In this document: positions 1 to 64,000 of the stretch, piece after piece | How positions within the stretch are numbered: position 1 is the stretch's first letter | How the letters are laid out: the number at the start of each line of letters is the position of its first letter | Origin: Variovorax saccharolyticus | Lineage (GTDB): Bacteria > Pseudomonadota > Gammaproteobacteria > Burkholderiales > Burkholderiaceae_C | NCBI RefSeq assembly: GCF_030316765.1 | Contig: NZ_JASZYT010000001.1 | Coordinates: forward strand, 682,001 to 746,000 | DNA length: 64,000 bases | Direction of reading: 5' to 3' | Position numbers and translations under genes: made by a program | The notes under the pieces: generated by a model | Databases searched by the model: none | Seen by the model: the letters and a program-made list of their open reading frames with translations, nothing else | Told to the model about the DNA's origin: nothing

Positions 1-205
<205 letters not shown>

Positions 206-225
206 ACAACGACGAGTACGACGAG

Positions 226-2658
226 ATGCAATTCCCCGAGTCCTGGCTGCGCGAGTTCTGCGACCCGCAACTCAGCAGCGAAGCACTGGCCGAGACGCTC
301 ACGATGGGCGGCTTCGAGGTCGAGGAGCGCCGGCCGGTGGCGCCGCCTTTCAGCAAGGTCGTGGTCGGCGAGATCAAGGAAGCCGTTCAGCATCCGAATG
401 CCGATCGCCTGCGCGTGTGCCAGGTCGATGCCGGGCAGGGCGCCTTGCTCAGCATCGTCTGCGGTGCGCCGAATGCGCGCGTCGGCATCAAGGTGCCGTT
501 GGCGCTGGTCGGCGCCGAACTGCCGCCGGGCGAAGACGGCAAGCCCTTTCTGATCAAGCTCGGCAAGCTGCGCGGCGTCGAGAGCCAGGGCATGCTGTGC
601 TCGGCGCGCGAACTCAAGCTCAGCGAGGACCACGGCGGCTTGCTCGAACTCGAAGCCGATGCACCGGTCGGTGCCGACATCCGCGAGGTGCTGAAGCTCG
701 ACGATGCGCTGCTGACCCTCAAGCTGACACCGAACCTGGCGCATGGCCTGAGCGTCTACGGCATCGCGCGCGAACTGGCCGCGCTCACCGGCGCACCGCT
801 CAGGAAACCGGCGATCGCGCCGGTGACGACGGCCTTCGCCGACAAGCTGCCCGTCAAGGTCGAAGCGCCTGATCTCTGCGGCCGTTTCTCGGGCCGTATC
901 GTGCGCGGCGTCGACACCAAAGTCGCGACGCCGGCCTGGATGGTCGACCGGCTGGCCCGCTGCGGCCAGCGCAGCGTGACGCCGCTGGTCGACATCTCGA
1001 ACTACGTGATGTTCGAGTACGGCCAGCCCAGCCACATCTTCGACCTCGACAAGATCCACGGCGGCCTCACGGTGCGCTGGGGCAAGGCCGGCGAACAGCT
1101 CAAGCTGCTGAACGGCAACACGGTCACGGTCGACGACAAGGTCGGCGTGATCGCCGACGAGCGCGAGGTCGAGTCGCTGGCCGGCATCATGGGCGGCGAC
1201 GCCACGGCGGTGTCCGACGACACCCGCAACATCTACATCGAGGCCGCCTTCTGGTGGCCCGAGAGCATCCAGGGCCGTTCGCGCCGCTTCAACTTCTCGA
1301 CCGATGCCGGGCATCGCTACGAGCGCGGCGTCGATCCGAGCCGCACCGTCGAGATCATCGAGCGCATCACGCGACTGGTGGTCGAGATCTGCGGCGGCCA
1401 GGCCGGTGCGATGGACGACCAGACCCTGCGGCTGCCCGAGGCGAAGCCCGTGACCTTGCGCGTGGCCCGCGCGGCGCGCGTGATCGGCATGCCGCTCACG
1501 CAGGCCGAATGCGCAGATGCCCTGCACCGCCTGTCGCTGCCGGTGGAGCAGGGCGACGGTACGCTGATCGTGACGCCGCCGCCGCACCGTTTCGACCTGC
1601 TGATCGAGGAAGACCTGATCGAGGAAGTCGCGCGCCTGGTGGGCTACCAGAACCTGCCGACGACGCCGCCGCTGGCGCCGATCACCGCGCGGGTGCGGCC
1701 CGAGGCCGAGCGCGGCCGCTATGCGGTGCGCCATCGGCTGGCCGACCTGGGCTACCAGGAGACCATCAACTTCAGCTTCGTCGAGGCGCACTGGGAGCAG
1801 GATCTGGCGGGCAACGCCGACCCGATCAAGCTGCTGAATCCGATCGCCAGCCAGATGAGCGTGATGCGCTCGTCGCTGCTCGGTTCCTTGCTGCAGGTGC
1901 TCAAGTTCAACCTCGATCGCAGGGCGACCCAGGTGCGCGTGTTCGAACTCGGCCGCGTGTTCCTGCGCGACGCCTCGGTCGCCACCACCGACAGCACGGT
2001 CAAGGGCATCCACCAGCCGATGCGGGTGGCCGGCCTGGCCTGGGGCGATGCCGCCGAGGGGCGCTGGGAAGGCAAGGCCGAACGGGTCGACTTCTTCGAC
2101 ATCAAGGGCGACGTCGAGGCCCTGCTGGCCCCGCGCGTGCCGGCCTTCGAGCCGGTCGAACATCCGGCGCTGCACCCCGGACGCGCGGCGCGTGTGCTGC
2201 TCGACGGCCGCGCCATCGGCGTCGTCGGTGAACTGCATCCGCGCTGGCGCCAGAAATGGGACTTCGCGCAGGCGCCGATCCTGTTCGAACTGGAACTCGA
2301 TGCGGTCACGGCGCGTCCGCTGCCGCTGGCCCAGCCGGTGCCCAAGCTGCAGCCGGTCGAACGCGACCTCGCGCTGGTGGTGGCCGAGTCGGTCACGCAC
2401 GACGCGCTGATGGGTGCCATCCGCGCTGCTTCCGATGCCAGCCTGCTGCGTGATCTCGCGCTGTTCGACATCTACCGCCCGACGGTCGGCCGCGACGGCA
2501 CGGTGGCAGCCGGGGGCCTGGCGGCGGGCGAGAAGAGCATGGCCGTGCGCCTCGGCTTCAATAGCGACAGTGCGCTGACCGACGAGCAGGTCGAGGCGGC
2601 GGTGCGCAAGATCATCGATCAACTCGGCGCCCGCATCGGCGCCCGACTGCGGGTATGA
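226..2658 (+). CDS. pheT: Phenylalanyl-tRNA synthetase beta subunit
   Basis: The 810-residue beta chain of the (alpha-beta)2 phenylalanyl-tRNA synthetase; full family length. Residues about 40-150 are the EMAP-like tRNA-binding domain (VVGEIKEAVQHPNADRLRV). The B3/B4 editing domain and B5 domain follow. The last ~95 residues (from KLQPVERDLALVV) are the ferredoxin-fold anticodon-binding domain. ATG at 226 gives the canonical start MQFPESWLREF. The stop overlaps the ihfA start as ATGA at 2655-2658, so translation of ihfA is probably coupled. The chain is intact with no sign of disruption. Confidence 0.98.
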   Translation: MQFPESWLREFCDPQLSSEALAETLTMGGFEVEERRPVAPPFSKVVVGEIKEAVQHPNADRLRVCQVDAGQGALLSIVCGAPNARVGIKVPLALVGAELPPGEDGKPFLIKLGKLRGVESQGMLCSARELKLSEDHGGLLELEADAPVGADIREVLKLDDALLTLKLTPNLAHGLSVYGIARELAALTGAPLRKPAIAPVTTAFADKLPVKVEAPDLCGRFSGRIVRGVDTKVATPAWMVDRLARCGQRSVTPLVDISNYVMFEYGQPSHIFDLDKIHGGLTVRWGKAGEQLKLLNGNTVTVDDKVGVIADEREVESLAGIMGGDATAVSDDTRNIYIEAAFWWPESIQGRSRRFNFSTDAGHRYERGVDPSRTVEIIERITRLVVEICGGQAGAMDDQTLRLPEAKPVTLRVARAARVIGMPLTQAECADALHRLSLPVEQGDGTLIVTPPPHRFDLLIEEDLIEEVARLVGYQNLPTTPPLAPITARVRPEAERGRYAVRHRLADLGYQETINFSFVEAHWEQDLAGNADPIKLLNPIASQMSVMRSSLLGSLLQVLKFNLDRRATQVRVFELGRVFLRDASVATTDSTVKGIHQPMRVAGLAWGDAAEGRWEGKAERVDFFDIKGDVEALLAPRVPAFEPVEHPALHPGRAARVLLDGRAIGVVGELHPRWRQKWDFAQAPILFELELDAVTARPLPLAQPVPKLQPVERDLALVVAESVTHDALMGAIRAASDASLLRDLALFDIYRPTVGRDGTVAAGGLAAGEKSMAVRLGFNSDSALTDEQVEAAVRKIIDQLGARIGARLRV

Positions 2659-3026
2659 ACGCCATGGATTTCACGCTCGAAGCCCTCGAAACGCCGGCAT
2701 TGACCAAGGCGCACCTGGCCGACCTGCTGTTCGAGCAGATCGGCCTGAACAAGCGCGAGTCCAAGGACATGGTTGAAGCCTTCTTCGACCTGATCGCCAA
2801 CAGCCTGATCGAGGGCACCGACGTCAAGATCTCGGGCTTCGGCAACTTCCAGATCCGGGTCAAGGCACCGCGGCCGGGGCGCAATCCGCGCACCGGCGAG
2901 GCGATCCCGATCGGCGAGCGGCGGGTGGCGACTTTCCATGCGAGCGCCAAGCTGAAGGAACAAATCCACGGAAGCATCGACGCCGCGGCGCCGCAAGAGG
3001 TCGAATGGAGCGTGGGCGCCGAATAA
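2655..3026 (+). CDS. ihfA: Integration host factor alpha subunit
   Basis: DNA-bending HU/IHF family protein, 123 residues, slightly longer than the usual ~100 because of short N- and C-terminal extensions. The diagnostic beta-arm GRNPRTGEAIPIGERRV, with the intercalating proline, lies near residues 75-91, and ISGFGNFQIR precedes it. The position directly after pheT, with a 4-base overlap, is the conserved site of ihfA in proteobacteria and separates it from hupB or ihfB. An internal ATG at 2664 is an alternative start. It acts as a heterodimer with IHF-beta, which is not in this window. Confidence 0.96.
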   Translation: MNAMDFTLEALETPALTKAHLADLLFEQIGLNKRESKDMVEAFFDLIANSLIEGTDVKISGFGNFQIRVKAPRPGRNPRTGEAIPIGERRVATFHASAKLKEQIHGSIDAAAPQEVEWSVGAE

Positions 3027-3089
3027 CATTGGTGCTCCGTGCGCCGGTGGAGTAACCTATGAGGTTTCGCTCGCACTGTCTTGATTTCA

Positions 3090-3560
3090 ATGGAGAAAAC
3101 ACTCCCGCCGATCCCCGTCAAACGCTACTTCACCATCGGTGAGGTGGCGGAGTTGTGCGGCGTGAAGCCGCACGTACTGCGCTACTGGGAGCAGGAGTTC
3201 ACGCAGCTTCGCCCGATGAAGCGGCGCGGCAACCGGCGCTACTACCAGCACCACGAGGTGCTCATGATCCGCCGGATCCGCGACCTGCTCTACGACCAAG
3301 GCTTCACGATCAGCGGCGCGCGCAACAAGCTGCAGGAACTGGTGCAGACCGAACGCGAGCGCCGCAAGGCGGGCGAGGTGCCGCTCGAGGGCATGGAGGC
3401 GATCGAGATCGACCAGGAGGAATTCGACGCCGCGGTGCAGGACGACATGGAGCCGCCGGAAGCGGCCGAGCCGCGTGGCCGAACCATCGATATGTCGCAG
3501 TTGCTCCACTTGCGGCGAGAACTGAATGAAATTCGTGAGCTCCTTGGCTCGAGTCACTGA
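3090..3560 (+). CDS. MerR-family transcriptional regulator downstream of ihfA
   Basis: A 156-residue protein with an N-terminal MerR winged helix: YFTIGEVAELCGVKPHVLRYWE, then the wing NRRYYQHHEV at about residues 50-60. A coiled coil follows (GARNKLQELVQTERERRKA). The C-terminal half is acidic and has no Cys-rich metal site, so it is not a classical metal sensor. The same gene sits between ihfA and tRNA-Pro in many betaproteobacteria; its effector is unknown. I chose ATG at 3090 over an in-frame TTG at 3081 because it is a standard codon and loses no domain residues; neither has a strong ribosome site. Confidence 0.9.
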   Translation: MEKTLPPIPVKRYFTIGEVAELCGVKPHVLRYWEQEFTQLRPMKRRGNRRYYQHHEVLMIRRIRDLLYDQGFTISGARNKLQELVQTERERRKAGEVPLEGMEAIEIDQEEFDAAVQDDMEPPEAAEPRGRTIDMSQLLHLRRELNEIRELLGSSH

Positions 3561-3571
3561 ATTCGGGCCGC

Positions 3572-3577
3572 TATAAT
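3572..3577 (+). promoter_or_regulatory. -10 box of the tRNA-Pro promoter
   Basis: A perfect TATAAT sits 9 bases before the mature tRNA 5' end, in otherwise GC-rich DNA. That is the expected spacing for a sigma-70 start a few bases upstream of the tRNA. The matching -35 position (about 3549-3554, TCGAGT) is a poor match, so recognition would lean on the -10. Confidence 0.75.
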
Positions 3578-3586
3578 CGAGAGCTT

Positions 3587-3663
3587 CGGTGTGTGGCGCA
3601 GCCTGGTAGCGCACTTGCATGGGGTGCAAGGGGTCGAAGGTTCGAATCCTTTCACACCGACCA
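3587..3663 (+). tRNA. tRNA-Pro (anticodon GGG)
   Basis: A 77-nt cloverleaf. The acceptor stem CGGTGTG pairs with CACACCG, followed by discriminator A and an encoded CCA end. The anticodon stem CTTGC/GCAAG encloses loop ATGGGGT, giving anticodon GGG at positions 34-36 after the invariant T33. The T arm carries GGTTCGAATCC. It reads proline codons CCC and CCU. It has its own -10 box and terminator, so it is a single-gene unit. Confidence 0.97.
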
Positions 3664-3680
3664 AAAACAAGAAACGGAAC

Positions 3681-3714
3681 AACGGCTTACGCCCACAAGG
3701 CGTAGGCCGTTTTT
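3681..3714 (+). terminator. Rho-independent terminator after tRNA-Pro
   Basis: AACGGCTTACGCC (3681-3693) pairs with GGCGTAGGCCGTT (3699-3711) as a 13-bp stem with one T-G wobble. The loop is CACAA and a T run follows at 3711-3714. It begins 18 bases after the tRNA CCA. Confidence 0.92.
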
Positions 3715-3759
3715 CTTTGCGCGAGGCGGGTTCGAGAAGGCCGCCAGAACCCGGACGGT

Positions 3760-3897
3760 TCAATCCCGGGTGACGAAAGCGACCAGTGCATTGAGCGCGA
3801 GCCACAATGTGCCGGCGCCCAGCAGGGCCAGCGCGGCCACGGTGACCCCGACGCTGCGCGCGCTGCCTCTTGCCTTCGAAGGAACGGTGACTCTCAT
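3760..3897 (-). CDS. 45-residue single-pass membrane protein
   Basis: A small ORF of 45 residues starting at ATG 3897 behind a strong ribosome site, AAAGGAG, 5 bases from the start. A basic N-terminus (MRVTVPSKARGSARS) is followed by one hydrophobic span, VGVTVAALALLGAGTLWLAL, and the tail NALVAFVTRD, which fits an N-in single-pass inner membrane peptide. It faces the tRNA terminator and is transcribed away from the ligase-like gene at 4125. I do not recognise a family. The longer frame back to 4140 was rejected because its extension is low in complexity and lacks a ribosome site. Confidence 0.6.
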   Translation of the reverse strand: MRVTVPSKARGSARSVGVTVAALALLGAGTLWLALNALVAFVTRD

Positions 3898-4083
3898 GGC
3901 GACTCCTTTCCGACGTCGTGAATCATGGCGCGAACTGCTCGCCGATGGAATGCCTTCATGCTGCGCGCTTCGCGCTTTTGCCGGCTTGCGCTGAATCAAA
4001 GTCCAGGAAAGCGGGCCTGGCTTGAGGAACGTCAACTCGATCCGGTCGGCGGCTGCCAAAGTCGCAGCTTCCAAGGAGCAGCG

Positions 4084-4128
4084 ATGAGCAGTGCCCTCCT
4101 CGACGGCGCGGGGACGCGGGCGGCATGA
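4084..4128 (+). CDS. Possible 14-codon upstream ORF coupled to the PaaK-like gene
   Basis: ATG at 4084 lies 5 bases behind a perfect AAGGAG (4073-4078), the strongest ribosome site in this stretch. It opens a frame of only 14 residues (MSSALLDGAGTRAA). Its TGA at 4126-4128 overlaps the ATG of the next gene as ATGA, and that gene has only a weak GCGGG site of its own. This arrangement suggests a leader peptide that couples translation to the ligase-like gene. It could instead mark a frameshift or sequencing error joining the ribosome site to the downstream frame. Confidence 0.4.
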   Translation: MSSALLDGAGTRAA

Positions 4129-5543
4129 GCCCGGTGGCACCGCCGCCGGTCGATCCGTGGCTGTCCGGTGCGGTCGCCGTCGATGTGGCGCTGGCCTCGC
4201 AGGCGACCGCCGACGCGATCGCCGACCGGCAGGCGCGCCGCCTGCGCGAACTGCTCGCTTCGGCCCGGCTGCACTCGCCGCTGTACCGGCGCCTGCTCAA
4301 GGGCTGCGAGCCGGGCACCGTGGGCCTGGCCGATCTGCCGCGCACACAGAAGGCCGAACTGATGGCGCGATTCGACGAATGGGTCGCCGACCCGCGCCTC
4401 AGGCTGGACGCGCTGCGCCGCTTCGTGGCCGACCGCCGGCGCATCGCCGACGCCTTTCTCGGGCGCTACGTGGTCTGGGAAAGCTCGGGCAGCAGCGGCG
4501 TTCCTGGCATCTTCGTCCAGGACGCGATGGCGATGGCGGTCTACGACGCGCTCGAGGCCGTGCGGCGGCCGGTCCTGCGTCCGCTGCAGCGATGGCTGGA
4601 CCCCTGGAGCCTGGGAGATCGCATCGCCTTCGTCGGTGCGACCGGGGGGCACTTCGCGAGCACGGTGTCGATCGAGCGCCTGCGTCGTCTCAATCCGGCG
4701 CTCTCGACCCGCCTGCAGGGCATCTCGTTCCTGCAGCCCGTCGAGGGCATCGTGGCGGCGTTGAACGACTTTGCGCCGAGCGTGATCGCCACCTACCCGA
4801 GCGCGGCGGCGCTGCTGGCCGAAGAGCGTTCGAGCGGGCGGCTGCGGGCGTCGCCGTCCGAAGTCTGGACCGGCGGCGAAGACCTGTCGGCGGCCAGGCG
4901 CGATTTCGTGGGCCGGGCCTTCGGCTGCCCCGTGACCAACAGCTATGGCGCCTCGGAGTTCCTGTCGATGGCGTCGGAGTGCCGGCATGGCCGGATGCAT
5001 TTCAACTGCGACTGGGCGATCCTCGAGCCCGTGGATGAAAGCGGCCGCGCAGTGGCGCCGGGAGAGCCTTGCGCGACGACGCTGCTCACCAACCTGGCGA
5101 ACCATGTGCAGCCCCTGATCCGATGCGACCTGGGCGACCAGGTCGTGCTGCAGGCACGCGGGTGCCCCTGCGGCTCGCCGCTGCCCGTGATCGACGTGCA
5201 GGGGCGCAGCGACGACACCCTGCGCCTGGGCCGCGGCGCTTCGGGCCCGGTCAGCGTGCTGCCGCTGGCGCTCAGCACGATGCTCGAGGAAGAGGCCGGC
5301 CTGTTCGACTTCCAGCTCGTGCAGCAGGGCCCCTGCGAACTGCTCCTGCGCACGGGCCTGTCGGGCCCAGAGGCAGAGGCCGCGCTGCTGCGCGCGCGCC
5401 GGGTGCTCGATGCCTTTCTCGAATCCCAGGGCGCCGCGGGCGTGCAGGTTCATTTGCGCAGCAGCGAGCCCGGCGACGCCGGCCGCAGCGGCAAGCTGAA
5501 GCGCGTGGTCGTGGCGCCGGACGGACGGCTTGGTGGTCCTTGA
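4125..5543 (+). CDS. PaaK/CapK-like adenylate-forming enzyme
   Basis: A 472-residue member of the phenylacetate-CoA ligase / coenzyme F390 synthetase branch of adenylate-forming enzymes. The Ser/Gly-rich phosphate loop ESSGSSGVPGIF is near residues 119-130, the adenine motif NSYGASEF near 272-279, and the ribose-binding Asp sits in RCDLGDQV near 328-335. A CxC pair (RGCPCGSPLP) recalls the zinc-knuckle region of this subfamily. Length fits the family. The substrate cannot be read: no other phenylacetate gene is nearby. It lies just upstream of the cyclase/encapsulin unit, but about 330 bases with their own AT-rich promoter region separate them. Confidence 0.8.
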   Translation: MSPVAPPPVDPWLSGAVAVDVALASQATADAIADRQARRLRELLASARLHSPLYRRLLKGCEPGTVGLADLPRTQKAELMARFDEWVADPRLRLDALRRFVADRRRIADAFLGRYVVWESSGSSGVPGIFVQDAMAMAVYDALEAVRRPVLRPLQRWLDPWSLGDRIAFVGATGGHFASTVSIERLRRLNPALSTRLQGISFLQPVEGIVAALNDFAPSVIATYPSAAALLAEERSSGRLRASPSEVWTGGEDLSAARRDFVGRAFGCPVTNSYGASEFLSMASECRHGRMHFNCDWAILEPVDESGRAVAPGEPCATTLLTNLANHVQPLIRCDLGDQVVLQARGCPCGSPLPVIDVQGRSDDTLRLGRGASGPVSVLPLALSTMLEEEAGLFDFQLVQQGPCELLLRTGLSGPEAEAALLRARRVLDAFLESQGAAGVQVHLRSSEPGDAGRSGKLKRVVVAPDGRLGGP

Positions 5544-5561
5544 GCCGCACTGCGTGGCGTG

Positions 5562-5621
5562 TTGAGTACTAAATTCTAGGCAGAACTGGTATCAATCAGT
5601 AATCTTCGGTAAAGTCCATTT
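5562..5621 (+). promoter_or_regulatory. AT-rich promoter region before the cyclase/encapsulin unit
   Basis: The stretch from about 5555 to 5621 is markedly richer in A+T than its surroundings. It holds TTGAGT (5562-5567) and an extended -10-like TGGTATCAA (5587-5595), although these two are 22 bases apart, too far for one ideal promoter. As the only AT-rich gap for 8 kb on this strand, it is the likely start of the 5622-13914 transcript. The exact start is not determined. Confidence 0.4.
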
Positions 5622-5876
5622 ATGCACCTCCTGCGACCCGTAGGGAGGGACTTCCGGGGCGGCACGCCGTTCACTCGTTCGCCTGTCGTGCATGATTCTG
5701 CCTGCGCGGCGCCTGGCGATCTGCGTGAACAGGCCAGCGCTGCCGCGGCTGGTCCCCACACCCTCTACCTCGATCCACGCGACCTCGTCGCCCGGGCCTG
5801 TGCGCTCCTCGCGCAGGAGACCGACGCCTGGAAAGAACGACAGCGTGCCGATCTGTTGCCGGGGAGTGGACGTTGA
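5622..5876 (+). CDS. Possible 84-residue protein heading the encapsulin unit
   Basis: An 84-codon frame that starts at the first ATG after the AT-rich region, ends in TGA at 5874-5876 and overlaps the TTG start of the cyclase by 4 bases (TTGA). The second half (LYLDPRDLVARACALLAQE...) looks helical and protein-like, with mostly G/C third bases; the first half does not. There is no clear ribosome site, so it could be leaderless. No family is recognised. The alternative is that 5544-5872 is simply the cyclase leader; then this 329-base gap holds only the promoter. Confidence 0.35.
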   Translation: MHLLRPVGRDFRGGTPFTRSPVVHDSACAAPGDLREQASAAAAGPHTLYLDPRDLVARACALLAQETDAWKERQRADLLPGSGR

Positions 5877-8800
5877 TCTGCCCCTCGTGCGCCTTTGCCA
5901 ACTCGGAGAGCGCGCGCTTTTGCGGTGGCTGCGGCGTACTCCTGGATTTCGCCGCGCAGCGCGCCGGCGGCGAGCGGCGGCAGATCACGGTGCTGACCTG
6001 CGACGTCGTCGGTTCGACCGCGCTGTCGCAGACGCTCGACCCCGAAGACCTGCATGAGATGCTCGCCGACTTCCAGCGGGTCTGCCAGGAGACGGCCGAG
6101 CGCTACGACGGCTATATCTCGCAGTTCCTCGGCGACGGCGTCCAGATCTATTTCGGCTTTCCGCGTGCGCACGAGGACGATGCCCGGCGCGCGGTGAGTT
6201 GCGGGCTCGAGATCCTCCAGGGGACGGAGCAGCTGAACCAGGCCGCGGCGCGTCCCTCGGGGGCGCGGCTGCGCATCCGGGTGGGTGCGGACACCGGCCG
6301 GGTGGTGGTCAGCCCGGTCGGGACCGGGGCGCGGCGCGAGAACATCGCGATGGGCGATGCGCCCAACATCGCGTCGCGCGTGCAGGCTCTCGCGGAGCCC
6401 GACTCGCTGTGGGTCACCGAAGCCACCTGGCGCATTGCCCAGGAGCACTTCCAGGGCGAGCCGCGCGGCGAGTTCGAACTGAAGGGCGTGGCCTCCGCGG
6501 TGCGCCTCTGGCGCGTGAACCGCGCCGGGGGCGTCGTCCCGGGCCTCGAGCGCGTCGATCTGCTGACCCTCTACGTCGGCCGCGGCCAGGAGCATGCGCT
6601 GCTGGCGGCGCACTGGACCGCTGCCCGGTCCGGTGCCGCGCGCTTCGTCACCCTGCGTGGCGAGCCGGGCATCGGCAAGTCGCGCCTGGTGGCCGAATTC
6701 CGGGGCGAGGCGGCGACTTCCGACACCATGGTGCTGGCCGCGCGTTGCACCCAGTACGCGAAGAACAGCGCCTTTCTTCCGGTCACCGAACTGCTCGAGC
6801 GGGTGCTGGCCCTCGATGGCGCGACCGAGGCCGCGGAACGCCTGGACCGCATGGACCAGCAACTCATGCTGCTCGGCATCGGGGCGGCCGACGCGGCGCC
6901 GCTGCTGGCGGCGCTGCTGTCGATTCCGCTCGACGACCGCTATCCGCCGCTGGAGCTGTCGCCCACGCGCCGGCGCGTGCGCACGATCGAGACGCTGGTC
7001 GCCGTCATCGAGGCCATCGCCCAGCGCAGTCCCACCATCCTGGTCGCCGAGGATCTCCACTGGGCCGACCCGTCGACGCTCGAAGTGCTCGACCTGCTGG
7101 TGGCCCGCGGCCGCCGCTTGCGACTGCTCGGCCTCTTCACGGCCCGACCGGAGTTCGAGCCGAACTGGTCGAACGGCGAGGCGACACCGCTGCTCGATGT
7201 CTCGCGCCTCGAGCATGCAGAGGTCGAGGCGGTGGTGCGCCACGTGGCGCACGGCAAGCCGGTCCCCGGTGACGTGATCCGCGAGATCATCCAGCGCTGC
7301 GACGGCGTGCCGCTGTTCATCGAGGAAGTGGCGCGGGCCGTGATCGAGGCGGGCGTGCTGCAGGAGAACGAATACTCGTGGACGCTCACCGGCGCGTTGC
7401 CGCTGGACCTGATCCCGGCCAGCGTCGATGCCTCGCTCATGGCGCGCATCGACCGGCTGGGCGAAGCCCGCGGCACTGCGCAGCTGGCGGCGACCATCGG
7501 GCGCGAGTTCACCTACGCGCAACTGCGCGCGGTCAGCGAGCGCACCGAGACCGAGATCAACGACGACCTGGAGCACATCCTGGCCGCGGGCCTGGCCTGG
7601 CAGGTGACCGAAACCTCTCCGACCACCTTCGTCTTCAAGCACGCGCTGGTCCAGATGGCGGCCTACGAATCGCTGCTGCGCTCGACGCGCCAGCGTTTCC
7701 ACGAGCGCATCGCGAGGGTGCTGCTGTCCGATTTCGGCGGCGAGGTGGCGCTTAGACCCGAAATCGTGGCACGCCACCTTTCAGGCGCCGGCCACCACGC
7801 CGAGGCCAGCGACCACTGGTTCGCGGCCGGACAGAGCGCCCTGGCGCGGATGGCGGTTCCCGAGGCGCACGGGCACTTGAGCCGGGCGCTCGACGGCCTG
7901 GCCAAGCTGCCGACCTCGGACGAGGTGCTGACCAAGGAAATGGAACTTCAGATCGCGATCGCACCGACGCTGATGACGCTGTACGGATGGGGTTCGCCCA
8001 CGGTCGCGGAGGCCTGCGAGCGGGCGCGCAGCCTGAGCCATCGGCTCGAGCGCCCCGACCGGCTCTACGAGCCGATCTGGGGCCTGTGGACCAACCTGTT
8101 CGTGGGCGGGCAGCTGGACCGCGCCCTGGAGACCGCGAACGAGGCGCTGTCGATGGCGCTGGCCAGCGGCGTGCCGATGCTGGAAGTGACGGGCCGGCAC
8201 GCGGTCTCCTACACGCGCTACTACCGCGCGGAGTGGGCCGAGTGCATCGAGCATGCGCACGCCGGCATCGCGCTCTATGCGCTGGACCAGGAAAGAGCGC
8301 TCACCAACACCTTCCAGATCAGCTCCACCGTCAACCTGGTGGCGGGACTGGCAAGCAGTCTCTGGATGACGGGCCACCAGGACCAGGGCCTGGCGGAGCT
8401 CGACCGGATGATCGCGATGGCGCGCGACCTGGACCATCCGTCGGCGCTGAGCAACGCGCTCGGTGTCGCCTGCTACATGCTGACCTTCCACCACGACCCG
8501 CCGCGGATGCTGGCCCATGCCGCGGAAGTGAAGAGCTTCGCGCGCGCCGAAGGATGGGAGCTCTGGTATGCGGTCGGCGTGATGAGCAGCGGGTGGGCGC
8601 GCCTGCGCCTGGGCGACCGGGTCGACGGCCTGAGGGAACTGTTCGAAGGCGTTGCGCTGTTCCGTGCCACGCGCTCCGATCTCATGGGACCGACCGTCGC
8701 CGTGATCCACGCGGAAGGGCTGCGGGCGGCCGGCCGCGACGACGAGGCGCTGGAGATGCTCGCCGCCACCGCCGAGACGGCCCGGCGCGGCCACGTCGGC

Positions 8801-9088
8801 GTGCTGCTGCCGGACGTCTACCGCCTGATGGGCGAGATTCATCTGCAGGCCGGTGCGCTGGCGCAGGCCGAGGCCGCCTTCGATCTGGCGCTGGAGACGG
8901 CGCGTGCGCAGCGGGCGCTGTCGCTCGAATTGCGCGCGGCGATGTCCTGCCATGCCCTGCTCGCGAAGACAGGCCGTGGCGCCGAGGGCGTGGCCCTGGT
9001 GCGGCACTGCCTGGAACGCTTCACCGACAGTTTCGACCAGCCCGAGTTGCGCGCCGCCAGCGCGCTGCTCGAAGGTGCCGGCCACTGA
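5873..9088 (+). CDS. Zinc-ribbon class III adenylate/guanylate cyclase fused to AAA ATPase and TPR domain
   Basis: A 1071-residue multidomain signalling protein. Residues 3-20 are a zinc ribbon (Cys3, Cys6, Cys17, Cys20). The cyclase domain spans about 36-200, with metal-binding Asp44 in TCDVVGSTA and Asp88 in FLGDGVQIYFG, and the Asn/Arg transition-state motif in GDAPNIASR. An AAA/STAND-like ATPase follows: Walker A RGEPGIGKSRL and Walker B TILVAEDLHWADP. The C-terminal ~450 residues are helical TPR-like repeats. It probably makes a cyclic nucleotide in the cytoplasm in response to a signal sensed by the ATPase/TPR part. TTG 5873 is taken as start because GGGGAG precedes it and the zinc ribbon begins at once. 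DUF3237 follows after 1 base. Confidence 0.88.
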   Translation: MICPSCAFANSESARFCGGCGVLLDFAAQRAGGERRQITVLTCDVVGSTALSQTLDPEDLHEMLADFQRVCQETAERYDGYISQFLGDGVQIYFGFPRAHEDDARRAVSCGLEILQGTEQLNQAAARPSGARLRIRVGADTGRVVVSPVGTGARRENIAMGDAPNIASRVQALAEPDSLWVTEATWRIAQEHFQGEPRGEFELKGVASAVRLWRVNRAGGVVPGLERVDLLTLYVGRGQEHALLAAHWTAARSGAARFVTLRGEPGIGKSRLVAEFRGEAATSDTMVLAARCTQYAKNSAFLPVTELLERVLALDGATEAAERLDRMDQQLMLLGIGAADAAPLLAALLSIPLDDRYPPLELSPTRRRVRTIETLVAVIEAIAQRSPTILVAEDLHWADPSTLEVLDLLVARGRRLRLLGLFTARPEFEPNWSNGEATPLLDVSRLEHAEVEAVVRHVAHGKPVPGDVIREIIQRCDGVPLFIEEVARAVIEAGVLQENEYSWTLTGALPLDLIPASVDASLMARIDRLGEARGTAQLAATIGREFTYAQLRAVSERTETEINDDLEHILAAGLAWQVTETSPTTFVFKHALVQMAAYESLLRSTRQRFHERIARVLLSDFGGEVALRPEIVARHLSGAGHHAEASDHWFAAGQSALARMAVPEAHGHLSRALDGLAKLPTSDEVLTKEMELQIAIAPTLMTLYGWGSPTVAEACERARSLSHRLERPDRLYEPIWGLWTNLFVGGQLDRALETANEALSMALASGVPMLEVTGRHAVSYTRYYRAEWAECIEHAHAGIALYALDQERALTNTFQISSTVNLVAGLASSLWMTGHQDQGLAELDRMIAMARDLDHPSALSNALGVACYMLTFHHDPPRMLAHAAEVKSFARAEGWELWYAVGVMSSGWARLRLGDRVDGLRELFEGVALFRATRSDLMGPTVAVIHAEGLRAAGRDDEALEMLAATAETARRGHVGVLLPDVYRLMGEIHLQAGALAQAEAAFDLALETARAQRALSLELRAAMSCHALLAKTGRGAEGVALVRHCLERFTDSFDQPELRAASALLEGAGH

Positions 9089-9089
9089 C

Positions 9090-9983
9090 ATGATCGCTGC
9101 GCCTGCGCCGGTGGCCTTCGACGCCTTGCCTGCGGAGGTGGAAGCCGGCACGCCGCTCGATGTCTGGTGGCAGGTGGCACCCGCTCACCCGAGCCACCGG
9201 CTGGAGGTCGAGCGGCGCGTGAACGGCGTCCGCAAGCCCTCGGTGCAGGCCTGGCCGGACGGGCTGCAGTCCGACCCCGGGTCGCAGCGCTTCCGGGCGC
9301 TGCTGCCGCCCTGCGAAGCCGGCGACGTGGTGGCGTACGAACCCGTGCTCTCGCGCGCGGGATTGGTGGTCGCCGAACTCCCGGGACGCCAGGTGCGCGC
9401 CGTGGCGCCGCGCGTCGCCGCGGGGGATGTCGCGCCGCAGTCCGCGCTGGTGACCGGCGTGGTGCCGCGCTATGACTGGGGCACGGACTTCCTGGGCGCC
9501 TTCACGGTCCAGCTCGCCAAGCCGCCCGAATCCTTCGGTCCGGCGCCGGACGGGCTGCACATCACCTTCTACATCGCTTCGGGCGAGATCCACGGCCCGC
9601 GGATCAACGCGCGAATCCGCGGCGAGGGCGGCGACTGGATGCTGGTGCGCCGCGATGGCGTCGGCGTCGCAGACGTGCGCATCACCTACGAAACCGACGA
9701 CGGCGCGCTGCTGCTGTCGCGCTACTACGGGATCTTCGACCTCGGCCCCGACGGCTACGAGCGCGCCCTGCGCAACGACTACGACCCGCTGCCCCCGCTG
9801 GTGCTGGCGCCGCAGTTCGTCACCTCGCACCCCAAGTGGCTGTGGCTGAACCGCCTGCAGTGCATCGCGGTCGGCCGGGTCACGATGGCCGACCTGCTGG
9901 TGCGCTTCGATCTCTATGCAGTCCGGGTCGGGCAGCCGCTGCCGTCTTCGGGGCTGCCGCGGGCACCCGACGGTGCCTCCTGA
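9090..9983 (+). CDS. Two-domain DUF3237 protein
   Basis: A 297-residue protein. The C-terminal half (from about residue 125) matches the DUF3237/UPF0311 beta-barrel: FTVQLAKPPESFGPAPDG, EIHGPRINARIRGEGGDWML and the ...LRNDYDPLPP...RLQCIAVGR end. Typical members are about 150 residues. Here ~120 extra N-terminal residues, predicted beta-rich (DVWWQVAPAHPSHRLEVERR), form an added domain I cannot name. ATG 9090 starts 1 base after the cyclase stop, so the two are translationally linked. No catalytic function is established for the family. Its place directly before the encapsulin suggests a cargo, ligand-binding or accessory role, which is inference. Confidence 0.75.
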   Translation: MIAAPAPVAFDALPAEVEAGTPLDVWWQVAPAHPSHRLEVERRVNGVRKPSVQAWPDGLQSDPGSQRFRALLPPCEAGDVVAYEPVLSRAGLVVAELPGRQVRAVAPRVAAGDVAPQSALVTGVVPRYDWGTDFLGAFTVQLAKPPESFGPAPDGLHITFYIASGEIHGPRINARIRGEGGDWMLVRRDGVGVADVRITYETDDGALLLSRYYGIFDLGPDGYERALRNDYDPLPPLVLAPQFVTSHPKWLWLNRLQCIAVGRVTMADLLVRFDLYAVRVGQPLPSSGLPRAPDGAS

Positions 9984-10022
9984 CTTCAATCCGGTAAACG
10001 AGAGCAACAACAAGGAGTTGAG

Positions 10023-10949
10023 ATGGCGGACAACAATCAGCAGGTTCCATGGACCGACGAGCAGTGGGCTCGAGTCCGCAAGACGATCCAGGAGGAGGCG
10101 GCGAGGGCCCGCATCGGCGCGCGCTTCCTGCCCCTGGTCGGGCCCTTGCCGGCCAGTACCGACTACGTGACGGCCGACGTCATCAGCTACGGCGACGGCA
10201 CCGGGGCGCCCAAGCTGCAGATCGAGGACAAGACCACGGTCCAGCTGCCGACACTGCAGGTGCGCGTGTTCCTGCGCGGCGCGCAGATGGCGGACCCGGA
10301 GCTGGACAGCGCCCTGCAGCTGTTCCGGCGCGCGGCGAACATCCTGGCTCGGCTCGAGGACAACATCGTGTTCGGCGGACTCGCCGGGCCGGGCGTCCTG
10401 CCTCCGCGGGCGTCGAAGGTGGCGCAGGTGCTGGGCGGCCAGTTGACCAACGGCCTGCTGCAGGCGAATCCGCCGGAAGAGGCCTACCTCGTCGATGCCA
10501 AGACCACCGGGAACCGGCTGGTGGGTGCCGTGTCGGACTGCATCGGCCAGCTCGAGGCGGACGGGCACTTCGGGCCGTTCGCGGTGGTCTTCGGCCATCA
10601 GTTCTTCACCGAAGTGCAGACGCCCGATCAGTCGTCGCTGGTGCTGCCGCAGGATCGGATCATTCCGTTTCTCGGCGGCGGACCGCTGCTGCGCACCTCG
10701 ACCCTGCCCGCGGAGACCGGCGTGGTCGTGGCCTTGGGCGCCGAGCCGGTCGAACTGGTCGTCGCGACCGATGTCTCGCTCAACTTCCTGCAGGTCACCG
10801 ACGAGCCGCAGTTCGTCTTCCGCGTCTACGAGAAGATCCTGCTGCGCATCAAGGAGGCCAAGGCCGTCAAGGTGATCCGGGTCAAGGGGAGCACCCCCTA
10901 CGACCCGGGCAAGGTCGTACTGCCGGAAGAAATCAAGAAGCCATCCTGA
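10023..10949 (+). CDS. Encapsulin nanocompartment shell protein (Linocin_M18-like, HK97 fold)
   Basis: A 308-residue protein that follows the classical (family 1) encapsulin layout. It has an N-terminal helix (WTDEQWARVRKTIQEEAARA), the R-F-x-x-x-x-GP turn (ARFLPLVGPLP), the core strand LPTLQVRVFLRG, the helix ending ARLEDNIVFGGLAG (compare AEFEDEVIFRG in the Thermotoga shell protein), and the C-terminal strand run DVSLNFLQV...FVFRVYEKILLRI. It should self-assemble into an icosahedral cytoplasmic shell. A strong AAGGAG (10012-10017) precedes ATG 10023, fitting high expression of a coat protein. The FAD/prenyl synthase fusion follows after 1 base and is the likely cargo. There are no phage terminase, portal or protease genes nearby. 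A ~25-residue C-terminal extension is unusual. Automatic pipelines may label it a bacteriocin. Confidence 0.88.
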   Translation: MADNNQQVPWTDEQWARVRKTIQEEAARARIGARFLPLVGPLPASTDYVTADVISYGDGTGAPKLQIEDKTTVQLPTLQVRVFLRGAQMADPELDSALQLFRRAANILARLEDNIVFGGLAGPGVLPPRASKVAQVLGGQLTNGLLQANPPEEAYLVDAKTTGNRLVGAVSDCIGQLEADGHFGPFAVVFGHQFFTEVQTPDQSSLVLPQDRIIPFLGGGPLLRTSTLPAETGVVVALGAEPVELVVATDVSLNFLQVTDEPQFVFRVYEKILLRIKEAKAVKVIRVKGSTPYDPGKVVLPEEIKKPS

Positions 10950-10950
10950 G

Positions 10951-13914
10951 ATGAAGCCTGAAAAGGTCGTCATCCTCGGCGGTGGCGTGGCCGGCATGAG
11001 CGCGGCCCACGAGTTGATCGAGCGCGGCTTCGAGGTGGTCGTGCTCGAGCGCCGCGACATCGCCGGCGGCAAGGCGCGCAGCATCCCGGTGAGCGACAAC
11101 GACGACGGCGGCGCCGGCCACGAGCTGGCCGACCGCGGCGTGGCCGACATCGAGCACCGCCTGCCGGGCGAGCACGGCTTTCGTTTCTTCCCGGGCTTCT
11201 ACAAGCACGTGGTCGACACCATGCGGCGCATTCCGTCCTTCGACGGCCGCCCGGTGGCCGACCATCTGGTGGCGACCACGCGCGTCGGCTTCACGCAGTA
11301 CGACCAGCCGACCTTCGTGGTGCCAGCGAACTTTCCGCAGACGCCCGGCGATGCCGGCACGGTGCTGCGCGACATCCTGCTGGCCTTCGGCCCGATCACC
11401 GGGCTCACGCCCGACGACCTGGCCTTCTTCGGTTCGCGGATCTGGCAGATCATGACCTCGTGCGAGCAGCGCCGGCTCGACGAATACGAGAGCATCAACT
11501 GGTGGGATTTCATTGGCGCCGAGGAACGCTCGACGGCCTACAAGAAGTTCCTCGGCGACGGCATCACGCGCTCGCTGGTGGCGGCCAAGGCGAGGCGCGC
11601 CAGCGCGCGGACCATCGGCGACATCTTCACGCAATTGATGCTGACGATCGTCAACCCGACCGGCGGATCGACCGACCGGGTGCTCGACGGCCCGACCAAC
11701 CTGATCTGGATCGACCCCTGGCTGAGCTACCTGCAGTCGCGCGGCGTGCAGTACCACTTCAACACCGAGGTCCAGCAGATTCTGTGCGCGGGCGACCAGG
11801 TGAGCGGCATCGTGGTGTCGGAGAACGGCGTGCGAACCGTGGTGCGGGGCGATCACTACATCGCCGCCGTGCCGCTCGAGCGCATGGCCGTGCTGGTCAA
11901 CGACGACCTGCTGGCGGCCGACGCTTCGCTCGCCAATCTGCGCACGCTGGCGCCGAACGTCGAATGGATGAACGGCGTGCAGTACTACCTGTACCGCGAC
12001 ATTCCCGAGGTGCATGGCCACGTGATTCACATCGATTCCGAGTGGGCGCTGACCAGCATCTCCCAGTTCCCGTTCTGGCGCAGCGTGGTGCCGACGATGC
12101 TTGCCTGCGGCCACGTCAAGGACATCATTTCGGTCGATGTCTCCGACTGGACCGCGCCGGGTCCCGACGGCCGGCCCGCCATGCAGTGCTCGCGCGATGA
12201 AGTGGCGCGCGAGACCTGGCGGCAGCTCAAGCGCTCGCTCAACACCGAGCAGGAGATCCTGCGCGATGAGGACCTGCACTCGTGGTTCCTGGACTCCGAC
12301 ACCCAGCCCGACCCCACGCGCCCCGGCTTCCTCGCCAATGCCGAGCCGCTGCTCGTGAACCTGGTCGATACCTGGGCCCTGCGGCCCGAAGCGGCCACCG
12401 GCCTGTCGAACCTGTTCCTCGCCTCGGACTACGTGCGCACGCACACCGACCTGGCCACGATGGAAGGGGCCAACGAGGCGGCGCGGCGGGCGGTCAATTC
12501 GCTGCTGGATGCGGTGGCTTTCGCGGGGCCGCGCTGCGAGGTCTGGCCGCTCCAGGAAGTGGAAGTGCTGACGCCCTGGCGGCTGCACGACGCCGCCCGC
12601 CACCGCGCCGGATTGCCCTGGGACGCATCGCTGTCGCAGGTGGCCCTGCAGGCGCTGCGCGCCGCATCGCCGCTGCTCGACCAGGTGGCGCCGCTGATGG
12701 CCGCCGTGACGCCTTACGCCACCCCCGTGGCGGATGCGCTGGATGCCGCCGACCAGGCACTGCAGCGTTCCGGCGCCGGCCTGGGCGACGACCCGGCAGT
12801 CCGCAAGGGCTCCGTCTACGTGCCGGCACCGCTCGAGAACGTGCTGAGGGTGACCGATCGCGTGCCCGGCAGCGGCGACATCACGGGGCCGGGCGGCTTC
12901 GTCGAGCGCCTGGCCTGGTACCGCGGCCTGATCACCGAGACCCTGGAGTCCGGCGTGCCCGCCTGGGAGCCGCAGTCCCACCTGTACGCGCTGGTGAAGG
13001 ATTTCATGTCGCGCTCGGGCAAGGGCCTGCGGCCGGCGCTGTGCATCGCAACGACACGCGCGCTGGGCGGGCGCGCCGAGCACGCGCTGCCGGCGGCCGC
13101 CGGCATCGAGATGCTGCACAACGCCTTTCTGGTCCATGACGACATCGAGGACGGCAGCGAGTCGCGGCGGGGCGTGCCGACCATGCACCGTCGTGCCGGC
13201 ATCCCGCTGGCGGTCAACACGGGCGATGCGATGAACGCGCTGGCGATGCGCCTGATGCGGCGCAGCGGCGAGTTCGTGGGTCCGGCCGGCACCTTGCGCA
13301 TCCTCGACGAGATCGACCACATGCTGATGGAGACGCTCGAGGGCCAGGCCATGGAACTGGGCTGGGTGCGCGACAACGACCTCTCCGTCGGCACCGACGA
13401 CTACCTGCGGCTGGCGCTCAAGAAGACCGCCTGGTACAGCTTCATCCACCCGCTGCGCATCGGTGCGCTGGTCGCGAACCCCGAGGATCCGAAGCTGGAC
13501 CGCTTCGACCGCTTTGGCTATCTGCTGGGCCTGGCCTTCCAGATCACGGACGACGTGCTCAACCTGAGCGGCGACGAATCGCGCTACGGCAAGGAGATCG
13601 ATGGCGACCTGTGGGAAGGCAAGCGCACGCTGGTGTTGACGCATGCGCTGTCGCACGCGGGCCGCAGCGACCGTGACTGGATGAGCCATTTCCTGTCGCG
13701 ACCGCGCGAGCGGCGCCTGCCGCGCGAAGTGCTGCGGCTGCACGACATCGTGGTCGGAACCGGGAGCATCGAATGGGCCAGGCAATCGGCCGTCGCGCTG
13801 GCCGAGGCGGCGGCGCAGGAGTTCGATGCATCGGCCTTCGCCGGTGCGGCGCCCGGGCCGGACCTGGACTGGCTGCGCGCCAGCGTGGACTACCTGGTGC
13901 AGCGCGATTCGTAG
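10951..13914 (+). CDS. FAD amine-oxidase/desaturase-like domain fused to trans-polyprenyl diphosphate synthase
   Basis: A 987-residue bifunctional protein. Residues 1 to ~545 are an FAD-dependent amine oxidase/phytoene-desaturase-like domain: Rossmann motif ILGGGVAGMSAAHEL at 8-22, then LERRDIAGG, GEHGFRFFPGFYKHV near 71-85 and C-terminal FAD loop SNLFLASDYVRT...MEGANEAARRA. An Ala/Pro-rich linker covers about 546-680. Residues ~680-985 are a trans-isoprenyl diphosphate synthase: GKGLRPA, first Asp-rich motif DDIED at 730-734, second motif DDVLN at 867-871 and GKEIDGDLWEGKRTL. It would condense isopentenyl units and oxidise an isoprenoid; substrates are unknown. ATG 10951 is 1 base after the encapsulin stop. 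No canonical encapsulin targeting peptide is seen at either end. Confidence 0.88.
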   Translation: MKPEKVVILGGGVAGMSAAHELIERGFEVVVLERRDIAGGKARSIPVSDNDDGGAGHELADRGVADIEHRLPGEHGFRFFPGFYKHVVDTMRRIPSFDGRPVADHLVATTRVGFTQYDQPTFVVPANFPQTPGDAGTVLRDILLAFGPITGLTPDDLAFFGSRIWQIMTSCEQRRLDEYESINWWDFIGAEERSTAYKKFLGDGITRSLVAAKARRASARTIGDIFTQLMLTIVNPTGGSTDRVLDGPTNLIWIDPWLSYLQSRGVQYHFNTEVQQILCAGDQVSGIVVSENGVRTVVRGDHYIAAVPLERMAVLVNDDLLAADASLANLRTLAPNVEWMNGVQYYLYRDIPEVHGHVIHIDSEWALTSISQFPFWRSVVPTMLACGHVKDIISVDVSDWTAPGPDGRPAMQCSRDEVARETWRQLKRSLNTEQEILRDEDLHSWFLDSDTQPDPTRPGFLANAEPLLVNLVDTWALRPEAATGLSNLFLASDYVRTHTDLATMEGANEAARRAVNSLLDAVAFAGPRCEVWPLQEVEVLTPWRLHDAARHRAGLPWDASLSQVALQALRAASPLLDQVAPLMAAVTPYATPVADALDAADQALQRSGAGLGDDPAVRKGSVYVPAPLENVLRVTDRVPGSGDITGPGGFVERLAWYRGLITETLESGVPAWEPQSHLYALVKDFMSRSGKGLRPALCIATTRALGGRAEHALPAAAGIEMLHNAFLVHDDIEDGSESRRGVPTMHRRAGIPLAVNTGDAMNALAMRLMRRSGEFVGPAGTLRILDEIDHMLMETLEGQAMELGWVRDNDLSVGTDDYLRLALKKTAWYSFIHPLRIGALVANPEDPKLDRFDRFGYLLGLAFQITDDVLNLSGDESRYGKEIDGDLWEGKRTLVLTHALSHAGRSDRDWMSHFLSRPRERRLPREVLRLHDIVVGTGSIEWARQSAVALAEAAAQEFDASAFAGAAPGPDLDWLRASVDYLVQRDS

Positions 13915-13938
13915 CGCAGTGCGGAGTCGCTCGCGCTC

Positions 13939-14223
13939 TCAGGCGGCCTCTGCGAGCGCTTTGACGGCGACGAAGTCGGCCGGCGCGAGCATCACCGGGA
14001 TCTGCGGAGTGGCCGCGTAGCGGTCCAGCGCCTTGGCCTCGATGAGGCCGAAATTCTGCTGGCAGGCGGCGATCAGGCTGGCTTCGGCCTGCACGGCGCC
14101 GAAGTGCCGGCGCAGCGCGCTGCCCGAGATGCGGGCCATGATGCGAGGTCCATCGAAACCGTCGGGGTAGATCGCAAACCTGACGCTGTCCGTGTCTGGA
14201 CAATGGATCGCTTCGCAGTTCAT
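13939..14223 (-). CDS. DUF1488 family protein
   Basis: A 94-residue protein matching DUF1488 by pattern: V-R-F-x-I start, G-x-R-I-x-A-R-I-S core, RRHFGA, then the C-terminal N-F-x-x-I-E-x-K-A-L-D-R-Y helix. ATG 14223 has AAAGGAG 6 bases upstream. The gene faces the end of the encapsulin operon, 24 bases away, with no obvious terminator between. Function is unknown for the family. It probably marks the right edge of the accessory unit rather than a part of it. Confidence 0.75.
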   Translation of the reverse strand: MNCEAIHCPDTDSVRFAIYPDGFDGPRIMARISGSALRRHFGAVQAEASLIAACQQNFGLIEAKALDRYAATPQIPVMLAPADFVAVKALAEAA

Positions 14224-14340
14224 CTCGTGCTCCTTTTTTTGTTCGCAACGTATTTGACGCGCGCGAAACGAAAGGAGGGCGCGGAGAACTTCGCCTTGCG
14301 AGGACAGCGCACGCCTACAGCGTGCAAGGCTCCGGCCGGG

Positions 14341-14880
14341 TCAGCGCAGGGTGCCGTTGAGGTAGGGCTCGGGATCGACCGCCACGCCCTGCTTGCGGAT
14401 CTCGAAATGCAGCTTCACGCGGTCGGCGTCGCTGCTGCCGATCTCGGCGATCTTCTGGCCCTGGCGCACCACGTCTTTTTCCTTGACCAGGATGGTCTTG
14501 GCATGGGCATAGGCGGTGAGATAGGTGTCGTTGTGCTGGATGATGACCATGTTGCCGTAGCCGCGCAGTTCACCACCCACGTAGACCACGCGGCCGTCGG
14601 CTGCCGCCAGCACCGGGTCGCCCAGGTTGCCTGCGATGTCGACGCCCTTGTTGCGCGTGCCGTCGAAGCCCGAGATCGTGCGGCCCGGGGCCGGGCGGAT
14701 GAAGATCGCCTGCGGCTTCGGCGGCGTGACGGCCGGCGGGGCGGGCTGGGCTGCCGGCGGCAAGGGGTAGAAGGGCGGACTCGAGCTCTTCGGCGGTGTC
14801 GAGCAGGCCACCAGGGCGGCTATCGCGATGGCCGTGCCTGCGAAGGCAGCGGCGCGAGAGAGGGAGTTCTGGATGTGCAT
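14341..14880 (-). CDS. NlpD-like lipoprotein with degenerate LytM (M23) domain
   Basis: A 179-residue outer-membrane lipoprotein candidate: signal peptide with lipobox LVAC near residues 23-26, a Pro-rich linker, then an M23/LytM domain (about 65-179). The domain matches E. coli NlpD almost motif by motif: RNKGVDIAG, ADGRVVYVG, LRGYGNMVIIQH, AYAH and KLHFEIR. The first zinc ligand, a His in active M23 enzymes, is Asn here (NKGVD), as in NlpD. It is therefore probably an activator of a cell-wall amidase in division rather than a hydrolase. It lacks an evident LysM domain. ATG 14880 gives the signal peptide; the longer frame is antisense read-through of the ABC gene. Confidence 0.85.
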   Translation of the reverse strand: MHIQNSLSRAAAFAGTAIAIAALVACSTPPKSSSPPFYPLPPAAQPAPPAVTPPKPQAIFIRPAPGRTISGFDGTRNKGVDIAGNLGDPVLAAADGRVVYVGGELRGYGNMVIIQHNDTYLTAYAHAKTILVKEKDVVRQGQKIAEIGSSDADRVKLHFEIRKQGVAVDPEPYLNGTLR

Positions 14881-14948
14881 GGCTTTTTTGGAACGTGGTC
14901 GCGGCGAAGGGTTCCCCGGCGCGTGACCGGCCCCTGGTTTTAGCATGC

Positions 14949-16721
14949 TCAAGCCGGGGCGGGTGCGACCATCCGTTGCAGCAGCGGCTGGCGCGCCAGC
15001 ACGAGCTCGCGCGGACCGGCATCGATCACCTTGCCGGCTTCCATCAGCACCACCGTGTCGAAGCGCGCCAGCAGGCTCAGGCGGTGGATCGACGCCACCA
15101 CGCAGGCATCGGGGAAGGCGGCCGCGATGCGTTCCAGCACCCGCGCCTCGGTGGCCGCATCCAGCGCGCTGGTCGGCTCGTCGAGCAGCAGCAGCGAACT
15201 GCCGCGTGCCGCCAGCACGCCGCGGGCGAGGCACAGCCGCTGCCGCTGGCCGCCCGACAGGTTGAAGCCGCGCTCGGACAGCGGCGTGTCGAGGTCGCCG
15301 TGGGTTGCCTGCAGCACTTCGTCGAAGGTGCTGGCATGCATCGCGGCGTGCAGTTCGTCGTCGCTGGCGGGCTGGCCGAAGCCGAGGTTCTCGCGCACGC
15401 TGGCCTCGAACACCTCGGTCTCCTGCGGGATCAGCGTGACCAGGTTGCGCAGCCGCGGCCAGGGCTGCGGCTGGCCGTCGATGGCCAGCGTGCCGTGCTG
15501 CGGCGCATAGAGTCCGGCCAACACGCGCAAGAGCGTACTCTTGCCGCCGCCGCTGGGGCCGACCAGCGCGACCCGCTGGCCGCGGCCCAGTGCCAGCGAC
15601 ACCCGGTGCAGTCCGCTGCGCGCGCCTTCGGCCGCAACCGGCGTGCCGCGCGGGTCGTAGCGCCAGACCAGGTCTTCGATCGAGAGCGTGCGCCACGACG
15701 CATCGGTGTCGATGCCTTCCGCGGCCATGTCCCGAACCCGTTCGGGCGCCTGCCACAGCGGTGCCGCGCTGTTGTAGTCGGTGTGCATGCGGGCGAAGAA
15801 CTGGAAATTCGCGGCCATCGAGGAGACCACGCTCGCCGCCTGCTGCGCGTACTGGTAGATCATGAACACCGCGCCCAGCAGCACCGCCTGGCCTGGCGCG
15901 CGCGACTGCCACACGTAGACCACGACCAGCCCCCAGGTCAGCGCCAGTCCCAGGATGTCGACCGCGAACCACTTGCCCTCGTTGAGCACCACCGTGCGCC
16001 TGAGCGGCACCGAGATCGCGGCCATGCGCCGGCCCAGCAGCACCCGCGATGCCGCCGACAGGCGCAGGCCGATCACGGTCGAGGCATTGCCGAGGAAGTC
16101 GAGCAGCGCGGCCACGTAGCGGCGGTCGGCGTCGTTCTCGGCCCGTGCCAGCCGCATCAGGGCGCGATCGAAGCGCAAGACCAGGATCGCGATGACCACA
16201 TAGCCGGTGATGGCGATCGCGCCGCTGGTGCGCGACAGCAGGGTCAGCGCAACCAGCGGCCCGATGAAATTGACGATGTTCGTGAGGTAGACGAACTGGT
16301 TCTGTGCGAAGTCCGACAGGGCCTTGCTGGCCTGGTGCACGCGATGCTGCAGTTCGCCCGAGTGGTGGCTGTCGTGCCAGGCGAGGGGCGCCGCCGCGAT
16401 GCGGCCATAGAGCGTGTCGGCGAGCCGCTCGCGGACCCGCAGGCCGACATTGCGCTCGAGGACGCGGCCGGGTCCGTGGACCAGCCAGGACGCGAGATAG
16501 ATGCCCGCCAGCGCGGCGATCCAGCGGCCCGAAACTTCGAAGTCGCCGGTCTGCAAGGCGTTGATCGCCTGCGCCGCGAGCCAGGGCATCGTGAGCCGCA
16601 GCAGCTGCGAGCCGGTCAGCAGCGCGGTGGCGGCCAGCAGCTGCGGCCGGACGCCCTCGGCGTAGTGCCAGAGCGCGCCGTAGAGCTCACGGATTGCGTT
16701 GCCGGGCGCGCTGCTGCTCAT
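14949..16721 (-). CDS. ABC exporter, fused permease and ATPase
   Basis: A 590-residue type IV (exporter-like) half transporter: about six membrane spans in residues 20-310 and an ATPase domain at 340-590. The latter has Walker A GPSGGGKST (about 386-394), a Q-loop, signature LSGGQRQRL (about 487) and Walker B LLLLDEPTSALD. It would work as a homodimer exporting a lipid, peptide or drug; the sequence does not tell which. It is last in a minus-strand run after Nudix and creA, starting 15 bases beyond the creA stop on that strand, so co-transcription is likely. The NlpD-like gene follows after 68 bases. Confidence 0.88.
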   Translation of the reverse strand: MSSSAPGNAIRELYGALWHYAEGVRPQLLAATALLTGSQLLRLTMPWLAAQAINALQTGDFEVSGRWIAALAGIYLASWLVHGPGRVLERNVGLRVRERLADTLYGRIAAAPLAWHDSHHSGELQHRVHQASKALSDFAQNQFVYLTNIVNFIGPLVALTLLSRTSGAIAITGYVVIAILVLRFDRALMRLARAENDADRRYVAALLDFLGNASTVIGLRLSAASRVLLGRRMAAISVPLRRTVVLNEGKWFAVDILGLALTWGLVVVYVWQSRAPGQAVLLGAVFMIYQYAQQAASVVSSMAANFQFFARMHTDYNSAAPLWQAPERVRDMAAEGIDTDASWRTLSIEDLVWRYDPRGTPVAAEGARSGLHRVSLALGRGQRVALVGPSGGGKSTLLRVLAGLYAPQHGTLAIDGQPQPWPRLRNLVTLIPQETEVFEASVRENLGFGQPASDDELHAAMHASTFDEVLQATHGDLDTPLSERGFNLSGGQRQRLCLARGVLAARGSSLLLLDEPTSALDAATEARVLERIAAAFPDACVVASIHRLSLLARFDTVVLMEAGKVIDAGPRELVLARQPLLQRMVAPAPA

Positions 16722-16736
16722 CCGGGGGTGTCCGCG

Positions 16737-17213
16737 CTACTTCAGCGGGATCGGCGTTGCGCGATCGATGGGCACCGCGGTGACCGCGTTCTTCGGCGAG
16801 CCGTCGATCAGCAGGTCGGAGTAGGTCAGGTAGACCAGCGTGTTGCGCCTGGGATCGACCATGCGCACCACGCGCAGCCGCTTGAAGAGAATCGACTGCC
16901 GCTCGCTGTAGACCTCCTCGCGCTTGGGCAGCGGCTGGGTCACGCTGACCGGGCCGACCTGACGGCAGGCGATCGAGGCCTCGGCCTTGTCCTCGGCCAG
17001 GCCCAGCGCGCCCGAGACGCCGCCGGTCCTGGCGCGCGAGACATAGCAGGTCACGCCGCTGACCTTCGGGTCGTCGTAGGCCTCGACCACGATCTTGTGG
17101 TCGGGGCCGATGAGCTTGAAGGCGGTGTCGACCTCGCCGATCGGCTCGGCCACGGCGCTGGTGGCGGCGCATGCGGACCAGAGCAGGAGCTGCAGGCCAA
17201 GCGCGCGCTTCAT
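16737..17213 (-). CDS. creA: CreA family periplasmic protein
   Basis: A 158-residue secreted protein with a signal peptide ([20 protein letters not shown], cut near AVAEP). The CreA pattern is clear: [36 protein letters not shown], and the end [20 protein letters not shown]. Two cysteines (TCYV and IACRQ) may form a disulfide. The ATG at 17213-17211 overlaps the Nudix stop as ATGA, so they are translationally coupled. Family function is poorly defined; in E. coli the gene lies beside the CreBC two-component system, which is absent here. Confidence 0.9.
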
Positions 17214-17761
17214 ACGATGTCCAGCGTGTGGACGCGATCGAAGCTGCCGCGGCGGCGGTCCTCGAAGTAGCGCTGCAGCGCCTCGCGCACGGTGCGAAAG
17301 GCGATCTCCTCCCACGGAATCTCTTCTTCGGTGAAGAGCCGGGCCTCGAGGGTCTCGTGGCCCGGATCGAAGCGCTCGCTGAGCAGCCGGGCACGGTAGA
17401 ACAGGTGGACTTGGCCGACCCGGACCACGCTCATCACGGCGAACAGGCCTTGCATCTCGTACTCGGCGCCGGCCTCTTCGTCGGTCTCGCGCGCCGCACC
17501 CTGTTCGGTCGACTCGCCGAGCTCCATGAAGCCGGCCGGCAGGGTCCACTTGCCCCAGCGCGGCTCGATGTTGCGCTTGCACAGCAGCACGCGGTCGCCA
17601 AGTACCGGGATCGTGCCGACGACGTTGAGCGGGTTCTCGTAGTGGATCGTGTTGCAGGCCGGGCAGACCGCGCGCTCCTTGGTGTCGCCGTCGTCCGGGA
17701 TGCGGTAGACGACGGCGGTGCCGCAGTTCTTGCAGTGCTTGATGGGGACGCGCAGGATCAT
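17210..17761 (-). CDS. Zinc-ribbon Nudix hydrolase
   Basis: A 183-residue protein. An N-terminal zinc ribbon (Cys10, Cys13, Cys33, Cys36) precedes a Nudix domain. The Nudix box G-x5-E-x7-RE-x2-EE-x-G runs from Gly77 to Gly98 (GFMELGES...[10 protein letters not shown]), complete with catalytic glutamates. The zinc-ribbon architecture resembles NudC-type and related hydrolases of nucleotide diphosphates such as NADH or ADP-ribose, but it lacks the full NudC length (~260), so the substrate is open. It is the first gene of the Nudix-creA-ABC run. It starts 8 bases upstream of the minus-strand fumarylpyruvate hydrolase stop side, so read-through from that gene is possible. Confidence 0.9.
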
Positions 17762-17769
17762 TTGTGGAT

Positions 17770-18471
17770 TCAGGCGATCGTGACGGTCAGGCTGGGAAGC
17801 CCGGTGATTTCGCCGACCAGCGTGTCGCCGGCAACCACCGCCGCCACCCCTTCGGGCGTGCCCGTGAAGATCAGGTCGCCGGGCTGCAGCTCCCAGGCCG
17901 CCGAGAGGTGCTCGATGGTCTCGGCCAGGTTCCAGATCAGCTTGCTCACGTTGCTGCGCTGGCGATCGGCGCCGCCGACCTGCACCGAGATCGCGGCATT
18001 CTCGATGTCGCCCGCCTGCGCCGCCGGCACGATCGGGCCGATCGGGGCGCTCTGCTCGAAGCTCTTGCCGATGTCCCAGGGACGGCCCTGCTTCTTCATG
18101 TCGTTCTGCAGGTCGCGGCGCGTCATGTCGAGGCCCACCGCGTAGCCGAAGATGTGCTTCATCGCATCGGCGGCGGCGATGTTCTTGCCGGCGGTGCCGA
18201 TCGCCGCCACCAGTTCGATCTCGTGGTGCAGGTTCTTGGTCAGGGTCGGGTAGGCCATGGTGCCGGTGGTGCCGGCATCGACCACCACCACGGCATCGGC
18301 CGGCTTCATGAAGAAGAAGGGCGGCTCGCGGCCGGTGAAGCCCATTTCCTTCGCATGCTCCTCGTAGTTGCGGCCGACGCAGTAGATGCGGTGCACCGGG
18401 AAGCGCGCGGCCTGGCCGACCACCGGGATCGACACGACCGGATGGGGGGTGAAAACAAACTCGGCAGTCAT
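17770..18471 (-). CDS. nagK: Fumarylacetoacetate hydrolase family protein, probable fumarylpyruvate hydrolase
   Basis: A 233-residue FAH-fold hydrolase. Metal ligands sit in HHEIELV (Glu pair) and the Asp of the [11 protein letters not shown] motif; [16 protein letters not shown] and [11 protein letters not shown] are typical of fumarylpyruvate hydrolases of the gentisate pathway. The final [15 protein letters not shown] loop is conserved. ATG 18471 gives the standard length. It is divergent from the maleylpyruvate isomerase-like gene across a 99-base shared promoter region, and the pair would convert maleylpyruvate to fumarate and pyruvate. Gentisate dioxygenase is not in the window. An acylpyruvase role is the alternative. 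Confidence 0.83.
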
Positions 18472-18570
18472 GGGAAATGCGTCCTTTTTCAGCGAAAGCG
18501 GCAGTGTGCCAGAGGGCAGGGCGGGTTGCCGCGGATTGGCCGGCCCGGTGGCCGAGGCTATGCTCGCCGG

Positions 18571-19212
18571 ATGATGAAGCTGCACAATTATTTCCGCTCC
18601 TCGGCGTCCTTTCGCGTGCGCATCGCGCTGAACCTCAAGGGGCTCGACTACGAGTACATCCCGGTGCACATCGCCCGCGGCGACCACAAGACCGGTCCCT
18701 TCGCGGCGATTTCGCCCGACCAGCTGGTGCCTCTGCTCGAGGACGAAGGCGAGCGCTTCACGCAGTCGATGGCCATCATCGAGTACCTCGACGAGACCCA
18801 GCCCGAACCGCCGCTGCTGCCGCACGACCCCGTGGGCCGCGCCCACGTGCGCGCGCTGGCCGAGTCGATCGCCTGCGAGATCCACCCGCTGAACAACCTG
18901 CGCGTGCTCAAGTACCTGGTGCGCGAGCTCAAGCTCGACGACGATGCCAAGAACGCCTGGTACCGCCACTGGGTGCGCCTGGGCATGGAGGCCTTCGAGC
19001 GCCAGCTGGCCCAGCATCCGGCCGGCACCTACTGCTATGGCAACACGCCGACCATGGCCGATTGCTGCCTGGTGCCGCAGGTCTTCAACGGCCAGCGCTT
19101 CGACTGCGACTTCAGCGGCCTGCCGCGCACCATGGCGGCCTTCGAGGCTTGCATGCAGCTCGATGCGTTCCAGCGGGCCCAGCCCTCGCGCTGCCCCGAC
19201 GCGGAAGCGTGA
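18571..19212 (+). CDS. nagL: Zeta-class glutathione transferase, maleylpyruvate (maleylacetoacetate) isomerase
   Basis: A 213-residue GST-fold enzyme. The N-terminal thioredoxin domain begins KLHNYFRSSASFRVRIALNLKG, with the SSxS-R-RI signature of the zeta class; the glutathione motif FTQSMAIIEYLDE is at about 68-80. The C-terminal helical domain contains NTPTMADCCLVPQ. It isomerises the cis double bond of maleylpyruvate or maleylacetoacetate using glutathione. The partner FAH-family gene diverges from it; its match to fumarylpyruvate hydrolase favours the gentisate over the homogentisate substrate. The start is the first of two adjacent ATGs (18571, 18574). Its stop overlaps a GTG start option for PgeF. 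Confidence 0.86.
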   Translation: MMKLHNYFRSSASFRVRIALNLKGLDYEYIPVHIARGDHKTGPFAAISPDQLVPLLEDEGERFTQSMAIIEYLDETQPEPPLLPHDPVGRAHVRALAESIACEIHPLNNLRVLKYLVRELKLDDDAKNAWYRHWVRLGMEAFERQLAQHPAGTYCYGNTPTMADCCLVPQVFNGQRFDCDFSGLPRTMAAFEACMQLDAFQRAQPSRCPDAEA

Positions 19213-19214
19213 GC

Positions 19215-19964
19215 ATGCCGGACTGGCTGCTCCCGGACTGGCCGGCGCCAGCTGCCGTGCGCGCCATCTGCAGCACGCGCGCGGGCGGGGTCTCGACCGG
19301 CAGCTTCCAGGGGCTGAACCTGGGTGCGCATGTCGGCGACGATCCGGCGGCGGTGGCGGCCAACCGGGCGCAGTTCCGGGAGGCCATCGGGGCGCGGCCG
19401 GTGTTCCTGCAGCAGGTGCACGGCGCCGACGTCCTGCCGCTCGGGCCGTTCACGGTCGACGGCGCCAGCGCCGATGCCTGCACCACCACCGAACAGGGCA
19501 TTGCCTGCACCATCATGGTTGCCGACTGCCTGCCGGTGCTGTTCACCGATGAAGCGGGCCAGCGCGTGGCGGCCGCGCATGCCGGCTGGCGCGGGCTCGC
19601 CGCCGGCGTGCTCGAAAACACGGTGGCAGCCTTCCAGGCCGAGGGCGGGGCATCGAAGCTCCTGGCCTGGCTCGGCCCCTGCATCGGACCCGATGCCTTC
19701 GAAGTCGGCGACGAGGTCCGCGCGGCCTTCGAACGTGTTTCACCCGTGGCGAATCAGTTCTTCCAGCCGGCCGGCATGCCCGGCAAATGGATGGCCGACC
19801 TGGCGGGCCTGGCGCGCATGCGGCTGCGGGCGGCGGGTGTCGAACAGCTCCACGGCAACGACAGCAGCGAGGCCTGGTGCACCGTGCACAACCCGTTACG
19901 TTTTTTCTCGCATCGGCGCGACCGTGTCAGCGGCCGCTTCGCCGCCTGCATCTGGCGCGCTTGA
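19215..19964 (+). CDS. pgeF: PgeF/YfiH-type peptidoglycan-editing (multicopper polyphenol oxidase-like) protein
   Basis: A 249-residue DUF152/YfiH protein. The conserved metal-site residues are present: QQVHGADV (about 65-72), VADCLPVLF (about 102-110), AAAHAGWRGL (about 119-128) and LGPCIGPDAFEVG. The family was named laccase-like but is now linked to purine nucleoside phosphorolysis and to removing mis-incorporated L-Ser from muropeptides. I use ATG 19215; GTG 19209 overlaps the previous stop as GTGA and would add two residues. The last 69 bases overlap the minus-strand membrane protein gene tail to tail. Confidence 0.88.
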   Translation: MPDWLLPDWPAPAAVRAICSTRAGGVSTGSFQGLNLGAHVGDDPAAVAANRAQFREAIGARPVFLQQVHGADVLPLGPFTVDGASADACTTTEQGIACTIMVADCLPVLFTDEAGQRVAAAHAGWRGLAAGVLENTVAAFQAEGGASKLLAWLGPCIGPDAFEVGDEVRAAFERVSPVANQFFQPAGMPGKWMADLAGLARMRLRAAGVEQLHGNDSSEAWCTVHNPLRFFSHRRDRVSGRFAACIWRA

Positions 19965-20192
19965 ACCGCCCTTGGCAGCCTGGATCGCGGCCTCGCGCTC
20001 GGCCGCCTCGCGGGCCTTGATCGCGCGCCGCCGGGCCGGGGTGGCCATCAGGTAAACCACCAGTGCCACCGGCAAAAGGCCGTAGAGTAGAAAGGTGAAG
20101 ATCGCGCCGAGCACGGTGCCGGTGGTGTTGGTGGCCTCGGCGACCGCCATCATCAGGGCAACATAGAGCCAGGCGATCACGACGAGGTGCAT
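19896..20192 (-). CDS. Small membrane protein with two spans
   Basis: A 98-residue protein: hydrophobic spans at about 3-20 (LVVIAWLYVALMMAV) and 28-50 (GAIFTFLLYGLLPVALVVYL), then a charged Ala/Glu/Arg-rich helix (RRRAIKAREAAERE) and a polar tail. The short turn NTTGTVLG lies between the spans, so both ends probably face the cytoplasm. It overlaps the 3' end of pgeF by 69 bases on the opposite strand. The family is not known to me beyond a recurrent small Burkholderiales membrane protein. The tail-overlap region is poorly constrained. Confidence 0.7.
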   Translation of the reverse strand: MHLVVIAWLYVALMMAVAEATNTTGTVLGAIFTFLLYGLLPVALVVYLMATPARRRAIKAREAAEREAAIQAAKGGSSAPDAGGEAAADTVAPMREKT

Positions 20193-20295
20193 AGATGATG
20201 TTTTCAGGAAGGTATGACGGGCCGCACTGGTGGGGCCCCTGCGAATGCAGCATACTCAAAACCCGTTTGGACGAGGTGAGGCAGCAGGAGACATC

Positions 20296-22026
20296 ATGAA
20301 TCACGCACAGGCCATCGGGGCCGAGACTTTCGCGCCCTTTCAGCAGGCGCTCACGCAGGGATGGGAGAAGGCCCTCGAATCCTTTCAATCGCTCGGCGCG
20401 CAGGGTTCCGCTTCGGCGGGAGCGCCCTGGAGCCAGATGCCGAAATTCTCGTTTTCCGCCGAGAAGCTCCGCGCGCTGCAGGAACAGTACGTCAAGGAGG
20501 CCGGCGAGCTCTGGCAGAACGGCTTCGCCGGCCAGGCCGGCGCCGACAAGCGCTTCGCCGGCGCGGCCTGGGGCAGCAACCCGGTCTCGTCCTTCTCGGC
20601 GGCGATCTACCTGCTCAACGCGCGCACGCTGATGGGCATGGCGGAGGCGGTCGAAGGCGACGAGAAGACGCGCTCGCGCCTGCGCTTCGCGGTCGAGCAA
20701 TGGATGGCGGCCTCGGCGCCCAGCAACTACCTGGCCTTCAATGCCGAGGCGCAGAAGAAGGCGCTCGACACCCAGGGCGAGAGCATCGCCAAGGGCATCC
20801 AGAACCTGCTGCACGACCTCCAGCAGGGCCATGTCAGCATGACCGACGAGAGCGCCTTCGAGGTCGGCCGCAATGTCGGCACCACCGAAGGCGCGGTGGT
20901 GTTCGAGAACGATCTGTTCCAGCTGCTCGAATACAAGCCGCTGACGGCCAAGGTCTACGAGCGGCCGCTGCTGCTGATCCCGCCGTGCATCAACAAGTTC
21001 TACATCCTCGACCTCCAGCCCGAGAACTCGCTGATCCGCTATGCCGTGGAGCAGGGGCACCGGGTGTTCGTCGTGAGCTGGCGCAATCCCGATGCGTCGA
21101 TGGCGCACTACACCTGGGACCAGTACATCGAGGACGCCGCGATCAAGGCGATCCACGTCACGCAGGAGATCACCGGGCAGGACAAGAAGGGCGGCCAGAT
21201 CGACACGCTGGGCTTCTGCGTCGGCGGCACCATTCTCTCCACCGCGCTGGCGGTGCTGGCGGCGCGGGGCGAGCAGCCGGCCGCCTCGGTGACGCTGCTG
21301 ACCACCCTGCTCAACTTCACCGACACCGGCGTGCTCGACATCTTCATCGACGAGAACTTCGTGCAGTTCCGCGAGATGCAGATGGGGCAGGGCGGCCTGC
21401 TGCAGGGCGGCGAACTGGCCTCCACCTTCAGCTTCCTCAGGCCCAACGACCTGGTCTGGAACTACGTGGTGGGCAACTACCTCAAGGGCGAGACGCCGCC
21501 GCCCTTCGACCTGCTCTACTGGAACAGTGACGCCACCAACCTGCCGGGCCCGATGTACTGCTGGTATCTCCGCAACACCTACCACGAGAACAAGCTCGCG
21601 CTGCCGGGCGCGCTGACCGTCGCCGGCGAGCAGGTCGACCTCGGCGCCATCGAGGCACCGGTCTACATCTACGGCTCGCGCGAGGACCACATCGTGCCGA
21701 TCGGCGGCGCCTATGCGTCGACGCAGGTGCTGAGCGGCAAGAAGCGCTTCGTGATGGGCGCCTCCGGGCACATCGCGGGCGTCATCAATCCGCCGGCCAA
21801 GAAGAAGCGCAGCCACTGGATCCGCGCCGACGGCAAGCTGCCGAAGACGCAATCCGAATGGCTGGCCGGCGCCACCGAGCATCCCGGCAGCTGGTGGACC
21901 GACTGGTCCGACTGGCTCAAGACCCATGCGGGCAAGCAGATCCCTGCCCCCAAGGCCTACGGCAAGGGCAGCGCCTACAAGGCGAGCGAGCCGGCGCCGG
22001 GCCGCTACGTCAAGGCCAAGGCCTGA
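20296..22026 (+). CDS. phaC: Class I polyhydroxyalkanoate synthase
   Basis: A 576-residue polymerase that joins (R)-3-hydroxyacyl-CoA into polyhydroxybutyrate at granule surfaces. The lipase-like box GFCVGGT holds the nucleophile Cys308; Asp464 (SREDHIVP) and His492 (ASGHIAGV) complete the triad. Length and order match the class I enzyme. ATG 20296 was chosen over the frame start at 20230 because GCAGGAG lies just before it and MNHAQAIGAETF is a natural start. phaA follows 49 bases later with its own GGAGAG site. The reductase gene phaB is 11.7 kb away at 34993. Confidence 0.96.
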   Translation: MNHAQAIGAETFAPFQQALTQGWEKALESFQSLGAQGSASAGAPWSQMPKFSFSAEKLRALQEQYVKEAGELWQNGFAGQAGADKRFAGAAWGSNPVSSFSAAIYLLNARTLMGMAEAVEGDEKTRSRLRFAVEQWMAASAPSNYLAFNAEAQKKALDTQGESIAKGIQNLLHDLQQGHVSMTDESAFEVGRNVGTTEGAVVFENDLFQLLEYKPLTAKVYERPLLLIPPCINKFYILDLQPENSLIRYAVEQGHRVFVVSWRNPDASMAHYTWDQYIEDAAIKAIHVTQEITGQDKKGGQIDTLGFCVGGTILSTALAVLAARGEQPAASVTLLTTLLNFTDTGVLDIFIDENFVQFREMQMGQGGLLQGGELASTFSFLRPNDLVWNYVVGNYLKGETPPPFDLLYWNSDATNLPGPMYCWYLRNTYHENKLALPGALTVAGEQVDLGAIEAPVYIYGSREDHIVPIGGAYASTQVLSGKKRFVMGASGHIAGVINPPAKKKRSHWIRADGKLPKTQSEWLAGATEHPGSWWTDWSDWLKTHAGKQIPAPKAYGKGSAYKASEPAPGRYVKAKA

Positions 22027-22075
22027 TCACCCACCTTTTTTCTGTCACATCAATCCACGCATCGGAGAGCACACC

Positions 22076-23254
22076 ATGGAAGACATCGTCATCGTTTCAG
22101 CCGCACGCACCGCCGTGGGCAAGTTCGGCGGATCGCTGGCCGGCATCGCCGCCACCGAACTCGGGGCCATCGTGATCAAGGAAGTGCTGGCGCGCGCGAA
22201 CGTGGCCAGCGACCAGATCGGCGAAGTCATCATGGGCCAGGTCCTGACCGCGGGCAGCGGCCAGAACCCGGCGCGCCAGGCGCTGCTGAAGAGCGGCGTC
22301 GCCAAGGAAACGCCGGCCCTGACCATCAACGCGGTCTGCGGCTCGGGCCTCAAGGCCGTGATGCTGGCGGCCCAGGCCGTTGCCACGGGCGACAGCGAGA
22401 TCGTGGTCGCGGGCGGCCAGGAGAGCATGAGCCTGGCGCCGCACGTGCTGCCCAACTCGCGCAACGGCCAGCGCATGGGCGACTGGAAGCTGGTCGACTC
22501 GATGATCATCGACGGCCTGTGGGACGTCTACAACCAGTACCACATGGGCATCACGGCCGAGAACGTGGCCAAGAAGTACGACATCAGCCGCGCCGCGCAG
22601 GACGAACTCGCGCTCGGCAGCCAGACCAAGGCCGCTGCCGCGCAGGACGCCGGCAAGTTCAAGGACGAGATCGTCGCGGTCAACATCCCGCAGAAGAAGG
22701 GCGACCCGGTGGTCTTCGCCCAGGACGAGTTCATCAACCGCAAGAGCAGTGCCGAAGGCCTCGCCGGCCTGCGCCCGGCCTTCGACAAGGCGGGCGGCGT
22801 CACGGCCGGCAATGCCTCGGGCCTCAACGACGGCGCTGCCGCCGTGATGGTCATGACCGCCAAGAAGGCGGCCGCGCTGGGCCTGAAGCCGTTGGGCCGC
22901 ATCGCCAGCTATGCCAGCACCGGCCTCGACCCGGCCTTCATGGGCATGGGCCCGGTGCCGGCGTCGCAGAAGGCGCTGCAGCGCGCCGGCTGGAAGCCGC
23001 AGGATCTCGACGTGCTCGAGATCAACGAAGCCTTTGCCGCCCAGGCCTGCGCCGTGAACCGCGAGATGGGCTGGGACGTGAACAAGGTCAACGTGAACGG
23101 CGGCGCGATCGCCATCGGGCATCCGATCGGTGCCTCCGGCTGCCGCATCCTGGTCACGCTGCTGCACGAGATGCAGCGCCAGAACGCCAAGAAGGGCATC
23201 GCCTCGCTGTGCATCGGCGGCGGCATGGGCGTGGCCCTGACCATCGAGCGCTGA
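22076..23254 (+). CDS. phaA: Acetyl-CoA acetyltransferase (beta-ketothiolase)
   Basis: A 392-residue biosynthetic thiolase condensing two acetyl-CoA to acetoacetyl-CoA. Nucleophile Cys88 is in INAVCGSGLKAV; His349 is in IAIGHPIGASG and Cys379 in SLCIGGGMG. NEAFAAQACAV and the GGQESMS motif are also intact. ATG 22076 follows GGAGAG. The position after phaC supports a role in PHB synthesis, although the enzyme could also degrade acetoacetyl-CoA. The RraA-like gene starts 4 bases after its stop. Confidence 0.95.
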   Translation: MEDIVIVSAARTAVGKFGGSLAGIAATELGAIVIKEVLARANVASDQIGEVIMGQVLTAGSGQNPARQALLKSGVAKETPALTINAVCGSGLKAVMLAAQAVATGDSEIVVAGGQESMSLAPHVLPNSRNGQRMGDWKLVDSMIIDGLWDVYNQYHMGITAENVAKKYDISRAAQDELALGSQTKAAAAQDAGKFKDEIVAVNIPQKKGDPVVFAQDEFINRKSSAEGLAGLRPAFDKAGGVTAGNASGLNDGAAAVMVMTAKKAAALGLKPLGRIASYASTGLDPAFMGMGPVPASQKALQRAGWKPQDLDVLEINEAFAAQACAVNREMGWDVNKVNVNGGAIAIGHPIGASGCRILVTLLHEMQRQNAKKGIASLCIGGGMGVALTIER

Positions 23255-23258
23255 GCGC

Positions 23259-23936
23259 TTGAACGACGAAACGCTCTTCCGGCAGATCCGCGACGAGCTG
23301 TTCGTCGCCGCGGTCGGTGACGTGCTGGACACCATGGGTTTCCAGCACCAGTTCCTGCCGGCCGGCATCGCGCCGCTCGAGAAATCGATGCGCGTCGTCG
23401 GCCGCGCGATGCCGGTGCTCGAGGCCGATGTCGTCAACGACGGCACGCGCTCGGCCGGGCCGCTGTCGGGCAAGCCCTTCGGCCTGATGCTGGAGGCGCT
23501 CGACGACCTGAAGCCGGGCGAGATCTACATCGCCACCGGGGCCTCGCTGCGCTACGCGCTGTGGGGCGGCCTGATGTCGACGCGGGCGCAGCACCTGAAG
23601 GCGGCCGGCGCCATCCTGGATGGCTATGTGCGCGACGCCGACGAGATCGAGCGGCTCGGCTTCGACGTCTTCTGCCGCGGCACCTATGCGCAGGACCAGG
23701 GCGTGCGCGGCCAGGTCATCGACTACCGCTGCACGATCGAGATCGACGGCGTGCGCATCGCGCCCGGCGACCTGCTGTTCGGCGACCGCGAGGGCGTGCT
23801 GGTGATTCCGCGCGCGGTCGAGGCCGAGGCGGTGGCCAAGGCGCTCGACAAGGTGCGCACCGAGAACAAGGTGGCCGATGCGATCCGCGGCGGCATGAGC
23901 GCCTGCCAGGCGCTGGCGACTTTCGGCGTGATGTAG
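23259..23936 (+). CDS. RraA-like / HMG (4-hydroxy-4-methyl-2-oxoglutarate) aldolase family protein
   Basis: A 225-residue RraA-fold protein. The aldolase signature is present: WGGLMSTRAQHLKAAGAIL, then GYVRDADEI with the Arg-Asp pair and the following acidic residue that distinguish class II pyruvate aldolases from the RNase E inhibitor RraA. It could be a Mg-dependent HMG/CHA aldolase or a decarboxylase of 2-oxo acids. TTG 23259 is the only start codon before the conserved AAVGDVLDTMG core, and it lies 4 bases after phaA, so translation may be coupled. It has no known role in PHB metabolism. A short hairpin follows its stop. Confidence 0.8.
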   Translation: MNDETLFRQIRDELFVAAVGDVLDTMGFQHQFLPAGIAPLEKSMRVVGRAMPVLEADVVNDGTRSAGPLSGKPFGLMLEALDDLKPGEIYIATGASLRYALWGGLMSTRAQHLKAAGAILDGYVRDADEIERLGFDVFCRGTYAQDQGVRGQVIDYRCTIEIDGVRIAPGDLLFGDREGVLVIPRAVEAEAVAKALDKVRTENKVADAIRGGMSACQALATFGVM

Positions 23937-23958
23937 GGCTTCGGCAATCGCGAAGCCC
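23936..23958 (+). terminator. Hairpin after the RraA-like gene, possible terminator
   Basis: GGGCTTCG (23936-23943) pairs with CGAAGCCC (23951-23958) around a 7-base loop, starting on the last base of the stop codon. There is no T run after it, so it may only slow transcription or protect the 3' end. Confidence 0.4.
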
Positions 23959-24047
23959 CGGTTATTGAAATCCCGATTGCCTGCGGGCGGCGCAGCGATG
24001 ACGATCTCCGATGACGGCTGCCATCGCAGCCGCATTCGGGAGACATC

Positions 24048-25040
24048 ATGCGAAGAACACTGAAATCACTGGCCTGGGCCGCGCTGGGCGCCAGCCTGCT
24101 GGGGCTGCAGGCCCCGGCTGCCGCGCAGGCGGCGTGGCCCGACAAGCCCGTGACCCTGGTCGTGCCCTATTCGGCCGGCGGCCCGACCGATGTGGTGGCG
24201 CGCATGCTCGCGATACCCATGGGCAAGTCGCTGGGCCAGAGCGTCATCGTCGAGAACACGGTGGGTGCCGGCGGCACGATCGCGCCGGCGCGCGTGGCGC
24301 GAGCGGCGCCGAACGGCTACACGATCCTGATCCACCACATGGGGATGGCGACCGCGCCGGCACTCTACAAGAAGCTGCCCTACGACCCGCTGAAGGACTT
24401 CGAGTACGTCGGGCAGGTGCTGGACGTGCCGATGACCCTGCTGTCGCGCAAGGACTTCCCGGCCAGCAACTTCCAGGAACTGCTCGCCTACGTCAAGACG
24501 CACAAGGACAAGGTGTCGCTGGCCAATGCCGGCGTCGGTGCGGTGTCGCAGCTGTGCGGCCTGCTGTTCACGAGCCAGATCGGCGTCGAGCTGACCACGG
24601 TGCCCTACAAGGGCGCCGGACCGGCGCTCAACGATCTGATGGGCGGCCAGGTCGACCTGCTGTGCGACCAGACCACCCAGACCGCGCCGGTCATCAAGGA
24701 AGGCAACCGGGTCAAGGTCTTCGGCGTGACCACGCCCCAGCGCCTGTCGACGATGCCGAACATCCCGACCCTCGACGAGCAGGGCCTGAAGGGCTTCGAC
24801 GTGCGCGTGTGGCACGGCGTCTATGCGCCGAAGGGCACGCCGCCGGCGGTGATCGACAAGATCAATGCCGCGCTGCGCGTGGCGTTGCAGGACCTGGTGG
24901 TCAAGCAGCGCCTGGCCGACCTGAGCTCGGAGATCGTGCCGATGGACAAGGTCACGCCCGAGGCGCTGCGCAGCCACCTGACGGCCGAGGTCGCCAAGTG
25001 GGGCAAGGTGATCCGTGCCGCCGGCATCCAGGGGGAGTGA
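24048..25040 (+). CDS. Bug-family tripartite tricarboxylate transporter substrate-binding protein
   Basis: A 330-residue periplasmic binding protein with a signal peptide (about 1-29, ending AAAQAAWP). The Bug hallmark motifs are present: PDKPVTLVVPYSAGGPTDVVAR near the N-terminus, NTVGAGGTIAPARVARAAP, TVPYKGAGPALNDLMGGQV, and MPNIPTLDEQG. It would bind a carboxylate in the periplasm. No TctA/TctB membrane subunits are encoded here, as is common for the many orphan Bug genes of Burkholderiales. GGGAGAC precedes the ATG. The gene ends one base before the convergent hydrolase gene. Confidence 0.92.
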   Translation: MRRTLKSLAWAALGASLLGLQAPAAAQAAWPDKPVTLVVPYSAGGPTDVVARMLAIPMGKSLGQSVIVENTVGAGGTIAPARVARAAPNGYTILIHHMGMATAPALYKKLPYDPLKDFEYVGQVLDVPMTLLSRKDFPASNFQELLAYVKTHKDKVSLANAGVGAVSQLCGLLFTSQIGVELTTVPYKGAGPALNDLMGGQVDLLCDQTTQTAPVIKEGNRVKVFGVTTPQRLSTMPNIPTLDEQGLKGFDVRVWHGVYAPKGTPPAVIDKINAALRVALQDLVVKQRLADLSSEIVPMDKVTPEALRSHLTAEVAKWGKVIRAAGIQGE

Positions 25041-25916
25041 TCAGTCCCCGAGCTCGATCATGACCGGCTGATGGTCGGAGACCTGCGTCTGCAGGTCGAC
25101 CTCGACCCGGCGCACGCGCGGCGCCAGCGCGTCGCTGACGAAGATGAAATCGCAGGCCATCGGCTCGGGACCGTAGCTGCGGTCGAAGAGGCGGAAAGTC
25201 GGGTCGTGCGGCCGTTCCGGATGGGCCAGCGGCCAGGCATCCTGCAGCCGCCTCGCGGGCGTGCCGCCGGCCGGCAGCACGGGGTCGACGAAGGCCTGCA
25301 CGATCTCGTCGTAGGCCGGATCGGTCGCCGCCATGTTGAAGTCGCCGCACAGGATCGCCTGCGGCGTGTGCCGCTTGGCCTGGAAGGGCGAGACCGCGAG
25401 CGGGTCGACCGGCGGCGCCGCGGCCTGCTCGCAGGCTTCGAGATGCAGGGCGCGCAGGGCCCGGGCCTGGGCCAGGCGCTGGCTCGGCGAGTAGTACTCG
25501 AGGTGGGTGGTCATCACGCGCAGCGAGCCCAGCTCGGGGCTGGTCAGCGTGACCACGGTGCACATGCGCGGCATGCTGCTCACGGTCGGATCGGCAGGCC
25601 AGGGCAGGACATGGTGCGAGACGCGCGACACCGGCAGCCGGGTGGCGATCAGGTTGCCGAATCGCATCGGCCGGCCGTCGGCGCCGAACTCGTCGACCGC
25701 GGCGCCGAAGAACAGCCGGAAGCCCGGCAGCAGGGCCTGCAGTTCGGCCGGCTGGTCGCCGGGCTGGCCCGGCATGCCTTCGAAGCCCGAGGCGATCTCC
25801 TGCAGGCACAGCACGTCGAAGTCGGCCATCGCGCGCGCGCCGTCGACGATGCGCCGCGGGCTCACGGCGCCGTCGAGGCCGCGGCACCACTGGGTATTCC
25901 AGGTCACGAGTTTCAT
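25041..25916 (-). CDS. Endonuclease/exonuclease/phosphatase (EEP) family hydrolase
   Basis: A 291-residue metal-dependent phosphoesterase of the DNase I / exonuclease III fold. The fold motifs run in order: TWNTQW at 4-9, LCLQEI near 37, TTHLEYYS near 147, GDFNMAATD near 203 and the terminal SDHQPVMIE, giving the Asn, Glu, Asp and His of the active site. It has no signal peptide, so it is cytoplasmic. The substrate, DNA or a phospholipid or sugar phosphate, cannot be told. It is convergent with the Bug gene, the two stops lying side by side. Confidence 0.86.
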   Translation of the reverse strand: MKLVTWNTQWCRGLDGAVSPRRIVDGARAMADFDVLCLQEIASGFEGMPGQPGDQPAELQALLPGFRLFFGAAVDEFGADGRPMRFGNLIATRLPVSRVSHHVLPWPADPTVSSMPRMCTVVTLTSPELGSLRVMTTHLEYYSPSQRLAQARALRALHLEACEQAAAPPVDPLAVSPFQAKRHTPQAILCGDFNMAATDPAYDEIVQAFVDPVLPAGGTPARRLQDAWPLAHPERPHDPTFRLFDRSYGPEPMACDFIFVSDALAPRVRRVEVDLQTQVSDHQPVMIELGD

Positions 25917-25926
25917 GGCGTTCCCA

Positions 25927-26898
25927 TCAGCGTTGAGGAGGGCGTTTTATCAGGTTGCGCCGGCCCTGCTGCTGCTTGCGGCCCGGCATCGGCAGCGGCA
26001 GCATCGGCTCGCGCAGCCCCGCGATCGTCGAGCCGGCGCTGGCGATGAATTTCTCGAGGGCCGGACTCGTGCGGGCCGGATTCCAGACCAGCAGGGCCGG
26101 CGTGATGGCCGAGGCGCCCGTGAACGGCACGAAGCGGACGTTGTCGACGCGCGACCGCGCGAGCGAGCGCGGCACCAGCGACACCCCCAGCCCTTCGGCC
26201 ACCATCGCCACGATGGTGAGCCACTGGCGCGCGGCATGGACCGTCTTCGGATGGACGCCGGCGCGGCTGAAGATGGCGATCACGTTGTCGTAGTTCGCCG
26301 GCGACACCTCGCGCGAGAACATCACGAAGCGCTCCTCGCACAGGTCGCCGAGGTCGACCGCCTTCGCGCCGGCGTAGCGGTGGGCGGCCGGCAGGCAGAG
26401 CACGAACTCGTCGTCGACCAGCGGCAGCGAGCGCAGCTGGGGCGGGACCACGAAGGCATTGAGAAAGCCCGCATCGAGCTGGCCGTGCAGCAGGCCCTGG
26501 AGCTGTTCCGCGGTCGACATCTCGTGCAGGATCAGTTCGATGCCGTGGGCGTCGGTGTCGAAGCGTTGCACGATGGCCGGCACGCCGCGGTAGACCAGGG
26601 AGCCGGCCATTCCGACGTCGAGCCGGCCGCGGCTGCCGCTGGCCACGGCGAGGGCGATCGACGAAGCCCGCGCGACGCGATCCAGGATCTGGCGGGCTTC
26701 CTCGAGGAAGGCGGATCCGGCCGGCGTCAGTTCGACGTGCTTGCTGCTGCGCAGCAGCAGCCGGACGCCCAGCTCTTCCTCCAGCGCCTTGATCGCCAGG
26801 CTCAAGGGCGGCTGGGTGATCGCCAGCCGGTCGGCGGCGCGTCCAAAATGGAGTTCTTCGGCCAGCACGGCGAAGTACCGGAGGGAATTCAGCTTCAT
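25927..26898 (-). CDS. LysR-family regulator of the Bug/CoA-transferase cluster
   Basis: A 323-residue LysR-type regulator: winged helix at about 1-60 (LNSLRYFAVLAEELHFGRAA...TQPPLSLAIKALEEELG), a linker helix and a substrate-binding-like effector domain. It is divergent from the Bug, CoA-transferase, cupin and acyl-CoA dehydrogenase genes, which it most likely controls. An inverted repeat that fits a LysR box lies 7 bases before its start, suggesting autoregulation. ATG 26898 is preferred to a TTG two codons earlier because MKLNSLRYF is the usual start. The C-terminus carries a basic, Gln-rich tail beyond the normal fold. Confidence 0.9.
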   Translation of the reverse strand: MKLNSLRYFAVLAEELHFGRAADRLAITQPPLSLAIKALEEELGVRLLLRSSKHVELTPAGSAFLEEARQILDRVARASSIALAVASGSRGRLDVGMAGSLVYRGVPAIVQRFDTDAHGIELILHEMSTAEQLQGLLHGQLDAGFLNAFVVPPQLRSLPLVDDEFVLCLPAAHRYAGAKAVDLGDLCEERFVMFSREVSPANYDNVIAIFSRAGVHPKTVHAARQWLTIVAMVAEGLGVSLVPRSLARSRVDNVRFVPFTGASAITPALLVWNPARTSPALEKFIASAGSTIAGLREPMLPLPMPGRKQQQGRRNLIKRPPQR

Positions 26899-26904
26899 CC
26901 GCAA

Positions 26905-26923
26905 CGATTCTAGAAATGAATCG
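26905..26923. promoter_or_regulatory. LysR-type operator between the regulator and the Bug operon
   Basis: CGATTC-N7-GAATCG is a perfect 6-bp dyad with a 7-base AT-rich centre (TAGAAAT) and contains the LysR pattern T-N11-A. It lies 7 bases upstream of the LysR start and 94 bases before the Bug ATG, in the 118-base divergent gap. An ATGATCAT palindrome at 26952-26959 could be a second contact site. Confidence 0.6.
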
Positions 26924-27016
26924 ATCCAGCCACAATGTGAATTGGACGCAAATGATCATCGTCTCCAAGATCCTGGAGGTCGCAATCCAGACGACGGACC
27001 TACAGGAGACAACCGC

Positions 27017-27976
27017 ATGCATCCAATTCAACGGGCCCTGGCGCTGCTGGCCCTCGTCGGCTCGACGCTTGCAGCCGCGCAGGACTATCCCGCGGCGCCG
27101 ATCACGATGGTGGTGCCGTTCGCGGCCGGCAGCGGCACGGACGCCGTCGCGCGCATCGTGGCGAAGCGGCTGGGCGAGCGGCTCAAGCAGCCGGTGCTGG
27201 TGGACAACAAGGCGGGCGCCAGTGCCCAGATCGGCGCCCAGTACGTCGCCAAGGCCAAGCCCGACGGCTACACGCTGTTCATGACGACGAACACTTCGCA
27301 TTCGGCCAACCCGGCACTGTTCGCCAACCTGAAGTACGACCCGATCAAGGACTTCACGCCGATCGCCCGCGTGGGCGAACTGCCCTTCGCGGTGGTCGTG
27401 GGTTCGAAGCTGCCCGTGAACAGCATGAAGGAGCTGATCGACTACGCCAAGGCGAATCCGGGCAAGCTCTCCTATGCGACGCCGAACAGCACCTCGCTGG
27501 CGGCCGCCGAGACCATCAAGCGGATCGCCGGCATCGACATGCTCGGCATACCCTACAAGTCCAGCCCGCAGGCCTTGACGGACCTGATGGGCGGGCAGGT
27601 GCAGATGTATGTCGCCGACCTCGGCTCCAGCATGTCGATGATCAAGGCCGGCAGCGTCCGGGCGCTGGCGGTGACGACCAAGGGGCCGGTCAAGTCGCTG
27701 CCCGGCGTGGCGCCCGTGGCCGACACGGTCAAGGGCTTCGACCTGACCTCCTGGAACGGCATCCTCGGGCCGGCCGGCATGCCCCGGCCCGTCGTGGAGC
27801 GGCTGGACGCCGAGCTCCGGCAGGTGCTGGCCGAACAGGAAGTGCAGGACCAGCTCGCGCAGCTCGGCTTCGAAGTCTGGCCCAGCAGCGGCCCGGACGA
27901 TTTCGCGAAGTACGTGGCCGACCAGCTCGCGCACTGGACCGCGCTGATCAAGCAGGCCGGCATTCGCCAGGAATAG
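27017..27976 (+). CDS. Bug-family substrate-binding protein
   Basis: A 319-residue periplasmic carboxylate-binding protein. The signal peptide is short (MHPIQRALALLALVGSTLAAA). Bug motifs are intact: APITMVVPFAAGSGTDAVAR, DNKAGASAQIGAQYVAKAKP, GIPYKSSPQALTDLMGGQV and the C-terminal LGFEVWPSSGPDDFAKYV. It leads a four-gene operon with CoA-transferase (2-base gap), cupin and acyl-CoA dehydrogenase, so its ligand is probably the acid those enzymes use. ACAGGAG precedes ATG 27017. The membrane partner subunits are not in the window. Confidence 0.92.
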   Translation: MHPIQRALALLALVGSTLAAAQDYPAAPITMVVPFAAGSGTDAVARIVAKRLGERLKQPVLVDNKAGASAQIGAQYVAKAKPDGYTLFMTTNTSHSANPALFANLKYDPIKDFTPIARVGELPFAVVVGSKLPVNSMKELIDYAKANPGKLSYATPNSTSLAAAETIKRIAGIDMLGIPYKSSPQALTDLMGGQVQMYVADLGSSMSMIKAGSVRALAVTTKGPVKSLPGVAPVADTVKGFDLTSWNGILGPAGMPRPVVERLDAELRQVLAEQEVQDQLAQLGFEVWPSSGPDDFAKYVADQLAHWTALIKQAGIRQE

Positions 27977-27978
27977 CC

Positions 27979-29211
27979 ATGAAGCAGCAAGCAGATCGCG
28001 CGCGCCGCGGCCCGCTCGCGGGTGTGCGCGTGCTCGACATGACTTCGGTGGTCATGGGGCCGTATGCGACCCAGATCCTGGCCGAACTGGGCGCCGACGT
28101 CATCAAGGTGGAGAGCCGCGAGGGCGACAACATGCGCCACGTCGGGCCCATGAAGAATCCCGGCATGGGGCACATCTTCCTGCACGCCAATGCAGGCAAG
28201 CGCAGCATCGCCCTCGACCTGAAAGTCGACGATGGGCGCGAGGCGGTGCTGAAGCTCGCCAAGGGCTGCGACGTGCTCGTCAGCAACGTGCGGCCGAAGG
28301 CGATGGCACGCCTGGGGCTGCACTACGAAGCCGTCAGGGAACGCAGCCCGGGGATCATCTACGTGAACTGCTGCGGCTTCGACCAGGACGGACCCGATGC
28401 GGCGCGGCCGGCCTATGACGACCTGATCCAGGGCGCCACGGGCGTGCCGTGGCTCATGCAGCAGTACGGCGCGCCCGAGCCGATCTATGCGCCGACGACG
28501 CTCTGCGATCGCGTCACCGGCCTGCATGCGGTCTACGCCGTGACCGCGGCGCTGTATGCGCGCAGCCAGACGGGGCAGGGGCAAGCGGTGAGCGTGCCCA
28601 TGTTCGAGTCGATGTCGCAGTTCATCCTGGGCGACCACATGGCCGGACTGAGCTTCGATCCGCCGCGAGGCGAGCCCGGCTATGCACGGCTGCTGACTCC
28701 CCACAGGAAGCCGTACGCCACGCGGGATGGGCGTCTGTGCGTGCTGATCTACAACGACAAGCACTGGCGCAGCTTCTTCGAGGCCATCGGGGAGAGCGAG
28801 GGCCTCGGGGCCGATCCGCGCTTCGCGACGCACGGCGCGCGCGCGGTCCACATCGACGCCGTCTATGCCGAGGTCTCGCGGATCATGCGCACGCGCACCA
28901 CGGCCGAGTGGCGGGCGCTGCTCGATGCGGCCGACGTTCCCAACATGCCGATGAACAGCCCGGCCGACCTGCTGGCGAACGCCCAGCTGCGTGCGACCGG
29001 ATTCCTGCGCCAGACCCTGCATCCGACGGAGGGACTGCTGCACGTGATGGCGCCGCCGACGAAGTGGTCCGCGACCCCTCCCGAGCGCGAGCCTGCGCCC
29101 GCGCCGCGCCTGGGAGAGCACACCGTCGAATTGCTGCGCGAAGCCGGCTATTCGGATGCCGCGGTCCGCGGCCTCCTGGCGAGCGGCGCCTGCACGGCGG
29201 CGAGCATCTGA
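27979..29211 (+). CDS. Class III (CaiB/BaiF) CoA-transferase
   Basis: A 410-residue family III CoA-transferase that moves CoA between carboxylic acids through a mixed anhydride on an Asp. Motifs: GVRVLDMTSVVMGPYATQILAELGADVIKVE at the start (split across about 14-44), SNVRPKAMARLGL, and RPAYDDLIQGATG with the likely nucleophile Asp near residue 139. The C-terminal domain (PHRKPYATRDGRL, then NAQLRATGF) is complete. It starts 2 bases after the Bug gene and precedes the cupin by 2 bases. Together with the acyl-CoA dehydrogenase it implies activation and oxidation of an imported acid of unknown identity. Confidence 0.92.
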   Translation: MKQQADRARRGPLAGVRVLDMTSVVMGPYATQILAELGADVIKVESREGDNMRHVGPMKNPGMGHIFLHANAGKRSIALDLKVDDGREAVLKLAKGCDVLVSNVRPKAMARLGLHYEAVRERSPGIIYVNCCGFDQDGPDAARPAYDDLIQGATGVPWLMQQYGAPEPIYAPTTLCDRVTGLHAVYAVTAALYARSQTGQGQAVSVPMFESMSQFILGDHMAGLSFDPPRGEPGYARLLTPHRKPYATRDGRLCVLIYNDKHWRSFFEAIGESEGLGADPRFATHGARAVHIDAVYAEVSRIMRTRTTAEWRALLDAADVPNMPMNSPADLLANAQLRATGFLRQTLHPTEGLLHVMAPPTKWSATPPEREPAPAPRLGEHTVELLREAGYSDAAVRGLLASGACTAASI

Positions 29212-29213
29212 TC

Positions 29214-29615
29214 ATGAATCCGATCATGAAACCGAAGTACCTGGTCCGCAGCCAGGACGTTCCGAGCTACCGGCCCGCCAATCACCACCACACGAGCAAT
29301 CAGCGCCTCATCGGCCCGGAAACCACGGGCGCACGGCAGATGGAAGTGGTGCTCGGCACCTTGCAAAAGGGCGGCGGCGCATTGCCGCACGCGCACCCGG
29401 GCGTCGAGCAGGCCTGCCATCTGCTGGAGGGCACGGCGCATGTGGAGGTGGCTGGCGAAGCCTTCGACATGGCAGCCGGCGACACCTGCTTCTTTCCGGC
29501 CGATGCCATGCACGTCTTCCAGGTGACGAGCGACACCCCGGTCAGGCTGCTGGTGATCTACAGCCCGCCCTACGCAGAGTCGCCGGACAAGCTTCGCCGG
29601 CCCGCCCACGATTGA
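29214..29615 (+). CDS. Small cupin-domain protein
   Basis: A 133-residue single cupin. The metal-binding motif 1 is seen in LPHAHPGVEQACHLLEGTAHV (two His, one Glu) and motif 2 in AADAMHVFQV-like GDTCFFPADAMHVF. An N-terminal His-rich stretch (NHHHTSN) adds possible ligands. It could be a dioxygenase, isomerase or ligand sensor. Its place between CoA-transferase and acyl-CoA dehydrogenase suggests a step in the same acid pathway. ATG 29214 lies 2 bases after the transferase stop; ATG 29223 would also serve. Confidence 0.8.
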   Translation: MNPIMKPKYLVRSQDVPSYRPANHHHTSNQRLIGPETTGARQMEVVLGTLQKGGGALPHAHPGVEQACHLLEGTAHVEVAGEAFDMAAGDTCFFPADAMHVFQVTSDTPVRLLVIYSPPYAESPDKLRRPAHD

Positions 29616-29629
29616 ATCAGGAGACCCCC

Positions 29630-30793
29630 ATGAACTTCAGCCTCACACCGGAGCAGGAACAGATCCGCAACGCCATCGAAAAGGTCTGCGCGCCTTTCGA
29701 TGCCGACTACTGGCTGCGCAAGGATCGCGAGGGCGGCTTTCCGGCTGACTTCCACAGTGCGCTCGCCGAATCGGGCTGGCTCGGCATCGCGATGCCGCAA
29801 GAGCATGGCGGCGCGGGGCTCGGCATCAGCGACGCGGCACTGATGATGCACACCATCTCCGCGACCGGTGCGGGCTTGTCGGGTGCGTCCGCGGTCCACA
29901 TGAACATCTTCGGCCTGCATCCCGTGGTCGTCTTCGGGACGGACGAGCAGAAGCGGCGCTGGCTGCCGCCGCTGATCCAGGGCAAGGACCGCGCGTGCTT
30001 CGGCGTGACCGAGCCGAACACGGGCCTGAACACCCTCAAGCTGAAGACACGGGCGGTGCGCGAAGGCGACCACTACGTGGTGCACGGGCAGAAGGTCTGG
30101 ATCAGCACGGCCCAGGTCGCGAACAAGATCCTGCTGCTGGCGCGCACCACGCCGGTCGAGGACTGCACGGGCACCGAGGGCCTGAGCCTCTTCTACACGG
30201 ACCTGGACCGCTCGAAGGTCGAGGTCCGCGAGATCGAGAAGCTGGGCCGCAAGTGCGTCGATTCGAACCAGGTCTTCATCGACGGCCTTCGCATCCCCGT
30301 CGAGGACCGGGTGGGCGAGGAAGGCAAGGGATTCAGCTACATCCTGCATGGCCTGAACCCCGAGCGCATCCTGATCGCGTCGGAGGCGATCGGCCTGGGC
30401 CGCGCCGCGCTGGAGCGCGCCGCCAACTATGCGAACGAGCGCGAAGTGTTCGGCCGCCCGATCGGCAAGAACCAGGCGATCCAGCATCCGCTGGCCAGGT
30501 CGTGGATGGAGCTCGAGGCGGCGCACCTGATGGTGCAGAAGGCCGCCTGGCTCTACGACCAGCAACTGCCCTGCGGCGCCGAGGCCAACAGCGCGAAGTT
30601 CCTCGCTGCGGAAGCCTGCTATGGCGCCTGCGAGAACGCGATCCTGACGCACGGCGGCATGGGCTACGCGAAGGAGTACCACGTCGAACGCTACCTGCGC
30701 GAAGCCTGGATCCCGCGCCTCGCGCCCGTGAGTCCGCAGCTGATCCTCTGCTTCATCGCCGAGAAGGTGCTCGGCCTGCCGAAGTCCTATTGA
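29630..30793 (+). CDS. Acyl-CoA dehydrogenase
   Basis: A 387-residue flavoenzyme of the acyl-CoA dehydrogenase fold. The N-terminal helical domain begins SLTPEQEQIRNAIEKV; the FAD/substrate strand region is CFGVTEPNTGLNTLKLKT and VHGQKVWISTAQVANK; the C-terminal domain has REVFGRPIGKNQAIQHPLA and the ILTHGGMGYAKEYHVERYLR end. The usual catalytic Glu near GGxGY is replaced by context GGMGYAKEY, where the Glu follows. It oxidises an acyl-CoA, presumably the product of the co-transcribed CoA-transferase, passing electrons to ETF. CAGGAGAC precedes ATG 29630. It converges on the ABC permease gene 4 bases away. Confidence 0.92.
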   Translation: MNFSLTPEQEQIRNAIEKVCAPFDADYWLRKDREGGFPADFHSALAESGWLGIAMPQEHGGAGLGISDAALMMHTISATGAGLSGASAVHMNIFGLHPVVVFGTDEQKRRWLPPLIQGKDRACFGVTEPNTGLNTLKLKTRAVREGDHYVVHGQKVWISTAQVANKILLLARTTPVEDCTGTEGLSLFYTDLDRSKVEVREIEKLGRKCVDSNQVFIDGLRIPVEDRVGEEGKGFSYILHGLNPERILIASEAIGLGRAALERAANYANEREVFGRPIGKNQAIQHPLARSWMELEAAHLMVQKAAWLYDQQLPCGAEANSAKFLAAEACYGACENAILTHGGMGYAKEYHVERYLREAWIPRLAPVSPQLILCFIAEKVLGLPKSY

Positions 30794-30797
30794 GCTG

Positions 30798-31625
30798 TCA
30801 CTTGATGCCGGCGCGCATGAAGCTCTGCACGAACTGGCGCTGGAACAGCAGGAAGGCGATCAGCAGCGGCGCCGAGGTCATCAAGGTGGCGGCCGTGATG
30901 ACCGACCAGTCGACGCCCTGGTCGACCGACGAGAACACCTGCAGGCCCACGGTCAGCGGCCGCGCGTTGACGCTGTTGGTGATGATCAGCGGCCAGAGGA
31001 AGTTGTTCCAGTGGAAGCTCACCGACACCAGCGCGAAGGCGGTGTAGACCGGCCTGGCGAGCGGCACATAGATGCGCCACAGGATCTGCATGGCGCTCGC
31101 GCCCTCGACGCGCGCGGCTTCGTCGAGTTCCTTCGGGATGCCCATGAAGGTCTGGCGCAAGAGGAAGATCGCGAAGGCCGAAGCGAAGTAGGGCAGGCCG
31201 ATGGCCAGCAGCGTGTCGACCAGGCCGAGTCGCGCCATGGTCTTGTAGTTCTCGACCAGCAGGATGTCCGGCATGATCATCAGCTGCACCAGAACCAGCG
31301 CGAAGGCGATGTTCCGGCCCTTGAACTCGTAGCGCGCGAAGGCGTAGGCGGCCAGCGTCCCGAGCACCAGCTGGACGGCCAGCACCATCGCCACCAGCAA
31401 GGTGGTGTTGAGGAAGTAGCGCGCGAACGGCGCGGCCTCCCAGGCGCGGCGGAAGTTGTCCAGCGTGAGCGGCGCAGCGAGCGCGAAGCGCGTCGAGTAC
31501 TCGGCCGGATGGAAGGCGGTCCAGACCGCGTAGGCCAGCGGCAGGATCCACAGCAGCGCGAGCAGCCAGGCGGCCAGGGTGTCGAGCAGCGTCGGCTCGT
31601 TGTAGGCCAGGCGTTGCGCGCTCAC
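30798..31625 (-). CDS. ABC sugar/glycerol-phosphate importer permease (UgpE/MalG-type)
   Basis: A 275-residue inner-membrane permease with about six spans. The EAA loop that docks the ATPase is EAARVEGASAMQILWRIYVP near residues 190-210. The GTG start at 31625 overlaps the upstream permease stop as GTGA, giving VSAQRLAYNEPTLLD as the natural N-terminus; the longer frame beyond it is a shadow of the neighbour. It is the last gene of the ATPase, binding protein, permease, permease operon. Substrate class is carbohydrate or glycerol phosphate by similarity of the whole set to Ugp. Confidence 0.9.
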   Translation of the reverse strand: MSAQRLAYNEPTLLDTLAAWLLALLWILPLAYAVWTAFHPAEYSTRFALAAPLTLDNFRRAWEAAPFARYFLNTTLLVAMVLAVQLVLGTLAAYAFARYEFKGRNIAFALVLVQLMIMPDILLVENYKTMARLGLVDTLLAIGLPYFASAFAIFLLRQTFMGIPKELDEAARVEGASAMQILWRIYVPLARPVYTAFALVSVSFHWNNFLWPLIITNSVNARPLTVGLQVFSSVDQGVDWSVITAATLMTSAPLLIAFLLFQRQFVQSFMRAGIK

Positions 31626-32515
31626 TTGTAGTGCACCTTGCGGTCGAGCACGAAGAACTGGAACAGCGCGATGCCCGCCAGCACCACCACCAGCACCACC
31701 GTGATCGCCGAGGCGTAGGCCGTGTCCCAGAAGCTGAAGCCCACCTCGTACAGGTGGTAGAGCAGCAGGATCGAGGCGTTGTCGGGGCCGCCGCGGGTCA
31801 GCACGAACAGGTGGTCGACCATCCGGAAGGCGTTGATGAAGGCGTTGACCAGCACGAACAGCGTGGTCGGCATCAGGAGCGGCCACTGCACGCGGCGAAA
31901 GAAATACCAGCGCGAGGCGCCTTCGATGGCGGCGGCTTCGCGCAGGCTCGGGTTCAGGGTCTGCAGCGCCGCCAGGTAGAAGATCATGAAAAAGCCGGCC
32001 TCCTTCCAGATCGCCACCAGCGTCACGGCGCCGAGCGCGGTCGACGGGCTGCCGAGCCAGTTGTGCGAGGGCAGGCCGAGCGCGCCCGTGATCTGTTCGA
32101 GCAGGCCGTACTGCGGCGTGTAGAAGAACAGCCAGATGTTGGCCACCGCGATCATCGGCAGCACGGTCGGCGTGAAGTAGGCCATGCGCAGGAAGGCGCG
32201 GCCCGCGATGCGCTCGTTGACCCACAGCGCCATCACCAGCGCCAGCGCGATCGACAGCGGAATGGTCGCGCCAGCGAACCAGAGGTTGTTGCGCACCGCC
32301 TTCCAGAACACCGGGTCGCCGACCATCACCTGGTAGTTCTCGAGCCCGACCCAGACGCCGGGGCGGCTGCCCTTGGGCGTCGAGTAGAAGCTGTCGACCA
32401 GCGTCGAGACCGCCGGCCAGTGCGTGAACGCGACCAGCAGCACCAGCGCCGGCAACAGCAGCAGCCACGCGTTCACCGCATGGCGCGCTGCGCTGCCGCC
32501 GGCGTCGTGCCTCAC
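31622..32515 (-). CDS. ABC sugar/glycerol-phosphate importer permease (UgpA/MalF-type)
   Basis: A 297-residue permease with six predicted spans, starting with AVNAWLLLLPALVLLVAF. The EAA loop REAAAIEGASRWYFFRRVQWP is near residues 190-210. The end, VLDRKVHYK, is typical of UgpA-like subunits. Its ATG overlaps the binding-protein stop (ATGA, 32512-32515) and its stop overlaps the next permease start, so the three are tightly coupled. It would form the channel with the 30798-31625 permease. Confidence 0.91.
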   Translation of the reverse strand: MRHDAGGSAARHAVNAWLLLLPALVLLVAFTHWPAVSTLVDSFYSTPKGSRPGVWVGLENYQVMVGDPVFWKAVRNNLWFAGATIPLSIALALVMALWVNERIAGRAFLRMAYFTPTVLPMIAVANIWLFFYTPQYGLLEQITGALGLPSHNWLGSPSTALGAVTLVAIWKEAGFFMIFYLAALQTLNPSLREAAAIEGASRWYFFRRVQWPLLMPTTLFVLVNAFINAFRMVDHLFVLTRGGPDNASILLLYHLYEVGFSFWDTAYASAITVVLVVVLAGIALFQFFVLDRKVHYK

Positions 32516-33816
32516 TTGAACGAACGCAGGATGCGGTCGGCCTCGCGCTGCGCGTCCTGCATCGCCTGTGCCGCCGTCTTGCTGCCGGTCAGCGCGGCCT
32601 GCAGGCCATCGTTGAGCGCCTTGGTCACGCGCTGGTTGTCATGGGTGGAGAACTCGGCCACCGATACCGGCAGCTGGTCGCGCGCCACCAGCGCCTGCGG
32701 GAAGTCGCGGCCGTACTTGCGCAGGGTGTCGGTCTCGTAGGCGGCCGGCGAGACCGCCACATAGCCGGTGTCCATGCTCCATTGCGCGGCGCGCTCGGGC
32801 TGGGTGATCCACTTGATGAACTTGAAGGCGGCATCCTGCTGCGCCGGCGTCGACTTCTTGAAGATGTAGAAGTTGCCGCCGCCGGTGGGCGAGCCCTTGC
32901 GCCGGTTGCCGGGGATCATGCCGACGCCGAAGTCGAACTTGGCGTTGGCCTTGATGTTGGTCAGGTTGCCGGTGGTGGTGTAGATGATCGCGGCCTTCTT
33001 CTCGAAGAAATCCTTCGGCGTGGTGCCCCACTCGACCACGCCGGGCGGGTGGATGCCGGCCTTGCCGAGGTCGACCCAGTACTGCAGGGCCTCGATCACC
33101 TTCGGATCGTCGAACTTCACGGCGGTGCCGGCTTCGTTGGCGAGGATCGTGTCGTTCGGCGTCGTCAGGGTCTGGAACAGCCAGTAGGGGAAGCCGCTCG
33201 AGGGGATCTGCACCCCCCATTGCGTGACCTTGCCGCCGGCGTCCTTCTTCGTCAGCTTGGTGGCGGCGTCCTTCAGTTCGGCCCAGGTGGTCGGCGGCTT
33301 GTTGGGGTCGAGGCCGGCTTCCTTGAACAGTTCCTTGTTCCAGTACATGACCACGGTCGAGCGCTGGAACGGAATGCCCCAGGTCTTGCCGCCGGTCTGG
33401 CTGTTCATCATGAAGGCCTTGTAGAAGCCGTTGAGCCAGGCCTTGTCTTCCGCGGTCTTCACGAAGTCGTCGAAGGGGACGATCGCCTCCTCGTCGATCA
33501 GGGTGAACATGTCGGTCGACAGCAGCACCGAGGTGACCGGCGGCGTGCCCGACTTGTGCGCGGTCAGGGCCTTGACGATGGTCTCCTGGTAGGTGCCCGC
33601 ATAGATCGGCGAGACCTTCACGCCCGGGTTCTCCTTCATGAAGCCGGCGGCGAAGCCGTCGATGGTCTTGGCGATCGGCCCGCCGACGGCCACCGGGTAG
33701 TAGAACTGCAGTTCCACCGGCGCCTGGGCATGCACCAGGCCGGTGCCGGCCGTGAACAGGCCGCTCGCGGCCAACAGGGGCAGGGCCAGGCCCCGGACGA
33801 AGGTCTTGCGTTTCAT
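32512..33816 (-). CDS. ABC importer extracellular solute-binding protein (UgpB-like)
   Basis: A 434-residue periplasmic binding protein with a signal peptide (about 1-30, ending GLVHAQA). The mature start VELQFYYPVAVGGPIAKTID is characteristic of the UgpB-like group, which binds sn-glycerol-3-phosphate or related polar ligands. Later motifs include QRSTVVMYWNKELFKEAGL and AFKFIKWITQPERAAQWS. It lies 27 bases after the ATPase stop and overlaps the first permease by 4 bases. The true ligand is not provable from sequence; a Mal-type sugar is the alternative. Confidence 0.9.
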   Translation of the reverse strand: MKRKTFVRGLALPLLAASGLFTAGTGLVHAQAPVELQFYYPVAVGGPIAKTIDGFAAGFMKENPGVKVSPIYAGTYQETIVKALTAHKSGTPPVTSVLLSTDMFTLIDEEAIVPFDDFVKTAEDKAWLNGFYKAFMMNSQTGGKTWGIPFQRSTVVMYWNKELFKEAGLDPNKPPTTWAELKDAATKLTKKDAGGKVTQWGVQIPSSGFPYWLFQTLTTPNDTILANEAGTAVKFDDPKVIEALQYWVDLGKAGIHPPGVVEWGTTPKDFFEKKAAIIYTTTGNLTNIKANAKFDFGVGMIPGNRRKGSPTGGGNFYIFKKSTPAQQDAAFKFIKWITQPERAAQWSMDTGYVAVSPAAYETDTLRKYGRDFPQALVARDQLPVSVAEFSTHDNQRVTKALNDGLQAALTGSKTAAQAMQDAQREADRILRSFK

Positions 33817-33843
33817 GGTCTTCTTTTTCCTCGGGAGTGAAAT

Positions 33844-34860
33844 TCAGTGGCAGCGCTGGCCGGCGGCGTCGAAGCCATGGCCTTCCTCGGGGGCCCAGCG
33901 CAGGCCGACGCGGTCGCCCGGCTCGGCGCGATGCTGGCCCGCGGTGCGCACCAGCAGGACCTGGCTTCCGACCGCGCAGCGCAGCACCAGGTCGGCGCCC
34001 AGGTATTCCAGGCTCTGCACCGTGGCCGGAATACCCAGCGGGTCGAGCGCGATCGCCTCGGGCCGAACGCCCAAGGTCGCGGCCTGCAGGCCCAGGTCGA
34101 CCTCGCTGCCGGCGATGCGGCCGGCTTCGAGTGCCACCAGGTTCATCGCCGGCGTGCCGATGAAACGGGCCGCGAAGGTGGTCGCCGGGCGGGCGTAGAG
34201 CTCGCGCGGCATGCCGGCCTGCTCGACGCGGCCGCGGTTCAGCAGCACCACCTGGTCGGCCATGCTCATCGCCTCGGTCTGGTCGTGCGTGACATAGACC
34301 ACCGTGAGGCCCAGCTGGCGCTGCAGCTCGCGCAACTCGCGGCGCATGTCCTGGCGCAACTGGGCGTCCAGGTTGGACAGTGGTTCATCCATGAGACAGA
34401 CCTTGGCCTGGGCCACCAGCGCCCGGCCCAGCGCCACCCGCTGCTGCTGGCCGCCCGAGAGCTGCGCGGGCTTGCGCTCGAGCAGGGCCTCGAGGCCCAG
34501 CAGTGCCGCGACCTCGCGCAGTCGGCGCGCGCTTTCGGCCGCCGGCGTCTTGCGCACCGACAAGCCGAAGCCGATGTTCTCGGCCACGCTCAAGTGCGGG
34601 AAGAGGGCGTAGTTCTGGAACACCATGGCGATGCCGCGCTCGGCCGGCGGCAGGCGGGTGACGTCGCGCCCGTCGATCAGCACCTGGCCCGCGGAGGCGG
34701 TCTCGAGCCCGGCCAGGATCCGCAGCGTGGTCGACTTGCCGCAGCCCGAGGGGCCGAGCAGCACGCAGAAGCTTCCGGGCTCTATATGGAGGTTCACCGC
34801 ATGCAGCGCGGTGGCGTCGCCCCATGACTTGGCGATGTTCGTCAGCTCGATGGAGGACAT
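33844..34860 (-). CDS. ABC importer ATPase (UgpC/MalK-type)
   Basis: A 338-residue ATPase: Walker [10 protein letters not shown] near residues 36-44, Q-loop FQNYALFPH, signature [15 protein letters not shown], Walker [13 protein letters not shown] and switch His in [12 protein letters not shown]. The C-terminal ~100 residues are the regulatory OB-fold domain ([12 protein letters not shown]). ATG 34860 gives the normal start [16 protein letters not shown] 34899 would add 13 residues unlike the family, and neither has a strong ribosome site. It is first in its operon, unusual for the ATPase, and divergent from phaB across 132 bases. Confidence 0.9.
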
Positions 34861-34992
34861 CGACTCAGTATATGGACGGCTTGTGACACCCGGTTGCATT
34901 GAGGGGTCAGTGTTTTCCTCATCGGGCGGGCTCCAAAAACTTCGCTAAAGTGATCAGCGCCTGTTCAGGCTCGCAAATACCAAGGAAACTTC

Positions 34993-35730
34993 ATGAGCAA
35001 AAAAGTCGCATACGTCACCGGGGGCATGGGGGGCATCGGAACGGCCATTTGCCAGCGCCTGGCCAAGGACGGTTTCACCGTCATTGCCGGCTGCGGCCCC
35101 ACCCGCGATCACGCCAAATGGCTGGCGGAGCAGAAGGCCGAGGGCTACGAGTTCCATGCCTCGGTCGGCAATGTCGGGGATTGGCAGTCGACCGTCGAGG
35201 CCTTCACCAAGGCCAAGGCCGAGCATGGCAGCATCGACGTGCTGGTGAACAACGCGGGCATCACGCGCGACCGCATGTTCCTCAAGATGACGCCGGAAGA
35301 CTGGAGCTCGGTGATCGAGACCAACCTCAACAGCATGTTCAACGTCACCAAGCAGGTGGTGGGCGACATGGTCGAGAAGGGCTGGGGCCGGATCATCAAC
35401 ATCAGCTCGGTCAACGGCGCCAAAGGGCAGGCCGGGCAGACCAACTATTCGGCCGCCAAGGCCGGCATGCACGGCTTCACGATGGCCCTGGCCCAGGAAC
35501 TCGCCGCCAAGGGCGTGACCGTCAACACGGTCAGCCCGGGCTACATCGGCACCGACATGGTGAAGGCGATCCGCCAGGAAGTGCTCGACAAGATCGTCGG
35601 CACCATCCCGGTCAAGCGCCTGGGCGAGCCGAGCGAGATCGCCTCGATCATCGCCTGGCTGGCAACCGACGAGGGCGGCTATTCCACCGGGGCCGATTTC
35701 TCGGTCAATGGTGGGCTTCACATGCACTGA
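34993..35730 (+). CDS. phaB: Acetoacetyl-CoA reductase
   Basis: A 245-residue short-chain dehydrogenase that reduces acetoacetyl-CoA to (R)-3-hydroxybutyryl-CoA with NADPH. The N-terminal [11 protein letters not shown] (9-19) binds NADP; the NNAG motif is at 86-89; the catalytic set is Ser139, Tyr152 and Lys156 (NYSAAK). The segment [19 protein letters not shown] and the end NGGLHMH are specific to PhaB rather than FabG. AAGGAAAC precedes the ATG. A terminator follows, so it is a single-gene unit, separated by 11.7 kb from phaC-phaA with which it completes PHB synthesis. Confidence 0.95.
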
Positions 35731-35757
35731 GGCGCCACCCCGGAAAGACCCACGAAG

Positions 35758-35780
35758 AAACCCGCCACGGCGGGTTTTTT
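35758..35780 (+). terminator. Rho-independent terminator after phaB
   Basis: AAACCCGC (35758-35765) pairs with GCGGGTTT (35770-35777) around CACG, extended by a further C-G, and a run of T continues to 35780. It lies 28 bases beyond the phaB stop and isolates phaB from dctA. Confidence 0.92.
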
Positions 35781-35824
35781 CATTTGCGCCTCCGCTCACA
35801 ACACATCACACCAGGAGATCCCGC

Positions 35825-37174
35825 ATGACCCCCACCGCAATGCCGGCCGCTCCGGCGGCGAAGCTGCCCCTCTACCGGTCGCTCTATGTCCAGGTGATCA
35901 CGGCCGTGATCATCGGCGTGCTGCTCGGGCACTTCTATCCCTCGGTCGGCGAGACCATGAAGCCGCTCGGCGACGGCTTCATCAAGCTGATCAAGATGAT
36001 GATCGCGCCGATCATCTTCTGCACGGTGGTGGTCGGCATCGCGGGCATGGAGGACATGAAGAAGGTCGGCAAGACCGGCGGGCTGGCACTGCTCTATTTC
36101 GAGATCGTCAGCAGCATCGCGCTGGTGGTCGGGCTGGTGCTGGTCAACGTCTTCAGGCCGGGCGCCGGCATGAACATCGACCCGGCGTCGCTCGACACGC
36201 GGGCGCTGGCCGCCTACACCGGGCCGGGCAAGATGGAGGGCACGGTCGACTTCCTGCTGCACGTCATTCCCAACACGCTGGTCGATGCCTTCGCCAAGGG
36301 CGAGATCCTGCAGGTGCTGCTGATCGCGGTGCTGTTCGGCTTCGCGCTGCACCGCTTCGGCGGCCGCGGCACGCTGATCTTCGACATCATCGAGAAGGGC
36401 TCGCACGTGCTGTTCGTGATCGTCAACTACATCATGAAGCTGGCGCCGATCGGCGCCTTCGGCGCCATGGCGTTCACGATCGGCAAGTACGGCATCGGCT
36501 CCCTGTTCTCGCTCGGCAAGCTGATGGGCACCTTCTACCTGACCTGCCTGCTGTTCATCTTCGTGGTCCTCGGCACGATCGCGCGGCTGCACGGCTTCAG
36601 CATCTGGAAGTTCATCAAGTACATCAAGGAAGAACTGCTGATCGTGCTGGGCACCTCGTCGTCCGAGTCGGTGCTGCCGCGGATGATGGAGAAGATGGAG
36701 AACCTCGGCGCCAAGAAGACGGTCGTCGGCCTGGTGATCCCGACCGGCTACTCGTTCAACCTCGACGGCACCTCGATCTATTTGACGATGGCGGCAGTTT
36801 TCATCGCCCAGGCCACCAACACGCCGATGACGCTGATGCAGCAGATCACGCTGCTCGGCGTGCTGCTGCTGACCTCGAAGGGCGCGGCCGGCGTCACGGG
36901 CAGCGGCTTCATCGTGCTGGCGGCGACGCTGTCGGCGGTGGGGCACGTGCCGGTGGCCGGCCTGGCGCTGATCCTCGGCATCGACCGCTTCATGTCCGAG
37001 GCCCGTGCGCTCACCAACCTGATCGGCAACGGCGTCGCCACCCTGGTGGTCGCCAAGTGGACCGACGAGCTCGACATGGAGCGGCTGAAGGCCGGGCTCG
37101 ACAACGAGACCTGGGTCGAAGCCCAGGAGCCCGAGGAACTGATCAACGCCCGTACGGAAAAGATGGCCACCTGA
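35825..37174 (+). CDS. dctA: C4-dicarboxylate/proton(sodium) symporter DctA
   Basis: A 449-residue member of the glutamate/dicarboxylate transporter fold with about eight membrane spans and two re-entrant loops. Hairpin 1 carries [14 protein letters not shown] (serine-rich), TM7 has the [16 protein letters not shown] motif, and hairpin 2 has [12 protein letters not shown]; the substrate-binding end is [20 protein letters not shown] [16 protein letters not shown]. These match DctA (succinate, malate, fumarate uptake). ATG 35825 follows CAGGAGATC. The longer frame start at 35708 lies inside the terminator region and was rejected. Confidence 0.94.
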
Positions 37175-37211
37175 GTTCGGCGGCGGCCTCGTTCTTGCAG
37201 AATGCAAGACG

Positions 37212-38903
37212 ATGCCCCACAGCGTTTCACTGATCAACACCATCGCCGCCGGCCTCGGCCTGGCGCTGGTGCTCGGCTTCCTGGCGACGCGGCTGCGCTT
37301 GCCGGCGCTGGTCGGCTATCTGCTCGCGGGCGTGATCATCGGGCCGTTCACGCCGGGCTTCGTCGCCGATGCCGGCATCGCCGCGCAGCTGGCCGAGATC
37401 GGCGTGATGCTGCTGATGTTCGGCGTCGGCCTGCATTTCTCGCTAGACGACCTGCTCGCGGTGCGCAAGGTCGCGCTGCCGGGCGCGCTGGTCCAGATGG
37501 CGGTGGCGACGCTGTTCGGCGCCGCCCTGGCCAGCTGGTGGGGCTGGAGCCCGGGGGGCGCGCTGGTGTTCGGGCTGGCGCTGTCGGTGGCCAGCACGGT
37601 GGTGCTGCTGCGCGCGCTCGAAAGCCTCGGCATCCTCGAGACCTTCACCGGCCGCATCGCGATCGGCTGGCTGGTCGTCGAAGACCTGGCGATGGTGCTG
37701 GTGCTGGTGCTGCTGCCGCCGCTCGCAGGGGCGCTGGGCGGTGCCGCCGTGGCCGACGCTGGTCCGCCGGTCTGGCAGACGCTGGGCCTCACCCTGCTGC
37801 AGGTCGGCGGCTTCGTGCTGCTGATGCTGGTGGTCGGCCGGCGCGTGTTCCCGTGGGTGCTGTGGCAGGTGGCGCGCACCAATTCGCGCGAGCTGTTCAC
37901 GCTCTGCGTGGTGGCGGCGGCGGTCAGCATCGCCTTCGCCTCTGCGGCGCTGTTCGGCGTCTCGTTCGCGCTCGGCGCCTTCTTCGCCGGGGTGGTGATG
38001 CGCGAGTCGGAATTCAGCCATCGCGCGGCGCAGGAATCGCTGCCGCTGCGCGACGCCTTCGCGGTGCTGTTCTTCGTCTCGGTCGGCATGCTGTTCGATC
38101 CGTCGGTGCTGGTCGAGCGGCCGCTGCAGGTGCTGGCGGTGGTGCTGGTGATCGTGGTCGGCAAGTCGGTCGCGGCCTGCGCCCTGGTCTTGCTGCTGCG
38201 CTACCCGCTCGGCACGGCGCTCACGGTCAGCGCCAGCCTGGCGCAGATCGGCGAGTTCTCGTTCATCCTGGCGGCGCTGGGCGGTTCCCTGGGCCTGCTG
38301 CCGCCCGAAGGGCAGAGCCTGCTGCTGGCCGGCGCGCTGATCTCGATCGCCTCCAATCCGCTGTGGTTCAGCCTGATCGGTCCGCTGCAGCAATGGCTGC
38401 ATGCCCATTCTTCCTTCGCGCGCGGGCTCGAGTCGCGCGACGACCCGCTGGCCGAGCTGCCGATGCACACCGAGGCCAAGTACCTGTCGCGCCAGGTGGT
38501 GCTGGTCGGCTATGGCCGGGTCGGGCGGCGCATCGCGGCGGCGCTGGCGGCCAACGACATTCCCTTCGTGGTGGCGGAGCAGAACCGCGCCATCGTCGAG
38601 CAGCTGCGCGGCGAGGGCATGGCCGCCGTGTGGGGCGACGCGGCCGATCCGTCGGTGCTGATCCAGGCCCACATCGCCCGCGCCCGCGTGCTGGTGATCG
38701 CGACCGCGGATGCGATGAACGTGCGGCAGATGATCGAGGCCGCGCGCACGCTGAACCCCGCGATCGAGACCGTGATTCGCAGCCACAACGAGGACGAGGC
38801 CCGCCTGCTGACGCAGCAGGACGCGGTCACGGTCTGCCTGGGCGAGCAGGAACTGGCGCAGGCGATGGCTCGGACGGTGCTCGCGCGCGCCGCCGGCGCC
38901 TGA
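37212..38903 (+). CDS. Kef/YbaL-type cation:proton antiporter with TrkA-N domain
   Basis: A 563-residue CPA2 transporter. Residues 1 to ~395 hold about 12 spans, with YLLAGVIIGPFTPG near the start and LGAFFAGVVMRESEFSHRAA further on; residues ~415-540 form a Rossmann RCK/TrkA-N domain starting VVLVGYGRVGRRIAAALA. Absence of a longer C-terminal region and the H-x-E-x-K-Y linker (PMHTEAKYLSRQVVLVG) fit YbaL/RosB rather than KefB/KefC. It would exchange potassium or another cation for protons under nucleotide control. It stands alone, 37 bases after dctA. Confidence 0.9.
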   Translation: MPHSVSLINTIAAGLGLALVLGFLATRLRLPALVGYLLAGVIIGPFTPGFVADAGIAAQLAEIGVMLLMFGVGLHFSLDDLLAVRKVALPGALVQMAVATLFGAALASWWGWSPGGALVFGLALSVASTVVLLRALESLGILETFTGRIAIGWLVVEDLAMVLVLVLLPPLAGALGGAAVADAGPPVWQTLGLTLLQVGGFVLLMLVVGRRVFPWVLWQVARTNSRELFTLCVVAAAVSIAFASAALFGVSFALGAFFAGVVMRESEFSHRAAQESLPLRDAFAVLFFVSVGMLFDPSVLVERPLQVLAVVLVIVVGKSVAACALVLLLRYPLGTALTVSASLAQIGEFSFILAALGGSLGLLPPEGQSLLLAGALISIASNPLWFSLIGPLQQWLHAHSSFARGLESRDDPLAELPMHTEAKYLSRQVVLVGYGRVGRRIAAALAANDIPFVVAEQNRAIVEQLRGEGMAAVWGDAADPSVLIQAHIARARVLVIATADAMNVRQMIEAARTLNPAIETVIRSHNEDEARLLTQQDAVTVCLGEQELAQAMARTVLARAAGA

Positions 38904-38924
38904 GCGAAGCCAGGCCGCCGGGCC

Positions 38925-39329
38925 TCAGAGATCCTCGATCACGAGCATGCGGTAGCGCTGCGCGATCGAGAACGGCACGGTGCGCACGTGCTCCATCAGC
39001 CGGTTGGCGGTGGCCTCGTTCTTGGTCTTCACCAGCAGTGCCGTATGGCCTTCGCGCGCCAGCTTCGTGTAGGCGCGGACCGTGGCGGCGTCGGTGCCGG
39101 CCGAAGGCAGGGGGCTGTCGGCCTCCCGCACGGTCGGCGTGATCTGCTGCAGGACGACCTGGGGCGGGATCAGGTAGATCTCGTCGCCGCTGAAGCCGTC
39201 TTCCAGCAGCTGGTGGCCCACGGCGCTGGCGTCCTTGGGATCGGGAAACATCACGATCGTGTGGCCGGTGGGATAGAAGGCGCCGCCGACGGAGGCGGTC
39301 ATGTGGGGGTCGAGAGTGAAATGCTTCAT
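38925..39329 (-). CDS. Conserved hypothetical 134-residue protein
   Basis: A soluble 134-residue protein with no signal peptide or membrane span. The middle (TIVMFPDPKDASAVGHQLLEDGF) and the end (TALLVKTKNEATANRLMEHV) suggest two alpha-beta repeats of a ferredoxin-like sandwich, as in general-stress proteins that dodge or bind flavin or metal; I cannot name a family. It converges on the antiporter gene. Its start at 39329 faces a 233-base AT-rich gap that also serves the small gene at 39563. A Burkholderiales stress role is a guess. Confidence 0.65.
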   Translation of the reverse strand: MKHFTLDPHMTASVGGAFYPTGHTIVMFPDPKDASAVGHQLLEDGFSGDEIYLIPPQVVLQQITPTVREADSPLPSAGTDAATVRAYTKLAREGHTALLVKTKNEATANRLMEHVRTVPFSIAQRYRMLVIEDL

Positions 39330-39465
39330 GTCTCCTCCTCGCGGGGTGGTTGCTTCAGCTTAGGCTGCCCGGCGCGGGATGCATGTAGGCGAAGCCCGGC
39401 GGAAGTCGCAGACCGCATACAAATACGCATTTGGCGCACGGAGTGCTTGCGTTTTTAATTACTAG

Positions 39466-39501
39466 TAGTCACATTTGCAACGATTCGTGAAATTGTGACT
39501 A
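39466..39501. promoter_or_regulatory. Inverted repeat in the divergent gap 39330-39562
   Basis: TAGTCACA (39466-39473) and TGTGACTA (39494-39501) form a perfect 8-bp inverted repeat spaced by 20 bases, in the AT-rich part of a 233-base gap between two divergent small genes. TGTGA/TCACA half-sites recall CRP/FNR-type operators, but their spacing (centre to centre 28) is too wide for a single CRP site. It may be two half-sites or a regulator-specific operator. The rest of the gap holds no gene that I can support. Confidence 0.45.
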
Positions 39502-39562
39502 GGCGTTGTGGACGGGGCTGCATAGGATCGAAATGTGCTGATCCAAAAACCTTCCTAACCCC

Positions 39563-39781
39563 ATGTCGCAATTGCGGAATATCGCGCTGACCGTGCAAGA
39601 GCTCGAAGAGGGCGAGTTCTATTGGGTGTTGCTGGAAGCGACCGACTACGTCATGGAGGAAGCACTTCCCTACCTGCCCATCGAGGCGGCCATCGATCCG
39701 CATGCGAGCTATGCCAACGCCCTGGTGGCGGGCATCGCGGCGATCCGGAAGATGTTCGGCAAGGAGGGGCCGCGCAGCTGA
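39563..39781 (+). CDS. Small hypothetical protein, 72 residues
   Basis: A 72-residue acidic soluble protein (MSQLRNIALTVQELEEGEFYWVLLEATD...). Predicted mixed helix with the hydrophobic pattern EFYWVLLEATDYVMEEALPYL. No cysteine, signal or known motif. Codon use follows its neighbours, with G/C third bases. ATG 39563 is the first after the AT-rich gap, with only a weak purine site. The next gene begins 23 bases later on the same strand. I do not recognise the family. Confidence 0.6.
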   Translation: MSQLRNIALTVQELEEGEFYWVLLEATDYVMEEALPYLPIEAAIDPHASYANALVAGIAAIRKMFGKEGPRS

Positions 39782-39804
39782 GCGATGCGGCCCCGAACTC
39801 TGGA

Positions 39805-40377
39805 ATGACCATGCAGAAACTTGGCGCGGCGATCGCCGCCGGCGGTATCGCGTTGGCTGTCGTGGGATGGTTCTACCGGCCCGCGACCTCGGCCGACTGG
39901 GCTGCATGGGTACAGACCGTGGGCGTGCTGCTGGCGATCGTCTGGGCGGCGCGGCTGCAGCTGAGCGGCTCGCGGCAGAGCCTGCTCCAGGCCGGGCAGG
40001 TGGCGGCGATGTTCGCGAACAACATGCACTGGGTCTTTCGCGAGCTCAACGATGCCTGCGTGAAGCGCAGCTGGGCCGACTACGCGGTGCACCGGCGCAT
40101 CCTCGAGGAGATCCTGGCCCAGGGCCGCGAGGTCACCTTGCAACTGCTCGATGGCCGTTCCCTGGCCATGGTGACCAGCCTTCGGACCATCGCGGTGGAA
40201 GCGCTGGAGATCACCGCGGCGCATACCGAAAGCGGCAACTGGGTCGTGCTGCAGACCTACTTCGATCGCCGGCTGCCGAGCATCGCGGCCTGGCTGTCGG
40301 CGACGGGCAACCCGCCGGAAAGCAGCGGTCCCACCGACTACGCCGGCCTGCGGACCTCCTACGGCCAGCTTGGCTAG
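39805..40377 (+). CDS. Hypothetical membrane-anchored protein, 190 residues
   Basis: A 190-residue protein with two hydrophobic N-terminal segments (LGAAIAAGGIALAVVGWFY and WVQTVGVLLAIVWAARLQL) and a helical cytoplasmic remainder of about 140 residues. That part resembles the short two-span anchored helical proteins common in proteobacteria, with no catalytic motif visible. ATG 39805 or 39811 may start it; no clear ribosome site separates them. Its final 4 bases overlap the xylulokinase stop on the opposite strand. The small gene at 39563 is probably in the same transcript. Confidence 0.6.
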   Translation: MTMQKLGAAIAAGGIALAVVGWFYRPATSADWAAWVQTVGVLLAIVWAARLQLSGSRQSLLQAGQVAAMFANNMHWVFRELNDACVKRSWADYAVHRRILEEILAQGREVTLQLLDGRSLAMVTSLRTIAVEALEITAAHTESGNWVVLQTYFDRRLPSIAAWLSATGNPPESSGPTDYAGLRTSYGQLG

Positions 40378-41843
40378 GGCGTCGCGCCCTGGGCGAAGCA
40401 GGGCGCCAGGGCCGCGTACAGCGCCTTGAAGCGCAGGTGGCGCCGGCGCTGCCAGTGCGCCGTCCCGGCCCCGGGGTCGAATCGCTGCAGCACGCGCGGC
40501 TGCCGGCAGACCTCGGATTCGATGCCCCCGTCCGCCAGCCATGCGAGCCGCGCCGCGCCGAGCGCGCCGCCGGCTTCGCCGCCTTCGCACACCGCCAGCG
40601 GGACCTCGAGCACGTCGGCGAGCAGCTGGGCCCACCATCCGCTGCGCGCTCCGCCCCCCACCAGCAACAGTTCGCCGGCGGGCGGGGAGAGCGTGTCCAG
40701 CCCGTCGCGCAATCCCAGGCTCACGCCTTCGACGACGGCATAGGCGATGTCCGCCGGCCCGTGCGCGTGCGTGAGTCCGAACAGCACGCCCTCTGCGTCC
40801 GGGTCGTTGTGCGGCGATCGTTCGCCCGACAGATAGGGCAGGAACAGCGGTGCGTTCAGGCGGCCTTCGGTGTCGAGCGCGGCCGCCGCGGCGAGCAGCG
40901 CCGGCGCATCGCCCAGGCCGAAGCAGCGCGCCGCCCAGTCGACCGCGCTGGCGGCCGACAGCATCACCGACATCTGGTGCCAGCGGCCGGGCAGGGCGTG
41001 GCAGAAGGCATGCACGCCGGCGGCGGGCTTGGGCTCGAAGCGTTCGCCGCCGATGAAGATGACGCCCGAGGTGCCCAGCGACACGAAACCCTGGCCGGCG
41101 CCGACGAGGCCCATGCCGACCGCGCTGGCCGCGTTGTCGCCGCCGCCGCCCGCGATCGGGATGCCGGGCTGCAGCCCCCAGCGCCTGGCCAGCGCGGGCT
41201 GCAGCCGACCCGCCACCGCGCTGCCTTCGACCAGCCCGGGCATCTGCTCGCGGCCGAGCCCGCAGGCCGCCAGCAGTTCATCGGACCAGTCGCGCGCGCC
41301 GACGTCGAGCCACAGCGTGCCCGAGGCGTCCGACATGTCGCTCGCCAGCACGCCGCCCAGCATGAAGCGCAGCCAGTCCTTCGGCAGCAATACGCACGCG
41401 ATGCGCGCGAACAGTGCCGGCTCGTGCTCGCGCATCCAGAGCAGCTTGGGCGCCGTGAAGCCCGGCATCGCGAGGTTGCCGGTGATGGCGGCCAGCTGCG
41501 GGCACTGCGCCGTCAACTGCCGGCATTGCGGCGCGCTGCGGCCGTCGTTCCAGAGGATGGCCGGGCGCAGCACGGCGCCGTCGGCGTCGATCGCGACGGC
41601 GCCGTGCATCTGTCCGGAGAGCCCGATCGCGCGGACCGAGGCGAGCGCATCGGCATGGGTCGCTCGCAGCGAGGCCAGCACGGCCTCCAGCGCGCTCCAC
41701 CATTGCGCGGGGTCCTGCTCGGACCACAGCGGCGCCGGCCGGCTGACCGTCAGCGGCGAGCGCGCCAGCGCGACGATGCGATGCGCGCGATCGAGCAGCA
41801 GCGCCTTCAGCTCCGAGGTTCCGAGGTCCAGCCCGAGGTACAC
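40374..41843 (-). CDS. xylB: Xylulokinase
   Basis: A 489-residue FGGY-family sugar kinase that phosphorylates D-xylulose to D-xylulose 5-phosphate. Phosphate motif 1 is LGLDLGTSELKALLLD (3-18); the GLSGQMHGAV motif at about 73-82 is specific for xylulokinase; the catalytic Asp lies in AGGGGDNAASAVG near 230; ELLLVGGGARSGWWAQLLAD is the second ATP motif. It is the last gene of the polyol operon and takes the product of the arabinitol dehydrogenase into the pentose phosphate pathway. The gene starts 13 bases after the AraC stop. Confidence 0.94.
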   Translation of the reverse strand: MYLGLDLGTSELKALLLDRAHRIVALARSPLTVSRPAPLWSEQDPAQWWSALEAVLASLRATHADALASVRAIGLSGQMHGAVAIDADGAVLRPAILWNDGRSAPQCRQLTAQCPQLAAITGNLAMPGFTAPKLLWMREHEPALFARIACVLLPKDWLRFMLGGVLASDMSDASGTLWLDVGARDWSDELLAACGLGREQMPGLVEGSAVAGRLQPALARRWGLQPGIPIAGGGGDNAASAVGMGLVGAGQGFVSLGTSGVIFIGGERFEPKPAAGVHAFCHALPGRWHQMSVMLSAASAVDWAARCFGLGDAPALLAAAAALDTEGRLNAPLFLPYLSGERSPHNDPDAEGVLFGLTHAHGPADIAYAVVEGVSLGLRDGLDTLSPPAGELLLVGGGARSGWWAQLLADVLEVPLAVCEGGEAGGALGAARLAWLADGGIESEVCRQPRVLQRFDPGAGTAHWQRRRHLRFKALYAALAPCFAQGATP

Positions 41844-41856
41844 GGCGGTCCTGGTT

Positions 41857-42795
41857 TCAGGCCAGGCTGCCGAAGCGGCTGTCGCTCTGCCGGCGGAACT
41901 CGGTCGGCGTCATGCCCTTGATCTCGAGGAAGCGGCGGTTGAAGTTGGCGACGTTGTTGAAGCCGACCTGATAGCAGATGTCGGTCACGTAGTGGTCGGT
42001 CTGCATCAGCAGGTGGCAGGCGCTGTTGATGCGCACGCGGTTGACGAAGTCGGTGAAGCTGTTGCCGGTCGAGCGCTTGAAGAAGCGGCTGAAGCGGCTC
42101 TCGCTCATGCCGAGCTCGCTCGCGATGTCGGCCATCGCCACCGGCTCCGCGAGATTGGAGGTGATGCGGTTGACGATGGCGTTGACCTGGTCGACCTCGG
42201 TGTCGTCCTCGACGCCCTGCATCTGCACGTTCGACAGCAGGCGGTAGTCGCTGCACCGGGCCAGCTCGGCCAGATAGCCGAGGAAGAGCGCGAAGCGCTG
42301 CAGCCCGCGCGCGGCCTTGATCGCGTCCCAGTGCGCCAGTGCGCGCTCCTCGAAGCCGAAGAACTCGATGCCGTGGCGGGCCCGGCCGAGCAGCTGCAGC
42401 GCCTCGCGCAGCTCGGGAATCTCGGCGGCGGCGCGCTCGATCGGATCGTGGCGGAACTGGATCACGCGGTCGCGGCCGGTGGCGCCGCCAGCCGGGACGT
42501 CGAGCGAGATCCAGTTGTGCGGCAGGCGCGGGCCGCACAGCACCAGGTGCCCCGGGTGGAAGGGTCCGATCCAGTCGCCGATGAAGGCCCGGCCCGAGGT
42601 CTCGGTGATCAGGTGGAGCTCGTATTCCTCGTGGAAATGCCAACGCACCAGCGGGCTCGGGAAGCCGTGCGCGAGGCAGCGCACCAGGCCCGCATCCTCG
42701 GGCGCTTCATAGCCCAGCGAGGGCGAGCGCGTGATCTCGCGCTCGAGCTCGGGTTTTCGATCGCGGGGCAGATGGCGTTGGCGCGTCGATGTCAT
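41857..42795 (-). CDS. AraC-family regulator of the polyol operon
   Basis: A 312-residue regulator. The N-terminal half is a cupin-like sensor (WHFHEEYELHLITETSGRAFIGDW); the C-terminal ~100 residues are the double helix-turn-helix, with MADIASELGMSESRFSRFFKRSTG and TDICYQVGFNNVANFNRRFLEIKGMTP. It sits inside the operon, between the SDR and xylB, so it should autoregulate with the whole set. MtlR of pseudomonad mannitol/arabinitol operons has the same type and position. Direct repeats 21 bases apart upstream of the operon are its likely target. Confidence 0.9.
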   Translation of the reverse strand: MTSTRQRHLPRDRKPELEREITRSPSLGYEAPEDAGLVRCLAHGFPSPLVRWHFHEEYELHLITETSGRAFIGDWIGPFHPGHLVLCGPRLPHNWISLDVPAGGATGRDRVIQFRHDPIERAAAEIPELREALQLLGRARHGIEFFGFEERALAHWDAIKAARGLQRFALFLGYLAELARCSDYRLLSNVQMQGVEDDTEVDQVNAIVNRITSNLAEPVAMADIASELGMSESRFSRFFKRSTGNSFTDFVNRVRINSACHLLMQTDHYVTDICYQVGFNNVANFNRRFLEIKGMTPTEFRRQSDSRFGSLA

Positions 42796-42822
42796 GCGGC
42801 GGTCCTTTCCCCTGAACCTTCT

Positions 42823-43611
42823 TCAGCTCATGACGTTACCACCGTCGACGTTGAGCGTCTGCGCCGTGATGTAGCGCGCCTCGTCGCTGGCCAGGAACAC
42901 GGCGGCGCCGGCGATGTCGCCCGGCGTGCCCATGCGGCCCAGCGGAACCTCGAGCCCGACCTGGCGCTTTTTCTCGCCCGGCTGCAGGCCCTGGTGGCGC
43001 GCGAACAGGGCGTCGACCTGGCCCCACATCGGCGTGTCGACCACGCCCGGCGCGATCGCGTTGACCCGGATGCCGTGCGGCGCCATGGCCAGCGCGGCGC
43101 TCTGCGTGTAGCTGATCACCGCCGCCTTGGTGGCGCAGTAGTGCGACACCAGCGCTTCGCCGCGGCGGCCGGCCTGCGACGCCATGTTGACGACCGAGCC
43201 GCCCGCGACCTTGGCGTCCACCATGTGCTGCAGCACGCGCTGCATGACGAAGAACATGCCCTTGACGTTGACCGCGAACAGCCGGTCGAAGGAAGCCTCG
43301 TCGCTCTCGAGCAGCGGCGCCATGTCGAACACCGCGGCGTTGTTGACCAGCGTGTGGATGTCGCCGTGCGCCGCCTTGGCGGCGAAGAGCATGCCGCCCA
43401 CCGACGCGGCATCGCTGACGTCGGCCGTCACGTAGGCCACCGTCGCGGGGTGCCGGCGCCGAAGCAGTGCCACATCGCCGGGCGGATCCGCCGGCCGGTC
43501 GGCCAGCGTGCAGCGCGCGCCTTCGGCCAGGCAGGCCTCGGCGATCGCCAGTCCGATGCCGCCGCCGCCGCCGGTGATCAGTACGTGGCGCTGTGCGAGT
43601 CGGCCGGTCAT
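42823..43611 (-). CDS. SDR-family polyol dehydrogenase (sorbitol/L-iditol type)
   Basis: A 262-residue short-chain dehydrogenase. The cofactor motif ITGGGGGIGLAIAEA is at 11-25 with LADRPAD following, where Asp suggests NAD; NNAAVF at about 91; catalytic Tyr/Lys in HYCATKAAV; the end is TLNVDGGNVMS. In polyol operons this gene type oxidises D-sorbitol or a similar polyol to a ketose. ATG 43611 has GAAGGAG 7 bases upstream and overlaps the dalD stop as ATGA. Exact substrate is inferred from context. Confidence 0.87.
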   Translation of the reverse strand: MTGRLAQRHVLITGGGGGIGLAIAEACLAEGARCTLADRPADPPGDVALLRRRHPATVAYVTADVSDAASVGGMLFAAKAAHGDIHTLVNNAAVFDMAPLLESDEASFDRLFAVNVKGMFFVMQRVLQHMVDAKVAGGSVVNMASQAGRRGEALVSHYCATKAAVISYTQSAALAMAPHGIRVNAIAPGVVDTPMWGQVDALFARHQGLQPGEKKRQVGLEVPLGRMGTPGDIAGAAVFLASDEARYITAQTLNVDGGNVMS

Positions 43612-45026
43612 GTCTGTGCTCCTTCGATGAACTGACGGACCCGGGCGCTCGCACCGCGCAGCGCGTCGAGCAGCCGCGCCGCCCCGGCGACGTCGCCCCA
43701 CAACCCGCGGTCGGCGCCCAGCGCCGCGACCGGATCGGCCGCCGCGCAGATCGCATGCGCGGCCGGCTCGTCCATGCCCTGGTCCTGGTAGGCGTAGGGC
43801 AGCGTGCCCAGATGCCAGCGTTGCAGGAAGGCCAGGAACAGGGCCGGCAGCAGCGCGACGCTGTCGATGCTTTCGCCGCGCGCGAGCCGCTCGCGCACGG
43901 TCGGGGCGATGAAGCCCGGGATCTTCGAGAAGCCGTCCATCGCCACGCGCTGGTTGGTGTCGCGGATCGCCGGATTGCCGAAGCGCTCGAGCACCACGTC
44001 GCGGTAGGCGGGCAGGTCCACCGGGCTTGGCTGCCCCGGGCGGTCCAGGCAGGGGATGACGTCGTCGGTGACGTAGTCGAAGGCCATGCGCCGGATCGCC
44101 GTGCGCTGCGTGCCTTCATGGATGTACTGCAGCCCGGCCAGGGTGCCGGCCCAGGCGATGCAGCTGTGGCTGGCGTTGAGGATGCGGATCTTCGCCTCCT
44201 CGTAGGGCGCGACCGAATCGACCAGCTGCACGCCGACCTTCTCCCACTCGGGCCGGCCGTTCGCGAAGTCGTCCTCGATCACCCACTGGATGAAGCTTTC
44301 GCCGGTCACCGGGGCGGCGTCGTCCCAGCCGGTGGCGTCGCGCACCCGCTGCCGCAGTTCGGGCGGCGGGCGGGGCGTGATGCGGTCGACCATCGCATTC
44401 GGGCAGCGCGTGTTCTGGCGCACCCAGTCCGCCATGTCGCGATCGCCGGCCTGCTCGATGAATTCGAGCAGCCCCCGGCCGAAGCGCTGGCCGTTGTGGC
44501 GCAGGTTGTCGCAGTTGAGCAGCGTCACCGGGCCCCCGGCGGCGGCGCGGCGGGCGCGCAGGATCGCCGTGACCGCGCCATAGATCGTGGCGCCGGCGAC
44601 GCCCCGGCGCGCCCGATCGAGGTCGCTCGCGAGTTCGGCGGCGCCGACGTCGAGCCGGTCGTGCGGGTCGAGGTAGTAGCCGGCCTCGGTCACGGTGAAG
44701 GAGATGATCCGGGTGCGCCTGTCGGCACCGCGGGCGACCACCGCGGCCAGGCTCGGCTCGTAGCGCAGCACCTCGCGGATCGCCTCGATGCGCTGGTAGC
44801 GACAGGCGCCCGCCGGCGACACCGTCTCGAGCGTGTAGCGGCCGCCTTGTGCGCGCAGGGCGCTTTCGACCTCGGCCATGTCGGGCCGCAGGTTGGCGCC
44901 GAGGATCGACCAGCGCGTGTCGCCGCCATCGATCAGCTGCTGCAGGTACGCCGCCTGGTGTGCGCGGTGGAAGGAGCCGAGCCCGAGGTGCAGCACCACG
45001 AAGTCGGAAGGGGCGGGGGATGTCAT
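43608..45026 (-). CDS. dalD: D-arabinitol 4-dehydrogenase (mannitol dehydrogenase family)
   Basis: A 472-residue long-chain polyol dehydrogenase oxidising D-arabinitol to D-xylulose with NAD. N-terminal cofactor motif LHLGLGSFHRAHQA, then SFTVTEAGYYLD, LLNCDNLRHNG, TPRPPPEL and the catalytic lysine region YEEAKIRILNASHSCIAWAG. The last two are closer to the known DalD enzymes than to mannitol 2-dehydrogenase, whose lysine loop differs. Adjacent xylulokinase supports D-xylulose as product. Mannitol 2-dehydrogenase is the main alternative. Gene follows the ATPase by 13 bases. Confidence 0.88.
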   Translation of the reverse strand: MTSPAPSDFVVLHLGLGSFHRAHQAAYLQQLIDGGDTRWSILGANLRPDMAEVESALRAQGGRYTLETVSPAGACRYQRIEAIREVLRYEPSLAAVVARGADRRTRIISFTVTEAGYYLDPHDRLDVGAAELASDLDRARRGVAGATIYGAVTAILRARRAAAGGPVTLLNCDNLRHNGQRFGRGLLEFIEQAGDRDMADWVRQNTRCPNAMVDRITPRPPPELRQRVRDATGWDDAAPVTGESFIQWVIEDDFANGRPEWEKVGVQLVDSVAPYEEAKIRILNASHSCIAWAGTLAGLQYIHEGTQRTAIRRMAFDYVTDDVIPCLDRPGQPSPVDLPAYRDVVLERFGNPAIRDTNQRVAMDGFSKIPGFIAPTVRERLARGESIDSVALLPALFLAFLQRWHLGTLPYAYQDQGMDEPAAHAICAAADPVAALGADRGLWGDVAGAARLLDALRGASARVRQFIEGAQT

Positions 45027-45039
45027 GGCACTGGTCTGT

Positions 45040-46071
45040 TCAGGCGGATACCGTGCGGCCTTCGCGATTGAAGAAATGCAGCACGCTGGGGTCGAGTTCG
45101 ATGCTCACCGCATCGCCGGCCTGCAGTTCGGTGCGCTCGTTCTGCCGCGCCACCAGCGGCACGCCGCCGACGTCGATATGGATCAGCGTGTCGGCGCCGA
45201 GCGCCTCGATGAGTTCGACGCGCGCCGGCGCGCCCAGGCCCTGGCCCGGGTGCACGCGCAGCGCCTCGGGACGCACGCCGAGAAAGCCGTCGGCCGGCAG
45301 CCGGCCGCCGGTCTGCGCCGAGAAGCTCGGTATCGCCTTGGCCTCGACCATGTTCATCGACGGCATGCCGATGAACTGGGCCACGAACTGGTTGGCCGGC
45401 CGGTCGTAGAGCTCCATCGGCGTGCCGACCTGCTCGATCAGGCCGTCGCGCAGCACCACCACGCGGTCGGCCAGCGTCATGGCCTCGACCTGGTCGTGCG
45501 TGACGTAGATGCTGGTGGCGCCGAGTGCGCGGTGCAGCTTGTGGATCTCGACCCGCGTGTTGCCGCGCAGCGCCGCGTCGAGGTTGGACAGCGGTTCGTC
45601 GAACAGGAACACCTTGGGCGCCCGCACGATCGCGCGGCCGATCGCCACCCGCTGCCGCTGGCCGCCCGAGAGCTCCTTCGGCGTGCGCGCCAGGTACTGC
45701 GTGAGGTTGAGCGTCTTCGCGGCATGCTCGACCTTGGTCTTGATGACGTCCTTCGAGACCTTCGCGAGCTTGAGCGCGAAAGACATGTTGTCGTACACGC
45801 TCATGTGCGGATAGAGCGCGTAGCTCTGGAACACCATCGCCAGGTCGCGCTTGCCCGAGGGCGTGCTCGTGATGTCCTTGCCGTCGAGCGAGAGCCGGCC
45901 GCTGGTGATCGGCTCGAGCCCGGCGATCAGCCGCAGCAGGGTCGACTTGCCGCAGCCCGAGGGCCCGACGAAGACGATGAACTCGCCCTTTGCGATCTCG
46001 AGGTTCACGCCCTTGATGATGTGTGCTTCGCCGAAGCTCTTGCGGATGTCGTCGAGCTGGAGGTAGGCCAT
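45040..46071 (-). CDS. Polyol ABC importer ATPase (SmoK/MalK-type)
   Basis: A 343-residue ATPase: Walker [10 protein letters not shown] near 36-44, Q-loop FQSYALYPH, signature LSGGQRQRVAIGRAI, Walker [13 protein letters not shown], switch His in THDQVEAMTLAD. The C-terminal regulatory domain has LGVRPEALRVHPG. It energises the two permeases at 46091-47783. It starts 19 bases after the second permease stop and is followed by dalD. Full length; no missing motif. Confidence 0.93.
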   Translation of the reverse strand: MAYLQLDDIRKSFGEAHIIKGVNLEIAKGEFIVFVGPSGCGKSTLLRLIAGLEPITSGRLSLDGKDITSTPSGKRDLAMVFQSYALYPHMSVYDNMSFALKLAKVSKDVIKTKVEHAAKTLNLTQYLARTPKELSGGQRQRVAIGRAIVRAPKVFLFDEPLSNLDAALRGNTRVEIHKLHRALGATSIYVTHDQVEAMTLADRVVVLRDGLIEQVGTPMELYDRPANQFVAQFIGMPSMNMVEAKAIPSFSAQTGGRLPADGFLGVRPEALRVHPGQGLGAPARVELIEALGADTLIHIDVGGVPLVARQNERTELQAGDAVSIELDPSVLHFFNREGRTVSA

Positions 46072-46090
46072 GGGATGTGCTCCTGTGCGT

Positions 46091-46915
46091 TTACTTGACG
46101 GCGCCGAAGGTCAGGCCCTGGACCAGCTGCTTCTGGCTGAACCAGCCGAACACCACGATCGGCGCGATGGCCATCAGCGAGGCGGCCGAGAGCTTGGCCC
46201 AGAACAGGCCCTCGGGGCTCGAGTAGGAGGCGATCAGCGTCGCCAGCGTGCCGGCCTTGGCCGAACTCAGGTTGAGTGCCCAGAAGGCCTCGTTCCAGCT
46301 CAGCACCAGGCACAGCAGGCCGGTGGAGGCGAGGCCGCCGACCGACAGCGGCAGCACCACGTGGCGGAACTCGGTCCACAGGCTGGCGCCGTCCATGCGC
46401 GCGGCCTCGAGGATCTCGGGCGGGATGTCCTTGTAGCTCGAATAGAGCATCCAGACCATGATCGGCAGGTTCGACAGCGTGAACACCACGGTCAGCGCGG
46501 TGCGCGTGTCGAGCAGCCCGGCGGTCTGCGCCAGCACGTAGATCGGCACCAGCGCGCCGACCGCCGGCATCATCTTGGTCGACAGCATCCACATCAGGAT
46601 GTCACGCGTGCGCCGGGTCCGGAAGAAGGCCATCGAGTACGCCGCCGGCGCCGCGATCAGGAGGCCGATCACGGTCGAACCCACGCTCGTGATGAGCGAG
46701 TTGCGCGCGAACAGCAGGTAGTCGCTGCGCCGCTGCACCTCGGCGAAGTTCTCCAGCGTCGGCGTGAAGATGAACAGCGGCGGCACGTGGATCGCCTGCA
46801 GCTCGGTCTTGAAGGCTGTCAGCACCAGCCAGCCCAGCGGGAAGAACAGCAGCAGCGTGACGGCCCACGCGCACACCGTGCGCAGCGCCAGGAACAGGGG
46901 GTGGTCGGTTTGCAT
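46091..46915 (-). CDS. Polyol ABC importer permease (MalG/SmoG-type)
   Basis: A 274-residue permease with six predicted spans. First span is LALRTVCAWAVTLLLFFPLGW; the EAA loop LEAARMDGASLWTEFRHVVLP lies near residues 175-195. MLSTKMMPAVGALVPIYVLAQ is typical of the sorbitol/mannitol importer group. It follows the first permease by 10 bases. The two permeases pair to form the membrane channel. Confidence 0.92.
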   Translation of the reverse strand: MQTDHPLFLALRTVCAWAVTLLLFFPLGWLVLTAFKTELQAIHVPPLFIFTPTLENFAEVQRRSDYLLFARNSLITSVGSTVIGLLIAAPAAYSMAFFRTRRTRDILMWMLSTKMMPAVGALVPIYVLAQTAGLLDTRTALTVVFTLSNLPIMVWMLYSSYKDIPPEILEAARMDGASLWTEFRHVVLPLSVGGLASTGLLCLVLSWNEAFWALNLSSAKAGTLATLIASYSSPEGLFWAKLSAASLMAIAPIVVFGWFSQKQLVQGLTFGAVK

Positions 46916-46925
46916 GCCGTGCTCC

Positions 46926-47783
46926 TCAGTCCAGGTTCTTGCCGATGATGCGGATCAGGAAGGCCGCCACGATGTTGGCCATGATCACGGCGAACAGCGC
47001 GCCCGCCGACGCCACGCCGACGTCGAAGTTCATCAGCGACTGCTTGAAGATCAGGTAGGTGAGGTTGGTGCTCTCGTTGCCCGGGCCGCCGTTGGTCGTG
47101 ATCGCGATCTCGGCGAACACCGACAGCAGGAAGATCATCTCGATCATGATCACCACCGCCATCGGCCGGCCCAGGTGCGGCAGCGTGAGATAGCCGAAGC
47201 GCTGCACCGCGCTGGCGCCGTCCATGCGCGCCGCCTCCATCTGCTCGCGGTCCAGCGACTGCAGCGAGGTGATGAAGATCAGGCAGGCGAAGGGCAGCCA
47301 CTGCCAGGCCACCATGATGATGATCGAGAACAGCGGCAGGTCGGTCAGCCAGTCGACCGGCTCGGCCCCGAAGGCGCGCCAGAGGTCGGCCAGCACGCCG
47401 TAGATCGGGTTCATCATCATGTGCTTCCAGAGCAGCGCGTTCACCGTCGGCATGACGAAGAAGGGCGAGATCAGGAGCACGCGCACGATGCCGCGTCCGG
47501 GAAAGGGCTCGTTGACCAGCAGCGCCAGCCCCACGCCGAGCACCACCGTGATGACGATCACGCTGCCGATCAGCACCAGCGTGTTCCACACCGCCGGCCA
47601 GAAGTCAGGGTCGGTGACGAAGTAGTGGAAGTTGTCCAGCCCGGCGAAGGTGCGCTCGCCCGGCTGCATCAGGTTGTAGTTGACGAACGAAAAATAGATC
47701 GTCATCAACAGCGGCACGAGCATCCAGAGGACGAGCGTGAGCACGGCCGGCGCCATCAGCGCGCGGGGCAGCAGTCGGTTCAT
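46926..47783 (-). CDS. Polyol ABC importer permease (MalF/SmoF-type)
   Basis: A 285-residue permease with six predicted spans, starting LLPRALMAPAVLTLVLWMLVPLL. The EAA loop is QMEAARMDGASAVQRFGYLTLP near residues 185-206. The phrase YFVTDPDFWPAVWNTLVLIGSV is typical of the polyol importer permease group. It lies 38 bases after the binding-protein stop, in the same operon. Confidence 0.92.
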   Translation of the reverse strand: MNRLLPRALMAPAVLTLVLWMLVPLLMTIYFSFVNYNLMQPGERTFAGLDNFHYFVTDPDFWPAVWNTLVLIGSVIVITVVLGVGLALLVNEPFPGRGIVRVLLISPFFVMPTVNALLWKHMMMNPIYGVLADLWRAFGAEPVDWLTDLPLFSIIIMVAWQWLPFACLIFITSLQSLDREQMEAARMDGASAVQRFGYLTLPHLGRPMAVVIMIEMIFLLSVFAEIAITTNGGPGNESTNLTYLIFKQSLMNFDVGVASAGALFAVIMANIVAAFLIRIIGKNLD

Positions 47784-47821
47784 GGCGCGGTCCGGCTATT
47801 TTTGTTCTCGGCGCCGTGCCG

Positions 47822-49129
47822 CTACTTGTAATAGCCCGCCTTCTTCATCTCGCGCTCGGCCGCGGTCTGCGAGGTCTTCAAGGCCTGGTCGACCGTGACC
47901 TTGCCCGACAGCGCCGCGCTCATCTGCTGGCCGACCGCCACGCCGATCGCCTGGAACTCCGGAATCGCCGCGTACTGCACGCCGACGTAGGGCGACTTCG
48001 GCAGCGTGCTGTCGCTGGCGTTGGCGGTGTCGATGGCCTTCTTCTCGGCTTCGGCGAAGCGGGCCGCCTTCATGAACTCGGGCGAGGCGTACGTCGACTT
48101 GCGGGTGCCGGTCGGCACCGCGCCCCAGCCCGCTTCCTTGGCCACCAGCTGGACGTAGTCCTTGGAGGTCGCCCACTTGACGAAGGTCTGCGCCGCGTCG
48201 ACCTTCTGCGAGCCGGCCGGGATCGCCAGCGCCCAGGCCCACAGCCAGTTGGCGCCCTTCGGGGTCACGGCGGTCGGGGCCTGCGCGAAGGCCACCTTGT
48301 CGGCCACCTTCGACTGCTTCGGATCGCTCACGAACGAGGCCGCGATGGTGGCGTCGACCCACATGCCGCACTTGCCTTCGTTGAACAGCGCCAGGTTCTC
48401 GTTGAAGCTGTTGGCCGAGGCGCCCGGCGGGCCGTAGGCCTTCATGAGGTCGACATAGAAGCCGATCGCGTCACGCCAGGGCTTGCTGTCGATCTGCGGC
48501 TTCCAGGCCATGTCGAACCACTGGCCGCCGTTGGTGTTGACCATCGTGGTCAGCAGCGCCATGTTGTCGCCCCAGCCCGGCTTGCCGCGCAGGCACATGC
48601 CGTACACGCCGGCCTTCGGGTCGTGGATCTTGCCGGCCAGTTCCTTCACCTGGACCCAGGTCGGCTGGTCGGGCATCTTGAAGCCCACCTTGTCGGCCAG
48701 GTCCTTGCGGTACATGAGCATCGAGCTCTCGCCGTAGAAGGGCGAGGCGTAGAGCTTGCCGTCGGCCGAGAGGCCGTTGCGCATCGCCGGCAACAGGTCG
48801 TCGACGTCGTAGGCGGCGTCGGTCGCGATCGGCAGCAGCCAGCCCTTCTTGGCCCAGATCGGCGTCTCGTACATGCCGATCGTCATGACGTCGAACTGGC
48901 CGCCCTTGGTCGCGATGTCGGTGGTCACGCGCTGGCGCAGCGTGCCTTCCTCGAGCGTGACCCACTTGAGCTTGATGTCCGGATGCGCCTGCTCGAAGAA
49001 CTTGCCGAGCTTCTGCATCTCGATCATGTGGCCGTTGTTGACGGTCGCGATCACCAGTTCGGTGGCGGCATGGACCCAGCCCGCACCGGCCATCGCGAGC
49101 ACCACGCCCGCCTTTAGAAAACGCTTCAT
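47822..49129 (-). CDS. Polyol ABC importer solute-binding protein (SmoE-like)
   Basis: A 435-residue periplasmic binding protein with signal peptide (MKRFLKAGVVLAMAGAGWVHAA). The mature start TELVIATVNNGHMIEMQKL and the segment FYGESSMLMYRKDLADKVG are typical of sorbitol/mannitol-binding SmoE-type proteins. KWATSKDYVQLVAKEAGWGAVPTGTR is near the C-terminus. AAGGAGAC lies 6 bases before the ATG. It is the first gene of the eight-gene polyol operon. The ligand is inferred to be D-arabinitol, sorbitol or mannitol. Confidence 0.92.
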   Translation of the reverse strand: MKRFLKAGVVLAMAGAGWVHAATELVIATVNNGHMIEMQKLGKFFEQAHPDIKLKWVTLEEGTLRQRVTTDIATKGGQFDVMTIGMYETPIWAKKGWLLPIATDAAYDVDDLLPAMRNGLSADGKLYASPFYGESSMLMYRKDLADKVGFKMPDQPTWVQVKELAGKIHDPKAGVYGMCLRGKPGWGDNMALLTTMVNTNGGQWFDMAWKPQIDSKPWRDAIGFYVDLMKAYGPPGASANSFNENLALFNEGKCGMWVDATIAASFVSDPKQSKVADKVAFAQAPTAVTPKGANWLWAWALAIPAGSQKVDAAQTFVKWATSKDYVQLVAKEAGWGAVPTGTRKSTYASPEFMKAARFAEAEKKAIDTANASDSTLPKSPYVGVQYAAIPEFQAIGVAVGQQMSAALSGKVTVDQALKTSQTAAEREMKKAGYYK

Positions 49130-49194
49130 GAGATGTCTCCTTGTGATCGACGATTCGGGTCGCCGTGCGCCGATTGTGGAGACGAGAATTTCCG

Positions 49195-49228
49195 GGTTTG
49201 GTACTTCCTATGCTGGTTTCGATACTTC
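49195..49228. promoter_or_regulatory. Direct repeats, likely AraC-family operator of the polyol operon
   Basis: GGTTTGGTACTTC (49195-49207) and GGTTTCGATACTTC (49215-49228) are direct repeats; their TACTTC cores are exactly 21 bases apart, two helical turns, as in AraC-type tandem half-sites. They lie 66-99 bases upstream of the binding-protein start. A further dyad, CGTTGC-AC-GCAACG (49228-49241), abuts the distal repeat. Confidence 0.6.
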
Positions 49229-49295
49229 GTTGCACGCAACGGTCGGTGTCATCCCTAGTCTCGGCAATTGAGGATGTGCCGACCCGGGCGGGGGC

Positions 49296-50489
49296 TCAGG
49301 CGGCCTGCGGCAGCGGAGCCCGGCCGCCGAGGCGGCTGCTCCAGGCCGCAACGGCCAGGGCGCCCAGCGTGATCGCCGCGCCGGCCCACGGCAGGCCGGC
49401 CAGCGGCGCACCCGCCGCCAGCATGCCGCTGCCGATCCAGGCGCCGGCGGCGTTGCCGAGATTGAATGCGCCCTGGTTCAGGGTCGACGCGAGGTTCGGG
49501 GCCGCGCTCGCGTGCTGCACGATCAGCGTCTGCAGCAGGGGCACCAGCGCGAACGAGAGCGTGGTCCACAGCAGCATCAGCAGCACCGTGGGGGCCTTCA
49601 GCGGCAGCGCGAAGTGCAGCAGCGCCAGCACCATCGCGTTGAGCCCCAGCACCACCAGCATCGACGGCACCAGCCGCTGGTCGCCCAGGCGACCGCCCAC
49701 GGTGCTGCCGATCGTCAGGCCGACGCCCAGCAGCAGCAGGATCGGCGCCACCGCCGCATTCGAGAAACCGCTGACCTGCGTCAGCAGCGGCGCGATGAAG
49801 GTGAAGACGCAGAACAGGCTGGCCGAGGTCAGCGCGCTGGTGGCCAGCGCCAGCAGCACCCGCCGGTCGGCCAGCACCGTGAACTCGCGCAGGATGTTGC
49901 CCTTCTGCATCTCGATCTGCCGCGGCAGCAGGGCGACCAGCGCGGCGACCGCAGCCAGCGCGATGCCGACGATCGCGGCGAAGGTCATGCGCCAGCCGAA
50001 GTGCTCGCCGATGATCCGGCCCATCGGCACGCCCAGCACATTGGCCAGCGTCAGGCCGGTGAACATCAGTGCGATCGCCTGCGACCTGCGGTTGGGCGGC
50101 ACCAGTCCGGCCGCCACCACCGAGCCGATGCCGAAGAAGGTGCCGTGGGCCAGCGCCGTGATCACCCGGGCCGCCATCAGCAGCCCGTAGCTGGGCGCCA
50201 GCGCGCACAGCAGGTTGCCGACGACGAACAGCGAGGCCAGCGCGATCAGCGTCGCCTTGCGCGGCAGCCGCGCGGTCGCCACCGCGAACACGGGCGCGCC
50301 TACCACCACGCCCATTGCATAGCCGGTGACCAGCAGGCCGGCCTGCGACAGCGTGACGCCGAGGTCGAGCGCCATGTCGGGCAAGAGCCCCATGACCACG
50401 AATTCGCTGGTGCCGATGGCGAAGGCGGCGGCGGCGAGGGCGAGCAGGGCCACTGGCATGCGGGACGGGGAGGGGTTCGAAGCGGTCAT
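49296..50489 (-). CDS. MFS exporter, DHA1 (AraJ/NepI-like) group
   Basis: A 397-residue, 12-span major facilitator. Motif A analogue is VARLPRKATLIA in loop 2-3, and the N-terminal signature is FAIGTSEFVVMGLLPDMALDLGV, typical of the AraJ/YdhP/NepI drug and sugar efflux group. GVPMGRIIGEHFGWRMTFA marks motif C after span 5. The substrate is unknown. It runs opposite to the DUF2235 gene; the 157-base gap contains GGGTTAACCC (50502-50511), a perfect palindrome near its start. Confidence 0.9.
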   Translation of the reverse strand: MTASNPSPSRMPVALLALAAAAFAIGTSEFVVMGLLPDMALDLGVTLSQAGLLVTGYAMGVVVGAPVFAVATARLPRKATLIALASLFVVGNLLCALAPSYGLLMAARVITALAHGTFFGIGSVVAAGLVPPNRRSQAIALMFTGLTLANVLGVPMGRIIGEHFGWRMTFAAIVGIALAAVAALVALLPRQIEMQKGNILREFTVLADRRVLLALATSALTSASLFCVFTFIAPLLTQVSGFSNAAVAPILLLLGVGLTIGSTVGGRLGDQRLVPSMLVVLGLNAMVLALLHFALPLKAPTVLLMLLWTTLSFALVPLLQTLIVQHASAAPNLASTLNQGAFNLGNAAGAWIGSGMLAAGAPLAGLPWAGAAITLGALAVAAWSSRLGGRAPLPQAA

Positions 50490-50501
50490 CGGTGATTCAT
50501 A

Positions 50502-50511
50502 GGGTTAACCC
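50502..50511. promoter_or_regulatory. GGGTTAACCC palindrome upstream of the MFS gene
   Basis: A perfect 10-bp palindrome 13 bases before the MFS start, followed by the AT-rich CGAATTAT. It could be a repressor operator; no regulator gene is adjacent. Too short to be certain. Confidence 0.3.
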
Positions 50512-50646
50512 GAATTATCCCGGAGGACCGCCGGGCCCGTGAGCTTGCGGGCCTTCCCCGGGGCGGCATAGAGCGAATGGCGCATGGATTCGGGCCATGG
50601 ATCGGCCCAGACTGGCGGCCGGACGGAGTTCCGGAAAGGACGCACC

Positions 50647-51792
50647 ATGGCGAAGAACATCGTCTTTTGTGCCGACGGCACCTGGAAAGGCCTGGGCCAG
50701 GGGGATGGCGAGACGCCGCAGGCCGACGCCACCAACGTGCTGCGCCTGTTCGCCGCGCTGGCCGGCGCGGTGACGCCCGATTCGATGCGCAAGCAGGACG
50801 AGCAGGAAAAGGTCGAAACCGATGCGGGCGGCGCGGTCGTCCAGGTGGCGAAGTACCTGCATGGCGTGGGCGATTCGGGCAATGCGATCCGGAAGATCCT
50901 GGGCGGCGTCTTCGGCGAGGGCTTCATCGAGCGCATCGTCCGTGGCTATACCTTCGTTTCCCGGCACTTCGAGCCGGGCGATCGCATCTTCCTCACAGGC
51001 TTCAGTCGCGGCGCCTACACGGTCCGCGCCCTGGGCGGCATGGTCGCGGCGATGGGGCTGCTGCCCAGGGAGGCGATGCAGGCCAAGGACGGCAGCCACG
51101 ACGCCGAACGGGCCTATGCGCTCGGCATCCATGTCTGGGCCGCCTACCGGCGCAAGGCGGGCAAGCACAGCACGCTGCTGGGCTACCTGGAGGAATTCAA
51201 GGCCAGCCCGATCGACCCGGCGCGGCTGGTGCAGGGCGTCGGCATCGAGGCCATCGGCGTCTGGGACACGGTCGGCTCGCTGGGGGTGCCGCTCTACAAC
51301 CCGGCCGACGCGAAGAAGATCGACGTCTTCGAATTCGCCGACCGGGCCTTGTCGCCGAAGGTTCGCAGCGGCTTCCATGCGATCGCGATCGACGAACAGC
51401 GAGGCGACTTCGAGCCGACCTTGTGGGACGCCCGCGAGGGCATCCATCAGCGCTGGTTCTGCGGCTCGCACTCGGACGTCGGCGGCGGCTACCCGACACA
51501 GGATCTGTCGGGCTTCCCGCTGGACTGGATGATCGGGCACCTGCGCAACGGCGGGGTGGCGATCTCGCCCCGGTACCAGGCGGCCGGGGTCGTGGACTTC
51601 GGGCCGGTCCATGCACCGCACGAGAAACCGCCTTTCGACCTGCTGCCGCATGGCCCGAGGCGGATCCCGCAGGGCGCCTTGTTCCATCCGAGCGTGCAGC
51701 TCTACCTGGATGGGTTCGCGGCCTATCAGTCCGCGGGGCTGGCGGCCTTGCTGACCGGGCGGCGGCTGGATCAGGCGCTGCTGCAGGCTTAG
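50647..51792 (+). CDS. DUF2235 alpha/beta-hydrolase (Tle1-like phospholipase domain)
   Basis: A 381-residue protein. It starts NIVFCADGTWKG, the DUF2235 N-terminal motif; the nucleophile elbow is FLTGFSRGAYTVRALG (Gly-x-Ser-x-Gly, Ser near residue 119); VWDTVGSLG and HSDVGGGYP supply the Asp/His region. The domain is shared with type VI secretion phospholipase effectors Tle1 and with standalone cytoplasmic hydrolases. No VgrG, PAAR or immunity gene is next to it, so a housekeeping lipase or esterase role is as likely. ATG 50647 follows GGAAAGGA; the longer start at 50584 has no support. Confidence 0.82.
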   Translation: MAKNIVFCADGTWKGLGQGDGETPQADATNVLRLFAALAGAVTPDSMRKQDEQEKVETDAGGAVVQVAKYLHGVGDSGNAIRKILGGVFGEGFIERIVRGYTFVSRHFEPGDRIFLTGFSRGAYTVRALGGMVAAMGLLPREAMQAKDGSHDAERAYALGIHVWAAYRRKAGKHSTLLGYLEEFKASPIDPARLVQGVGIEAIGVWDTVGSLGVPLYNPADAKKIDVFEFADRALSPKVRSGFHAIAIDEQRGDFEPTLWDAREGIHQRWFCGSHSDVGGGYPTQDLSGFPLDWMIGHLRNGGVAISPRYQAAGVVDFGPVHAPHEKPPFDLLPHGPRRIPQGALFHPSVQLYLDGFAAYQSAGLAALLTGRRLDQALLQA

Positions 51793-51810
51793 CGATCCGC
51801 GGCCGTATTT

Positions 51811-52206
51811 TCAGGTGCGCGCGGGCTTGGAGAAGAGAAGTGCGCCGGGCAAGGTCTCGAAGTGAGCATCGCAGGTGAGCAGGTCGGCGCCTTGCTGCCT
51901 GGCGGTGGCGTAGACGATCGCATCGGCGGTGGCCAGTTTGTGATGGCGATGCAGATCGGCGGCCAACAGTGCGATGCCTGTGTCGAGTGGAACGACCCGG
52001 CATTTTTGCGTATAGGCAATGACCTGGTCGGCCTTCTCCTCGCCCATTTCGCGCAGCATCCATTTGGACAGTTCGAGTTGCACGATGGTGGGGACGACGC
52101 AGCGCGTGCGGTCGGGGAAATCCGCACCCAGTCGTTTGCCAAGTGCACTACCCGTCAGCCACTCGATCCAGGCCGAGGTGTCGACGACGCGCAGAGCCGC
52201 TGCCAT
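51811..52206 (-). CDS. vapC: VapC-type PIN-domain toxin
   Basis: A 131-residue PIN endoribonuclease. Acidic active-site residues are Asp9 (VVDTSAWIEW), Glu in VPTIVQLELSK, Asp in LATADAIVYATA and Asp in LLTCDAHF. Such toxins cut tRNA or rRNA when the antitoxin is degraded. The ATG overlaps the last base of the antitoxin stop (TGATG at 52204-52208), so synthesis is coupled. Convergent with DUF2235, 18 bases apart. The TA pair appears complete. Confidence 0.9.
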   Translation of the reverse strand: MAAALRVVDTSAWIEWLTGSALGKRLGADFPDRTRCVVPTIVQLELSKWMLREMGEEKADQVIAYTQKCRVVPLDTGIALLAADLHRHHKLATADAIVYATARQQGADLLTCDAHFETLPGALLFSKPART

Positions 52207-52418
52207 CAGTAGCGGTCCTTGCGGTCGCGATATCCCACGGGGTCCGCGCCCCTGGCGATGCCAGCCAGTTCCTTCAGTTCAGGCACCGGCATCACCAGCA
52301 CGCCCTTTCCTTTGGGAATGAAGACGAACTCCTGGCCAGCTTTCCAGTGCTGCTCCTCCCTGACTTGCTTCGGAATGGAGATCTGGAACTTGCTGGACAA
52401 GGTGGCGGTGGCAGGCAT
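52206..52418 (-). CDS. vapB: VapB-type AbrB/MazE-fold antitoxin
   Basis: A 70-residue protein with the AbrB swapped-hairpin fold: ATLSSKFQISIPKQVREEQHW then GQEFVFIPKGKGVLVMPV. The C-terminal ~25 residues (ELAGIARGADPVGYRDRKDRY) would wrap the toxin. It binds the promoter with VapC to repress the operon. ATG 52418 follows a weak AAGAG. Upstream is an AT-rich segment with an inverted repeat. Confidence 0.9.
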   Translation of the reverse strand: MPATATLSSKFQISIPKQVREEQHWKAGQEFVFIPKGKGVLVMPVPELKELAGIARGADPVGYRDRKDRY

Positions 52419-52422
52419 TTCG

Positions 52423-52458
52423 TACTCTTATCTTATCGATCGACAATACGTAAGAATA
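52423..52458. promoter_or_regulatory. AT-rich promoter/operator of vapBC
   Basis: TACTCTTAT (52423-52431) and GTAAGAATA (52450-52458) form an imperfect inverted repeat (7 of 9) around a central ATCGATCGA region, in a strongly AT-rich patch immediately upstream of vapB. Placement fits autoregulation by the VapBC complex. Confidence 0.5.
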
Positions 52459-52607
52459 GCTGTTCTCTCGGAGAGTTGCAGGGATGCGAGGGCGGGACAC
52501 CCCACGCGCACTTGCTTGAATCAGGAGCCGGCTCCCGCAGCGCCTATGCTATGCGGTCAAGAACAAGGCCGTTCCCCGGCCGCTGCCGCGAGACGACCCT
52601 TCCCCCC

Positions 52608-53501
52608 ATGCACCCGACCGGAACCCTGCGCGGCATCGCTGCGATGCTCTTGGCTTGCGCCTTTTTCGCCAGCATGGACGCGCTGCTCAAGACCCTGGCC
52701 GGGCACTACCCGCCGGTGCAGGTGATGGCGCTGCGCGGTCTCACGGCCTTGCCCCTGGTGTGCCTGTACATCGCCTGGCGGCGCGAGGCTGCCGGCGTCT
52801 TCAATCGCCGGCTGCGCTGGCGCCTGCACCTGCTGCGCACCGCGCTGAACATGACGATGCTCGTGCTGTTCGTCTATGGCCTCAAGTCCCTGGGCCTGGC
52901 CGAGGCGTACACGCTCAGCTTCATCGCGCCGCTGCTGATGGTGCTCATTGCCGTGCCGATGCTGGGCGAGTCGGTCCAGCCGCGGCACTGGATCGCCATC
53001 GGACTGGGCTTCGCCGGTGTCGTGATCGCACTGCGGCCCGAGCAGGGGGCCTTCCTCTCGATGGGCGCGCTGGCGGTGCTCGTGGCCGCCGTCTGCTATG
53101 CGCTGTCGAACATGCTGGGCCGGCTCATCAGCCGCACTGAATCGAGCGCCGCCCTGGTCTTCTGGACGACCGCAGGCATGGCGCTCGGCGGCAGCCTGTT
53201 GTCGGCGCCGCAATGGGTGCCGATCCAGGCCCAGCACACGTGGGTGCTCGCGGGTCTGGCCATCAGCGGCTTTCTGGGCCAGATGGCGATCGCCGAGGCC
53301 TTCCGCCACGGCCAGGCCGCCGCCATCGCCCCCTTCGAATACAGCGCTCTCGCCTGGGCGCTGGTGCTGGACTGGCTGTTCTGGCAGGCCGCGCCCGATG
53401 CATGGACGCTGGGTGGCGGAGCGCTGATCATCGCGAGCGGGCTGTGGCTGGCGCGCAGCGAAGCGCCAAGGTCCGCACGGCAGAAGCGGCAGGCCGCGTG
53501 A
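52608..53501 (+). CDS. EamA/DMT-family transporter
   Basis: A 297-residue, ten-span drug/metabolite transporter made of two EamA repeats (about 8-140 and 150-285): LACAFFASMDALLKTLAGHY opens the first, ALVFWTTAGMALGGSLLSAP begins the second, and FEYSALAWALVLDWLFW is the conserved late motif. The C-terminus is basic (RSEAPRSARQKRQAA). Such proteins export amino acids or other metabolites; substrate unknown. ATG 52608 lacks a strong site, and the longer frame from 52143 crosses vapBC and was rejected. Confidence 0.88.
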   Translation: MHPTGTLRGIAAMLLACAFFASMDALLKTLAGHYPPVQVMALRGLTALPLVCLYIAWRREAAGVFNRRLRWRLHLLRTALNMTMLVLFVYGLKSLGLAEAYTLSFIAPLLMVLIAVPMLGESVQPRHWIAIGLGFAGVVIALRPEQGAFLSMGALAVLVAAVCYALSNMLGRLISRTESSAALVFWTTAGMALGGSLLSAPQWVPIQAQHTWVLAGLAISGFLGQMAIAEAFRHGQAAAIAPFEYSALAWALVLDWLFWQAAPDAWTLGGGALIIASGLWLARSEAPRSARQKRQAA

Positions 53502-53552
53502 ACCGCTGCCGGCATCGCCAAGGGCGACAGCGCGTACGAGTAGGATTCATGC

Positions 53553-54158
53553 ATGGAATCTGCTGATGCCGCGAACTTCGACGAGTCGTACTACGCGCGC
53601 TACTATTTCGACCAGAAGACCAAGGTAGCCGACCCGCAGCATGTCGAGCGCCTGGGCGCCTTCGTGAGTTCCTACCTGAAGTACCTGCGCGTCCCCGTGC
53701 GTCGCGTGCTGGACGTCGGTTGCGGTGTCGGGCTGTGGCGCGACATCGTCGCCCGTCACTTTCCGCAGGCGAGATATCAAGGCGTCGAGGTCAGCGAATA
53801 CCTGTGCGGTCGCTACGGCTGGGAGCGTGGCTCGGTCGTGGACTACCAGGCCCGGGAGCCGTTCGACTTCGTCATCTGCCAGGGCGTTCTGGCCTATCTG
53901 AGTCCGGTCGACCTCAAGCGCGCCCTGCGCAACCTCGGGACGCTGAGCCATGGCGCGCTCTACGTCGAGGCCGTGACCCTCGAGGACTACGAGAACGACA
54001 TCGTCGACGAGGAGCTCACGGACCCGCTGCTTTTCCGGCACCGGGCGGAGATGTACCGGCGGGGCCTGTCGAGGAAGTTCCAGGGCCTGGGCGGCGGCTT
54101 GTGGCTCAGCCGACGCGCCGATGTTCCGCTGTTCTCGCTGGAATGCGCGCAGGAGTAG
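53553..54158 (+). CDS. Class I SAM-dependent methyltransferase
   Basis: A 201-residue protein of methyltransferase fold. Motif I VRRVLDVGCGVGLWRDI (about 49-65) binds SAM; YQGVEVSEYL with acidic Glu is motif II; FDFVICQGVLAYL is motif IV. The N-terminal YYARYYFDQKTKV is seen in small-molecule methyltransferases. The short C-terminal domain gives no substrate clue. A gap of 51 bases separates it from the EamA gene, so co-transcription is possible. Confidence 0.85.
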   Translation: MESADAANFDESYYARYYFDQKTKVADPQHVERLGAFVSSYLKYLRVPVRRVLDVGCGVGLWRDIVARHFPQARYQGVEVSEYLCGRYGWERGSVVDYQAREPFDFVICQGVLAYLSPVDLKRALRNLGTLSHGALYVEAVTLEDYENDIVDEELTDPLLFRHRAEMYRRGLSRKFQGLGGGLWLSRRADVPLFSLECAQE

Positions 54159-54291
54159 CCGGTCACTCGGCGGCGGCCGCTCGACGGCGGCCTTGAATTC
54201 CCCTACGCTTTCGAACCTCCAGGGCCAGTCCACCGCAGCGGCACGACGCCGCCTGGCAGCGCCCGCCATTTTTCCTTGAAGGGCACGCTCG

Positions 54292-55083
54292 ATGAATCTC
54301 CAACTCACAGGCAAGCTGGCGCTGGTGTCCGGCAGCACGGCAGGCATCGGATTCGCCATCGCGCAGGCCCTGGCAGCGGAGGGTGCACGCGTCATCGTCA
54401 ACGGGCGATCGCAGAAGTCGGTGGACGCCTCGGTCGCTCAGATCAAGGCGGCGGAAGGCGGCGAGGTCATCGGCTTCGCCGGTGACCTGAGCACGGCCGC
54501 CGCTGCGCAGGCCCTGGTGGCGAAGTACCCGGACATCGAGATCCTGGTCAACAACCTCGGCATCTTCGAACCCAAGCCGTTCGAAGAGATTCCGGACGAA
54601 GACTGGACGCGCTTCTTCGATGTGAATGTCCTGAGCGGCGTCCGCCTGGCGCGCCTGGTATTGCCCGCGATGAGGCGCGCCAACTGGGGGCGCATCATCT
54701 TCATTTCGAGCGAGAGCGCGGTCCAGATTCCCTCGGAGATGATCCACTACGGCATGACGAAGACGGCGCAGCTGGCGGTCTCCCGCGGCCTGGCCGAGGC
54801 CGTCGCCGGCTCCGGAATCACGGTCAACAGCGTTCTTCCGGGTCCGACCCGGTCGCGCGGCGTCGGCGAATTCGTGGAGGCGCTCGCCAAGGCTGATGGC
54901 AAGTCCTTCGAGGCCTATGAGCAGGAGTTCTTCGAGAAGGTGCGACCGACCTCCCTCATCAAGAGGTTCGAGACGCCGGAGGAGATCGCTTCCATGGTGG
55001 CCTACATTGCAAGCCCGCTTTCATCGGGGACCACGGGGGCGGCGCTTCGGGTGGACGGCGGCTGCACGAAAAGCGCGTTCTAG
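54292..55083 (+). CDS. Short-chain dehydrogenase/reductase
   Basis: A 263-residue SDR: cofactor motif VSGSTAGIGFAIAQA (12-26), NNLGIF (about 87), catalytic Ser in IFISSESAVQ and Tyr/Lys in HYGMTKTAQ, end RVDGGCTKSAF. NGRSQK after the second strand suggests NADP. It resembles the FabG-like group of oxidoreductases of unknown substrate. The 133-base gap upstream has a weak AGGG ribosome site. It converges on the LysR gene with 3 bases between stops. Confidence 0.88.
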   Translation: MNLQLTGKLALVSGSTAGIGFAIAQALAAEGARVIVNGRSQKSVDASVAQIKAAEGGEVIGFAGDLSTAAAAQALVAKYPDIEILVNNLGIFEPKPFEEIPDEDWTRFFDVNVLSGVRLARLVLPAMRRANWGRIIFISSESAVQIPSEMIHYGMTKTAQLAVSRGLAEAVAGSGITVNSVLPGPTRSRGVGEFVEALAKADGKSFEAYEQEFFEKVRPTSLIKRFETPEEIASMVAYIASPLSSGTTGAALRVDGGCTKSAF

Positions 55084-55086
55084 GCT

Positions 55087-55989
55087 TCAGCCCTCGTTCC
55101 CCTGCGGCAGCAGTACGCCCCGCTGCGCCTCCACCGTCTCGCGCAGGAAATCCCACACCGCCTTCATGCGCGCCAGGTGCCGCGTCTCGGCCGGCACCGA
55201 CATCCAGAAGGTGCGCGTGAAGTTGGCCTCGGCCGGCAGCACGCGGCGCAGCGACTTGTCGCGCTCGGCGATGAAGGCCGGCAGCACCGCGATGCCCGCG
55301 CCCGCCGCCGTGGCCTGGTGCTGGGCCAGGATGCTGGTGCTGCGCAGCGCGAACGAATCGGGCTTGTAGAGCTCGTCGAGGTATTGCAGTTCCTTGCTGA
55401 ACAGCAGGTCGTCGACATAGCTCACGAAGGTATGGCCCCGCAGGTCCTCGCGCGTGCGGATCGGGTCGTGCTTCGCCAGGTACTGCCTCGACGCGTAGAG
55501 GCGCAGCACGTAGTCGCTGAGCTTGGCCACGACCACCGGCCCGCGGGCCGGCCGTTCGAGCGAGATCACGATGTCGGCCTCGCGCCGCGACAGGTGCACC
55601 AGCCGCGGCATGGCGAGCAGGTCGATCACCAGCTTGGGGTGCGCCTGCGCGAACAGCGCCAGCTGCGGCGCCAGCACCACGGTGCCGAAGCCCTCGGTGG
55701 CGCCGATCCGCACCAGGCCCGACAGGCCCTCCTGCGAGGCCGGCGCCGAACGCTCGACCGTGCGGAAGGCGGCCTCCATCGCCTCGACCTGCGGCTGCAG
55801 CCTGCGGCCGGCTTCGGTCAGGCGATGGCCGTCGGCCTCGCGCGAGAAGAGGGCGCCGCCGACCTGCTTCTCGAGCGCCTGGATGCGCCGCGCCACCGTC
55901 GTGTGGTCGACCGCCAGCCGCCGGGCCGCGCCGACCAGCGTGCCGGTGCGCGAGAGTTCGAGGAAGAAGCGCAGGTTGTCCCAGTCCAT
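55087..55989 (-). CDS. LysR-family regulator of the valine-degradation operon
   Basis: A 300-residue LysR-type regulator. Helix-turn-helix is [23 protein letters not shown]...[15 protein letters not shown] at about 2-48, with an effector domain from ~90. Divergent from mmsA across 106 bases that hold two strong dyads, so it is the likely controller of mmsA-mmsB. ATG 55989 gives MDWDNLRFF, the typical start for this group; a TTG three codons earlier was rejected. The effector is unknown, plausibly a branched-chain intermediate. Confidence 0.9.
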
Positions 55990-56009
55990 GATCTGCAATT
56001 ATGCAGATC
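55990..56009. promoter_or_regulatory. Perfect 8-bp dyad upstream of LysR
   Basis: GATCTGCA-ATTA-TGCAGATC, a perfect 8-bp inverted repeat with a 4-base centre, touches the LysR start codon. Binding here would block LysR translation-initiation-region transcription and fits autoregulation. Confidence 0.6.
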
Positions 56010-56028
56010 AAAGGTGCATATTTGTCTA

Positions 56029-56040
56029 TTGCCATGGCAA
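56029..56040. promoter_or_regulatory. TTGCCATGGCAA palindrome before mmsA
   Basis: A perfect 12-bp palindrome in the AT-rich middle of the LysR-mmsA gap, 56 bases before the mmsA ATG. Its position overlaps where the mmsA promoter should be, suggesting an operator for the divergent LysR or another regulator. Confidence 0.5.
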
Positions 56041-56095
56041 AAGTGCAAAGCTAGCATCGGCCGCTGCAGACCCCCATTCAAGGAGACAAGTTCAC

Positions 56096-57619
56096 ATGGA
56101 CGCCACCACCACGCCCGCGACCCAGGTCGCCACCGTCAAGCTGCTCATCGGCGGCAAGTTCGTCGAGTCGAAGACCACTGAGTGGCGAGACATCGTCAAT
56201 CCGGCCACGCAGCAGGTGCTGGCCAAGGTGCCGTTCGCGACGCCGGCCGAGATCGACGCCGCGGTCGCTTCCGCCAAGGAAGCCTTCCAGACCTGGCGCA
56301 AGACCCCGATCGGCGCGCGCGCCCGGATCTTCCTCAAGTACCAGCAGCTGATCCGCGAGAACATGGGCGAGCTGGCCGCGATCCTCACGGCCGAACAGGG
56401 CAAGACCCTGCCCGATGCCGAGGGCGACGTGTTCCGCGGCCTCGAGGTGGTCGAGCATGCGGCCGCCATCGGCAACCTGCAGCTCGGCGAGATGGCCAAC
56501 AACGTGGCCAACGGCGTCGACACCTACACGCTGATGCAGCCGCTGGGCGTCTGCGCCGGCATCACCCCCTTCAACTTCCCGGCGATGATCCCGCTGTGGA
56601 TGTTCCCGATGGCGATCGTCACCGGCAACACCTTCGTGCTGAAGCCCTCCGAGCAGGACCCGATGGTCACGATGCGCCTGTGCGAACTGGCCCTCGAGGC
56701 CGGCATCCCGGCCGGCGTGCTCAACGTGGTGCATGGCGGCGAGGCGGTGGTCAACGCGATCTGCGACCACAAGGACATCAAGGCGATCTCCTTCGTCGGC
56801 TCGACCAAGGTCGGCACCCACGTCTACAACCGCGCCACGCTGGCCGGCAAGCGCGTGCAATGCATGATGGGCGCGAAGAACCACGCGATCGTGATGCCCG
56901 ACGCCAACAAGGAGCAGACGCTCAACGCGCTGGCCGGCGCGAGCTTCGGTGCGGCGGGGCAGCGCTGCATGGCGGTGTCGGTGGCGGTGCTGGTCGGCGA
57001 TGCGCAGAAGTGGGTGCCCGACCTGGTCGAGAAGGCCAAGACGCTGAAGATCGGCGCCGGCACGGACAAGGGTGTCGACGTCGGCCCGCTGGTGTCCTGC
57101 GCGGCCTACGACCGCGTCAACGGCCTGATCGAACGCGGCGTGGCCGACGGCGCGACCCTGGCGCTCGATGGCCGCAAGCCCAGCGTGCCCGGCTACGAGA
57201 AGGGCAACTTCGTCGGCCCGACGGTGTTCGCCGACGTCAAGCCCGGCATGACGATCTACGAGCAGGAAATCTTCGGCCCGGTGCTTTGCCTGGCCAACGC
57301 CGAGAGCATCGACGAGGCGATCGAGATGATCAACGCCAACCCGAACGGCAACGGCACCGCGATCTTCACGCAGTCGGGCGCGGCGGCGCGCCGCTTCCAG
57401 GAAGACATCGACGTCGGCCAGGTCGGCATCAACGTGCCGATCCCGGTGCCGGTGCCGATGTTCTCGTTCACCGGCTCGCGCGCTTCGAAGCTCGGCGACC
57501 TGGGGCCGTACGGCAAGCAGGTGATCCTGTTCTACACGCAGACCAAGACGGTGACCTCGCGCTGGTTCGACGACAGCACCGTTTCGCACGGCGTCAACAC
57601 GACCATCAGCCTCAAGTAA
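56096..57619 (+). CDS. mmsA: CoA-acylating methylmalonate-semialdehyde dehydrogenase
   Basis: A 507-residue aldehyde dehydrogenase that turns (methyl)malonate semialdehyde into propionyl- or acetyl-CoA with NAD and CoA. Catalytic Cys is in [34 protein letters not shown] and the [20 protein letters not shown] end are specific for MmsA. The general ALDH Glu base is absent, as in this family. AAGGAGAC precedes the ATG. First gene of the valine-degradation operon. Confidence 0.96.
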
Positions 57620-57629
57620 GCTCGTCCGC

Positions 57630-58784
57630 ATGGACTTCGAGCTGACCGAGGAGCAGCGCGCCTTTGCCCAGACGGCGCGCGACTTTGCCCTGAACGAATT
57701 CGCGCCACACGCGGCGCGCTGGGACACCGAGGCGATCTTCCCGAAGGAAGCCATCGCCAGGGCCGGCGAGCTCGGCTTCTGCGGCCTCTATGCGCCCGAG
57801 AGCATCGACGGCCTGGGGCTGCCTCGCCTCGATGCGACGCTGGTGTTCGAGGAGATGGCCGCGGTCGATCCCTCGACCACGGCCTTCATCACGATCCACA
57901 ACATGGCGACCTGGATGCTTGGCACCTGGGGCGGCCCGGCGGTGCGCCAGCGCTGGGGCGCGGACCTGACCAGCGGACGCAAGCTGGCCTCGTACTGCCT
58001 GACCGAGCCCGGCGCCGGCTCGGACGCCGCATCGCTCAAGACCCGTGCCGAACTGCAGGGCAACGAGTACGTGATCAATGGCGGCAAGGCCTTCATCTCG
58101 GGCGCCGGTTCCACCGACGTGCTGGTGCTGATGGCGCGCACCGGCGGCGGCGGCGCGGGCGGCATCTCGGCGCTGGCGGTGCCGGCCGAAGCGCCCGGCA
58201 TCCGCTACGGCAAGAAGGAGCACAAGATGGGCTGGAACAGCCAGCCCACGCGCACCATCGACTTCGACGACGTGCGGGTGCCGGCCGAGAACCTGCTGGG
58301 CAGCGAAGGCGAGGGCTTCCGCATCGCCATGAAGGGGCTCGACGGCGGCCGCATCAACATCGCGACCTGCTCGGTCGGCGCGGCGCAGGGCGCACTCGAC
58401 GCGGCCCGGCGCTACCTGCACGAGCGCCAGCAGTTCGGCAAGCCGCTGGCCAGCTTCCAGGCGCTGCAGTTCAAGCTGGCCGACATGGCGACCGAGCTGG
58501 TGGCGGCGCGGCAGATGGTGCGGCTGGCCGCGAGCAAGCTCGATGCCGGCCATGCCGATGCGAGCACCTATTGCGCGATGGCCAAGCGCTTCGCGACCGA
58601 TGCCGGCTTCAATGTCTGCAACGATGCGCTGCAGCTGCACGGCGGCTACGGCTACCTGAGCGAATTCCCGCTGGAGCGGCTGGTGCGCGATGCGCGCGTG
58701 CACCAGATCCTCGAAGGCACCAATGAAATCATGCGCGTGATCGTCGCGCGCAAACTCCTCGAAGGCGATACCGACATCCGATGA
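57630..58784 (+). CDS. Acyl-CoA dehydrogenase, probable isobutyryl-CoA dehydrogenase
   Basis: A 384-residue flavoprotein dehydrogenase: FELTEEQRAFAQTARDFALNEFAP start, SYCLTEPGAGSDAASLKT (FAD loop), NGGKAFISGAGSTD, REQFGKPL-like RQQFGKPLASFQ, and the catalytic region RDARVHQILEGTNEIMRVI, with Glu in EGTNEI. Gene context with mmsA, HIBCH and mmsB indicates isobutyryl-CoA to methacrylyl-CoA in valine breakdown; the neighbouring enoyl-CoA hydratase for that step is not seen. It starts 10 bases after mmsA and overlaps the next start by 4 bases. Confidence 0.93.
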   Translation: MDFELTEEQRAFAQTARDFALNEFAPHAARWDTEAIFPKEAIARAGELGFCGLYAPESIDGLGLPRLDATLVFEEMAAVDPSTTAFITIHNMATWMLGTWGGPAVRQRWGADLTSGRKLASYCLTEPGAGSDAASLKTRAELQGNEYVINGGKAFISGAGSTDVLVLMARTGGGGAGGISALAVPAEAPGIRYGKKEHKMGWNSQPTRTIDFDDVRVPAENLLGSEGEGFRIAMKGLDGGRINIATCSVGAAQGALDAARRYLHERQQFGKPLASFQALQFKLADMATELVAARQMVRLAASKLDAGHADASTYCAMAKRFATDAGFNVCNDALQLHGGYGYLSEFPLERLVRDARVHQILEGTNEIMRVIVARKLLEGDTDIR

Positions 58785-59896
58785 CCGACTCCGTAGTTCT
58801 CTTCAATGAAATCAAGGCCGCCAACGGCAAGCGCTTCGGCGTTGCCACGCTCAATGCGCCGGCCTCGCTCAATTCGCTGTCGGTCGCGATGGTGCGGCTG
58901 CTGACGCCGAAGCTGCGCGAGTGGGCCGAGGACGCGGGCATCGTCGGCGTGCTGCTCGATGCCGCGGGCGAGAAGTCGTTCTGCGCCGGCGGCGACCTGC
59001 GCCAGCTCTACCAGACCCTGCTCGAATGCGGTCCGGAACGCAATGAATACGCCGAGCGTTTCTTCGCCGAGGAGTACGAACTCGACCACCTGATCCACAC
59101 CTTCCCGAAGCCCTTCCTGTGCTGGGGCCACGGCATCGTGATGGGGGGCGGCGTCGGACTCATGTCGGGTGCCTCGCACCGCGTGGTCACGGCGCAGAGC
59201 CGGGTGGCGATGCCCGAGATCAACATCGGCCTCTACCCGGACGTCGGCGGCAGCTGGTTCCTGCGCCGCATGCCGGGCCGCGTGGGCCTGTTCCTGGCGC
59301 TCACGGCCGCGCCGTTGAATGCGGCGGACGCGATCTTCTGCGGCCTGGCCGACCTGCTGGTGCCGCACGAGAAGAAGACGCAGGTGCTCGAGTCGATCGC
59401 CTCGGCACCCTGGCAGGCCGAGCCGCAGGCCGACCGCGCCACCTTGTCGCGGGTGCTGGCGCAGGCGGGCGAGGGCGCCGCGCTGCCGCCCTCGAAACTG
59501 CGCGAGCACTTCGACACGATCAATGCGCTGATGGCCGGCGACGACCTGCTCGACATCGCCGGGCGGCTGCGCCAGCTGCACAGCGAAGACCCGTGGCTGC
59601 AGACCGCCGCGAAGACCTTCGGCAAGGGCGCGCCGAGTTCGGCCGCCCTGAGCTTCGCGCTCTGGCAGCGCGTGCACCGCATGTCGCTGGCCGAGGTGTT
59701 CAGGCTCGAATACTGGGCCTCGCTGGGCTTTTGCGCCCACAAGGATTTCGCCGAAGGCATCCGCGCGCTGCTGATCGACAAGGACCGCAATCCGGCCTGG
59801 AAGCCGGCGACGCTCGAGGAGATCACGCCGGCCTTCATCGAAGACCACCTGCGCCCGCGCGGCGAGATGGCACCCGAACTGGCGTCGCTCGCCTGA
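58781..59896 (+). CDS. 3-hydroxyisobutyryl-CoA hydrolase (crotonase fold)
   Basis: A 371-residue crotonase-superfamily protein. Oxyanion motifs: EKSFCAGGDLRQLYQ (about 66-80) and CWGHGIVMGGGVGLMSGASHR (about 110-130); the catalytic acidic residues lie in MPEINIGLYPDVGGSWFLRR, as in hydroxyisobutyryl-CoA hydrolases rather than hydratases. The length (about 370) also fits the hydrolase subfamily. It frees 3-hydroxyisobutyrate for MmsB. The ATG overlaps the dehydrogenase stop as ATGA. Confidence 0.9.
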   Translation: MTDSVVLFNEIKAANGKRFGVATLNAPASLNSLSVAMVRLLTPKLREWAEDAGIVGVLLDAAGEKSFCAGGDLRQLYQTLLECGPERNEYAERFFAEEYELDHLIHTFPKPFLCWGHGIVMGGGVGLMSGASHRVVTAQSRVAMPEINIGLYPDVGGSWFLRRMPGRVGLFLALTAAPLNAADAIFCGLADLLVPHEKKTQVLESIASAPWQAEPQADRATLSRVLAQAGEGAALPPSKLREHFDTINALMAGDDLLDIAGRLRQLHSEDPWLQTAAKTFGKGAPSSAALSFALWQRVHRMSLAEVFRLEYWASLGFCAHKDFAEGIRALLIDKDRNPAWKPATLEEITPAFIEDHLRPRGEMAPELASLA

Positions 59897-59937
59897 GCGC
59901 GCTGCAACGCATTCACGCAAGAACGGAGACACACGAC

Positions 59938-60828
59938 ATGAAGATCGCTTTCATCGGCCTCGGCAACATGGGCGGCCCGATGGCCCTCAACCTGCAGAAG
60001 GCCGGCCACACGCTGAGTGCCTTCGATCTCTCGGCCGAGGCCTGCAGGAAGTTCGCCGCCGAGGGCCTGGCGGTCGCCGCATCGGCCGCAGCCGCGGTGG
60101 AGGGGGCCGAGGTCGTGATCAGCATGCTGCCGGCCAGCGCGCACGTCGAGGGCCTCTACCTCGGCGGCGACGGGCTGCTCCAGAAGATTCCCGCCGGCGC
60201 GCTGGTGATCGACAGCAGCACCATCGCGGCCGCGACCTCGCGCAAGCTCGCCGAGGCCGGCGCTGCGCGCGGCGTGGCGGTGATCGACGCCCCGGTGTCG
60301 GGCGGCACCGGCGGCGCGATCGCGGGCACGCTGACCTTCATGGTCGGCGGCTCCGAGGCCGACCTCGAGCGCGCCCGCCCGGTGCTCGAGAAGATGGGCG
60401 CGAACATCTTCCACGCCGGCGCCGCGGGTGCCGGCCAGACCGTCAAGATCTGCAACAACATGCTGCTCGGCATCCTCATGATCGGCACCTCGGAGGCGAT
60501 CGCGCTGGGTGTCGCCAACGGGCTCGATCCGAAGGTGCTGTCCGAGATCATGCGGCGCTCTTCGGGCGGCAACTGGGCGCTCGAGAAGTACAACCCGCTG
60601 CCCGGCGTGATGGAGAACGCGCCGGCCTCCAAGGGCTACGCGGGCGGCTTCGGCACCGACCTGATGCTCAAGGACCTGGGCCTGGCACAGGAGAACGCGG
60701 CCGCGGTGCGGGCCTCGACGCCGCTCGGCGGGCTGGCGCGCAACCTGTATGCGGCGCACAGCCTCGGCGGCCACGGGGCGCTCGATTTCTCCAGCGTGAT
60801 CAAGCTGGTGCAGGCCAGGGCGGCCTGA
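59938..60828 (+). CDS. mmsB: 3-hydroxyisobutyrate dehydrogenase
   Basis: A 296-residue beta-hydroxyacid dehydrogenase oxidising 3-hydroxyisobutyrate to methylmalonate semialdehyde. N-terminal FIGLGNMGGPMALNL (NAD fold), DAPVSGGTGGAIAGTL (substrate motif), catalytic Lys in GQTVKICNNMLLG and KDLGLAQENA near the end. ACGGAGAC precedes ATG 59938. Closes the mmsA-acd-HIBCH-mmsB set. The product is the substrate of MmsA, so the loop is complete apart from the hydratase. Confidence 0.95.
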   Translation: MKIAFIGLGNMGGPMALNLQKAGHTLSAFDLSAEACRKFAAEGLAVAASAAAAVEGAEVVISMLPASAHVEGLYLGGDGLLQKIPAGALVIDSSTIAAATSRKLAEAGAARGVAVIDAPVSGGTGGAIAGTLTFMVGGSEADLERARPVLEKMGANIFHAGAAGAGQTVKICNNMLLGILMIGTSEAIALGVANGLDPKVLSEIMRRSSGGNWALEKYNPLPGVMENAPASKGYAGGFGTDLMLKDLGLAQENAAAVRASTPLGGLARNLYAAHSLGGHGALDFSSVIKLVQARAA

Positions 60829-60930
60829 GAGAGCCCCCACGCTCCCGCACTGCGTGTGGTCGCTGCCCCCCGAGGGGGCCGCAGTCCGCCTTGGGGCGGC
60901 CCGGCGGCGGCCTGAGCCGGCCGGCATCGC
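60829..60930. repeat. GC-rich intergenic palindromic repeat element (Comamonadaceae-type)
   Basis: The gap after mmsB holds nested hairpins: GCCCCC-CGA-GGGGGC, and the run CGCCTTGGGGCGGCCCGGCGG, preceded by AGCCCCCACGCTCCCGC. This arrangement is familiar to me as a dispersed intergenic element in Variovorax, Acidovorax and relatives. A single copy is seen in this window. It may act in transcription termination or mRNA stability between convergent genes. Confidence 0.55.
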
Positions 60931-60949
60931 GCTCGCCGGTCAGCTTCAG

Positions 60950-61651
60950 TCAGGTGCCCAGCGTCGGGTTGCGTCGGGCCAGGTCGCGCCGGCGGTCTTC
61001 CCGCACCGCGTCGCAGCGCGGATGCCGGGCATAGGCGGCCTGGTCGCAATGCGCGGCCTCGCAACGCGCGGCGGCGAAGAAATTCAGGTGCTGGCAGCCC
61101 TGGCGCGGGTCGAGGGCCGCGCTGCGCGGCACCGTGGGCGAGGGCGCGGCCGGCGTCCGGCGCGCGAGCGGCGCCGCCGGTGCCGGATGCGGCACCAGTG
61201 GCGGTGCGATGTCTTCGCGCGGCACCGAGGGGGCGACTGCAGCGACCTCGGCTTCGCCGGCCGCCAGCGACGAGCCGAGCGGGACCGGCGCCGGAGGCCC
61301 GGGTTCTGCCGGCGCCTGCCGCGGCTGTGGCTGCGCGACGGCAACCGGCGCTGCGACCTGGGCGCGCGCGGGCACCTTGCGGGTCACGTAGCCGAACCAG
61401 CCGCCGAAGCCGATCGCGACCGCCAGCATGATCGCGCCGAGCCCGATCCAGAATCCGCGTGGCGCGTTCTGGGATGCGAGGCTCGAAGGGTCGCGCGCGG
61501 GCAGCGCGCCGGCGGCCGGGCGCTTCAGCCGCATGATGTCCAGCACCGAGGGGCCGGTGGCCGCGAAGCCGGGAAGCTTGCGCGCGCAGCCATGACAGAA
61601 CTTCGCGGCATCGCGATTTTCGGTTTGGCAGACGGGGCAAATCACCGGCAT
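60950..61651 (-). CDS. Zinc-ribbon, single-span membrane protein with Cys-rich end
   Basis: A 233-residue protein. N-terminal zinc ribbon ICPVCQTENRDAAKFCHGC (Cys5, Cys8, Cys19, Cys22 approx), one membrane span near 70-90 (IGLGAIMLAVAIGFGGWFGYV), a Pro/Ala-rich stretch and a C-terminal segment with several cysteines (GCQHLNFFAAARCEAAHC...RC). Topology suggests a cytoplasmic zinc ribbon and a periplasmic Cys-rich domain. No family name is known to me. ATG 61651 follows GGAGCC. It is transcribed away from the M20 gene and ends facing the repeat. Confidence 0.65.
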   Translation of the reverse strand: MPVICPVCQTENRDAAKFCHGCARKLPGFAATGPSVLDIMRLKRPAAGALPARDPSSLASQNAPRGFWIGLGAIMLAVAIGFGGWFGYVTRKVPARAQVAAPVAVAQPQPRQAPAEPGPPAPVPLGSSLAAGEAEVAAVAPSVPREDIAPPLVPHPAPAAPLARRTPAAPSPTVPRSAALDPRQGCQHLNFFAAARCEAAHCDQAAYARHPRCDAVREDRRRDLARRNPTLGT

Positions 61652-61785
61652 GAAGGCTCCTCGGGCTCAAAATGCAAGTCTGTACTTTCCATCCTCCGCA
61701 GCGCGGTGTCTGCCAGTCGCCGCCTACTTCCGGCGGCCCGCTTCCGGCACGCCCGCGACCTCGATCCTCACGCTGGATTCTCGCC

Positions 61786-63519
61786 ATGAATCGACCCCGA
61801 CTCTCCCTGCTCTCGATCGGCCTCGCGCTGGGCCTCTCGGCCCCGGTGCTCGCCGAAACCCTCAAGAAGCCCGAGCTCGACCGCCTTGCCGCGGCCCAGC
61901 AGGCGGCGCCGTCGCCGAGCTTCAGGGCCTTTCTCGCGCAGGTCGCCAAGGCAGACCCGAAGCTCAAGCCGGCCATTGCGGCCTATGAACAGAAACGGCC
62001 GCTGGCGGGCGACGACCTGACCCAGATCGCGCGTCTGCTCGGTCTCTACAACCGGCTGCACAACCAGAAAGCCGTGCTCTCGTCGATCGAGGCGATGGTG
62101 GCGATCCCGACTGTGCGCGACGACAAGGTGCCGCCGCACGAGAGTCCGCCGATCATCGAGTTCGGCCGCCTGGTCGAGAAGATGGCCAGGGATTTCGGGC
62201 TTCAATACCGCAATGTCGACAACCGGATCTTCGAAGTCAAGCTGCCCGGACGCGGCACCGAGGAATTCGGCATCCTGACCCACGCCGACGTGGTGCCGGT
62301 GGTGGCCGACGAGTGGGTGCTCGACGACGGCACGCGGCTCGACCCCTTCAAGATGACGCGCGTCGGCGACACCCTGTACGGACGCGGCACCATCGACGAC
62401 AAGGGATCGATCGCCGCGGTGCTGTACGCGATGAAGGCCGTGAAGGAGAGCGGCCTGCCGCTGGCCCGCACCATCCGGCTGATGATCGAGACCACCGAGG
62501 AAACCGGCGGCGACGGCATGAAGTACTACCGGGCCAAGACGCCGCTGCCCGAGTACAACATCGTGCTCGACAGCAAGTACCCGGCAGTGGTCGCCGAGAA
62601 GGGGTCGGGCGCGCTGAAGGTCTTCTTCCCGGTGGAAGCGGCCGACGGCAGCAGCGCGGTTCGCACCGCGATCACCGCGATGGCCGGGGCCTCGGCCGCC
62701 AATGCCGTGCCGCAGACCGCGACCGCCACGCTGAAGGGCGGCGACCTGGCGCAGGTCGCCGCCCGGCTCGAATTCGTCAAGGGTCCCTTCATCCGCAAGT
62801 ACGAGGGCCAGGGCGGCAAGTTCGGCATCGACATCGTGAAGGGCGCCGACAGCATCGAGGTCAAGGTCACGGGCGTGTCGGCGCACGGTTCGCGGCCCGA
62901 GGAGGGCATCAATCCGCTGCCGCGGCTGGCGCTCTTCCTGCAGGAGTCCGGCGTGGTGACGGCGGGCAATCACTACACCAAGGCGGTGCGCTACCTGGTC
63001 GACCTTTATGGCACCGGCTACCTCGGCGAGAAGCTGGGCGTCGGCTACCAGGACGATTTCATGGGGCCGTTGACGATGTCGCCCAACCTGATCCGCGAAA
63101 AGGACGGCAAGCTCGAAGTGACGGCCAACGTGCGCATGCCGCGTGGCAACACGCCGGAAAAGCTGACCGCCGCCATCAAGGAAAAGGTCGACGACTGGGC
63201 CGTGGCGAGCCAGGCCCGGATCGAGATCGACTACCAGCAGGGCGACTGGATGGCGCGCGACCCGAAGGGCGCCTGGCTGGCGACCCTGCTCAACATCTTC
63301 GGCGACACCACCGGCCTCGAAGCCAAGCCGGTGCCGACCGCGGGCAGCACCACCGCCAAGCTGATGCCGAACGCGATCAACTTCGGCCCGGCCATGCCCG
63401 GCAAGAAATACACGGCGCACAACGCCAAGGAATACAAGGAACTCGCCGACCTCGACGCCGACATGCAGATGTTCACCGAGATGCTGGTTCGGATCGGCAA
63501 CCTGAAGACGATGCAGTAG
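61786..63519 (+). CDS. M20-family metallopeptidase (dipeptidase), secreted
   Basis: A 577-residue zinc peptidase with a signal peptide (MNRPRLSLLSIGLALGLSAPVLAE). M20 zinc ligands: HADVVPV (His), GRGTIDDKGS (bridging Asp), TTEETGGDG (catalytic and metal Glu) and AHNAKEY (final His); SAHGSRPEEG belongs to the lid domain. Longer than cytoplasmic PepV-type enzymes because of an ~80-residue N-terminal helical region. It likely hydrolyses dipeptides in the periplasm. ATG 61786 was chosen because it begins the signal peptide; the upstream frame is a shadow. Confidence 0.92.
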   Translation: MNRPRLSLLSIGLALGLSAPVLAETLKKPELDRLAAAQQAAPSPSFRAFLAQVAKADPKLKPAIAAYEQKRPLAGDDLTQIARLLGLYNRLHNQKAVLSSIEAMVAIPTVRDDKVPPHESPPIIEFGRLVEKMARDFGLQYRNVDNRIFEVKLPGRGTEEFGILTHADVVPVVADEWVLDDGTRLDPFKMTRVGDTLYGRGTIDDKGSIAAVLYAMKAVKESGLPLARTIRLMIETTEETGGDGMKYYRAKTPLPEYNIVLDSKYPAVVAEKGSGALKVFFPVEAADGSSAVRTAITAMAGASAANAVPQTATATLKGGDLAQVAARLEFVKGPFIRKYEGQGGKFGIDIVKGADSIEVKVTGVSAHGSRPEEGINPLPRLALFLQESGVVTAGNHYTKAVRYLVDLYGTGYLGEKLGVGYQDDFMGPLTMSPNLIREKDGKLEVTANVRMPRGNTPEKLTAAIKEKVDDWAVASQARIEIDYQQGDWMARDPKGAWLATLLNIFGDTTGLEAKPVPTAGSTTAKLMPNAINFGPAMPGKKYTAHNAKEYKELADLDADMQMFTEMLVRIGNLKTMQ

Positions 63520-63537
63520 CAGGGCCTTCAGGCGCGC

Positions 63538-63864
63538 TCAGATCTCGCGCCCGAGCCCCTGCGCCCGCAGCACGCTCTTGAGCCGGCGCACCTCGTGCTC
63601 GAGATCGAGGATCAGTGCCGCTGCCTCGAGCCCGACGCCGAAGTCGCGCTCGAGCCGTCGGGCCTCGAGTGCGCATTGCAGGTCGCTGCCATGGAAGCGC
63701 CAGTCGTCCGGCCCTTGGGCCGGGGTTCGCGATTCGATGATGCCGACCTCGACCAGCTGGACCACCCAGTCGATCTGGGCGCCGCAGGCATGCGCGAGTT
63801 CGCTGGCGGCCAGGGGGTGGGAGGCGCTCAGGGTGGTGGTCGTGATGGACACGGAGGAAGTCAT
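63538..63864 (-). CDS. cbpM: CbpM-type chaperone modulator
   Basis: A 108-residue MerR-like helical protein: LAASELAHACGAQIDWVVQLVEVGI... then WRFHGSDLQCALEARRLERDFGV, the CbpM layout. It binds the J domain of CbpA and inhibits its DnaK co-chaperone activity. It is directly downstream of cbpA on the minus strand. ATG 63864 with GGAG 10 bases upstream is preferred to GTG 63873, which would overlap the cbpA stop as GTGA. Confidence 0.87.
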   Translation of the reverse strand: MTSSVSITTTTLSASHPLAASELAHACGAQIDWVVQLVEVGIIESRTPAQGPDDWRFHGSDLQCALEARRLERDFGVGLEAAALILDLEHEVRRLKSVLRAQGLGREI

Positions 63865-63869
63865 GGTCG

Positions 63870-64000
63870 TCACACTCCGAGATGGCGGCGCGGATCGAAG
63901 GGCGCCGCCTGTGCGAGCTGCTCGTAGGCCTGGCGCGCGGCGTCGGTGTCGGCCGGCGGCAGGGCGATCTCCAGCAGCAGGTAGAGGTTGCCGGGGGGCT
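63870..64000 (-). CDS. cbpA: Curved-DNA-binding DnaJ-like co-chaperone CbpA (3' end, partial)
   Basis: The last ~42 residues of a DnaJ C-terminal domain protein, cut at the window edge; TGA is at 63872-63870. The visible end reads NLYLLLEIALPPADTD, AARQAYEQLAQ and FDPRRHLGV, matching the C-terminal substrate-binding domain of CbpA. The J domain lies outside. cbpM follows immediately, the standard cbpAM order. Confidence 0.88.
   Translation of the reverse strand, partial: PPGNLYLLLEIALPPADTDAARQAYEQLAQAAPFDPRRHLGV

What the first reader, a model, noticed from the sequence alone, without database searches (positions are those of the whole stretch)
10023..13914. Encapsulin shell gene joined to an isoprenoid/redox fusion enzyme: candidate new nanocompartment
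The 308-residue protein has the classical Linocin_M18 encapsulin layout (N-terminal helix, R-F-x4-GP turn, L-x-E-D-x-I-x-x-G helix end, C-terminal strand run). The next gene, 1 base later, encodes an FAD oxidoreductase fused to a trans-polyprenyl diphosphate synthase. Well-described family 1 cargos are peroxidases, ferritin-like and hemerythrin-like proteins. Polyprenyl transferases and terpene cyclases are associated with family 2B shells, which look different. Isoprenoid chemistry inside a family 1-like shell would be a new pairing and suggests sequestering a reactive or hydrophobic isoprenoid.
Basis: partly seen in the sequence, partly recalled or inferred. Interest (0 to 1): 0.93.

Follow-up and report, generated by a model that had tools for sequence, protein, structure and literature searches.

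The report
Protein-shell compartment for isoprenoid chemistry
A few bacteria from different orders carry one conserved gene set in which a protein-cage (encapsulin) gene sits beside genes predicted to make and oxidise isoprenoids, so these cells likely run greasy-molecule chemistry inside a cage type that is otherwise best known for iron storage and peroxidases.

The parts
5873..9088 (+). Class III nucleotide cyclase / AAA-16 protein, 1071 aa (start codon TTG, uncertain), first gene of the set
   Evidence: Guanylate_cyc 71.8 bits, AAA_16 76.8 bits; NCBIfam TOMM_kin_cyc 479.9 bits against a cut-off of 705.75. Homologue near the shell by tblastn in L002, L003, L004, L011, L023 and by annotation in L024; L015 has a different cyclase-TPR protein
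9090..9983 (+). DUF3237 protein, 297 aa, with about 130 extra N-terminal residues; starts 1 base after the cyclase stop
   Evidence: PF11578 80.6 bits, residues 137-278; start read from sequence; present in 8 of 8 loci
10012..10017 (+). Shine-Dalgarno-like AAGGAG before the shell gene
   Evidence: sequence
10023..10949 (+). Encapsulin shell protein, 308 aa
10951..13914 (+). FAD enzyme - prenyl diphosphate synthase fusion, 987 aa
   Evidence: model mean pLDDT 75.2, pTM 0.58, so the placement of the domains to each other is not reliable
10951..12525 (+). FAD domain, residues 1-525, phytoene-desaturase-like
12658..12882 (+). Predicted disordered linker, residues 570-644
   Evidence: pLDDT below 50
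12892..13911 (+). Prenyl diphosphate synthase domain, about residues 648-987
13138..13152 (+). First aspartate-rich motif D-D-I-E-D (residues 730-734)
   Evidence: D730, D731, E733 and D734 at 90% or more in the 55-row alignment
13549..13563 (+). Second aspartate-rich motif D-D-V-L-N (residues 867-871)
   Evidence: D867, D868, L870 and N871 at 90% or more

Best explanation
This is a conserved run of four genes, likely one operon, that encodes an encapsulin shell protein, a predicted prenyl diphosphate synthase/FAD enzyme fusion, a DUF3237 protein and a predicted nucleotide cyclase, and it likely builds a nanocompartment that would make and oxidise an isoprenoid inside the shell. Inferred steps: small soluble IPP and allylic diphosphates would enter through the shell pores; the synthase domain is predicted to extend them, perhaps to C20; the tethered phytoene-desaturase-like FAD domain is predicted to oxidise the prenyl chain or its derivative without release; the DUF3237 protein, whose relatives include decarboxylases of aromatic compounds, likely acts on the same product or its acceptor. 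The greasy, oxidation-prone product would be held in the lumen. The cyclase protein is probably regulatory and outside the shell. Shown by computation: shell fold (predicted model), domain identities, catalytic motifs, gene layout and its conservation. Not shown: assembly, cargo loading, chemistry.
Against: No canonical targeting peptide found at the termini or in the linker of the fusion: five stricter patterns match 0 of 122 rows there (one of them matches once elsewhere); the bare triplet GSL is in 5 of 122 linkers, 22 of 122 anywhere and no terminus. The DUF3237 C-terminal peptide is missing in the window, in its seven closest listed relatives (P0241-P0247) and in L004 and L011, so loading in this organism has no identified signal. 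A ninth shell locus that I read, the divergent Nitrosospira plasmid shell (25% identity), lists none of the partner genes (annotation table only). A protein of about 108 kDa is a large cargo for a small shell (inference). No phytoene synthase lies in the gene set, so the FAD substrate is unknown. FAD relatives occur without a shell: none listed beside them on two haloarchaeal plasmids, none by tblastn on a Nocardia plasmid stretch, none in genome G743. The shell scores just below the NCBIfam Family 1 cut-off. The fusion model is of middling confidence.
Confidence: 0.6

Rival explanations
1. The shell encloses only the DUF3237 protein, the one component in which I found a conserved C-terminal peptide across many relatives; the prenyl synthase/FAD enzyme works outside and feeds it.
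For: C-terminal L-I-G-D-[VI]-H-type peptide after a variable spacer in 72 of 120 listed DUF3237 relatives; on 17 contigs that pair a shell with a DUF3237 by length a looser form of it is present in 13; no tag found in the fusion.
Against: The peptide is absent in the window's lineage and in L004 and L011, which keep the gene set. The disordered linker or the split FAD tails could carry an unrecognised signal.
Confidence: 0.2
2. The shell gene is a domesticated or decaying phage capsid and its place beside the enzymes carries no compartment function.
For: Encapsulins share the HK97 fold with phage capsids (PMC8346489 abstract). The gene set lies in a variable region behind a tRNA gene.
Against: No match in 50,697 phage records at E 0.01, no PHROGs family, no viral contig for the fusion, Family 1 shells lead the fold matches, and the same gene set recurs in 8 of 8 loci of the clade.
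Confidence: 0.03
3. The gene set is a signalling or defence module: the cyclase makes a second messenger and the shell and enzymes are its effector.
For: PADLOC Pycsar cyclase models match the cyclase weakly (best 63.1 bits); accessory, patchy distribution (4 of 101 genomes of the genus, own included) in a variable region next to a tRNA gene.
Against: Pycsar models match class III cyclase domains in general (inference); no PADLOC family on the shell or DUF3237 protein, and only a desaturase-type match on the fusion; a biosynthetic enzyme pair is an unusual effector.
Confidence: 0.07
4. The enzymes are peripheral: the shell protein forms particles that scaffold or hold a membrane-associated prenyl enzyme on the outside, without luminal loading.
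For: No luminal targeting signal found on the fusion.
Against: No precedent known to me for an encapsulin of this type; the N-terminal helix that helps form the targeting-peptide cleft in encapsulins (PMC11202242 passage) is conserved here.
Confidence: 0.1

Closest known systems
Family 1 (classical) encapsulin systems, e.g. Myxococcus xanthus EncA; T. maritima encapsulin with ferritin-like protein
   Different: No DyP, ferritin-like, hemerythrin or cytochrome partner among the four genes; partners are prenyl synthase, FAD enzyme, DUF3237 and cyclase; no canonical targeting peptide found
Family 2B encapsulin systems with polyprenyl transferase or terpene cyclase cargo
   Same: Prenyl diphosphate synthase beside an encapsulin; the synthase domain's best NCBIfam hit is the Family 2 cargo model, 198.2 bits (cut-off 450)
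   Different: No cyclic-nucleotide-binding domain found in the shell, whose only NCBIfam match is the Family 1 model; a free-standing nucleotide cyclase lies in the gene set instead; the synthase is fused to or paired with an FAD enzyme
Plant phytoene desaturase (5mog)
   Different: 18% identity; 50.4 bits against an NCBIfam phytoene desaturase cut-off of 569.4; no phytoene synthase in the gene set
Thermus thermophilus GGPP synthase (1wmw)
   Same: Fold, 35% identity and both aspartate-rich motifs
   Different: Tethered to an FAD domain; product length untested
DUF3237 decarboxylases PhcF and PhcG, and PinX
   Same: DUF3237 domain for PinX as the paper states, which is 42% and 38% identical to PhcG and PhcF (PMC12607616 passages); the window protein has the same Pfam domain
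   Different: About 130 extra N-terminal residues and, in many relatives, a conserved C-terminal peptide; substrate unknown

Membership tests
Family 1 encapsulin | Linocin_M18 / HK97-fold shell protein over its full length | tested here: met
   PF04454 residues 6-272, 83.8 bits; model aligned 1-289 to encapsulins
Family 1 encapsulin | Closer to Family 1 shells than to phage capsids | tested here: met
Family 1 encapsulin | NCBIfam NF041155 curated cut-off (100 bits) | tested here: not met
   96.3 bits; relatives from Variovorax, Ruegeria, Thiohalocapsa and Gemmatimonadaceae are named Family 1 by NCBI. I therefore call it a Family-1-type shell, not a canonical Family 1 system
Family 1 encapsulin | Cargo with a terminal GSL-type targeting peptide | tested here: not met
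   0 of 122 fusion rows at linker or termini for the stricter patterns; the DUF3237 relatives have a different C-terminal peptide in 72 of 120, absent in the window
Family 1 encapsulin | Self-assembly into an icosahedral shell with enclosed cargo | not testable with these tools
   needs expression and electron microscopy
Family 2B encapsulin | Cyclic-nucleotide-binding-like domain inserted in the shell E-loop | tested here: not met
   Linocin_M18 is the only Pfam family found in the 308-aa protein at E 0.001
HK97-type phage capsid / prophage | Relatives in phages | tested here: not met
   shell; fusion in viral contigs:
trans-prenyl diphosphate synthase | Two aspartate-rich motifs in the all-helical fold | tested here: met
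GGPP synthase | C20 product | not testable with these tools
   nearest structure is a GGPP synthase; needs an assay
Phytoene desaturase | Family-level sequence match (NCBIfam TIGR02731) | tested here: not met
   50.4 bits, cut-off 569.4; fold match only
HpnE hydroxysqualene dehydroxylase | NCBIfam TIGR03467 cut-off | tested here: not met
   87 bits, cut-off 283.05; another gene in the genome meets it (320 bits)
Pycsar defence system | Cyclase next to a Pycsar effector | tested here: not met
   Weak PycC matches on the cyclase; none on the shell or DUF3237 protein; the fusion matches only a desaturase-type model at 30.8 bits

The most novel reading that the evidence does not exclude
A cyclic-nucleotide-linked isoprenoid organelle built on a Family-1-type shell: evolution has twice put prenyl synthases into encapsulins, once in Family 2B with a cyclic-nucleotide-type domain in the shell, and here independently with a free nucleotide cyclase beside the shell, loading cargo through a new C-terminal tag, L-I-G-D-[VI]-H, on a DUF3237 enzyme.
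Probability: 0.35. Interest if true: 0.88.

Novelty: new variant of a known kind. Interest (0 to 1): 0.78.

Why it matters
Known Family 1 encapsulins are tied mainly to iron storage and peroxidase chemistry (PMC8346489, Family 1 section); prenyl and terpene enzymes were assigned to Family 2B (passages). A second pairing of encapsulin and prenyl chemistry, on another shell type, would suggest that caging hydrophobic or oxidation-prone isoprenoids is a recurring solution. It offers a compact system to test what encapsulation does for isoprenoid enzymes, a candidate new loading tag, and a prenyl synthase-desaturase-like fusion whose product is unknown.

Tried and rejected
Phage origin: no match for the shell in the phage collection, none for the fusion in viral contigs, no PHROGs hit. 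HpnE role of the FAD domain: rejected, another gene meets the HpnE cut-off. Canonical targeting peptide in the fusion: searched in 122 rows (120 listed proteins, one of which is the window's own, plus the window and L004), result above. Likeness of the 164/165-aa proteins next to the shell in L004 and L015: none found. Pycsar/defence: only weak cyclase matches.

Counting. Eight loci are counted; duplicate views dropped before the count: L001, L005, L009, L018, L026 (window), L006, L007, L019, L020 (same genomes as L002, L003), L008 (L015), L017 (L004), L021 (L023). A ninth locus with a shell hit, Nitrosospira L022 (25% identity), was left out as outside the clade; its annotation table lists none of the partners. 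L010, L012-L014 and L016 are FAD relatives, not shell loci.

Genome surveys, own genome included: shell in 4 of 61; shell profile in 4 of 101 of the genus and in 1 of 297 of the Hyphomicrobiales MAG's order, the MAG itself; fusion in 1 of 369 of the class, the own genome (E limit 1e-150) and 2 of 398 of the phylum, the own genome and an FAD-only match (E limit 1e-100). Those strict limits can miss split forms. Plasmids: shell in 3 of 72,556 records, FAD part of the fusion in 10.

Length-sharing test: lengths were typed from the listings; 119 of 120 fusion entries went in (one was missed in typing) and the 119 of 120 DUF3237 entries that have a length. Only the best 120 of each search are listed, so the fractions are lower bounds, and the sequences are related, so they are not independent events.

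An aromatic residue at shell position 39 goes with the DUF3237 tail (11 of 13 pairs with the tail, 0 of 4 without; counted by eye; notebook entry 5 says 10, which was a miscount). The pairs are few and related, so I draw no conclusion.

The shell model used 64 of the 120 listed relatives plus 3 loci, the fusion model 50 of 120 plus 4 rows from loci.
Full report
The observation. The first hits PF04454 at 83.8 bits (cut-off 24.3) and the NCBIfam Family 1 encapsulin model at 96.3 bits (cut-off 100). The second holds Amino_oxidase (13-518) and polyprenyl_synt (677-917).

The gene set. Two more genes belong to it: a cyclase/AAA protein at 5873-9088 and a DUF3237 protein at 9090-9983, one base apart; the DUF3237-shell gap is 39 bases. 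That it is one operon is inferred from strand and spacing. Genome comparison supports these limits: L002 matches window 5546-13913 and L003 5562-13917 as one block, while neither matches the DNA just to the left. Between the window and L002 the fusion differs at 68, 32 and 232 first, second and third codon positions (206 synonymous and 85 non-synonymous codons), as expected of a gene under purifying selection.

Related loci. Eight distinct loci were read, all of them also found by searching with the shell. Window, Variovorax sp. J22P271 (L002) and V. ginsengisoli (L003): cyclase, DUF3237, shell, fusion. Hyphomicrobiales MAG (L004): DUF3237, shell of 349 aa with an insertion, a 164-aa protein, fusion, SAM-cyclase-AAA. 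Two Ruegeria plasmids (L011, L024): cyclase, shell, DUF3237, FAD enzyme, prenyl synthase as separate genes (L024 by annotation only). A further genome of the window's genus (L023): the same split order with a 174-aa and a 662-aa protein, and a cyclase homologue nearby on the other strand. So shell, DUF3237, FAD and prenyl synthase occur together in 8 of 8; the cyclase homologue in 7 of 8 (one by annotation) and another cyclase in the eighth. Shell identities to the window run from 87% down to 33%. A ninth shell hit that I read, a Nitrosospira plasmid shell at 25% identity, has other neighbours; I take it to lie outside the clade. Fused and split states on the same gene set suggest that the fusion arose from adjacent genes or was split later; either way the partners stayed with the shell.

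Wider association. In the protein database, exact contig lengths are shared between shell hits and fusion hits (16 of 50 shell contigs of 7 kb or more; shifted-length controls 0-2 over all 120) and between DUF3237 hits and either (22 of 61 of 4 kb or more; controls 0-1). Only the best 120 of each list were available, so these are lower bounds; the sequences are related, so they are not independent events. In species-level genomes the system is patchy: 4 of 101 genomes of the genus, 1 of 297 in the MAG's order.

Cargo signals. Encapsulin cargos carry a short targeting peptide, usually C-terminal, bound in a cleft made with the shell's N-terminal helix (PMC11202242 passage); published Family 1 examples are PLTVGSLRRGG and the consensus DGSLGIGSLKG (PMC7925596 passages). 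Five stricter patterns of that kind match 0 of 122 fusion rows in the linker or termini (one matches once elsewhere); the bare triplet GSL is in 5 of 122 linkers, in 22 of 122 anywhere and in no terminus. Many DUF3237 proteins do carry a conserved extreme C-terminus: of 120 listed relatives 105 have a GLP anchor near the end, and 72 end within six residues of L-[IVPATN]-G-[DE]-[VIAT]-H after a variable spacer. This looks like a targeting peptide, but the window and the seven listed relatives closest to it (P0241-P0247) lack it, as do L004 and L011. So for this organism the loading signal is unknown, and cargo status of the fusion rests on gene-neighbourhood logic alone. The split FAD proteins of L015 and L023 end in V-E-I-[VI]-P-N after a variable stretch, another candidate (by eye).

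Mechanism. The most likely reading is a compartment in which a prenyl diphosphate is made and oxidised by tethered active sites and handed to a DUF3237 enzyme. DUF3237 relatives include decarboxylases in lignin-dimer catabolism (PhcF, PhcG; PinX, predicted and consistent with a deletion mutant) (PMC12607616 passages), which hints at an aromatic or quinone-like partner. The cyclase probably links the compartment to a signal. All of this paragraph is inference except the cited passages.

Known or new. The large Family 1 survey (PMC8346489; Family 1 section read in full; other passages) names no isoprenoid or FAD cargo; 90 systems are left unassigned there and shown in a supplement that I did not read, so the pairing may lie there unremarked. 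Searches of the paper library for encapsulin with polyprenyl/family 1/cargo, geranylgeranyl, terpen, prenyl, phytoene, adenylate cyclase/operon, FAD-dependent and isoprenoid, and for DUF3237 and UPF0311 alone, showed, in the listings and the passages opened, no description of this system; one search listed 20 of 24 papers, and most subscription papers, including the 2022 encapsulin review that I tried to open, are not held. NCBI's annotation already names several relatives 'family 1 encapsulin'. I rate it a new variant of a known kind: known shell type, new partner set.

Setting. The gene set lies downstream of a tRNA-Pro gene (3587-3663). In four relatives without it (L031-L034; no shell match), the match to the window stops at or up to 66 bases past that tRNA, and in L033 the right flank (14353-16945) resumes about 15 kb away. 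It is accessory DNA in a variable region.

Noticed in passing
window 3587-3663 and about 3664-14350: Variable region behind tRNA-Pro(GGG): homology with four relatives lacking the gene set stops at or just past the tRNA; in one the right flank resumes about 15 kb on.
   Followed up: partly
L022 (Nitrosospira sp. NRS527 plasmid NZ_AP024516.1), 7995-8918: A divergent encapsulin gene (25% identity) lies between genes annotated as SpvB/TcaC and neuraminidase-like; an odd neighbourhood for an encapsulin.
   Followed up: no
L015 4298-6388 and L023 3790-5778: Two proteins of 696 and 662 aa that look alike by eye lie beside the split-type gene sets; the L015 one has no Pfam or NCBIfam match.
   Followed up: no
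L004 11081-11575, L015 9448-9945, L023 8806-9330: Small 164-174-aa proteins of unknown kind directly after the shell gene in three loci; the L004 and L015 ones are not alike, and the L015 and L023 ones look alanine-rich by eye; possible extra cargo.
   Followed up: partly
L016 (G743) 10250-13009: An FAD-domain relative with a long C-terminal region without Pfam match, 919 aa in all, in a genome without a PF04454 match.
   Followed up: no
P0095: A shell relative with an added C-terminal stretch and the Pfam domain PF01833.
   Followed up: no
window 4125-5543: A protein with weak acyl/AMP-ligase matches lies just upstream; the stretch is not matched in L002 or L003.
   Followed up: partly
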